Assembly (NCBI GenBank): GCA_016929435.1
Contig: JAFGIV010000011.1
Location: 1-34,536, forward strand
DNA length: 34,536 bases
From: Candidatus Uhrbacteria bacterium
GTDB taxonomy: Bacteria; Patescibacteriota; Patescibacteriia; SG8-24
Direction: 5' to 3'
Position 1 is the stretch's first letter. Each line of letters opens with the position of its first letter. Positions 1 through 34,536 of the stretch are shown here, piece after piece. Below the pieces are notes generated by a model. That model was not told where the DNA came from, did no database searches, and saw nothing but the letters and a program-made list of their open reading frames with translations. Position numbers and translations under genes: made by a program.

Positions 1-80
1 CCCCTGTTGTTGTAGCGCCACGAGTGCTCTCCGACGAACAGGTGAAGCCTGTCCCCGATGCGTCCCTTTTTCCGATTAGA
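1..80 (-). other. Open frame at left edge: possible transposase tail or small RNA
   Basis: Downstream of the restriction gene the minus strand becomes GC-rich again and one frame stays open from about 80 to the window edge. It reads in part DRLHLFVGEHSWRYNNR. The WRYNNR ending loosely recalls the FRYNHR-like C-terminus of IS1595-type transposases. No start codon is visible in the frame, so it would be a remnant. The same stretch follows a promoter-like TGCTATAAT (85-93) and contains a small hairpin (ACAGG-CTTCA-CCTGT), so an RNA gene running off the window is an alternative. Neither reading can be decided from 80 bases. Confidence 0.2.
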
Positions 81-84
81 ACAA

Positions 85-93
85 ATTATAGCA
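85..93 (-). promoter_or_regulatory. Extended -10 promoter-like element
   Basis: The minus strand reads TGCTATAAT, overlapping the stop codon of the restriction gene. It matches the extended -10 form seen before prgI, the epimerase, the DUF4870-like gene and the LOG gene here. It points out of the window to the left. No convincing -35 is seen, and the restriction gene is AT-rich, so a chance match is possible. Confidence 0.35.
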
Positions 94-856
94 AGATTGT
101 GTTTATAATCTGTAAAACGTCATGCTTATGGCCGTTTGACAAAATGCCGAACATTTTTAGCATTTCCAAAAACACACTGATATTATTTTCTGTAATTTCA
201 AAATTGGCAACTTCTTTTGCGTTGGCAGTTCGTCCGATTAGATTATTCTGTGTTTTTAATTCTGTAATTGGGAAACACAGATAAAGCATTGGCTGTGTGC
301 CGACCGCATATTGTTTTTCGGTTATCTTGATTTCAGTAACTATTTCGTATCCATGAAATTTGTGCATCAAAAGCGGGTATTTAACTTGGGTATATTCAAA
401 ATCAAATCCGTTAATACTTTTTGCCATTGGGTGACTTCGGTCAATCTGCAACTCTGAATTATTGTCGATTAAATTATTATCCGGGATTGAATTAAGATAA
501 TTGACAACTTCTTCCAAATCTCTTTTTTCTATAATGCCCCATTTATAAAAATACCAAATATATTCTGACAATTCATAAAGCGCTTTTGTCTTTCCGTTAG
601 CCCCTATAAACTCCGTATCCGGTAACGAGGATTCGGCAAGTTTCTCAACTTCTTTCTTGACCACATCATAACCGATCTGCCACTCAACGTAATTACTTAG
701 GGCAAATCCGTCCCTCCTAACCGCGACTGGTGTTCCGTATTCATTGACAATCGAGCGGTTTTTAACACGAATTTTCCCACTGACAGCGGTTAACAAGATG
801 GGGACTTCAATTTTATGCCCTTGTTCTTCAATTAAAATTCTTGGCATATTTTTCAC
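86..856 (-). CDS. Putative type II restriction endonuclease
   Basis: A 256-residue protein that I do not recognise by sequence. It is called a restriction enzyme from context: it overlaps by 29 bp the 3' end of an adenine methyltransferase gene, shares its AT-rich composition, and has a typical length for a type II endonuclease. No PD-(D/E)xK or HNH signature is certain by eye. The GTG start at 856 is chosen because AGGAAG lies 8 nt upstream (865-870), one of the few clear Shine-Dalgarno sites here. An ATG three codons later would sit 17 nt from it. Overlap with the methyltransferase gene suggests translational coupling, so protection is made before cutting activity. Sampled lines have about 35% GC against 55-62% in the type IV cluster, which points to horizontal acquisition. 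A methyltransferase accessory subunit is the main alternative. Confidence 0.6.
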   Translation of the reverse strand: MKNMPRILIEEQGHKIEVPILLTAVSGKIRVKNRSIVNEYGTPVAVRRDGFALSNYVEWQIGYDVVKKEVEKLAESSLPDTEFIGANGKTKALYELSEYIWYFYKWGIIEKRDLEEVVNYLNSIPDNNLIDNNSELQIDRSHPMAKSINGFDFEYTQVKYPLLMHKFHGYEIVTEIKITEKQYAVGTQPMLYLCFPITELKTQNNLIGRTANAKEVANFEITENNISVFLEMLKMFGILSNGHKHDVLQIINTILL

Positions 857-2000
857 CGAGTTTACTTCCTAATAACTCCCTAAAATAATTTTCTATTTTT
901 GTTTTAGCGTCGGGAATTTTTCTGAATTTAAACCTACCTTTTAAGATTGGATTTGTGTGAACACTTTGGTCAATAAAGCACTCTTTAATTTCGTCGAACT
1001 TTTCATTATCTATGATGACGTCACAGTTTCCGATAAAGTAGGGCATTTTATCCGCGTATTGCTTAAAAACATCGATATAGCAATAATAGGGCAGTTTCTC
1101 CATCAATACATAGACCGTATTGAGGGTATCCTCATTAATGAAAGTCCTGTTGCGTTTTAGGGCGTTTATATCCCTTAAGGTCCAAAATTTCGCGACTGGT
1201 TTGTCATTTTTGTTCAAAAACTTTTTGTTCGGGTATTTTTGGACGTAATTAACAATCGTGTCAAAATCTTTTAGACGAAAAGTTCCGTCATCCTTAACTT
1301 TGAATTGATAATTTTGAATATAATCGTAACTCATTCCATTTTCATCCCTCTTATAAAAAGCGATCAGAATCGGAAAGGCCATTCCTCGAGACGTGGCGGA
1401 AAATTCATGACTGCTTATGATTATTCCGTCAATTAACTTATAGTTTCTTGAAAATTTGGAAAGTAGGGCAAAATTAGCTTTCTTGATCAAATAAGATAAC
1501 GGGTGCAGGACGCAGACATAGTCCGCTTTTAACTTATCGTAAGACAACAAAAACGACATCCCTAAGTCTCGAGTCTTTATGTCAACGTCTGTCTTGCCCT
1601 GAACGGACGGGTCTTTAATTGAATTGCGGATTATGGATGTCGTATCATTGTATGGCGGATTGCCGATAACTATGATTTTTTCGTTATCTTTTACGGCTAA
1701 AGATTGCCTCCTGACATCTAAAAGGGAGTTTTGAAAGAAGAAATCAACCCCATCGGTATTTTTTTTTGCTTCAGAAATGGCTTCCCGGTCAATATCGGCA
1801 CCGACCAATCTTTTGGCAACGTTCTTTTTGGCTAAAAACGAACCGTAACCGCAGGAGGAATCCACTATCGTCAAATCTTTTATGTTTTTGATGTTTTTTT
1901 GTAAAATAGAATACGCCAAATCAACAATAGCTCCCGGGGTATAGTAGGATCCAAGATTTACGGTGTCTATGTGATTTAGGTGTTTTTGATTCCTATCCAT
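828..2000 (-). CDS. N6-adenine DNA methyltransferase, type II RM
   Basis: A 390-residue methyltransferase that should transfer a methyl group from S-adenosylmethionine to adenine in a specific DNA site. Visible motifs are motif X-like GSYYTP near residue 17, SAM-binding motif I DSSCGYGSFL near 47, and catalytic motif IV NPPY near 113. The order X-I-IV is that of gamma-class N6-adenine enzymes. The region after residue 150 should hold target recognition; specificity cannot be read by eye. The start at 2000 has a GAAAGG-like ribosome site and lies only 28 nt past the CCA end of tRNA-Ser(UGA), leaving little room for a separate promoter. The gene is AT-rich like its endonuclease partner, consistent with a transferred restriction-modification cassette at a tRNA 3' end. 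Confidence 0.88.
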   Translation of the reverse strand: MDRNQKHLNHIDTVNLGSYYTPGAIVDLAYSILQKNIKNIKDLTIVDSSCGYGSFLAKKNVAKRLVGADIDREAISEAKKNTDGVDFFFQNSLLDVRRQSLAVKDNEKIIVIGNPPYNDTTSIIRNSIKDPSVQGKTDVDIKTRDLGMSFLLSYDKLKADYVCVLHPLSYLIKKANFALLSKFSRNYKLIDGIIISSHEFSATSRGMAFPILIAFYKRDENGMSYDYIQNYQFKVKDDGTFRLKDFDTIVNYVQKYPNKKFLNKNDKPVAKFWTLRDINALKRNRTFINEDTLNTVYVLMEKLPYYCYIDVFKQYADKMPYFIGNCDVIIDNEKFDEIKECFIDQSVHTNPILKGRFKFRKIPDAKTKIENYFRELLGSKLGEKYAKNFN

Positions 2001-2028
2001 ATAACCTTTCGGTTCAATCCCGAAAATC

Positions 2029-2116
2029 TGGCGGAGGGGGTGGGATTCGAACCCACGGTGCCTTTCGACACAGCAGTTTTCAAGACTGCCCTCTTAAACC
2101 TCTCGAGCACCCCTCC
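2029..2116 (-). tRNA. tRNA-Ser (anticodon UGA)
   Basis: The minus strand folds as a class II tRNA: acceptor stem GGAGGGG with CCCCTCC, anticodon loop CTTGAAA with anticodon TGA, a long variable arm, and T-arm GGTTCGAATCC. The discriminator base is G, as expected for serine. The terminal CCA is encoded (2029-2031). The restriction-modification pair starts 28 nt downstream. Confidence 0.96.
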
Positions 2117-2289
2117 CGACAAACCGACATCCGAAACTTTTTTTATTTTAAACTCTTTCTTCCCTTAAGACCCCATGGGGGGGCGGGTGGGACAATCTTT
2201 CCTTCCAAGCGTTCCCCCATCCCCAATCTTAGCCGAAACCGCCGATCGTGTCGATAATCGCTGCCGTGAAGGCGAAAAACGCCCCGGTT
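2117..2289. other. Intergenic spacer between divergent tRNA-Ser and LOG gene
   Basis: No gene is seen. It holds an A/T-rich stretch near 2140-2160 that may carry the tRNA promoter, and a GC-rich palindrome-like patch (CCCCATGGGGGGG, 2171-2183) resembling other intergenic G/C runs in the window. Confidence 0.5.
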
Positions 2290-2298
2290 TGGTATAAT
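2290..2298 (+). promoter_or_regulatory. Extended -10 promoter of the LOG-family gene
   Basis: The sequence TGGTATAAT is a perfect -10 hexamer with a TG extension, 29 nt before the ATG at 2328. No good -35 is visible, which an extended -10 can tolerate. It is the only plus-strand promoter supported here. Confidence 0.65.
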
Positions 2299-2327
2299 TA
2301 ACGCATAAGCCAGACCAATACCTTCCT

Positions 2328-3059
2328 ATGTCCCAAAAAAGCAGCGTAACCAAGCGAAGAAACAGAAGCCTGAACATTCCGGCCTCGGAATTGCCGAGCC
2401 AGACCGAGGATTTCCGGACAACGGAAGCCTGGCGGGTATTGCGCATCCAGGCCGAATTCGTGGACGGCTTCAACTTCCTGGCTGACCTCCAAAAGACGGT
2501 CACCTTCTTCGGTTCAGCCCGCCTTAAGGAAAACGATCCCTGGTACCAAGAGGCCAGGAAACTGGGCGGCATGCTGGCCGATGCGGGATATAACGTCGTG
2601 ACCGGCGGCGGACCGGGAATTATGGAGGCAGCCAACCGCGGTGCCTGTGAGGGCGGCGGGGACGGGGATTCCATCGGCCTGAACATCAAGCTTCCAAGGG
2701 AACAGCGGACCAACCCCTTCGTGGAGAAAAGCGTCGGTTTCCACTACTTCTTCGTCCGAAAGGTAATGCTGGCCTTTTCCGCCCAAGCCTATGTCTATTT
2801 TCCGGGAGGCTTCGGCACCATGGACGAATTGGCGGAAATCGTAACGCTGATCCAAACCAAGAAAATGTCCAACCGGATACCCGTAATCCTGGTGGGACGG
2901 GATTTCTGGCAACCGTTCCTGGACTGGGTATCCAAGACCATGGTCGGAAAATACCGCACCCTGACCGCCAAGGAGACGGGGATAATCAACCTGGTGGATT
3001 CGGCCGAAGAGGCCCTCAAGCTGATCAGGAAGGCCCCGATACGGACCAAGTTCGGTTAG
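2328..3059 (+). CDS. LOG family protein (TIGR00730-type nucleotide phosphoribohydrolase)
   Basis: A 243-residue Rossmann-like protein of the family once called lysine decarboxylase-like. Known members such as LONELY GUY hydrolyse nucleoside 5'-monophosphates, giving ribose 5-phosphate and a free base. Visible hallmarks are VTGGGPGIMEAANRGA near residues 88-103 and the active-site signature PGGFGTMDE near 158-166, followed by LIQTKK. Length is near the family norm, with an N-terminal extension of about 40 residues. It is monocistronic: its own extended -10 upstream and a strong terminator 31 nt after the stop. No Shine-Dalgarno precedes the ATG. It is the only plus-strand gene here. Natural substrate unknown. 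Confidence 0.9.
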   Translation: MSQKSSVTKRRNRSLNIPASELPSQTEDFRTTEAWRVLRIQAEFVDGFNFLADLQKTVTFFGSARLKENDPWYQEARKLGGMLADAGYNVVTGGGPGIMEAANRGACEGGGDGDSIGLNIKLPREQRTNPFVEKSVGFHYFFVRKVMLAFSAQAYVYFPGGFGTMDELAEIVTLIQTKKMSNRIPVILVGRDFWQPFLDWVSKTMVGKYRTLTAKETGIINLVDSAEEALKLIRKAPIRTKFG

Positions 3060-3089
3060 GGAAGAAACGATGGGGAAACGGGTACGGAA

Positions 3090-3117
3090 ACCGACCCTGC
3101 CGATAGGGTCGGTTTTT
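3090..3117 (+). terminator. Rho-independent terminator of the LOG gene
   Basis: A perfect 9-bp stem, ACCGACCCT (3090-3098) with AGGGTCGGT (3105-3113), loop GCCGAT, followed by a T tract to 3117. It lies 31 nt beyond the stop codon. Confidence 0.88.
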
Positions 3118-3136
3118 GCCCGTTGTCCAGACCATG

Positions 3137-3178
3137 AAAAAAAAAAAAACGTCCCCCCAACCGAAAGGTCGGGGGGAC
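3137..3178 (-). terminator. Strong terminator of the YkuD-like gene, with 13-T tract
   Basis: On the minus strand a 12-bp stem with one mismatch closes a tetraloop (GAAA on the plus strand, 3163-3166) and is followed by 13 uninterrupted Ts (3137-3149). It starts 28 nt past the stop of the YkuD-like gene and converges with the LOG terminator. Confidence 0.9.
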
Positions 3179-3206
3179 ACGAGACTGTCCAAATAGGTCA
3201 TGGACA

Positions 3207-3860
3207 TCATGGACAGACGATCCTGACTGGGACTACTCCTGTTCCGATCCACCGGAAAAAGGAGTGCGCATCCCCTATTTTTAAACTTATATCCGTCCCG
3301 GATCCATATCCGGGGAGCTGGCCGTAACGGATGCGATGACCTCCTGAAAGAGAGACCACAAATACCCTAAACTCACCTCCCTGTCTCCCCCGAAATGACA
3401 CCATTTGCTTTCCCTTAACTGATAACAACTTTCCGTTTCCCGAACAGCAACGGCACGAGACGGGGAAAGATGCCACGATTCTCCCCTTTTCATAAACCCC
3501 AAGAAACTGCCGACCAAGATCGATGATCACGGCCTTTTTTGCCTTCCAACCGATGACGGTTGGCATGGGGGAATATGTCCTCCCGGGCGGAATTCCCGGA
3601 ACCCTTAACTCCGTCCCGACCCTAACCGAATCAGAATCGATTCGGTTGAATCGGGAAACGTTATCCGCCTGGGAACCGAACATCGATTCCAAGATCGGCC
3701 TGTCGGCAGTTTTGGCGGTCCGAACATCCTCGGCCGTCACCTTCCGAACCGAAAACGGCGGTTCGGGCGGAAAAACCACCGTTTCCGTCCCTGCTGCCCC
3801 AACGCTTCCGCAAAAGAAAAAAACGCCAAAAACAGCCGCTATTTTCCATTTATTTATCAT
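3207..3860 (-). CDS. Exported YkuD-like (L,D-transpeptidase-related) protein, active site apparently lost
   Basis: A 217-residue protein. The start at 3860 is chosen for its Shine-Dalgarno AAGGAGGT 5 nt upstream; the longer upstream frame would run through a tRNA. Residues 1-23 look like a signal peptide. A LysM-like stretch (NVSRFNRIDSDSVRVGTEL) follows. The next part matches the start of a YkuD domain: KAVIIDLGRQFLGVYEKGRI followed by FPVS. The C-terminus, LKIGDAHSFFRWIGTG then PVRIV, also matches the family end. In between, where active enzymes have an HG...SHGC motif, this protein reads RYGQLPGYGSGTDISLK, with no catalytic Cys or His. The domain is also shorter than usual, and no frame holds SHGC. 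A non-catalytic envelope protein or a decayed gene are both possible. Its promoter and terminator look intact. Confidence 0.65.
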   Translation of the reverse strand: MINKWKIAAVFGVFFFCGSVGAAGTETVVFPPEPPFSVRKVTAEDVRTAKTADRPILESMFGSQADNVSRFNRIDSDSVRVGTELRVPGIPPGRTYSPMPTVIGWKAKKAVIIDLGRQFLGVYEKGRIVASFPVSCRCCSGNGKLLSVKGKQMVSFRGRQGGEFRVFVVSLSGGHRIRYGQLPGYGSGTDISLKIGDAHSFFRWIGTGVVPVRIVCP

Positions 3861-3865
3861 TTCTG

Positions 3866-3873
3866 ACCTCCTT
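3866..3873 (-). promoter_or_regulatory. Strong ribosome binding site of the YkuD-like gene
   Basis: AAGGAGGT on the minus strand, 5 nt before the ATG at 3860. It is notable because most genes in this window have no recognisable Shine-Dalgarno, and it fixes the start. Confidence 0.85.
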
Positions 3874-3893
3874 TTTAATGTCCGATGGCCTTT

Positions 3894-3922
3894 AGCATAG
3901 CCAAAAAAACAGTTTTTGTCAA
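3894..3922 (-). promoter_or_regulatory. Sigma70-type promoter of the YkuD-like gene
   Basis: On the minus strand TTGACA (3917-3922), a 17-bp spacer, then TATGCT (3894-3899), 33 nt before the start codon. It is the best -35/-10 pair in the window. Confidence 0.8.
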
Positions 3923-3963
3923 GATGGGCACCAAAAAATCCGGAACTTCCGTTCCGGACATTT

Positions 3964-4052
3964 TGGCGGAGGGTGTGGGGATCGAACCCACAGGACCCGT
4001 TACCAGGTCGCAGTTTAGCAAACTGCTGCGATACCATTCCGCGCAACCCTCC
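3964..4052 (-). tRNA. tRNA-Ser (anticodon GCU)
   Basis: The minus strand folds as a class II tRNA: acceptor GGAGGGT with ACCCTCC, anticodon stem GCAGT/ACTGC around TTGCTAA with anticodon GCT, long variable arm, and T-arm GGTTCGATCCC. Discriminator G and encoded CCA (3964-3966). It is the second serine tRNA here and reads AGC/AGU codons. Confidence 0.95.
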
Positions 4053-4062
4053 AGGCATTGGC

Positions 4063-4091
4063 ATCTTAGCCAAAAAACGATTTCCTGTAAA
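4063..4091 (-). promoter_or_regulatory. Promoter of tRNA-Ser(GCU)
   Basis: On the minus strand TTTACA (4086-4091), 17-bp spacer, TAAGAT (4063-4068), ending 10 nt before the mature tRNA. It lies in the gap after comF, so the tRNA need not depend on the upstream operon. Confidence 0.7.
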
Positions 4092-4100
4092 GTCGACCGG

Positions 4101-4853
4101 CTATCCCCGCAACACGGTTACGGCCTTCACTTCCCGGCAGCCGGCGGATTTCAGGCAACGGGCACATAGGGAAAGGGTGGCGCCCGTAGTCATGACGTCA
4201 TCAACCAGGACGACCCTCTCCGGAACGCCGACCGCGGGGTTGACGGCAACCGAACCGGCGGCATTGGCCTGCCGCTTGGCCGGGTCGCTGACCGTGGCCT
4301 GTTTGTGCCATTGCCAACGACGCTGCAGGATATCGGTCCGGACCGGAAGGCCGCACGCGACGGACAGCGTCCGGGCGATCGTTTCCGCCTGGTTGAATCC
4401 CCGCTCGGCCAGACGAAACGGGTGTAGCGGTACGGGCACGACGACATGATCCCGCAAAAAACCGGCCGTTTCCGGGTGGCCGGCCAAAAAATCGCGGAAC
4501 AGCCCGCACAAAATCTCCCCTGCCTCCGAAACGCCCTGATACTTCCATACCTGAAGGAGCCGCTGCGGCAATGACCTGCCGTAAGTTTCCGCTGAAACCA
4601 CGGCCGAAAATTCCGTCCGATCCCGACAACCCGGACAGGGCTGGCCGGTGCCGTTGTTTACCCCACAGGCCGGACACCAAAAGACGCCCCGAAGACGGGC
4701 ATCTTCACCGCTCACGCATTCCGGACAAACCAACAGGCCCTCCTGACCGCACTTCAGGCAGAAATGCGGGAAAAGGGCCTGTCCGACCAGGCAAGCCAAC
4801 CGCCCGATCAGGGCATTCCCTCCTCTTGCCAAACCGCTGAATCGACCTTCCAT
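4101..4853 (-). CDS. comF: ComF family phosphoribosyltransferase
   Basis: A 250-residue ComFC-like protein. The N-terminus carries paired CxxC zinc-binding motifs: CLKCG and CPEC near residues 32-46, then CPACG and CPGC near 59-75. The C-terminal half is a type I phosphoribosyltransferase fold with the PRPP loop VVLVDDVMTTGAT from about residue 214. Family members are needed for natural transformation in Bacillus and Haemophilus, where DNA enters as single strands; their exact reaction is not settled. Here it is the last gene of the type IV cluster, and its start overlaps the preceding gene by 46 bp, suggesting coupled expression. That neighbourhood is the main reason to consider DNA uptake. 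comF genes also occur alone in many genomes, so the link is suggestive only. Confidence 0.9.
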   Translation of the reverse strand: MEGRFSGLARGGNALIGRLACLVGQALFPHFCLKCGQEGLLVCPECVSGEDARLRGVFWCPACGVNNGTGQPCPGCRDRTEFSAVVSAETYGRSLPQRLLQVWKYQGVSEAGEILCGLFRDFLAGHPETAGFLRDHVVVPVPLHPFRLAERGFNQAETIARTLSVACGLPVRTDILQRRWQWHKQATVSDPAKRQANAAGSVAVNPAVGVPERVVLVDDVMTTGATLSLCARCLKSAGCREVKAVTVLRG

Positions 4854-5458
4854 GAGCCGTTGATCCTGATGAATTCGACGGTCAGGGCCTGATAATAGAC
4901 CCGTTCCCGGTTCGAACCGCCGGAGATATCCCTCCGTTGGGCGGTAACGGTCAGTTTTGCCTCACCGGATTCCTCTTCTATCCCGTCAACCGCCACGGTC
5001 ATTGACCTGGTGGAAATTCCGGCGTATCCCTCCCCTTCCGACCGCTCGGCCGTTGCCTGCCCGACGAAAGACTCGGTCCGACCGGCCATATCCTGACTCA
5101 TCAGGGGAATAAGGTCAAGCAGGTTCTCGAATCCGCTCTCGTTGGAGTAGCTTCCGTACCGTTCTGTGAACGACATGGCCAAGGCCTTCAGGGCCGCCCG
5201 ACTGTCCTCCGGGGACTCGACGACCGGTTCGTCCCCGACGGCCGGGACCGCCGCCGGATCGGAGGCAATGCCTTCCGTCGGCAGGTCCGCCGCCGGTTCC
5301 GTATTTTTTGACGTATCCAGGACATCCTCCGCCGGCATCCTGGAAAGCAGCCAAAGCAACCCGATGACCGCCGCCAGCAGAAGGATGACCATTGCCAACG
5401 CCACCCTCCTTATGCGCCTGGCGCCGCCGGACGGACGATTTTCAATACCCTCTTCCAT
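4808..5458 (-). CDS. Single-pass membrane protein, VirB8/NTF2-like candidate of the type IV cluster
   Basis: A 216-residue protein with a basic cytoplasmic N-terminus (GGARRIRR), one membrane helix at about residues 19-41, and a low-complexity acidic/proline linker to about 85. The outer domain (about 88-216) begins ALKALAMSFTERYGSYSNES and ends with a VEFIRINGSWKVDSA strand pattern. A helix followed by strands ending in a GSWKVD-like hairpin is typical of NTF2-like domains, including VirB8 and TcpC of type IV secretion systems. That assignment rests on topology and neighbours, not on a certain sequence match. It starts 11 nt after virB4 ends and overlaps comF. A likely role is a periplasmic-side assembly factor. 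Confidence 0.6.
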   Translation of the reverse strand: MEEGIENRPSGGARRIRRVALAMVILLLAAVIGLLWLLSRMPAEDVLDTSKNTEPAADLPTEGIASDPAAVPAVGDEPVVESPEDSRAALKALAMSFTERYGSYSNESGFENLLDLIPLMSQDMAGRTESFVGQATAERSEGEGYAGISTRSMTVAVDGIEEESGEAKLTVTAQRRDISGGSNRERVYYQALTVEFIRINGSWKVDSAVWQEEGMP

Positions 5459-5469
5459 AGCCCTTACGG

Positions 5470-7410
5470 TTATCCGATATCCATGTCAAGATCGCCTTCC
5501 CCGTCCTTTCCCCCGCTTTCCGGGGCGGTCAGGGATTTCTCATATTCCTTCTTGGCCTGCTCTATCTCCAGAAGCTGCTGCGGGTTGGTGGTAACGATCT
5601 GGTCCTCGGCATAGGAAGCGACAACCTTGATGGCGGCGTGCTTGTTCCCCGCAAAGAATATGCCCTCCCCCACCCCGCCCTCCAACAGCAGGAACTTCTC
5701 CCCATCGGTCAGGAGAAAGGTCTTCTGGATGAGGTCAATGGAGGCCGGGGACTGTTTCAGGAGCAGCTGCATCGAGGAATTGGTGACGATGGCCTGGCCG
5801 TACGGGGACCGAAGGAAGTCGTTGACGTCCTGGGTGATGGTGGTTACCCCCAAAAAATACTTCCGGCAGCGCTTGACCAGGGCAAAAATGAACTTTGCCG
5901 AATCGTCGTGCTGCATCAGCCACCAGGCCTCGTCGATCACGAGTATCCTCTTCTTCCGCTCGGACCGGACGACGTTCCATATGTGGTTGACGATGGTGTA
6001 GATGGCCAGGGGGCGCAGCTCGTCCTCCAGGTCCCGGACCGAAAAGGTCACCAGGATGTTCCTCATGGTCACCGTGGTCGGGGAATTGAACAGCCCGGCG
6101 AATGTTCCCTCGGTGTATTTCTTCAGCTTGATGACCAGATCCCCGGTTCCTTCCATGCCCTCCAGGACATCGACGAAGTCCTGCATGATCGGCGCCTCCA
6201 CCTTTGAGAGGTCCGAATCGGCGGTAATGTCCTTCTTGGCGTAGGCCTCAATCAGGGCCCGATCGAGGACCGAGTCCTCCTGCGGCGTCACCGAACCCAG
6301 CATGATCCGCAACAGGCCCTTCACCGTGATTACGGCACTGCGGATGATGTCCTCCGCCGAAACCTCCTCCCCCACGGCCCGCGGCAGGTCAAACGGGTTG
6401 ATCTTGGCGTCCGAAGCCAGGGAGATGTTGATGTAGGTGCCGCCGACCGCATCGGACAGGTGCTTGTATTCCATCTCCGGATCGATGACTATCACCTCGG
6501 TATCCAACATGAGCGAACGGAGGATCTCCAGCTTCACGGCATAGGATTTACCGGCGCCGGAAGTGGCGAAAACCACGTAGTTGGCGTTCTGCATCGAAAA
6601 TCGGTCGAACAGGACCAGGCTGTTGTTGTGGCGGTTGATCCCGAAAAGTATCCCGTTGTCCGATGTCAGGTCAGCGGATATGAAGGGAAAAGAAGAGGCA
6701 CAGGGGGAGGTGTTCATGTTGAAGGTCACCATCAGCTCGTCATTGCCGAGCGGCATGGTGGAATCGAACCCCTGTTCGGCCTGGAAAAACACCCTTTTGG
6801 TGTATATCAGCTTGCTGCCGAAAACCGTCTCTATGTCCTCGGACAGCCGGTCCAGCTCAGCCTTGTCCTTGGCGTAAACCGTGATGTAGAGGGCGAACTG
6901 GAAGAAATGCTCGGTTCCCTGGGTCAGGCTGTCCCTCAACTCCTCGATGTCCCGAAGCGCCGTCTCCCGGAGCGGGTCTCTCGGGGCGCCCTTGTCGGCA
7001 TCGGACATGATCTGGGCCTCCAGGGCACCGACCTTGTTCTTCAGCTGCTTGAGGATCACCTCCGGCTTCACCGGATAGAAGAACATGGCCACATCCAGGG
7101 TCTGATTCATGTTGATGATCGGCGCAAACCATCCCAGGCTGATGTAGCGGGGATAGGTCACGACAAAGATCGTCCGGAGATGGGTGTCCCCCAGGACCAG
7201 GTAGGTGGATTCCACCTTCATGCCGGCCGGGGATATGATGTCCTGGATGGATACCACCCCCTTCCGGTAGATGCGCTCCTCCTCAAGCGTCACCTTGGCC
7301 TTGGTAACACCGGCCCTCTCGTCCGGGCGGGACGGGCGCCTGTCCTTGGTTCCGACAGCCGATCCCCTCACCGGTTTGGGCGGTTCGATTTGTCCTGGTG
7401 TGAATGCCAT
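5470..7410 (-). CDS. virB4: VirB4/TraC-type ATPase of the type IV secretion-like system
   Basis: A 646-residue VirB4-family ATPase that should power substrate transfer or pilus assembly at the inner membrane. Residues 1-45 are a charged, proline-rich tail. The N-terminal VirB4 domain covers about 50-260. The motor domain follows with Walker A TSGAGKSY at about 281-288, a VIVIDPE strand after it, and Walker B RILVIDEAWW at about 485-494. Later motifs such as VTTITQDVNDFL fit the sensor region. Length is slightly below typical VirB4. The gene lies 12 nt after the TraC-like gene, in the usual Patescibacteria order after prgI. No second motor (VirB11 or VirD4) is present in the window. The C-terminal tail is acidic. 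Confidence 0.93.
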   Translation of the reverse strand: MAFTPGQIEPPKPVRGSAVGTKDRRPSRPDERAGVTKAKVTLEEERIYRKGVVSIQDIISPAGMKVESTYLVLGDTHLRTIFVVTYPRYISLGWFAPIINMNQTLDVAMFFYPVKPEVILKQLKNKVGALEAQIMSDADKGAPRDPLRETALRDIEELRDSLTQGTEHFFQFALYITVYAKDKAELDRLSEDIETVFGSKLIYTKRVFFQAEQGFDSTMPLGNDELMVTFNMNTSPCASSFPFISADLTSDNGILFGINRHNNSLVLFDRFSMQNANYVVFATSGAGKSYAVKLEILRSLMLDTEVIVIDPEMEYKHLSDAVGGTYINISLASDAKINPFDLPRAVGEEVSAEDIIRSAVITVKGLLRIMLGSVTPQEDSVLDRALIEAYAKKDITADSDLSKVEAPIMQDFVDVLEGMEGTGDLVIKLKKYTEGTFAGLFNSPTTVTMRNILVTFSVRDLEDELRPLAIYTIVNHIWNVVRSERKKRILVIDEAWWLMQHDDSAKFIFALVKRCRKYFLGVTTITQDVNDFLRSPYGQAIVTNSSMQLLLKQSPASIDLIQKTFLLTDGEKFLLLEGGVGEGIFFAGNKHAAIKVVASYAEDQIVTTNPQQLLEIEQAKKEYEKSLTAPESGGKDGEGDLDMDIG

Positions 7411-7422
7411 AGCCGAATTTGA

Positions 7423-8133
7423 TCAGGCGACCCCCGGGGTGTCCGTCACCCGCAACCTGGCCGTGTCGGCCATCTTCTGGCTTTCGTAAAGGTCAGGGTT
7501 ATAGACGCGGTAATACAGCTCAATCAGTCCCTGCGTATCCAGACGGACCGATTTCAGGCCCATGCTGTTGAGGGACGAAACGATGTGGTCCACCCGCATG
7601 TCCAGGGCATTCTTCCGTTGTCGGAACCGATCCTCCGCCAGCCGAACGGAAGTGGCCGGAGAGAGGACTTCCCCCATCCGGGAAAAAAACCCCTTTCGCT
7701 TGTCGGAAAGCGGACTGTACGGAATGACCGTAAAGAAATGCTTCTGCATGATCTGGCCCAATTCCACCAGTTCCGAGACAAAGGCCCGGTAATCGGAGAT
7801 CTGTACCTTCAGCAGCTCGTTTTCCTGGTTCCGTTCCGATTCCTTCAGGCGATCGATGTACTTCTCGATGTTCAGCCTCCGCGACTGGATGACGATCTGC
7901 AGGGGAAACTCCAGGGAGTTGAGGAAGGAGACGTACTGGGCGATGATGGCCTGCTGCTCGTCCTCGGATTTCAGGGCAAAATTCACGCTGGCAACCATCA
8001 GTACCGCCCGCAGGGTCCCGTCCTTAAGGACCACGCAGTTGTCCTTGATCTCGGAAATGTCCAGAAACTGCCGGGTCGATGCCCCCGGTTTCGACCCCGA
8101 CAACCTGGATGACTGCATCTCACTGTCCGGCAT
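7423..8133 (-). CDS. TraC-like protein resembling a detached VirB4 N-terminal domain
   Basis: A 236-residue soluble protein. After a short polar leader it reads FLDISEIKDNCVVLKDGTLR, with ASVNFALKSEDEQQAI a little further on. This pattern resembles the N-terminal domain of VirB4/TraC/TrbE ATPases, where a strand-rich module precedes the motor. It has no Walker motifs. It begins one nucleotide after the stop of prgI and ends 12 nt before virB4, so the three are surely co-expressed. The following virB4 keeps its own N-terminal domain, so this is an additional stand-alone module rather than a split gene. A scaffold that pairs with VirB4 at the membrane is a reasonable guess. Confidence 0.75.
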   Translation of the reverse strand: MPDSEMQSSRLSGSKPGASTRQFLDISEIKDNCVVLKDGTLRAVLMVASVNFALKSEDEQQAIIAQYVSFLNSLEFPLQIVIQSRRLNIEKYIDRLKESERNQENELLKVQISDYRAFVSELVELGQIMQKHFFTVIPYSPLSDKRKGFFSRMGEVLSPATSVRLAEDRFRQRKNALDMRVDHIVSSLNSMGLKSVRLDTQGLIELYYRVYNPDLYESQKMADTARLRVTDTPGVA

Positions 8134-8134
8134 A

Positions 8135-8563
8135 TCAGTCCTCTTCAGGATTATAGACCCCGCCCGTATTGACCACCAGGGACAGTTCGCTTAACTTGCT
8201 GGAACCCAGCGGTTCCTTGTGAACCCTGGCAACAACGGGCGGCGGCGGCGGAACCGCCATGATGCCCCGCAGTTCGCCATCTGAAAATTCCTTGTCCCAA
8301 ACCCGCATCCTGGGCTTGGTCATGGTCTGGGCAAGGTTGAGCAGGAAATAGTGGAAAGGCTGTCCGTTGACGCGAAAAAAGGCCAGTGTCCCGCCTACGG
8401 CAAACGTAAGGATCGCCAACAGCAAAAAGGCGGCGAAATCAAACAGCTTGTACTCAATGAACATGATGAGCCCGGCAACGATCAGGATGACAAACTGCCG
8501 AACCGTGATCGGCCCGAGTATCTTGTCCTCCACGTCAATGAATTGCGGGACGGTATATCGCAT
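8135..8563 (-). CDS. prgI: PrgI family inner-membrane protein
   Basis: A 142-residue protein with the PrgI signature at its N-terminus: MRYTVPQFIDVEDKILGPIT followed at once by two membrane helices (about 22-40 and 43-63). PrgI proteins are VirB3-like partners of VirB4 in Gram-positive type IV systems and are common in Patescibacteria clusters. The tail (about 75-142) is cytoplasmic and has a run of five prolines. A perfect extended -10 ends 8 nt before the ATG, so this gene could start its own leaderless transcript inside the larger cluster. The next gene begins after one nucleotide. Confidence 0.88.
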   Translation of the reverse strand: MRYTVPQFIDVEDKILGPITVRQFVILIVAGLIMFIEYKLFDFAAFLLLAILTFAVGGTLAFFRVNGQPFHYFLLNLAQTMTKPRMRVWDKEFSDGELRGIMAVPPPPPVVARVHKEPLGSSKLSELSLVVNTGGVYNPEED

Positions 8564-8571
8564 GCGGCCTT

Positions 8572-8580
8572 ATTATAGCA
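8572..8580 (-). promoter_or_regulatory. Internal extended -10 promoter before prgI
   Basis: The minus strand reads TGCTATAAT in the 42-bp gap after the upstream gene. Only 8 nt separate it from the prgI ATG, which predicts a transcript starting at or next to the start codon. It could supply prgI-traC-virB4 independently of the giant gene. Confidence 0.6.
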
Positions 8581-8605
8581 CATCCTCCCGTCAAAACCCG
8601 CTTGC

Positions 8606-10501
8606 CTAACCGAAACGCAGCCGCCGGTTCAGCTCCATGACCGCATCAAACTCCGGTTTGGTCAGGAACGGGCGGGAATCCCTTTCCCTATCCCCGATGA
8701 CCAGGGTTACCGGCTTCCCCTCCAGGCTCTCCCGGAGAATCTCCAGATACAGGCGGTTGACCTCGCTTTCCTGCCAGGACTTCACGCCTTCAGACCTCAC
8801 CTCAAAAGACTGGTCGCTCAGTAGGTCTATCTTGTCCTTGATCCTGACCGCCGCCTCCTTCGGGTCCTTCGACAGCCGCCGGAAATCGGCCAGGCATATC
8901 GAACGGAGTTCCTCCACCGGCCCGGTCAGCTTGGGAGTGAACCGGATGTCCGAAACGACTTTCCTGTCCCCCGTCGTAACGGCAGGCTGACGGACGGGGG
9001 GTTTCGGTTTGGGGCGTTCAACGCCACAGCCGTCCGGGGCCGGCAACATCATGACGGGAGCGACTTCCGGATCGGCCTCCAGCACCGGCAGGTTATCTGG
9101 CGGTTTCGGGACGGCAATGGCCTCATGCGACGGCTTGATCCCCACCACCGGAATCACCGCCGGCCCGGCCGTTCGAACCGGTTTGGGCAAAGGCAATCGG
9201 GTGTCGGAAAATGCCGGTACGCCGTCCGGTTCCTGTTGCGGGGAATCCTCCGGACGGGCAGGGGCCTGTCCGGTCAGCCGGGAAAAGCGCCGGTCCAGGT
9301 CAAGGCTCTCTTTCCTGTCCCGTTCCAGGTCCCCGTTCATTATCATTTCCTGCCGCCGGGACACGAAAGCCGACCTCTCTCCGGCAACCCGTTCGGTCAT
9401 TGCGGAACGGTAGGCCGACAGTTCGGCATTCAGGAACCCCATTATCCGGTCAGCCGCATCCGGGGAAAGTCCCAATCCCCCGTTCCCGACAGGCTGAACC
9501 AGTTTGGCCCGGGTCTCCATGCCGTCCCGCAGGTCGCGGAAATACGCCTCCACCAACACCCGGTAGCGACGGTCCAGGCCTTCGGGAAGGTCCGTTCCGC
9601 TCTTGGCCACGACACGGTCAACCCGGTCGGAAAGGAGGTCGCTGCCATCGGGAGCCTTCCCGTCCCCTTCCCCATCCACCCCGTCCCGTCCGGCCTGACC
9701 GGCGATCCTGGCGATTTCCTCCGAATCCCCGCCCTCATCAGCCAACAGGATGTCTTCCGGGGCGGTCCTCACAGGTTCAACGGTCGATTCCGAAGACGGC
9801 AAGGGCATCCTTTCCATGCGGGCCCGTTTCCTTTCCTCGGCCTCCCGTACCCTTTCCTGCCAGCGAGACCTTTCCTCCTCCAGTTCCCTCACCCGTTCGT
9901 CTTTTGCCTGGCGGGCCGCATCCGCCGCCGCCAGTACGGCCCTGGCCTGGCCTTCCGTCATCTCCATCCCGCCGGTCTTGACCGGCTTCATCAGGGAGGC
10001 CAGGGTCTCTTCGCCGTCGCGGATATCGCGGACATGGGAATCGACGATGCCGACCAGCCGTTCCCTGATTCGATCGCTATCCGGAACGAAACCGCTTTCT
10101 TCCACCGCCCCGGCCGCCAACTCCCGAATTGCGTCACGCTTCCCCGGATCCGGGGGCAGGAACTCCTCCGGATGGAAATCGACATAGGTCTCCCGCTGGT
10201 CATCCAGGGCTTCGTCAATTTCGGAAAAAAGGTCCCTGTACATGTCCGCCTGGACGCCGAACCCCTTTTCCAGCACCAGACCGGTCCGTTTGGACAGCTC
10301 GACGGCGATGTCCGAATCCTCCAGCCGCCCGGCAAACACGTCCCTGACGATCTCGTGGAGAACCTGGCGCTCGTGATCCAAAAGGCGATGCCTGGTGGCG
10401 ACCTCGCCTATCCTTTGGCGGGTGCTGGGTGCCGCAAAAACCCCCTGCAGGTCTTCCCTGACGAGCTCCTCGGTACTGAAGGTGAAGAATCGGTCATCCA
10501 T
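8606..10501 (-). CDS. Repeat-containing helical protein of the type IV cluster, function unknown
   Basis: A 631-residue, highly charged soluble protein with no signal peptide or membrane helix; I do not recognise the family. It contains at least two related helical modules. Residues about 141-205 include HVRDIRDGEETLASLMKP and about 305-370 include YFRDLRDGMETRAKLVQP, both followed by a GG-x-x-(L/M) turn and another helix. A fainter third relative lies near 525-585 (ADFRRLSKDPKEA). A coiled coil rich in E and R spans about 205-245 between the modules, and a proline-rich linker spans about 400-500. Its place between the VirB6-like gene and prgI suggests a cytoplasmic partner of the secretion machine. 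Confidence 0.75.
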   Translation of the reverse strand: MDDRFFTFSTEELVREDLQGVFAAPSTRQRIGEVATRHRLLDHERQVLHEIVRDVFAGRLEDSDIAVELSKRTGLVLEKGFGVQADMYRDLFSEIDEALDDQRETYVDFHPEEFLPPDPGKRDAIRELAAGAVEESGFVPDSDRIRERLVGIVDSHVRDIRDGEETLASLMKPVKTGGMEMTEGQARAVLAAADAARQAKDERVRELEEERSRWQERVREAEERKRARMERMPLPSSESTVEPVRTAPEDILLADEGGDSEEIARIAGQAGRDGVDGEGDGKAPDGSDLLSDRVDRVVAKSGTDLPEGLDRRYRVLVEAYFRDLRDGMETRAKLVQPVGNGGLGLSPDAADRIMGFLNAELSAYRSAMTERVAGERSAFVSRRQEMIMNGDLERDRKESLDLDRRFSRLTGQAPARPEDSPQQEPDGVPAFSDTRLPLPKPVRTAGPAVIPVVGIKPSHEAIAVPKPPDNLPVLEADPEVAPVMMLPAPDGCGVERPKPKPPVRQPAVTTGDRKVVSDIRFTPKLTGPVEELRSICLADFRRLSKDPKEAAVRIKDKIDLLSDQSFEVRSEGVKSWQESEVNRLYLEILRESLEGKPVTLVIGDRERDSRPFLTKPEFDAVMELNRRLRFG

Positions 10502-10523
10502 GCTAAAGACTCGTTATCCTGCC

Positions 10524-13500
10524 CTATTTCGGTTTGACGGGCGTATGGACCCGACCGGAAAGCCCCTTCAGGGATTCGACGGACCGGCGAATCTTTTCCG
10601 TCTCTTCCGGACCGATGCTCTTGGCCTTCTTGATCTCCCGCAGGTCCTTTTCCATGCTTTCCAGCATCTTCTTGCTCTGGTCGGAAAGCGGGGTGATCTT
10701 CTGATCAACCAGTAACTTTATGGATCCCAGGGCGTGCCCGGCCGATACCTTGGCGGCCATGGTCCGCTTGCCCTTATCCGCCTCCTTCAGTACGGACTCT
10801 AGGTTCCGGGCCGCTGATTCCATGCTGTCCTTGGCGTCCTTGGACTTGTGGAACGACTCCTGCCGGCCGGAAACGGAAGATATGGCCGTATAGTCATACA
10901 GCTGACGGACGGCCTCCTTCAGGATCCTGGATATGGAAGCGGCATCGACACCCTTGGTGGCGGACTCCAGGTCGCGGGCCAGACGGCTCCGTCCGTAGGG
11001 GTTCGAGATCGGGTTGCCAGACTCGTCCAAAACGGCCGGCTTTTTGGCCTTGGCGACCGTCTCGCTCAGGGAACCGCTGATCTTTTCGATTTCGCCCCTG
11101 GCCTGTTCGATGTTCGCGGTCTTCGGGTCGGACAGCCGATCCAATATGTCCTGCAGGCCGATTATGCCTTCCCGGACAGCCTCCGCGGATTTCCAGCTGC
11201 CGGCCATGGCCGCAGCCACCGACTGGTCAATCGAGGTTTCCTTGGACTTTCCGCTGGCCACGGCCTCCTGGTGCCGGAACGTGACCTCGGCACGGTTCTT
11301 GTCCGCCATGATCCTGGCCTGGGCGGCCCGTTCGGTCTCTGCCTGCCGCCCAACCTCTGCCCAATCCGCGATCTGGGACTGGGCCTGTTTCAGGGCCGCC
11401 TCGTCCAGACCGGTGAAGCCCATGACGCCGGACTTGAACTCCCCGGCCTTCTCGTGTCCTATCTGCTCCAGAAGCTTGGCGGCTGCGGCGGCGTCAAGAA
11501 CCGTCGATTGGCGCTCCCGGTCGTCTTTCTTGAGGAAATCGCCCCGTTTCATCCCCTCCATCCGTTCCCCGAACGATCTCATGAACTGGTCCATCAGTCG
11601 TTTGGTCCCTTCCGTGTCCCCGGCCGCTTGGGCGGCCGCGGCCCCCTGAAGCAGGCCTGTCCGGCCGGACATGGCAACCTGTTTCTCCATGATCCGCTCG
11701 GCATCGTCCTTCAGGCCGGCGTCTTTCGCGCTCTGGGCGGATATTCCCAAGGTGTTCTGGACCTGTTTCCGCTGCTCATCGGTCATGTTGTCAAAATCGC
11801 TCGGTTTCATCCCCTCCATCCTGACGCCGGTCATCTCCGAGAGCCTGGCTGCCATGTTTTTGGCCTCCTCGTCGTTACCGGTGGCCCGGAACGCCTCAAC
11901 GGCCTTGGCATAATCCGACAGGAGCTTGTCCTGCAGTTTCGGTTTCATCTGCTTGAAATCCTCGGCGTTGGCGTTCTTCAGGTAATGCATGTAGAGGGGG
12001 TCGGAAACCTGGCCGTTCCCGTCCAGCTCAACCTTCCCTCCCCGAATGAACGGGGCCTGATCGTTGGGCTTCCTGTCCAGGACGTCCTGAACGTCCTTCT
12101 TTTCCATTTCGGCCCGGCTGTCCCGGTTGGCCTTCAGGGAAGCGATCACCTGACCTAGCAGGACCTTATCCTCCTTTCCGCCGTTGACCTTCTTGATCTC
12201 GTCCTCCAGGAACTCCTTGCCCTTGCCCTTGAGCGAATCGTCGCCCATCTTGGCCAGGGCCAACATGGCCCGTTTGGCCTGTTCCTGTTCGGTCGGGGTG
12301 GAATGTGCGGACATGATGTCGCGAAGGCCTACCGGGTCGTTCTTGTGTTTTCCGACCATCAGCCCGGCACCGATGTCATTGGCCTTTTCCTGGAGCTTCT
12401 TGGCCTCATCCAACTTGCCGCCGTGCCGAAGCACCATGGCCTGCCGCTGCATGTCAGCCAACTGCCGTTTCCTCTGGGCCTCGGAACCGAATACCGGGGC
12501 ATTCTCCAAAACCCTGTTCCGGGCGGCCTGGAACCGCTGGCCCACGGTCAGACGCCTGCCCGTATCGGCGTCAAGCTGCCCGCGCAGGACGGGGATCTTG
12601 GCCGTAATCTGGTCCGCTCCCCGAAGTCCTGCCTTTCCGGTGGCCAAGGCCCCGCGTCCGGCCAACCTCCCGACCCTTTTCCCGTAACCGGAAACCTTCT
12701 TCTTGGCCCAGTTGGCGAACTTGAAGCCCCCGGAAGTGGCCTCTCCGGCCATCTGCTTGGCCAACATGTTGCCCACCAGAAGCAGGCATACGGCGATAAT
12801 GAAACGCTGGAGCTCCAGTTCCTGGAAGGCCTCCGTGGCCCCGCCGACCGATTCCCCGGTCGTATTGGAAAGGAAGGTGCTGCCGAAATCGTCGGCCTGG
12901 ACCGAAACCAGGGCCAACCAAAGGAAAAACGCCTGGAGCGGTCCGCCGACCAAGTATTGGATGAACAGCCCCCACCACTTGGAATAGATCCCGCCGGCGA
13001 ATCCGGCCGGAATGGCCCGGCTGAAAAAGGCCAAGGGCGACAGTATGACCAGTATCCAGAGGTAGATGATGCGGACCAAAAGGCTCACGGCAATGGCGAT
13101 GACCGTAAACAGGGCGATGGCGACCATGAAGATGGCCAGGAGATAGGCCACGACAATGCTCATCCCGGTAAGGGCCCCGTCCGAACCCGGATTCTCCTGA
13201 AGCATCTTGGTCAGGCCCAGGGCATTGACGAAATTTCCGCCGGCCGCCTCCTTGAACCCGCTGACGAAGGTCAGCATGATCACCTGGGACAGGTCGATCA
13301 GCATGGCGCAGATGGTGCGGGAAAAGTTGATGACAACGGCGGTAATCAGCAGCTTGGAGAGGTTGCCGCCCTTGACCGTAAACTTGCCCATGCCGGGAAC
13401 GATCGTCCCGAAGGCCATGAGCAGCAGGATGGCGATGAAGAACATGTTGCAGACGTCCCGCACGACCGTCCAGCCCGTGCCGACCATGGATTCGGTGGCA

Positions 13501-13709
13501 AACTCGTTGTATTGGGCGATGTTGATCAGGATACCGACGACCAAAAGGGTCAGCTGGCCCAGAAACCAGACGATGGCCTGGCATACGCTCCCGATGATCT
13601 CCATGACCAGGTCAGGGGCGGCCAGGGCCGGAACGACCAGGGCAAACACCCCGATCGCCGCGGCCAACCCGATCGCCCTACCCCTGCCGATGCCTTTCAA
13701 AGACGCCAT
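10524..13709 (-). CDS. VirB6/TrbL-like polytopic membrane protein with long soluble tail
   Basis: About 1061 residues. The first 340 carry a signal-like first helix ending in VPALAAP and about seven further membrane helices, for example CNMFFIAILLLMAFGTIV and AYLLAIFMVAIALFTVIAIA, as in VirB6/TrbL channel proteins. The remaining 700 residues are hydrophilic and helical, rich in K, E, Q and A. They contain an internal repeat about 83 residues apart (near 629 and 713), both with RMEGMK followed by a DF and helices. The start at 13709 places the signal-like helix at the N-terminus and lies 13 nt past the stop of the giant gene. A start at 13781 would add 24 residues and overlap that gene. The likely role is the inner-membrane channel of the type IV machine, with the tail in the cytoplasm. 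Confidence 0.82.
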   Translation of the reverse strand: MASLKGIGRGRAIGLAAAIGVFALVVPALAAPDLVMEIIGSVCQAIVWFLGQLTLLVVGILINIAQYNEFATESMVGTGWTVVRDVCNMFFIAILLLMAFGTIVPGMGKFTVKGGNLSKLLITAVVINFSRTICAMLIDLSQVIMLTFVSGFKEAAGGNFVNALGLTKMLQENPGSDGALTGMSIVVAYLLAIFMVAIALFTVIAIAVSLLVRIIYLWILVILSPLAFFSRAIPAGFAGGIYSKWWGLFIQYLVGGPLQAFFLWLALVSVQADDFGSTFLSNTTGESVGGATEAFQELELQRFIIAVCLLLVGNMLAKQMAGEATSGGFKFANWAKKKVSGYGKRVGRLAGRGALATGKAGLRGADQITAKIPVLRGQLDADTGRRLTVGQRFQAARNRVLENAPVFGSEAQRKRQLADMQRQAMVLRHGGKLDEAKKLQEKANDIGAGLMVGKHKNDPVGLRDIMSAHSTPTEQEQAKRAMLALAKMGDDSLKGKGKEFLEDEIKKVNGGKEDKVLLGQVIASLKANRDSRAEMEKKDVQDVLDRKPNDQAPFIRGGKVELDGNGQVSDPLYMHYLKNANAEDFKQMKPKLQDKLLSDYAKAVEAFRATGNDEEAKNMAARLSEMTGVRMEGMKPSDFDNMTDEQRKQVQNTLGISAQSAKDAGLKDDAERIMEKQVAMSGRTGLLQGAAAAQAAGDTEGTKRLMDQFMRSFGERMEGMKRGDFLKKDDRERQSTVLDAAAAAKLLEQIGHEKAGEFKSGVMGFTGLDEAALKQAQSQIADWAEVGRQAETERAAQARIMADKNRAEVTFRHQEAVASGKSKETSIDQSVAAAMAGSWKSAEAVREGIIGLQDILDRLSDPKTANIEQARGEIEKISGSLSETVAKAKKPAVLDESGNPISNPYGRSRLARDLESATKGVDAASISRILKEAVRQLYDYTAISSVSGRQESFHKSKDAKDSMESAARNLESVLKEADKGKRTMAAKVSAGHALGSIKLLVDQKITPLSDQSKKMLESMEKDLREIKKAKSIGPEETEKIRRSVESLKGLSGRVHTPVKPK

Positions 13710-13722
13710 ATACGATGTCGAC

Positions 13723-16700
13723 TTAAGGGGCCTTGACCCGAATCTCCCCCCCGAACCATATCCACGGCTCGATGTCCGCATTCGGGCCGGAATTCAGCCC
13801 GTCCCAATATTCGAACGGTCGCTTGACGTCGGCGCTGATGGAACATTCGGATTCCCCGCCCGCCGGACCGGATTCCGGCCCCGTAAGGTCGTTGTCCATG
13901 CAGTGGTCGCCGGCAGTGCCGCCCGGACAGAAACCGGAACAGCTCCGCCAATTGTCCATGACCTGGACACGCGGTCGGTAAACGCAGGTATCCCCGTCAG
14001 AACACGGATAGACCCCCTCCCCGCAGTCTCGGAAATCGTTCAGTAGGGCATCGTTGCAGGTGTAGGTCCGGACCTCCTCGAAATAACGGCTGTCACAGGC
14101 ATTGTACTGGAGTCCCCAATCGTACGGGTCACCGTATTCGGCCGATGGCCCGCAGAGCGGGGCCGGCAGGCCGTCGCCGTCAATATCGGCCATGCCGCGG
14201 TGGTTCTTGAACCAGCCCCAAGTGACGGTGGCGGCACTGACGTCGTTGCCTGTCGTCGGGGAATCGTAGGCCCCACCGTAGAAATCGATGATCTTGCGCC
14301 GAATCGGCATGCGGTCGCTGTCGGCCCAGGCGTAGAACTGGATACTGGCCTTGAACCTTCCCGCCTGGTCGCTCTCTATCGTGTCGATTTGGCCGTTGAC
14401 GGAAATCCTCCCGTCACCCAGACTGCCCCCGCCCTCGACGCACGCGTCCCCCTGGCAGTTACCGGTATCGACGGACGCGACCTTCGGCGGATGCGTTCCG
14501 CCGTTCGTTGTCGGGCTTGTCCGGATGTCATCCTGGCTTCCGGAAGAGACATAGGCCCTCTTCCGGTCCACCCGCTGCCACTCATAGGTGTTGAAGACGC
14601 GGGCGAAAAGCCTCATGAGGTTGCTTATGCCCATGTCCCGACCGGCCACCTGCGGCAGGTCGGCGTTCCAGTCGAGGTTGAAGGGTACGCAGGTCTCATC
14701 GGCGCAGGTCAGTTCCAGCTTGGTGAAATTGGTCCCGCCTTCCGTGCCGAAGATCGGTACCGGGTAGTCGGGAGGAAAATTCCTCAAAAGCAGGGAGTCC
14801 GGGGACTCGACAATGCCGGCCGGATTGGTCCTCCCCAGCGGGGAAATGTCCTTTTTGTCGAGGTCGGGACGCCCGGTCTCCCCGAAATACCCCCAACCCG
14901 GATCATAGGCGGACTCCCCTGCCCCGACGCTCAGGCGATAGAGCCGATCCGTAAACGGGGCGGAAACGAAATCCTTGCTGCCGCTGCGCTTGCCGTCATG
15001 GACATTGGCGATTTCCGTGCAGTTCTTCCTGGTGAAAATCACGATGTCGTTAACGGTAACCGAATAGCTCCCTTTCTGCTGGTTGCCGCACAGGACGATG
15101 TCTATGCTGTACAGCCTGTCGTTCTCGTCAAACAGGGCCTGGGCACCCACGAAATTCTCGTTGTCGTTGTAGTCGTCGCAATATGCCTTGAGCGGTGCCT
15201 TGCCGTCACTGGGGTAATGCCTAAGGAAAAGATCGGTACAGTGCGCCCCGCTGCACCCGCCCACCAGGGTATCGATGCCGGACATCACCTTTCCCATGAC
15301 GCCCGAGTCTTCCGGCAGGGAGGTGTCCGGCAACCCATAGGTTCTTACCTCAACCATGTCCCGGTCATCGTCTTTGACTTTCCAGTCCCAATAGTTCATG
15401 AAACGGCCCCGGCTGTCCGGATACAGGTACATGTAGTTCTGGACAGGATTGTTGGTGTTGAGATTTTTGAACTCGATCCGGATGCCGGCCACCATGTCCC
15501 GGTAAACGGCGGATGACGGGAATTTCATGACGGAATAATTGGCAATATGCTGGTCACTGACGTTGTCGTGGCTGTCCAGGAGAAACTTCACGTAGTTGAC
15601 GGGTGTCCCTTCCGTATTGCTGTCCATGGGGGCGATGTCGTATTCCGCACTCTGGTAACCGCCCTCGTTCCACTCCCCGTCGCCGCGGGTATCCTCGTCC
15701 CTTCCCCAATTGTCGTTATCGTAGACCCAAACCCGCCAATCGCTGCTAAGCAGGGAAATACGCCCGTTCCCCCCCGACCCATTGCTTTCCGTGCAGTAGT
15801 TCAGCTGGGTAACCCCTTCCGGCGGGTTGAAACCGGCCTCCCGGAACTGGTTCCACTGGCTGGGCATGCCGGCCAGCTGATCCACCGGCAACCACAGATT
15901 ACACCCGTACAGCCCGCGATCGTTGTTGACCGTCAGGGCAGAATCATAGTCTATGCAGAACCCCGGCCAGCCGTAGGACCGAACCACCTCCGTCGGCATT
16001 GCGCACTTCCCTCCCTCTTCCTCGCAGTCCTTTCGGGACACGAAATTCGAGCCCAAATCGGTCTCGGCGCAGCCAAGGCCGTCCCACCTCCCGCCGGAAC
16101 AGTAGCCGACCAGTTCGGAACCGTAATAGGGGGAATATGGGGGCTTGGAATCTCCGATCACGTAAGAGAAATACCGGTCACTGCCGCCGCCTTCCCCATA
16201 CCTGACCTTAGTATAGAAGCAGTCGCAGTCGTTGTTCTGGGTGCAGACGTTGGTTTCCCTGAAGGCGGACACCTTTTTTACTGCCTGGCCGTTCCGGTAG
16301 GCATCGTTACCGCCGTCCAACACCGTCGCCCCGAACGGGGAATCCTTCTCCGGATAGGCCCGGCAGGAGGCGGACGAGAGCCGGTTTCCGATCTCCAGCG
16401 GTCCGCCCTCATAGCTCAGGTAGCAGTGGTTCCTGATGCAGCTTCCCCTTTCCGTCCCCCCGATCTCAACCGGGCAGTCACTGTCCGAATTGCAGGGCAC
16501 GGCCTGGCAGGATATCCCCTCGGGGCAGGACGACGGGTCGGACGAACAGTCGCTGTCGTTGACGGGGATGCAGGACAGGCCCTCCGGACATTCCTCGCTC
16601 GTTTCGCAGGTTTCGTTGGCGCGATCCCCGCCGCAGTAACCGGTGGATGACGCACCCCTCACCCCGCCGCAGTATTTGGGGTCATGGACAATGCCGTAAC

Positions 16701-19700
16701 GCATGGTGCCCATGTCCGAACAGGTGCAGAACTGGCCGACGGGACAGGTGACCGCCGCCCTTTCGGCAGCGGACAGGCCGCCGGTATCGCATTCGCAGGG
16801 CCGCGGTTCCACGTTGGCGTTCGGGGCGACGCAGACGCCGCTCAGGGCAGGGCCGCAGTAAAGGGTGGACGTGTTTCCGCAATCCGCGCTGTTGAAGCAG
16901 TAGCGGGCGGTATCGGCCCCGGGCGGGTCAAAGACGCCGTGGTCGGTCAGGAGCCGGCACAGGCCCCGGTTGATGTCCACCGGATATATGTACTGCGACG
17001 GGAACTTTCCGAAAATGCTGTATCCGGAATAGTCCATCCCGTTCCACCCTATGTCCCGTCCGGTGTAGGTCTGGAGATCGAGCTTCCGCTTCTCCGGCTC
17101 ATCCCAAAGGGTGCACTCAAAGGCGGTTCCCGAGGACTGGTTGTCGATGCAGGTCCCGAAATCCGTACAGACCCGGCGCCACTTGTTGGACTGGTCGTCC
17201 CAACTGACCTCGTACTGGGAACATTCCAGCCAACGGCCGCACTCCCTGTCCGGACGGACCTTAATGACGGTGTTGGAATCGTTGCGGGTGAAATTCCTGT
17301 TCAGGCTGTCGGTCCGGCTGTCGGCCGGCGGCACGGCATTGGCGGCCGGATTCTCCAGCCCGCCGGTCCCCCACTCCCGGGCATCGGCCACGCACCTCTC
17401 CCCGCTGTCCGAATCGCAATCGCCGTCATCCCGGCATCCGATGCCGTATGCCTCCTGGCCCTGGCACTTTCCGCTGCAGTCGCTGTCCTGAAAACATGCC
17501 TTCTGCGGATCGTCCTCGCAGGTACCGCCAACGTAGCGGAAACACCGCCGTTCGCAATAGTCGCTCCTCCCGGGAGAGCCGCAGCTCACCGCCGAAACGG
17601 TCGCGGCTCCGCCTCCCCCCTCGACCTGGCTTCGGGCATAGGAGGCCGATGACGAGAAAAGCCTCCGCTTGTCGCTGGTCTGGTCGAACAGCACGCATCC
17701 CTCCTTCAGGTTGACGGTGCCGGAACACGAGCTGGTGTCCAGCTTTGAATTCATCAGGTAATAGTAGGGCTGGCCTTCCGGGTTCAGGGCAGACGTTGAT
17801 GACGGGTCCACGAATTCCTCGCAGCGGTCATAACGGGATTCGCATATCCCGGCCCAACCGGCATATCCGCAGGAGGTATTGCCGCGGACGACCGTGCAGG
17901 CCAGGGTCGACCCGTCGTCCAGGTAACACGGACAGCCGGCATCCGATTCGCAGCGCCTGTCCAACGAGCAGCTGACATCGGCGTTGCGGTAGACGGAAAA
18001 GACGCTGCCGTCCCTGACCAGCTCGGGGTAGCACGGCAATACCGCGCCGCTCTCGCTCTTCCTGAACCACCCGGAATAGGTCTTCCCCTGGTAGGTGGCC
18101 GATTCCCTGTATTCGCAGACCCGATCGCCGGGATCCTTGAGGTAATATGTCCGTTCGTCGGTGGCATAGGCCCGACAGCCGACATCCGACTCCCTGCATG
18201 AGATTTCCCCGTACCGTTCCGGATCGACCTGGAAGGCCACGGTCTTCCAGGCGGTAACCATCGGGAATTCGGAGGCGAAAACGCACTCCCTCTGTCCCTG
18301 ATCTATGAGGCATCCGTTGGACGAACCCTGGGCCGCGCCGTCGCACCAACAGCCGGCGGCGCTTGGGCAGGCGGAATCGTGACGGCAAACCCCCTCATTG
18401 GACTCCACCGGCTTGCCGTAGGCCTGACACCCGGCGGCGGATGCGGAACAGGAGCTGCCGGCATCGGCAACCAGGTAAAGGCGGCGGTCCGCCGGCACCT
18501 CGATTATGTCCGGATACTCGCTTCGGTTCCTGAAGGTATCGGAACCGTCCAGCGTAAAGCGGCAGGTGGATTCGCCGATGGGGACGCGGCAGGCGTCCGC
18601 CAGATAATGGGGAACGCCGGACGGGGCGGCCGGGTGCTTCAGGTCATAGTCACAGCGACAGGCCGTTCCGCCGGCCGCCATGCTGGCCGTGCATTTCGTC
18701 CCCAGGTCACAGACCGCCTGGTAGGTCTTGGGCCAGATTTCGGAATTCTGGTTGGTCTGGGAGTAGGCTCCGCAACCCACCGACCCCTCGCGACACAGCG
18801 AGGAGAACGAGCGGAGATAGGCCTCCTGGCCCAGGTCATCGGAGTATTCCCTGCATCCCAACATCTCCTGGGGGGAATAGGCTCCGGAAACGGAACGGTC
18901 GCACGAGGCCGGGGTCTTCCAGGAACCGCGGACGACCGTAAGGCTGTCCCGGACCTCACGGAACACGACGTTGTCAATGAAGGCCTGGCTGCCGCTGCCG
19001 GTGAAGAACGACAGGCTGACCAAACCGGTTCCCCAACGGTAGTCGAACGAGGCGGAAGACGGGCTGACCGGACCGAGGACATATTCCTGCCAATCCCCGG
19101 TCAGTGACACCCCATCAGAAAATAAGATCCCGTCGCCGCCTGCCGTCCCCTGGGAACAGGTCGGGTTCACGCTGCCCGAATCCCTGATGCAGTAGTGTCC
19201 GCCCTCGGTCAGGCAACGGCAGTTCCTGCCGCCGTCGTCGCAGGAGGCGGCATCTATGGAGCACGGCGAAGACGGATAGGCATCCTCCCGGACAAGGCCG
19301 ACGGATACCTTCCCCTGCCCCTTGGCCCAGAAGCTGACCGAGTACAGGCGGTCATGGAAAAGGCGGTCCGTAAAGGCGAAGGATGTCCCGCCGCCGGATC
19401 CGGAAATCCTGACCGAATGCCCGCCGGCCGTAACCGATTCCGACGACACCGATCCCGCAGGAACGTCCACCGAAATCCAGGTCTGCCCCAGACCGCTCTC
19501 GTAATCCTCGAAAAGGACCTGGCGGGTATTGGCGGCGGTGTTCCCCTTGTAGGCACGGCAACCGTTGGCCTCGACCGGACATGACCGGCTCTCCTCCGGC
19601 AGGGCAAAATAGGTACAGGAACCCTTTGCCGCATCCCAGACGCCGTTGGTGTCGGTGCAGTCCCTGGCCTGCTTCTCCAGGGTGGCGGTGGCGGTCATCG

Positions 19701-22700
19701 GCGGCCTGGTCAGGCGCAGGCGGCGGCATCCGTCGCTCACGGAAATGGTCCTGGACTGCAGGCGGTAGAACTTGACGCCGTCGGTATCCGTAAACTCCCG
19801 ACAGTCAAGGTTGGTCAGGAGATCGCCGGAACCGCAGGAGAACGCGGTCGAAATCTGGCACTGTTCCGGGTTTCCGAGGTTGAGCTTGGTGCACGGCGCC
19901 CCGTCGGACTGGACCATCAGGCGCCAGGTCTTCAGCTGGTATCCGGCGGTATCCGAACCTTCCCACGTATAGAAGGTTTTTTCCTCAACACCGGGTTTCT
20001 GGCACATCCTCAGGCGGGAATACTGGCTGACCGCCTCGGTTTCCTCGTCCGTAAACTCGGAACACCCGACATCGGTCGCACTGCAGGAACGGGCGGTTTC
20101 CGGGATGAAATAGACCGGAAACTCGTCCGAACCCTCGAATTCCGAGCTTTCCTGCTTATACGTCTCGTATCCCACGCACTCGGCCGGACAGCGGTCCGCA
20201 TCGGTCACCACCCCGGGGACGGTCGGGTCGCCGTTCATCGGCGTGTAGGCCCGACAACCGACCTCGTTTTCCCTGCAGACCCGGGCAAAGGACCCGCAGG
20301 CTTCGGGATCAGTGGATTCCCCCCGGCAACCGAGCCATTCCGGGGGGGCCTTCAGGTAATCCCTTCGGCTGGCCGAACCGTAGCCCTCATGAAAGGCGGT
20401 CAGCGGACCCTCCTCCAACTGCACGTCGTCGACGTAATTCTCGATTGTACCATCGGCCGCATATAAGGAAAGGTCGGCCGTACTGATCGGGTATCCGCCG
20501 CTTCGGGAAACGGAAAAGCTGCAGGCAACACGAATCTCTCCCTTGTCGTAGTCAACATCGGCCACCACGGAATTGCCGTCACGGCTGCAGGTGTATCCCT
20601 CCCCGTCCGTAGCCTTGTTGACCGCCAACGTTCCCGAACCCAGGCTGACCGCCCTACCCAACGCGTCACGGAAAGTCACTTTCATCCCCGCCTTCACCCT
20701 GGGAACACTGCCGCGAACGCCAACGTTGTGGTGTCGAGGGAAGAAAGAGGCCGAAACCGTATAGGTCTGCCCCTCACGGACGGGAATGCCGGCCTGCATG
20801 AACTTTTGGGTCCAGGCACAGGACATTTTCCCGAAAGGAACCAGGCACATCCGTCCGGTTGAGTCATCGGTGCACGGGCAGCCCCTGTCGCCGTAACAGG
20901 TCTCCGTCAGGCTGCAGGTACCGGAACCCACCTCCGACAAAACCAACGCCCGCCCGTCAGTGACCTCTCCCGAATAGGAGGAGAAACCGACCTTGCCGCC
21001 GAAAGGCGTCCAGTGGGCCGCATGGTCCGAAACCCCGTCACCGTCACCGTCAACCGTTTCGGTGAAACCCGGATTCTTCACCAGGTTAAGGGATTGCCCG
21101 TAATCTAGCCGGATCAGTTCCGAACATCCGGCGTCGTTCGTGCTGCAGCTCTTGGCCTGGCCGGTCAGGAAGACCGGACTGCTGGACAGCCAATCGTCGG
21201 CCGGATTCACGGAATCGCCGACTGCCGTTGTGCAGAAATTCGACCCCTTTTCCACCCGACACTGGCGAATGACAGTGCACTGGCACCCGTCACCGCTCGC
21301 GCACTCGCTGAACCTCCGGGAGGTGTTCTCGAAATAGTCGCAGAATTCGCCGGCCACCGTCATGCAATACCGCTCCCCCAGCGCCAGGCTACAGCGGTCG
21401 GAATTGTTGACGCAAAGGCACCCCTCGTCACTGTTGCAGGTTTGGTTCAGGGTGCATGTGGCAACGTTCTGCCGGGTGCTGTATTCGGCGCATCCGGCGT
21501 TGCCGGAATCGCAGGAACCGTGGTCAACGGTATTCATCAGGAGGGATATCGGGTTTCCGCCGGCCAACGGCCGGAGCTGCCTGCAGGAATTGAACTGTTC
21601 CGGGCAGGGATCGGCATCGAACCGCCAGACGTTCCTCTCCTGGGTGCAATACCCCCAACCGCCGATACAGGCCCCGAAATCGTCCTCCCGTAGGCAGGAC
21701 ACCGGATCGACACAGGTCTGGTAGCGGTTCGGTCCGTCCGGGGATTCCAGGTGGGCGGAATAGGCCAGGGCGCGGCATTGGGTGGTGGGCATCTTCAGGA
21801 CCCAATCCGGGTCGATCAGGTGACACCACGGGTGTCCGGAATCGGCCTCCCCCCGGTCGTTGCAGTCGCTGAAACGGTTTATCGCCTCGTTTAGGGTAAC
21901 GGCCCGGTTCCCGATCGGGCTCCGGCTGGCCGCCACTTCCCAGCCTATCGGCAATATCCGGGCGGCCCTCAATTTCTTCAGGTTGCCTTCGCAGTATCCG
22001 ACGGTATGGCACCAGTCTTGGGTATTGCGGGAAGTGTCTCCGGCGCTGATGAGGGGCCAGTCCCCGTGAAGGAACCCCTTGTCCACGGCTTCCCTGACCG
22101 TCAGCCCCGACGAACCGCCGGATGCCAAACGGACGGCTGCGGCAAACTGGGAATCCATGACGCAATGCAGGGGACCGCGGCTGACCCCCGGGCAGGCGAC
22201 GAAATCGTTTATCGGGTCAAAACTCCCGGATTCCCTGATCGGGGGCATGGTATAGCGGGACCGGATCGCCTTGCCGACCTGGGAGGAGCTGGGGTTTATC
22301 ACCCCCTCCAGCGACAGGACGACCTCAGGCTGGGACTGGATGGCGTCCTTGGGGGAAAGGAGACCGCGCACCAGGTTGTTCCAGGAAACGGCCAGGAGCG
22401 TCGAACCGAAAGTCTGGACCGTGTTGCTCACGATGTTGGCCACCGTCCCCTTGGCGATGGAACCGGCGGTGACGGCTTTCTGCTGTTCCTTGGCCTCCTC
22501 GCCGCTGGCGTTCGCCCGCATCCTGTCAAACTCGCCCTTGATGTAGGAGGCCGGGGCGGTCACCCGCTTGCTGACCGGATCGGACAGTGCGGAGAACCCC
22601 CCGCCGGCGGCGGCGTTCTCCAGGCGCTCGGAGAACGATTCCGTTTCGGCCTTCCTGATACGGATGGATATCTCCCTGTTCACCTCATAGGCCACGGCCA

Positions 22701-23319
22701 GCGGGGAATTCCCCGGCTCGAACTGGACCCAATTGTGTCCCTTCAGTTCCGACCAGGACATTGAGTTGGCAGCCTCCTTCCAGTTCCGGACGATGTCGTT
22801 GAATTCGCATTTCGGCTTCGGCGGTTCCACGATGCTCAAGAGCCCCATCTGTATCTTAAGGGTCATTGTCGCGGACGGGTCGCAGAGGTCAAAACCCAGG
22901 TCCTTAAGCCCGCTGGCCTCGGACATGGTGCCGACCGCCTCACCGATCGCCCCCTTGCCGGCATTGGCCACCATCTGCCCGAAACTCATGGTTTCCCAAC
23001 ACGGTTTCTGTCCCGGGCAGTCGGTGGAAAGGGACATGGCCAGCTGGTAGGCCAATTGGGTGGTGAAATAGTTGACCCCGTTCGCCAGGGCCATCACCAC
23101 TCCCTCGATCAGGTTGTCCTTAATGGTGCTAAGAATGGCCTTGGATGTCTCCCCGGCGATCAGGGTAGAATCGGCCACAGGCAGGTTGGCCTGGGCCGGT
23201 TTCGGCAAAAGCGTCACCCCAGCGGCTGACGACAGGAATATCGCCAAGACCATCAGTCCGGAAACTGCGGACCGTTGCCAACCGAAACGATTTCGTTTTC
23301 CGTTCCCGGCGTCATTCAT
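13723..23319 (-). CDS. Giant exported cysteine-rich multidomain protein (3198 residues)
   Basis: A single uninterrupted frame of 9.6 kb. Residues 1-45 form a signal peptide with an N-region rich in K and R and a PAQA cleavage-like site. About 50-450 are mostly helical with scattered cysteines. From about 600 to 1800 a cysteine array is built from two recurring motifs: C-x5-G-C (eight copies, near 602, 724, 1015, 1079, 1247, 1508, 1624, 1707) and GC-x-C followed by C-x4-G-x3-C (about seven copies). Two jelly-roll, carbohydrate-binding-like modules lie near 745-975 (NLVKNPGF start) and 1263-1453 (FIDNVVFREV end), each with a cysteine loop inserted. Further cysteine clusters lie near 1980-2350. 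The last 700 residues are mostly strand-forming. No C-terminal anchor or sortase motif is seen. The gene follows its upstream neighbour by 6 nt and precedes the VirB6-like gene, so a surface structure tied to that machine is likely. Confidence 0.85.
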   Translation of the reverse strand: MNDAGNGKRNRFGWQRSAVSGLMVLAIFLSSAAGVTLLPKPAQANLPVADSTLIAGETSKAILSTIKDNLIEGVVMALANGVNYFTTQLAYQLAMSLSTDCPGQKPCWETMSFGQMVANAGKGAIGEAVGTMSEASGLKDLGFDLCDPSATMTLKIQMGLLSIVEPPKPKCEFNDIVRNWKEAANSMSWSELKGHNWVQFEPGNSPLAVAYEVNREISIRIRKAETESFSERLENAAAGGGFSALSDPVSKRVTAPASYIKGEFDRMRANASGEEAKEQQKAVTAGSIAKGTVANIVSNTVQTFGSTLLAVSWNNLVRGLLSPKDAIQSQPEVVLSLEGVINPSSSQVGKAIRSRYTMPPIRESGSFDPINDFVACPGVSRGPLHCVMDSQFAAAVRLASGGSSGLTVREAVDKGFLHGDWPLISAGDTSRNTQDWCHTVGYCEGNLKKLRAARILPIGWEVAASRSPIGNRAVTLNEAINRFSDCNDRGEADSGHPWCHLIDPDWVLKMPTTQCRALAYSAHLESPDGPNRYQTCVDPVSCLREDDFGACIGGWGYCTQERNVWRFDADPCPEQFNSCRQLRPLAGGNPISLLMNTVDHGSCDSGNAGCAEYSTRQNVATCTLNQTCNSDEGCLCVNNSDRCSLALGERYCMTVAGEFCDYFENTSRRFSECASGDGCQCTVIRQCRVEKGSNFCTTAVGDSVNPADDWLSSSPVFLTGQAKSCSTNDAGCSELIRLDYGQSLNLVKNPGFTETVDGDGDGVSDHAAHWTPFGGKVGFSSYSGEVTDGRALVLSEVGSGTCSLTETCYGDRGCPCTDDSTGRMCLVPFGKMSCAWTQKFMQAGIPVREGQTYTVSASFFPRHHNVGVRGSVPRVKAGMKVTFRDALGRAVSLGSGTLAVNKATDGEGYTCSRDGNSVVADVDYDKGEIRVACSFSVSRSGGYPISTADLSLYAADGTIENYVDDVQLEEGPLTAFHEGYGSASRRDYLKAPPEWLGCRGESTDPEACGSFARVCRENEVGCRAYTPMNGDPTVPGVVTDADRCPAECVGYETYKQESSEFEGSDEFPVYFIPETARSCSATDVGCSEFTDEETEAVSQYSRLRMCQKPGVEEKTFYTWEGSDTAGYQLKTWRLMVQSDGAPCTKLNLGNPEQCQISTAFSCGSGDLLTNLDCREFTDTDGVKFYRLQSRTISVSDGCRRLRLTRPPMTATATLEKQARDCTDTNGVWDAAKGSCTYFALPEESRSCPVEANGCRAYKGNTAANTRQVLFEDYESGLGQTWISVDVPAGSVSSESVTAGGHSVRISGSGGGTSFAFTDRLFHDRLYSVSFWAKGQGKVSVGLVREDAYPSSPCSIDAASCDDGGRNCRCLTEGGHYCIRDSGSVNPTCSQGTAGGDGILFSDGVSLTGDWQEYVLGPVSPSSASFDYRWGTGLVSLSFFTGSGSQAFIDNVVFREVRDSLTVVRGSWKTPASCDRSVSGAYSPQEMLGCREYSDDLGQEAYLRSFSSLCREGSVGCGAYSQTNQNSEIWPKTYQAVCDLGTKCTASMAAGGTACRCDYDLKHPAAPSGVPHYLADACRVPIGESTCRFTLDGSDTFRNRSEYPDIIEVPADRRLYLVADAGSSCSASAAGCQAYGKPVESNEGVCRHDSACPSAAGCWCDGAAQGSSNGCLIDQGQRECVFASEFPMVTAWKTVAFQVDPERYGEISCRESDVGCRAYATDERTYYLKDPGDRVCEYRESATYQGKTYSGWFRKSESGAVLPCYPELVRDGSVFSVYRNADVSCSLDRRCESDAGCPCYLDDGSTLACTVVRGNTSCGYAGWAGICESRYDRCEEFVDPSSTSALNPEGQPYYYLMNSKLDTSSCSGTVNLKEGCVLFDQTSDKRRLFSSSASYARSQVEGGGGAATVSAVSCGSPGRSDYCERRCFRYVGGTCEDDPQKACFQDSDCSGKCQGQEAYGIGCRDDGDCDSDSGERCVADAREWGTGGLENPAANAVPPADSRTDSLNRNFTRNDSNTVIKVRPDRECGRWLECSQYEVSWDDQSNKWRRVCTDFGTCIDNQSSGTAFECTLWDEPEKRKLDLQTYTGRDIGWNGMDYSGYSIFGKFPSQYIYPVDINRGLCRLLTDHGVFDPPGADTARYCFNSADCGNTSTLYCGPALSGVCVAPNANVEPRPCECDTGGLSAAERAAVTCPVGQFCTCSDMGTMRYGIVHDPKYCGGVRGASSTGYCGGDRANETCETSEECPEGLSCIPVNDSDCSSDPSSCPEGISCQAVPCNSDSDCPVEIGGTERGSCIRNHCYLSYEGGPLEIGNRLSSASCRAYPEKDSPFGATVLDGGNDAYRNGQAVKKVSAFRETNVCTQNNDCDCFYTKVRYGEGGGSDRYFSYVIGDSKPPYSPYYGSELVGYCSGGRWDGLGCAETDLGSNFVSRKDCEEEGGKCAMPTEVVRSYGWPGFCIDYDSALTVNNDRGLYGCNLWLPVDQLAGMPSQWNQFREAGFNPPEGVTQLNYCTESNGSGGNGRISLLSSDWRVWVYDNDNWGRDEDTRGDGEWNEGGYQSAEYDIAPMDSNTEGTPVNYVKFLLDSHDNVSDQHIANYSVMKFPSSAVYRDMVAGIRIEFKNLNTNNPVQNYMYLYPDSRGRFMNYWDWKVKDDDRDMVEVRTYGLPDTSLPEDSGVMGKVMSGIDTLVGGCSGAHCTDLFLRHYPSDGKAPLKAYCDDYNDNENFVGAQALFDENDRLYSIDIVLCGNQQKGSYSVTVNDIVIFTRKNCTEIANVHDGKRSGSKDFVSAPFTDRLYRLSVGAGESAYDPGWGYFGETGRPDLDKKDISPLGRTNPAGIVESPDSLLLRNFPPDYPVPIFGTEGGTNFTKLELTCADETCVPFNLDWNADLPQVAGRDMGISNLMRLFARVFNTYEWQRVDRKRAYVSSGSQDDIRTSPTTNGGTHPPKVASVDTGNCQGDACVEGGGSLGDGRISVNGQIDTIESDQAGRFKASIQFYAWADSDRMPIRRKIIDFYGGAYDSPTTGNDVSAATVTWGWFKNHRGMADIDGDGLPAPLCGPSAEYGDPYDWGLQYNACDSRYFEEVRTYTCNDALLNDFRDCGEGVYPCSDGDTCVYRPRVQVMDNWRSCSGFCPGGTAGDHCMDNDLTGPESGPAGGESECSISADVKRPFEYWDGLNSGPNADIEPWIWFGGEIRVKAP

Positions 23320-23325
23320 AGGATT

Positions 23326-23988
23326 CTATTCTGACGGCAGCGCCTCGTCCCCGAAGGAAATCTCCTTCAGGGCCTCCGTGACAAGCTGCCGCAGCGTATC
23401 GTCGCTGGCTGCGGCCACCGCATCACTCGGCACCCCCATCTTAACGAAAAATTCCCTCATCTCACCGGTGGGCATGGTCCGGATCCTGTCTTCGGCCGCG
23501 GCCCGGGTCAGTTCCCGCGGATCGCCGAATATCTCGATGAACGCCAGGGTCTGGCCGTCGATGCCGGCGTCTTCCCGTTCGGCAACGGTCCCGTTTCCCG
23601 CCTCCGGTTCGGTGGGGGCCGTCGGCGTACGGGGCACGTCGCATGCGGAACCCGCTGGGCAATTCGGGTCCGTGTTTTCGGTCACCTCCTGCCCGTCGCC
23701 GATGCCGTCCGAATCCGTATCCCCCAGAAAGGGATTGGTCCGGTAGATGTACTGCTCGTCGTAATCGGAAAGCCCGTCGCCGTCCGTGTCGGTCGCCTTC
23801 AGGAGGGCCAGGGCCGCGGCCTCCCGCTCCTCCGCAGTCTGGTATGTCCCGTCCCCCTGCCTGTAGAATGGGGAAAAGATGGATTTTTTCAGGCCCCAAA
23901 AACCAAAAACCATCGTCACGATCGCTATGACCGCAACCGCAACGGCAATCAGGCCCACTGGTGACTGTGACTCTTCTGGGGAAGGCAT
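23326..23988 (-). CDS. Membrane-anchored protein with calcium-binding (TSP3-like) repeats
   Basis: A 220-residue protein with one N-terminal membrane helix (VGLIAVAVAVIAIVTMVFGF) and an outer domain. Two acidic repeats, DTDGDGLSDYDE and DTDSDGIGDGQE, separated by NPFLG, are thrombospondin type 3-like calcium-binding loops (DxDxDGxxD). A proline/threonine linker with two cysteines follows, then a helical C-terminal domain of about 80 residues. The start at 23988 is preferred because a perfect TATAAT at 24004-24009 would put the transcript start between it and the alternative ATG at 24012; the longer form adds 8 residues. It is the first gene of the 20-kb cluster, 6 nt before the giant gene. 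It may anchor or calcium-stiffen a surface structure. Confidence 0.75.
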   Translation of the reverse strand: MPSPEESQSPVGLIAVAVAVIAIVTMVFGFWGLKKSIFSPFYRQGDGTYQTAEEREAAALALLKATDTDGDGLSDYDEQYIYRTNPFLGDTDSDGIGDGQEVTENTDPNCPAGSACDVPRTPTAPTEPEAGNGTVAEREDAGIDGQTLAFIEIFGDPRELTRAAAEDRIRTMPTGEMREFFVKMGVPSDAVAAASDDTLRQLVTEALKEISFGDEALPSE

Positions 23989-24003
23989 GGTGTTTACATA
24001 TCG

Positions 24004-24009
24004 ATTATA
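24004..24009 (-). promoter_or_regulatory. Candidate -10 box of the 20-kb type IV cluster
   Basis: A perfect TATAAT on the minus strand, 15 nt before the ATG at 23988. A weak TTAGAC lies 18 bp upstream. It implies a leader of about 8 nt. It could drive all nine genes down to comF, as no terminator was seen inside the run. Confidence 0.55.
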
Positions 24010-24060
24010 CATAAAAACCCGCCTGGGGTCTAACCGGAAGCGAAACGGTTTTTTGCCTAT

Positions 24061-24909
24061 CTATCCGATATTCTCGGCAACCGCCACCCACTGTTCAGGA
24101 GTCAGGTCCTCCGGTCGTGACGATTCCGGTATTTCGGCCCTTTTCAGGCAATCCGCCAAATCCCGACCCGGCCGGGCCAGGGACCGGAGGGTATTCTTGA
24201 CCTGCTTGCGCCTTTGGGAAAAAGCCTGCCGGACAACCTGGAAATAACGCCCCTCCCCCACGCCGCGGAAAAAGGCCTGCCGTTCGACGCTGTCCTTAAG
24301 CCTGACGTGGATAACCGCCGAATCGACCCTGGGGGCCGGAAAGAAGCTGCCGGCCCTGACCCGGACCGCAATTTCCGGATGGCCCAACGCCTGGCAAGCC
24401 ACGGCCAGGGAGCTCATGTCCCCGGGCTTGGCGACCATCCTTTCGGCGACCTCCCTTTGGACCATCAGGGTCAGGGATGCCGGGCGCGGATCGCCAAAAA
24501 TGAATTTCATGACGGTCGGGGAGGTGATGGCATAGGGGAGGTTGGCCGCCACCTGCCACCTGTCCCCCTCCCCCAACCCGAAAGACCGCACGATCTCCTG
24601 GTTATCCAGTTCCAAAACATCCCCCTCGATCAGGCGGAAATTCCCGTCGTTCCCGAAACGGTCGCGCAAAAGGCGGCACAGGCCATGGTCAATCTCCACG
24701 GCCGTGACCGAAGCCCCGGCCTTCAGGAGGGCCCCGGTCAGCATCCCCGTTCCGGGGCCGATCTCCAAAACCGCCGCCCCGGGCAAAACGCCGGCCGCCG
24801 CCACCATCCTGGACACCACACCCTCGTCCAAAAGAAAATTCTGGCTCCGTCCGGACAGCGGACGGAGACCGTATTCGCCCAAAATCCTCCTTAGGTCGGA
24901 AGGGGTCAT
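24061..24909 (-). CDS. rsmA: 16S rRNA dimethyladenosine transferase RsmA/KsgA
   Basis: A 282-residue enzyme that dimethylates two adjacent adenines in the 3' hairpin of 16S rRNA during small-subunit maturation. Visible are SRSQNFL-type start sequence GRSQNFLLDEGV, SAM-binding motif VLEIGPGTGMLTGAL, and the catalytic NLPYAI motif followed by LMVQREVAERM, all standard for the family. The start at 24909 (MTPSDLRRIL) is chosen over the longer frame, which would overlap the transporter gene and adds a non-conserved stretch. The C-terminal domain shows the usual FFPAPRVDSAV. It begins 11 nt after the transporter gene stops, so they are likely co-transcribed. Confidence 0.95.
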   Translation of the reverse strand: MTPSDLRRILGEYGLRPLSGRSQNFLLDEGVVSRMVAAAGVLPGAAVLEIGPGTGMLTGALLKAGASVTAVEIDHGLCRLLRDRFGNDGNFRLIEGDVLELDNQEIVRSFGLGEGDRWQVAANLPYAITSPTVMKFIFGDPRPASLTLMVQREVAERMVAKPGDMSSLAVACQALGHPEIAVRVRAGSFFPAPRVDSAVIHVRLKDSVERQAFFRGVGEGRYFQVVRQAFSQRRKQVKNTLRSLARPGRDLADCLKRAEIPESSRPEDLTPEQWVAVAENIG

Positions 24910-24920
24910 GCGAATCGCGG

Positions 24921-26096
24921 CTACCCGTCCCGCATCAGTGCGTAGAGGGCGGTGAAGGCACCGGCCAAAAGGAACGCCAGCCACCAGCCGTCAGGGAAAA
25001 CCCAGAAGATCGCCATCGCCAAGAGGCAGGCCAGGGCCTTCCCCACCCCCAACGCCATCTCGAAAAAAACCGCATGGTCGATTTCCGCCCGGTCCGACCG
25101 GGACAGCTCGTAGTTTATCGAGGCCATGGGGATCGCCACCATGTTCTTGGATACCCCATAGAACGCGTCAAAAAGGAAGACCCCCAGGCCGCCGACGGCC
25201 AGGGGACGGATCAGCCAGGATCCGGCGGTGAACACCACGCCGTTCCGCAGGACCGGCTGCCTGGCCCCCTCATCCACCAACCCGCCGGTATAGAGGACGA
25301 CCAGCACCCTGACGATCATGGCCGAAGACACTATCATTCCCAACGAAAGCAGGTCGGGTACCTTCAGGGCAATGAACACCGGCCACAGCCCCAGGGCGAT
25401 CATCTCCTCCCCGTAACCGAGATAGGCCAGGAAACGCCGCCGGTTCTCCGAACGGAAGACCCGGCGGACGGCCGAAAGATACGGCAGTCCCCGACCGGCC
25501 GAAATCTCCGGCGTGATCAGCATCGGGATATTGGAGGCGATCACCAGGACAATGACGACCGCAAACAGGGTAACCCAACCGCCAAGCATGACCAGCATTC
25601 CGCCCAAGGCCGGGGCAAAGGCCGTCACCAGGGAGGTCAGGGCCGTCAGGTTGGATATCTCGCGCCCGGTTTCCGGCCCCTGGCTACTGGCCGCAAAATC
25701 AGCGTGGTAGCTCGGCCAATAGATTGACTTCTGAATCGCCAACATGACGGCCGCCGGAACCACGAAACGCCAATCGCCGGAAATGGCGACAAAGGACAGG
25801 TAGTACAGGATCAGGAACGGCCCGCTTAGGGCCATGGCCCGCTCGTATCCCACCATCCGGCCGATCTTTCCGCCCAGCGGCAAGAGGAAAAAACAAAGGA
25901 AATAGACACCCAAGTAGAAGCCAAGGATGGAGATCACCGAAAACCCCTGCCGATAGAGATAGATCGGCTCATACAGCATCACCAATGCCACCGCAAAATC
26001 CAAAATGACCTTGGAGGCGTAAAGCTCCCTGATTCCCCGGGAGGGGTGTGGGGCCAGGTAATGGCCGACATATCTCCGCAAACGTTCCGTGAGCAT
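24921..26096 (-). CDS. MFS transporter, substrate unknown
   Basis: A 391-residue integral membrane protein with 11-12 predicted helices in two halves. The loop after helix 2 reads GGKIGRMVGYERAM, matching the major facilitator motif A pattern (G-x3-D/G-R-x-G-R/Y). A long loop (SAVRRVFRSENRRR) separates the halves. Nothing visible gives the substrate. It lies 24 nt after the tsaC-like gene and 11 nt before rsmA, so the three probably form an operon. An N-terminal amphipathic stretch (MLTERLRRYVGHYL) precedes the first helix. Confidence 0.82.
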   Translation of the reverse strand: MLTERLRRYVGHYLAPHPSRGIRELYASKVILDFAVALVMLYEPIYLYRQGFSVISILGFYLGVYFLCFFLLPLGGKIGRMVGYERAMALSGPFLILYYLSFVAISGDWRFVVPAAVMLAIQKSIYWPSYHADFAASSQGPETGREISNLTALTSLVTAFAPALGGMLVMLGGWVTLFAVVIVLVIASNIPMLITPEISAGRGLPYLSAVRRVFRSENRRRFLAYLGYGEEMIALGLWPVFIALKVPDLLSLGMIVSSAMIVRVLVVLYTGGLVDEGARQPVLRNGVVFTAGSWLIRPLAVGGLGVFLFDAFYGVSKNMVAIPMASINYELSRSDRAEIDHAVFFEMALGVGKALACLLAMAIFWVFPDGWWLAFLLAGAFTALYALMRDG

Positions 26097-26120
26097 GGCA
26101 ATGTGGCGCTATGCGGTGGC

Positions 26121-26723
26121 CTAAACGGCAACCGGCCCGGATCGCAACACCAAAACATCCTTCCCCACAACCCGGACGATCGTGGACGGCGGGCGTTCAG
26201 GAAGGTTTCCGGCGTCCAGGACCAGGTCAGGGCGGTCGGCCCTGCCCCGAAAGGAACGGCGGACGGCCGCAGCCGAATAGCAATTTGGATCACCGGAAAA
26301 ATTGGCGGAAGTGGAGGTAACCGGCCGTCCCAGGGCTGCCGGCAGGGCCCTGGCCCAAACCGAGGCCGGCACCCGCACGGCCGCATCCGGCCAAACCGAA
26401 AACGGGGATCCGGCCTTCCCCTTCAGGACAACGGTCAGCGGTCCGGGCCAGAATTTCCCTATCAACCCCAAAATCTTTTTGTTCAACCTGAAATTGGCCC
26501 TGACCTGGTCCTGGCCGCTGGCCACGAACGGCAGCTGTTTCTGTTTTGACCGTCCCTTGATCCGGCATATCCTGTCAATCGCCCCGGGAATGGACGGGTC
26601 GGCCGCCAATCCGTAGGCCGTATCGGTCGGAAAGACGACAACACCACCGCCCTGCAAGACGGCAACCGCCCTCTCCAGGGCGCGCTTGGATACGCAATAA
26701 AGATTTATCCTGATGGTCTTCAT
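26121..26723 (-). CDS. tsaC: L-threonylcarbamoyladenylate synthase (TsaC/Sua5/YrdC family)
   Basis: A 200-residue YrdC-domain protein. The family makes threonylcarbamoyl-AMP from threonine, bicarbonate and ATP, the first step of t6A37 modification in tRNAs reading ANN codons. Visible are GGGVVVFPTDTAYGLAAD near residues 25-42, the RIKGRSKQKQLPFV substrate loop, WPGPLTVVLKG, and TSTSANFSGD near 137-146. It lacks the extra C-terminal Sua5 domain, so it is TsaC-like in length. A TTAAAGG sequence directly abuts the ATG. It leads a probable operon with the transporter and rsmA. Confidence 0.93.
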   Translation of the reverse strand: MKTIRINLYCVSKRALERAVAVLQGGGVVVFPTDTAYGLAADPSIPGAIDRICRIKGRSKQKQLPFVASGQDQVRANFRLNKKILGLIGKFWPGPLTVVLKGKAGSPFSVWPDAAVRVPASVWARALPAALGRPVTSTSANFSGDPNCYSAAAVRRSFRGRADRPDLVLDAGNLPERPPSTIVRVVGKDVLVLRSGPVAV

Positions 26724-26786
26724 CCTTTAACCCCCAACCCCCGTATGGGGGCTTATGCCGAATTAGATTGCCAAGACATGAAAGAC
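26724..26786. other. Intergenic spacer with G/C palindrome
   Basis: This short gap between the epimerase stop and the tsaC-like start contains CCCCCGTATGGGGG, a palindromic hairpin resembling G/C runs after the ABC-F gene. It has no T tract on the minus strand. It could be a weak terminator or a repeat remnant. Confidence 0.4.
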
Positions 26787-27719
26787 CTAAACAAAATCCG
26801 GGTCGTCCTTGGCGGCCTCAAAGGTCAATCTCAACCCCTCCCCCACCGGAACGACCGCCTCCCAACCGGCGACCTCCCTGGCCCTTGCGGGATCCAGGCA
26901 GCTGCGCCGGTCCTCTTTCGCCACTTCCGGCCCGTGAACCACCCCCGCTTCCCGTCCGTTAATTTCCGCCAGGGATTCAACCAGGTCATTGACGCTGGTT
27001 TCCCGTCCGGTGCTGACGTTGAAGGTCCCGTCCAATTCCCGTTCCACGGCCCTCCCCACCATTTCCGCCACATCGGTCACGAAAACGTAGTCCCTGGTCT
27101 GGCCGCCGTCGCCGTTGACGGTCGGGCTTTCCCCGCGCATCATCTTCCGGATGAAATTCGCCACCACCCCGGCCTCCCCCCTGACCGTCTGGCGCGGACC
27201 GTAAACGTTGGCGAAACGGAGGATGGCCACCCGGATGCCGTGCAGTTCGCGGAACAGGTTCAGGTAATGCTCGAAGGACAGCTTGGAGATGCCGTATGGG
27301 GAAACCGGCCGGCCGGCGAATTCCTCTGGGGTCGGAAAGACGGTCGGCGATCCGTAGGTGGCGGCCGAGGAGGCGAATACGACCTGCCTGACCCCGGACC
27401 GAACGGCCGCCTCTACCACGTTCAAGCCGCCGATGGTGTTGACGCTCGCGTCATGCCCCGGTTCCCTCAGGGAACGGCGGACGTCAATCTGGGCCGCCAG
27501 GTGGACAAGGCAATCCGGCCTGATCTCCCCGATCAGCCCGGCCGCTTCCCCGGACCGGATATCCAAACGGTGGAGAACGGCCCCATCCGAAAGGTTCGAT
27601 TCCCGGCCGGTCGAAAGGTCATCAATGACGTGAACGGCATGGCCGGCGCTCAGCAACCGATCCGTCACGTGTGAGCCGATGAAACCGGCTCCGCCGGTGA
27701 CGATGATGGTTTTGGACAT
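26787..27719 (-). CDS. NAD-dependent nucleotide-sugar epimerase/dehydratase (extended SDR)
   Basis: A 310-residue protein of the UDP-glucose 4-epimerase-like SDR family, which interconverts nucleotide sugars for surface polysaccharides. The NAD-binding motif TGGAGFIGSH is at residues 8-17, the DDLSTG loop follows strand 2, and the active site is YGISK (Y-x3-K) near 147, with the SSAATYG-like serine motif upstream. FANVYGPRQ is the usual substrate-side motif. The start at 27719 puts the Rossmann strand at the N-terminus; an alternative start at 27764 adds 15 residues without family character. Two promoter-like elements lie upstream. The exact substrate is not readable. Confidence 0.9.
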   Translation of the reverse strand: MSKTIIVTGGAGFIGSHVTDRLLSAGHAVHVIDDLSTGRESNLSDGAVLHRLDIRSGEAAGLIGEIRPDCLVHLAAQIDVRRSLREPGHDASVNTIGGLNVVEAAVRSGVRQVVFASSAATYGSPTVFPTPEEFAGRPVSPYGISKLSFEHYLNLFRELHGIRVAILRFANVYGPRQTVRGEAGVVANFIRKMMRGESPTVNGDGGQTRDYVFVTDVAEMVGRAVERELDGTFNVSTGRETSVNDLVESLAEINGREAGVVHGPEVAKEDRRSCLDPARAREVAGWEAVVPVGEGLRLTFEAAKDDPDFV

Positions 27720-27804
27720 AGGTGTTGATCCAGACCCCTGCCTTCGCTTCGCTACGGCGGGCACGGCCCAAACCCCTGAGGGGAGCTTGATTTATTGTGG
27801 TTTG

Positions 27805-27813
27805 ATTATAGCA
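27805..27813 (-). promoter_or_regulatory. Extended -10 promoter of the epimerase gene
   Basis: TGCTATAAT on the minus strand. It implies a leader of about 80 nt to the start at 27719. The leader includes a small hairpin (CCCCTCAGGGG) and a GC-rich CGAAGCGAAGG stretch. Confidence 0.6.
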
Positions 27814-27928
27814 AACAAACGCTTTAAAATGCGATTCGCCTAGTCTCCATTGGAAATTGTGGCAGAAACGAAAAAGTCCCGCCAACCCGCACCGAAGCGA
27901 TGCAAGCTGCATGTACTCTCCGCACCGG

Positions 27929-27937
27929 ACTATACCA
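27929..27937 (-). promoter_or_regulatory. Second extended -10-like element upstream of the epimerase
   Basis: TGGTATAGT on the minus strand, directly after the prfB terminator-like hairpin. It would give a transcript starting near 27922 that either reads into the epimerase with a leader of about 200 nt or makes a short RNA. One base off the consensus hexamer. Confidence 0.35.
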
Positions 27938-27954
27938 AAATAAATCACCCTGCC

Positions 27955-27983
27955 AAAAAGGGAGTGTGGGGGTAAATCCCCAC
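27955..27983 (-). terminator. Weak terminator downstream of prfB
   Basis: Minus-strand stem GTGGGG / CCCCAC (6 bp, loop ATTTAC; 27966-27983) followed after six bases by five Ts. It lies about 30 nt past the prfB stop. The gap before the T tract makes it weak. Confidence 0.45.
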
Positions 27984-28014
27984 CTTCCGCACCGGCGAGT
28001 CGATTTCGCGTGGG

Positions 28015-29160
28015 CTACTCCCCTTTCTTCAGTAACCTCAGGTACGCCTCAACGAACGGGTCTAAATCGCCGTCCAGGACCCGATCCGTCTCCTGGTCCC
28101 TGACCTCAAACTTTGTCCGGTGGTCCTTCACCATGTGATACGGGTGAAGGACGTATGACCGGATCTGGTTTCCCCACTCCGCACTCTTGAACTCCCCCCT
28201 AAGCTTCAGGCGTTCCGCCTCCCGTTCCCTCATCTTCATGGCCTGGAGCCGGGCGGACAGGATGCGCATGGCGGTTTCCTTGTTCTGGGTCTGGGACCGC
28301 TCGTTCTGGCAGGTAACGACCGTGTTGGTGGGGAGATGCGTAAGGCGCACGGCGGAATAGGTGGTCTGCACGCCCTGTCCGCCGTGACCTCCGGAAAGGT
28401 AGGTGTCGATGCGCAGGTCCTCCGGGTTGATCTCCACTTCCGCCACTTCCCCCAGGTCCGGCAGAACCTCCACCAGGGCAAAGGACGTCTGACGCAAATT
28501 ATCCGCATTGAACGGGGACTGACGCACCAGCCGGTGCACCCCAGCCTCGCATTTCAGGTGACCGAAGGAGAAACGGCCGCCCACGCCGAAAGTGACGCTC
28601 TTGATGCCGGCCTCGTCCCCCCGGCTCTCGTCCAGAATTTTTACCGTCCATCCCTTGATTTCGGCATAGCGGAAATACATCCGCTTGAGCATCTCCGCCC
28701 AGTCCATGGCCTCCGTTCCCCCGGCCCCGGCATGGATGGCCACGATGGCATCGCCGGAATCGTATTCCTCGCCCAAAAGGGTCGTAAACTCCAGTCTCTC
28801 GAATTTACCGGTCAATTCGGAAAGCTGCCTGACGATATCATCCTCTATCCCCTGATTTTCCTCCTGATCCCGGGCCTCTTTCCTGTCCTCCATCACCTCG
28901 TCGGACGCCATCCTGGCGAAATCCAGCAGGTCCTCGGTCTCCTTCCCTATCCCTGCCCAGGAATCGTAAAAATCCCGCAATCCGGCCAGTTTGCGGCTGG
29001 TCACCTGGGCCCTGTCCGAATTGCCCCAAAAATCCGGCTGCTGGGTTTCCCATTCCAGGGCATCGATCTCCGCCTTCAGCCTTTCCATGTCCAGAAGATC
29101 CCAGGCTGCCCTGATTCGGGCCATCAGGCCCTCGATTTCCGCGATTACCGGCTTGATCAT
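28015..29160 (-). CDS. prfB: Peptide chain release factor 2
   Basis: A 381-residue class I release factor that recognises UGA and UAA stops and triggers hydrolysis of peptidyl-tRNA. The stop-recognition tripeptide SPF is present (VRQSPFNADN), which marks RF2. The catalytic loop is GGHGGQGVQTTYSAVRLTH, keeping GGQ, although the residue after it is Gly rather than the common His. Length is slightly above the usual 365. The frame is continuous, with no in-frame UGA and no CTTTGAC shift site near codon 25, so the common autoregulatory frameshift of prfB is absent. A TGGTAAGAT extended -10 ends 9 nt before the ATG. Confidence 0.96.
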   Translation of the reverse strand: MIKPVIAEIEGLMARIRAAWDLLDMERLKAEIDALEWETQQPDFWGNSDRAQVTSRKLAGLRDFYDSWAGIGKETEDLLDFARMASDEVMEDRKEARDQEENQGIEDDIVRQLSELTGKFERLEFTTLLGEEYDSGDAIVAIHAGAGGTEAMDWAEMLKRMYFRYAEIKGWTVKILDESRGDEAGIKSVTFGVGGRFSFGHLKCEAGVHRLVRQSPFNADNLRQTSFALVEVLPDLGEVAEVEINPEDLRIDTYLSGGHGGQGVQTTYSAVRLTHLPTNTVVTCQNERSQTQNKETAMRILSARLQAMKMREREAERLKLRGEFKSAEWGNQIRSYVLHPYHMVKDHRTKFEVRDQETDRVLDGDLDPFVEAYLRLLKKGE

Positions 29161-29169
29161 AACGGGGGT

Positions 29170-29178
29170 ATCTTACCA
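29170..29178 (-). promoter_or_regulatory. Extended -10 promoter of prfB
   Basis: TGGTAAGAT on the minus strand, one base from the consensus hexamer, with 9 nt to the ATG. It predicts a leaderless prfB mRNA and follows the DUF4870-like gene's terminator, so prfB is likely independent. Confidence 0.5.
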
Positions 29179-29236
29179 GAAAGTCAGGAAAGTGAAATAA
29201 GGGATGCCGGTTTGCCGAAACCGTACGGGGTTCGCC

Positions 29237-29258
29237 AAAAAAGCGGCCGTCTCCCGCT
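29237..29258 (-). terminator. Terminator overlapping the stop of the DUF4870-like gene
   Basis: Minus-strand stem AGCGG / CCGCT with a 7-base loop, followed by six Ts (29237-29242). The stem begins within the TAG stop codon, so termination is immediate. Confidence 0.75.
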
Positions 29259-29694
29259 ATACCCTAAGCATCTGCGCGTATTTCCCCAACAGCGGAATCT
29301 CCCACCGCTCCCCGCGCCAGGCCATGACGATGCCCACAACGGATATCGCCAGTACCAAAATATAAATTATTGACCCAAAATTCGGAATCCAGGTCACCAG
29401 GCTCAATATCGACTGGACGGCGAAGACCACGATCCCCTGCCGGCAGTGGAACAGGGCGAATTCGCTCCGGTTCCTGGCCAAAAGCGGCACCAGGAACAGC
29501 AGGCCCACATAGCTCAAGGATGCCAATAGGCGGTTGTCCCGGACATCCGGATCCATCGGCTTCCTCTCCGGTTTTTCGACTTTTTCAATGGCGGGCTCGG
29601 CAACTTCGGCGTTTTCGCTTTTTTTCGGTTCCCCTATCGGCTTTTCCTCGGTTTTCGTCTCTTGAGACATAGGTTTGGAATTCTGGTCAGTCAT
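29257..29694 (-). CDS. DUF4870/Tic20-like small membrane protein
   Basis: A 145-residue protein. Residues 1-50 are charged and low in complexity (K, E, P). The rest has three membrane helices at about 57-73, 87-103 and 108-128. The motif ARNRSEFALFHCRQGIVVF between helices 1 and 2 is the hallmark pattern of DUF4870-like proteins (a basic stretch, F-x-x-FH-x-xQ). Their function is unknown; some resemble the Tic20 fold. It has its own extended -10 promoter and a terminator that overlaps its stop, so it is a single-gene unit. Confidence 0.82.
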   Translation of the reverse strand: MTDQNSKPMSQETKTEEKPIGEPKKSENAEVAEPAIEKVEKPERKPMDPDVRDNRLLASLSYVGLLFLVPLLARNRSEFALFHCRQGIVVFAVQSILSLVTWIPNFGSIIYILVLAISVVGIVMAWRGERWEIPLLGKYAQMLRV

Positions 29695-29722
29695 GGCTTT
29701 AGGTAAAAATTATCTTGGTCTG

Positions 29723-29731
29723 ATTATACCA
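29723..29731 (-). promoter_or_regulatory. Extended -10 promoter of the DUF4870-like gene
   Basis: TGGTATAAT on the minus strand, 28 nt before the ATG at 29694. Confidence 0.65.
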
Positions 29732-29774
29732 GAAAAACGAAAATCCCAGACCGTGACGCGTTGCGCCAACCGGT

Positions 29775-29865
29775 CAAAACCTATACATCCGTTTTCAGAC
29801 ACAAAAGCCGGGGATGTCCCCGGCTTAAGAATCTCCATTGCCACAAATGCCATTGCTCCAAAAAT
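29775..29865. repeat. 91-bp direct repeat, copy 1
   Basis: Starts CAAAACCTATACATCCG and ends CTCCAAAAAT. It matches 31146-31236 at 89 of 91 positions by eye (T/C in CTATAC and G/A in CATTGCTCC). It contains a 10-bp hairpin. It lies just downstream of the metalloprotease cassette. Confidence 0.9.
29803..29826 (-). terminator. Terminator hairpin inside repeat copy 1
   Basis: Stem AAGCCGGGGA / TCCCCGGCTT, followed on the minus strand by TTTTGTGTC. It would terminate the matrixin cassette transcript about 75 nt past the last stop. Confidence 0.65.
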
Positions 29866-29898
29866 ATGTCTTGGCGACGCTTAATTTAATCAGGTCGT

Positions 29899-30492
29899 CT
29901 ATTTGACTGCGGAATCGATCTGCGACTCAAGTTCCGATAGCGTCACGTCATCCTTGCCGAAGACGCTCGAAACGAAAGGCCTTTCCCGTTCCGTTCCGAG
30001 AGTGTCATTTTCGTTAACGATAAACTTCCCTTGGGCTTCACCCGCCACCCAATAATCGTCCCCCTTACCGAACCGATAAATGAAAACAACGACCTTACTT
30101 CCCAATTCAAAATCCGGTGATCCCTCTGCCACCATGGTATGGTCACCGACCGTACCGCCAAGAGCCTTAACCTTAACGACTTGCGCATCCAAACCGCCAT
30201 AATTAGACAGATACCTGTCGACTCTTACCGTGGCGGTTGTGACGACATCATGCTCACCCGCTCGAAAAATGGATCTCTCCCGATTTACTGCGATATCGTC
30301 AACCACTCCGACAATTACGGCATCGCTATTAAGGGATAATTCCCCAACATCCCTGGGGATCATGATGGAACTAACAATCACCGACGTATCCGAATGGGCA
30401 CTGTCGAGGAAGAACGTCCCGTAAACCATCCCCACCGACACGGACAGAGCCACCGCTCCGCCAGTCAGGACGCATTTTTCAGTCAGATTCAT
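29899..30492 (-). CDS. Exported protein of unknown function paired with the metalloprotease
   Basis: A 197-residue protein with an N-terminal signal or anchor segment (LTGGAVALSVSVGMVYGTFF). The mature part is strand-rich: NSDAVIVGVVDDI near residue 55, VVTTATVRVDRYL near 85, then a GGTVGDHTMVAEGSPDF turn and GSKVVVFIYRFG. This arrangement is familiar from small secreted proteins of unknown role found in several phyla, but I cannot name a family with confidence. It starts 6 nt after the metalloprotease gene. Sampled lines of the pair have about 50% GC, below the cluster to the left. A partner, substrate or inhibitor of the protease is possible but unproven. Confidence 0.7.
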   Translation of the reverse strand: MNLTEKCVLTGGAVALSVSVGMVYGTFFLDSAHSDTSVIVSSIMIPRDVGELSLNSDAVIVGVVDDIAVNRERSIFRAGEHDVVTTATVRVDRYLSNYGGLDAQVVKVKALGGTVGDHTMVAEGSPDFELGSKVVVFIYRFGKGDDYWVAGEAQGKFIVNENDTLGTERERPFVSSVFGKDDVTLSELESQIDSAVK

Positions 30493-30498
30493 GGATAT

Positions 30499-31050
30499 TT
30501 ATGGGTATACGTAATTTATTCCGTTGATATCATCCGTCTCCAGCGATCGCTTTTTGGTTTCGCCCGGCAATATGCTGTAATACATGGTTTTTTCCGTGTC
30601 GGAACCGCCGAAAAGATCCCCTAATACCAGCCAATGTCCCAATTCATGGGCAACGACACTCTGCACGTCAATCTTGTTCGGCTCTCCAGAAGTTGACCAC
30701 TGGTAATAGGTATTCAAAACCGTATCGGTATCCAACAACGTGCTGCCCGATCGGTTTATGTATGTTTTTCCAGGCGGTTGCAAATAACCCAAATCCTGAA
30801 CATACATGGAATGGCCGGATGATCCCGTATTGAAATAGAACGGTGAGGATGCGGCGTTCCATGTCCCCATGGCCGAAGCCAATGGAGAAATCCAAGCGCT
30901 GGGCCAGGAGGCTTCCACCTGAATGGCGATCGGGTAGCCTGACCATTTATATCCTAGGTAACTATACGCTTTTGCAAACCCAACCGATACCGTGAACAGC
31001 GTCAAACATACCGTCAAGCAAACAGCTGACCTCCTACCAAATTTTGGCAT
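30499..31050 (-). CDS. Secreted matrixin-like zinc metalloprotease
   Basis: A 183-residue protein with a signal peptide (residues 1-29, ending GFAKA) and a metzincin catalytic domain. The zinc motif is VVAHELGHWLVLGD near residues 132-145: HExxH with an aspartate as the likely third ligand, as in snapalysin (HExxHxxGxxD), not the His of classical matrixins. A downstream Met (EKTMYYS) fits the Met-turn. The C-terminal LETDDINGINYVYP is the usual matrixin last helix. There is no pro-domain or cysteine switch, so it may be made active or be controlled by its neighbour. It is first of a two-gene cassette flanked by 91-bp direct repeats. Confidence 0.87.
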   Translation of the reverse strand: MPKFGRRSAVCLTVCLTLFTVSVGFAKAYSYLGYKWSGYPIAIQVEASWPSAWISPLASAMGTWNAASSPFYFNTGSSGHSMYVQDLGYLQPPGKTYINRSGSTLLDTDTVLNTYYQWSTSGEPNKIDVQSVVAHELGHWLVLGDLFGGSDTEKTMYYSILPGETKKRSLETDDINGINYVYP

Positions 31051-31075
31051 ATTTATAAATCTAACGAGTGAAATA

Positions 31076-31081
31076 ATTATA
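31076..31081 (-). promoter_or_regulatory. -10 box of the metalloprotease cassette
   Basis: A perfect TATAAT on the minus strand, 25 nt before the ATG. No clear -35. A 12-bp palindrome starts 2 bp upstream of it (31083-31094). Confidence 0.55.
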
Positions 31082-31082
31082 G

Positions 31083-31094
31083 TGTGAATTCACA
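31083..31094. promoter_or_regulatory. 12-bp palindrome, possible operator
   Basis: TGTGAATTCACA is a perfect inverted repeat immediately upstream of the -10 box of the metalloprotease cassette, where a regulator could block or assist polymerase. No regulator gene is nearby. Confidence 0.4.
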
Positions 31095-31145
31095 AAAATA
31101 TGATATCACCGAATTGTTTTTTTTTTGCAAATAGGATCCTTCGTA

Positions 31146-31236
31146 CAAAACCTACACATCCGTTTTCAGACACAAAAGCCGGGGATGTCCCCGGCTTAAG
31201 AATCTCCATTGCCACAAATGCCATTACTCCAAAAAT
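31146..31236. repeat. 91-bp direct repeat, copy 2
   Basis: Same sequence as 29775-29865 apart from two positions, offset by 1371 bp. Its hairpin (31174-31197) should also terminate minus-strand transcripts arriving from the right. It lies upstream of the cassette promoter, so the two copies bracket the cassette. Confidence 0.9.
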
Positions 31237-31286
31237 TTGATTCCTTTCGGACGGTCAGACCAAGAATCCGGGTTCCGATAAAAACC

Positions 31287-31323
31287 GAACAAAACCCGCC
31301 CGGCGGATTGCCGAGCGGGTTTT
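31287..31323 (-). terminator. 37-bp terminator repeat, copy left of ABC-F
   Basis: Inverted repeat AAAACCCGCCCGGC / GCCGAGCGGGTTTT with loop GGATT. It can act on either strand. It matches 33075-33111 at 36 of 37 positions. It lies about 97 nt past the ABC-F stop. Confidence 0.8.
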
Positions 31324-31341
31324 ATCACGAACCCCTTCCCC

Positions 31342-31410
31342 TTAAGTCCCCAGCGCCCCCCTAAACATCCCCCAGCGCCCCCCTAAATCCCCCAATACTG
31401 GGGGACTTAT
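31342..31410. repeat. G/C-rich tandem and inverted repeat after ABC-F
   Basis: Two tandem copies of CCCCAGCGCCCCCCTAAA (the second beginning near 31370) lie between inverted ends TAAGTCCCC and GGGGACTTA. An inner hairpin CCCCC-AATACT-GGGGG lies at 31389-31404. It resembles a REP- or MITE-like element. It has no T tract on the minus strand. Confidence 0.55.
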
Positions 31411-31419
31411 AATGATTGG

Positions 31420-32949
31420 TCATTTCCTGCCCAAACAGACGGTCCTGACAACGTTTATGTCCGAAAGGAACTTCCGGTCATGGGAGACTACAACCAAAGC
31501 CCCCTCGAAACTGTTCAGGATACCGGCTACCCGTTCCACGGTCTCAATGTCCAGGCTGTTGGTCGGTTCGTCCATTATAAGGAGCTGCGGGGGCGACTCT
31601 CCGGCCAGAACATAGGCTAAGGCTGCCCGAATACGCTCTCCGCCGCTTAGGTCTTTGGGGGTCCTCAGGGCGCTTTCGTTCGCGAAGCCGAACCGGGCCA
31701 ACCAATTTCTTGCTTCGGTTTGGCTGCCTCTTATCCTTTCCGCCACCGAATCGGCCAATACCCTGTTCGCCGGCAGGACGGACAGGTGCTGATCCAAATA
31801 AGCCCACCGCCGCACGCCAAAATATACCTCTCCGGATTCCGGTTCCAGCTGTCCTGTCATCAGCCTGATCATGGTGGTCTTGCCGCTCCCGTTAGGACCG
31901 GATATCGCCAACCGCTCCGGCCCGCATATCTCGAAGTTCACCTTTTCCAGCAGGGGCTGGCCGTCGCCGTAACGAAAGGTGACATCCCGAATTTCGGCTA
32001 CTGTCTTGCCTTTCGGCACCATAGTCCCCGACAGGTCAACGACCATCCGATCGTCATTCCTAGCCTTGGCATACGCTGAAGCCTGACGATCCTGGGCATC
32101 CCTGATCTTCATGTCGAAATTTCCCCTGATTTTTCCGGCGGTGCCTTCGGCCCTATCGGCAAAGTAATTCAGTTCCGCTTTCCCCATTCCGATCTTGCCT
32201 CTGGCCTTCTGTCCGCGAACCATCCTTTTTTCCTGTGCCTCCCTCTTCTGCCTGGCGATCTTTTTCAGCCGGTCCAGTTCCCTGTCGGCATCGCCCAAGT
32301 GCCGTTTGGCCGCTTGGGTGTCCCTATCTTTCTGTTGGCGATAAAAGTCGTGGTTTCCACCGTACTTCCGGGCCTTTCCACCCGACAGTTCGATTATCTC
32401 ATCGACACGGGAAAGCAGTTCCCTATCGTGACTTATGACCAGCAACCCCCCTTTCCATCCTTCAATCAAGCCGTAAACGAACTGACGCGATTCCGAATCC
32501 AGATTGTTGGTCGGTTCGTCCAACATCAGGTAGTCGGGCTTACGGAGCATCGCTGCAGCCAACAAGACCCGCATCCTCTCCCCTCCGCTCAATGACCCCA
32601 TGGTTCGACCCAATTCCATCTCTTTCAGCCCAACCGCATCAAGTAACCTCATGACCGGCCCGTCGATGTCTGAAATTTCGATCTCCAACGTCTCAGCCAA
32701 GGTCTTATGATTGTCGATTCGGTAGTCTTGCGGCAGGTAAGCGATCCGCAACCCGTCGAGGCCGATTACCTGTCCGAATGACGGCTTGACCTCACCGGCA
32801 ACGATCCTCATCAGGGTCGTTTTTCCCGATCCGTTCCTGCCGACCAGCCCCGTTTTGCAGCGAGACAGGTTCAGATCAATGTCCTTTATGATTTCCGTTC
32901 CGTCTTCAGAAAGATAGGCGATTGATTTTAGCGTAATGTTCCCATTCAT
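31420..32949 (-). CDS. ABC-F family ATPase (ribosome-associated)
   Basis: A 509-residue protein with two ATP-binding cassettes and no membrane helix. Domain 1: Walker A GRNGSGKTT near residue 37, signature LSGGE near 120, Walker B YLMLDEPTNNLD. Domain 2: Walker A GPNGSGKTT near 344, signature LSGGE, Walker B LLIMDEPTNSLD. A basic linker of about 90 residues (about 205-295) contains a helical pair rich in K, R and Q, which in ABC-F proteins reaches the ribosomal P-site tRNA. The family includes translation factors such as EttA and ribosome-protection antibiotic resistance proteins; which kind this is cannot be told by eye. It is a single-gene unit bracketed by near-identical terminators. Confidence 0.92.
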   Translation of the reverse strand: MNGNITLKSIAYLSEDGTEIIKDIDLNLSRCKTGLVGRNGSGKTTLMRIVAGEVKPSFGQVIGLDGLRIAYLPQDYRIDNHKTLAETLEIEISDIDGPVMRLLDAVGLKEMELGRTMGSLSGGERMRVLLAAAMLRKPDYLMLDEPTNNLDSESRQFVYGLIEGWKGGLLVISHDRELLSRVDEIIELSGGKARKYGGNHDFYRQQKDRDTQAAKRHLGDADRELDRLKKIARQKREAQEKRMVRGQKARGKIGMGKAELNYFADRAEGTAGKIRGNFDMKIRDAQDRQASAYAKARNDDRMVVDLSGTMVPKGKTVAEIRDVTFRYGDGQPLLEKVNFEICGPERLAISGPNGSGKTTMIRLMTGQLEPESGEVYFGVRRWAYLDQHLSVLPANRVLADSVAERIRGSQTEARNWLARFGFANESALRTPKDLSGGERIRAALAYVLAGESPPQLLIMDEPTNSLDIETVERVAGILNSFEGALVVVSHDRKFLSDINVVRTVCLGRK

Positions 32950-33074
32950 AAACGAATAACCAAGACGCTTTTGGCGCCTGATGAATTACGGGATGAGACG
33001 GTTACGCTATTTTCGCATCGGTACTCGGATAACATTAAGATCATGAATATACGCCGAAAAGACCGGTCCGTCAA

Positions 33075-33111
33075 GAACAAAACCCGCCCGGCGGATTGCC
33101 GGGCGGGTTTT
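33075..33111 (-). terminator. 37-bp terminator repeat, copy right of ABC-F (after groEL)
   Basis: A perfect 14-bp stem, AAAACCCGCCCGGC / GCCGGGCGGGTTTT, loop GGATT. The minus strand continues TTTTGTTCTT. It lies about 75 nt past the groEL stop and matches the copy at 31287-31323. Confidence 0.85.
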
Positions 33112-33184
33112 GTAATGAATTCTTCCGCCTAAGCCCCTGAAGGCGCAGGTCTCCCGCAGGGAGGGGTTTGGGGGTGAGGCCGGG
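33112..33184. other. 3' spacer of groEL with palindromes
   Basis: Contains CTCCCGCAGGGAG (33152-33164) beside a G-rich run, similar in style to the G/C palindromes near 26730, 27765 and 31390. No gene seen. Confidence 0.4.
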
Positions 33185-34536
33185 CTAGTACATCCCGCCC
33201 ATGCCCATGCCGCCGCCCATCCCGCCGTGGCCGGCGTGCTTGTCGTCCTTCTCTTCCGGAATGTCGGTAATCACGCACTCCGTCGTCAGGAGGAGGGAGG
33301 CGATGGATGCGGCGTTCTGCAGGGACGAACGGACCACCTTGGTCGGATCGACAATGCCGGCCTTCACCATGTCCTCCTCATACTTGCCGGTGCGGGCATT
33401 GAATCCGAAGTTCTCCTTGCCGGACTGCAGGCCCTTCAGGACCTCGCTCGCCACGACCGCCTTGTCCACGCCGACATTCTCGGAGATCTGCCGGATCGGC
33501 TCCTGCAGGGCCTGGACCATTATCCTCACGCCGACCTGCTCGTCGGCATCCTCGGACTGGACGTCGGACATCAGCCTCTGGGCGGCCCGGAACAGGGCCA
33601 CGCCGCCGCCCGTTACGATCCCCTCCTCGACCGCCGCCTTGGTGGCCTGGACGGCATCCTCGATCCGGGCCTTGATCTCCTTCATCTCGGTTTCGGTGGC
33701 TGCCCCGACCTTGATCACGCCAATGCCGCCGGAGAGCTTGGCCAGCCGCTCCTGCAGCTTCTCCCGGTCAAAATCGGAATCGGTCGCCTCAATGGCGTTC
33801 TTGATCTCGGCGACCCGGTCATCAATGGCCTTCGGGTCACCGGCCCCATCGACGATGGTGGTGTTCTCCTTGGTGGAGACCACCTTCCTGGCCCGCCCCA
33901 AATCCTCCAATTGGGTCTCCTCCAGCTTCAGGCCGACCTCCTCGCTGATCAGCTTGGCGCCGGTCAGGACGGCGATGTCCCGGAGCATTTCCCTGCGCCG
34001 GTCGCCGAACCCCGGAGCCTTGACGGCCAGGGCGTTGAAGGTGCCGCGCAGCTTGTTGACGATCAGGGTAGTCAGGGCCTCCCCGTCGATGTCCTCACAG
34101 ATGATGACGATCTCCTTCTTCCCGGTCTGGGCGATCTTTTCCAGAAGCGGCAGGATCTGCTGGATGGAGGATATCTTCCTGTCCGTCACCAGGATGTTCG
34201 GGTCGGCGTATTCGGCCTCCATCCGCTCCGGGTTGGTCACCATATAGGGGGCGACATAGCCCTTGTCGAAGCGCATGCCGTCCACGACCTCCTTCTCAAT
34301 CCCGAACGTCTGGCCCTCCTCGACGGTGATGACCCCGTTCTCCCCGACCGCCTTCATCGCCTCGGCGATGATCCGGCCGATCTCGGCGTCATTGGCGGAA
34401 ATTGAGGCGACCTGCTCGATTCCCTCCCCGCTCACCGGCTTGGAAATCGACTTCAGTATCTCCACGGCGGCCACCACGGCCCGGTCAATCCCCTTCTTCA
34501 CCCTCATGGCGTTGGCGCCGGCGGCCACGTTCTTCA
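33185..34536 (-). CDS. groEL: Chaperonin GroEL, 3' part (5' end outside window)
   Basis: About 450 C-terminal residues of the 60-kDa chaperonin, which folds proteins inside a double-ring cage with GroES. The frame is open to the window edge, reading [10 protein letters not shown], so the start lies beyond 34536. Visible family features are the apical domain stretch [20 protein letters not shown], the KAPGFGDRR motif, the IVTGGGVAL equatorial segment, and the GGM-rich flexible tail ending GMGMGGMY. Length to the C-terminus is normal. A strong terminator follows. No groES is seen in the window. Confidence 0.98.

Follow-up and report, generated by a model that had tools for sequence, protein, structure and literature searches.

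Morons of temperate phages are small, independently expressed gene sets inserted among conserved genes, frequently at a preferred position (PMC2629481). Integron gene cassettes are small units between hairpin-forming repeats, with n units accompanied by n+1 sites, and integrons are recognised by an IntI-type integrase together with attC sites. Integrative elements are defined by a recombinase gene within the element, and genomic islands at the 3' ends of tRNA genes have a duplicated target around the gained segment. Among Patescibacteria many single-gene transfers have been reported, and these bacteria are described as competent and as often keeping the genes for homologous recombination (PMC12455944); a search of the same text for terminator and integrase found no mention of either.

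Here, we investigated a two-gene unit in a window of 34,536 nucleotides (the whole stretch of DNA analysed) from the genome of a tiny, uncultured Candidatus Uhrbacteria bacterium, which is assigned to Patescibacteria by its size, its relatives, and its type IV secretion cluster. On the minus strand, which is the coding strand of the region, a promoter region of 95 bp (31051..31145) with a 24-nt imperfect palindrome (31068-31109) precedes a gene for a matrixin-like metzincin of 183 aa (M, 30499..31050), followed by a gene for a partner protein of 197 aa (P, 29899..30492). The preliminary description had reported 91-bp direct repeats with two differences at 29775-29865 and 31146-31236, each with a terminator hairpin, that enclose only these two genes and their promoter. 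All of this holds: the 91-bp copies have two mismatches, nothing else lies between them, and both carry an identical 9-bp GC-rich stem (AAGCCGGGGACATCCCCGGCTT then TTGTG, minus strand). The full repeat measures 94 bp, with a downstream copy at 29775..29868 (minus strand, hairpin 29805-29826) and an upstream copy at 31146..31239 (minus strand, hairpin 31176-31197) that are 1371 bp apart, 97% identical with three mismatches, and sharply delimited on both sides, where homology stops exactly. The hairpins fold with z-scores of -3.9 and -2.9, the T-run that follows is weak, and an RNA family search of the repeats gave no known family above threshold. The match between the two copies has an E value of about 1e-40 and is thus not due to chance. 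Across the genome (1.1 Mb) these are the only full copies of the 91-mer, and the next best matches to the repeat are 23 nt at 87%, which rules out a common genome-wide terminator repeat, the finding that the preliminary description had said would undo its reading. A viral origin of the copies was also considered and rejected, as the exact hairpin and close relatives of M are absent from viral contigs. The enclosed stretch has a GC content of 47.5% versus 57.8% for the genome and 58.8% at positions 1-28000, in line with the earlier remark that it is poorer in GC than the type IV secretion cluster of the window; this cluster includes an open reading frame of 3198 aa (13723-23319). The M-P unit shares with morons the features named above and, unlike them, lies on a bacterial chromosome and is flanked on both sides by direct repeats of one terminator.

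M passes the curated cut-off of Pfam PF00413 (36.6 bits versus 24, E 5e-9) and has a signal peptide recognised by eye. The Foldseek matches of its model are MMP-3 and karilysin, M10 matrixins that it resembles in the HExxH motif, the Met-turn (TMYY in M), and the fold. Unlike these proteases, M has Asp as the third zinc ligand and no recognisable propeptide within its 183 aa. Its zinc site, HELGHWLVLGD, keeps HExxH and departs from HExxHxxGxxH in having Val for Gly and Asp for the third His. The third ligand is Asp in the clade of M and His in others, and the M of genome G021 retains the full motif. Searches of P against Pfam, NCBIfam, and PDB sequences gave nothing usable. An AlphaFold2 model built from nine relatives (pLDDT 84) predicts an N-terminal helix followed by an OB-fold domain of the NTR/TIMP type, and its top PDB matches in Foldseek are agrin NtA and TIMP-2 (E 1.6e-4 to 3e-4; TM-scores of about 0.4 by query length and 0.4-0.6 by target), with TIMP-1 also found and other OB folds scoring lower. 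P is accordingly predicted to have an NTR/OB fold like that of agrin NtA and the TIMPs, and its gene partnership with a matrixin would be TIMP-like as well. Unlike TIMP/NTR proteins, it has no Pfam or PDB sequence match, no cysteine framework, and an N-terminal membrane helix, in which its single Cys lies; as the TIMP disulfides and the free N-terminal Cys are absent, we do not file P as a TIMP. Our search of the literature on bacterial TIMPs found nothing relevant. In the 9/9 intact loci that we found, M directly precedes P, and the degree of identity across loci is correlated between the two proteins (Spearman 0.70, Mantel p 0.005). We infer that P binds or inhibits the protease M, in which case it would be a membrane-anchored partner of this secreted enzyme and the unit would be a protease with its own safeguard. 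A second P-like domain in genome G577 (L173 1477-2709) is fused to a longer protein, follows an mltG-like gene, and has no matrixin beside it.

Relatives of P were found in 5/381 genomes of the class and in 5/380 genomes drawn from the phylum. The preliminary description had named presence of the cassette, with divergent flanks, in all relatives as evidence against its reading; relatives do not all carry M-P, and within the family it occurs in 2/10 genomes, of which the other carrier, G003 (the Patescibacteria MAG nzgw371), has it at a different locus beside a tRNA-Asp gene. M-P units are sporadic and lie at unrelated loci. The closest relatives compared with this genome are of family level, and in two of them (G004 and G005) groEL is followed directly by a small membrane protein gene and then by prfB. 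The same flanks are found in the window on the minus strand, namely groEL (Cpn60, 33185..34528), the small membrane protein gene (29257..29694), and prfB for peptide chain release factor (28015..29160), with two insertions between the first and the second: M-P and a gene for a two-domain, ABC-F-like ABC ATPase (31420..32949, minus strand). The latter gene has a terminator bracket of its own that the first reading had missed, as the terminator after groEL (about 33072..33137) recurs after the ABC-ATPase gene (about 31283..31350), both on the minus strand, and the two match at 84% identity over 31287-31350 and 33075-33137. Further relatives have different genes at this site, which makes it a place of turnover. 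A site with a single copy of the 91-mer was looked for in relatives, as had been proposed, and none was found, which weighs against the gain model given below. At 31343-31415 and 33114-33180, the window also contains a dispersed intergenic repeat in two parts, with the ABC-ATPase gene between its halves. Elsewhere in the genome this repeat is present at about 15 other positions (on contigs C4, C5, C10, C12, C13, C16, C20, C23, C26, and others), mostly with adjoining halves, and several contigs end near its copies.

Because M and P are paired in every intact locus and the pair sits at unrelated loci, is sporadic and low in GC, and is absent from the syntenic site in relatives, we consider it probable that it is a horizontally gained accessory unit, inserted together with a terminator copy between conserved genes so that a two-copy bracket resulted, and we favour acquisition over duplication. 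Comparable brackets occur at other M-P loci. On contig C2 of the same genome, two units form the array T1-[M-P A]-T2-[M-P B]-T3, in which the three terminators are homologous to one another and unrelated to the 94-mer. The array resembles integron cassettes in its small units between hairpin-forming repeats and its n+1 sites. Unlike in integrons, no integron integrase was found, and the repeats of M-P are locus-specific terminators; judged by an IntI-type integrase and attC sites, this is no integron cassette array. The second matrixin of the C2 array (G000:C2:39348-39812) reads HELGRALGLDH, with Arg in place of the second zinc His, and is possibly inactive judging from its sequence. In the distant genome G577, M-P lies between 44-nt copies (89%) of a third terminator. 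Its congener G541 has no M-P and one copy of that terminator, which is followed at 48 nt by the toxin-antitoxin pair that G577 also has (83% over 642 bp). The gene upstream of the G541 terminator is not homologous to its G577 counterpart, so the site has changed rather than simply being empty: the two genomes share the terminator and differ in the cargo upstream of it. Private repeats of 65-72 nt in G021 enclose M-P together with a nucleotidyltransferase/HEPN pair. In the genome studied here, brackets surround each of the three M-P units (Fisher p 3e-6, or 2e-4 counted by locus). The absence of a bracket in 4/9 M-P units (G003, G183, G603, G642) counts against gain with a terminator copy.

The strongest competitor, which we nonetheless regard as unlikely, is a trace of tandem duplication, in which a block of M-P plus terminator was doubled and the first M-P was then deleted, leaving an orphan terminator upstream. 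The upstream copy at 31146 fits this scenario and counts against the gain model, since it follows another terminator and lacks an associated gene directly upstream; the same genome also offers a real case of tandem paralogues on contig C4, 40% identical and with terminators identical over 35 nt. Against it, no remnant of P lies beside the upstream copy, and homology does not extend past the repeat edges. At the parallel C2 array, the M tree and the P tree both recover unit B and the G021 unit, the latter from another family, as fully supported sisters and place B far from its neighbour A; the two units come from different lineages, and the array was therefore not built by tandem duplication. 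This nearest-relative test was run on the C2 units and is not applicable to the single C15 unit, and the single locus of the window may be a duplication remnant. Thus, where the preliminary description had offered a portable unit or a duplication, portability stands in the sense of horizontal gain, self-mobility does not, and duplication is rejected at C2 only.

Bracketing is not confined to M-P. In this genome, 10/617 pairs of neighbouring intergenic regions hold private same-strand direct repeats that bracket one unit, where the between-contig rate predicts 0.16, an excess of about 60-fold over chance. These ten include one true tandem paralogue pair (C4), one short case (29 nt), and two that touch a dispersed repeat; after removal of the three M-P cases, the C4 paralogues, and the short case, p is still near 8e-7. 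The bracketed genes are mostly low in GC and mostly have no homologue in G010, an order-level relative with one bracket in 546 pairs, which indicates that the bracketing habit is not uniform. In the literature searched, no account of duplicated terminators around gained genes was found. On contig C8, a likely structured 111-bp repeat (86%; G000:C8:64438-64548 and 69778-69887) surrounds three genes next to a tRNA and matches no Rfam family.

On contig C10, a single NYN-like gene lies between 60-bp repeats (G000:C10:41676-41735 and 42769-42828) that consist of the 3' end of tRNA-Val and its terminator. Like genomic islands, this case has a duplicated target, and it resembles an attachment site, but lacks an integrase. 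Together with the position of the G003 unit beside tRNA-Asp, it lends some weight to the view that the repeats are attachment sites for an integrase acting in trans, as for islands at tRNA 3' ends, a view to which we give little credence. Unlike such islands, the units here are about 1 kb long, with one or two genes and no integrase. Just M and P lie between the repeats, so that no recombinase gene is found within the unit, and a search for recombinases of the tyrosine type found one in the 99.9% complete genome, not near M-P, which we take to be Xer-like. With no integrase beyond this one, self-mobility is unsupported. The sequence of the repeats moreover differs from unit to unit. Still less credible is a reading in which selection retains terminator pairs for insulation and gene conversion keeps the copies similar, so that they would be uninformative about how the genes arrived: the C4 case, with identical terminators around genes only 40% alike, would suit this, but brackets are concentrated on low-GC accessory genes while most genes have none, and the copies reach past the hairpin. 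An assembly artefact, conceivable for a 94-bp repeat in an assembly of many contigs, is highly improbable given the three mismatches, the asymmetric flanks, the contiguous contig, and independent parallels in other assemblies.

Under the favoured gain at terminators, accessory units would enter intergenic sites together with a terminator copy and would need no dedicated integrase. The incoming DNA probably arrives by transformation, the terminator would be copied during the gain, and the terminator copies may either result from RecA-type or homology-assisted recombination of this DNA or serve as its anchor. Recombination between the copies could in turn remove M-P and leave one terminator, and the two 94-bp copies are a plausible substrate for such precise excision.

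These observations suggest that transcription terminators are places where such small sets of genes come and go. More tentatively, Patescibacteria in general may acquire and swap units of one or two genes at terminators, with no dedicated recombinase involved and a terminator copy left behind as a scar; one recurrent cargo would be a secreted matrixin with a membrane-anchored TIMP-like safeguard, a possible bacterial counterpart of the MMP-TIMP system. Paired private terminators would then offer a readable scar of gain and a simple test by genome scan, and the M-P pair, on the strength of its models, a testable bacterial protease with a predicted TIMP-fold partner.
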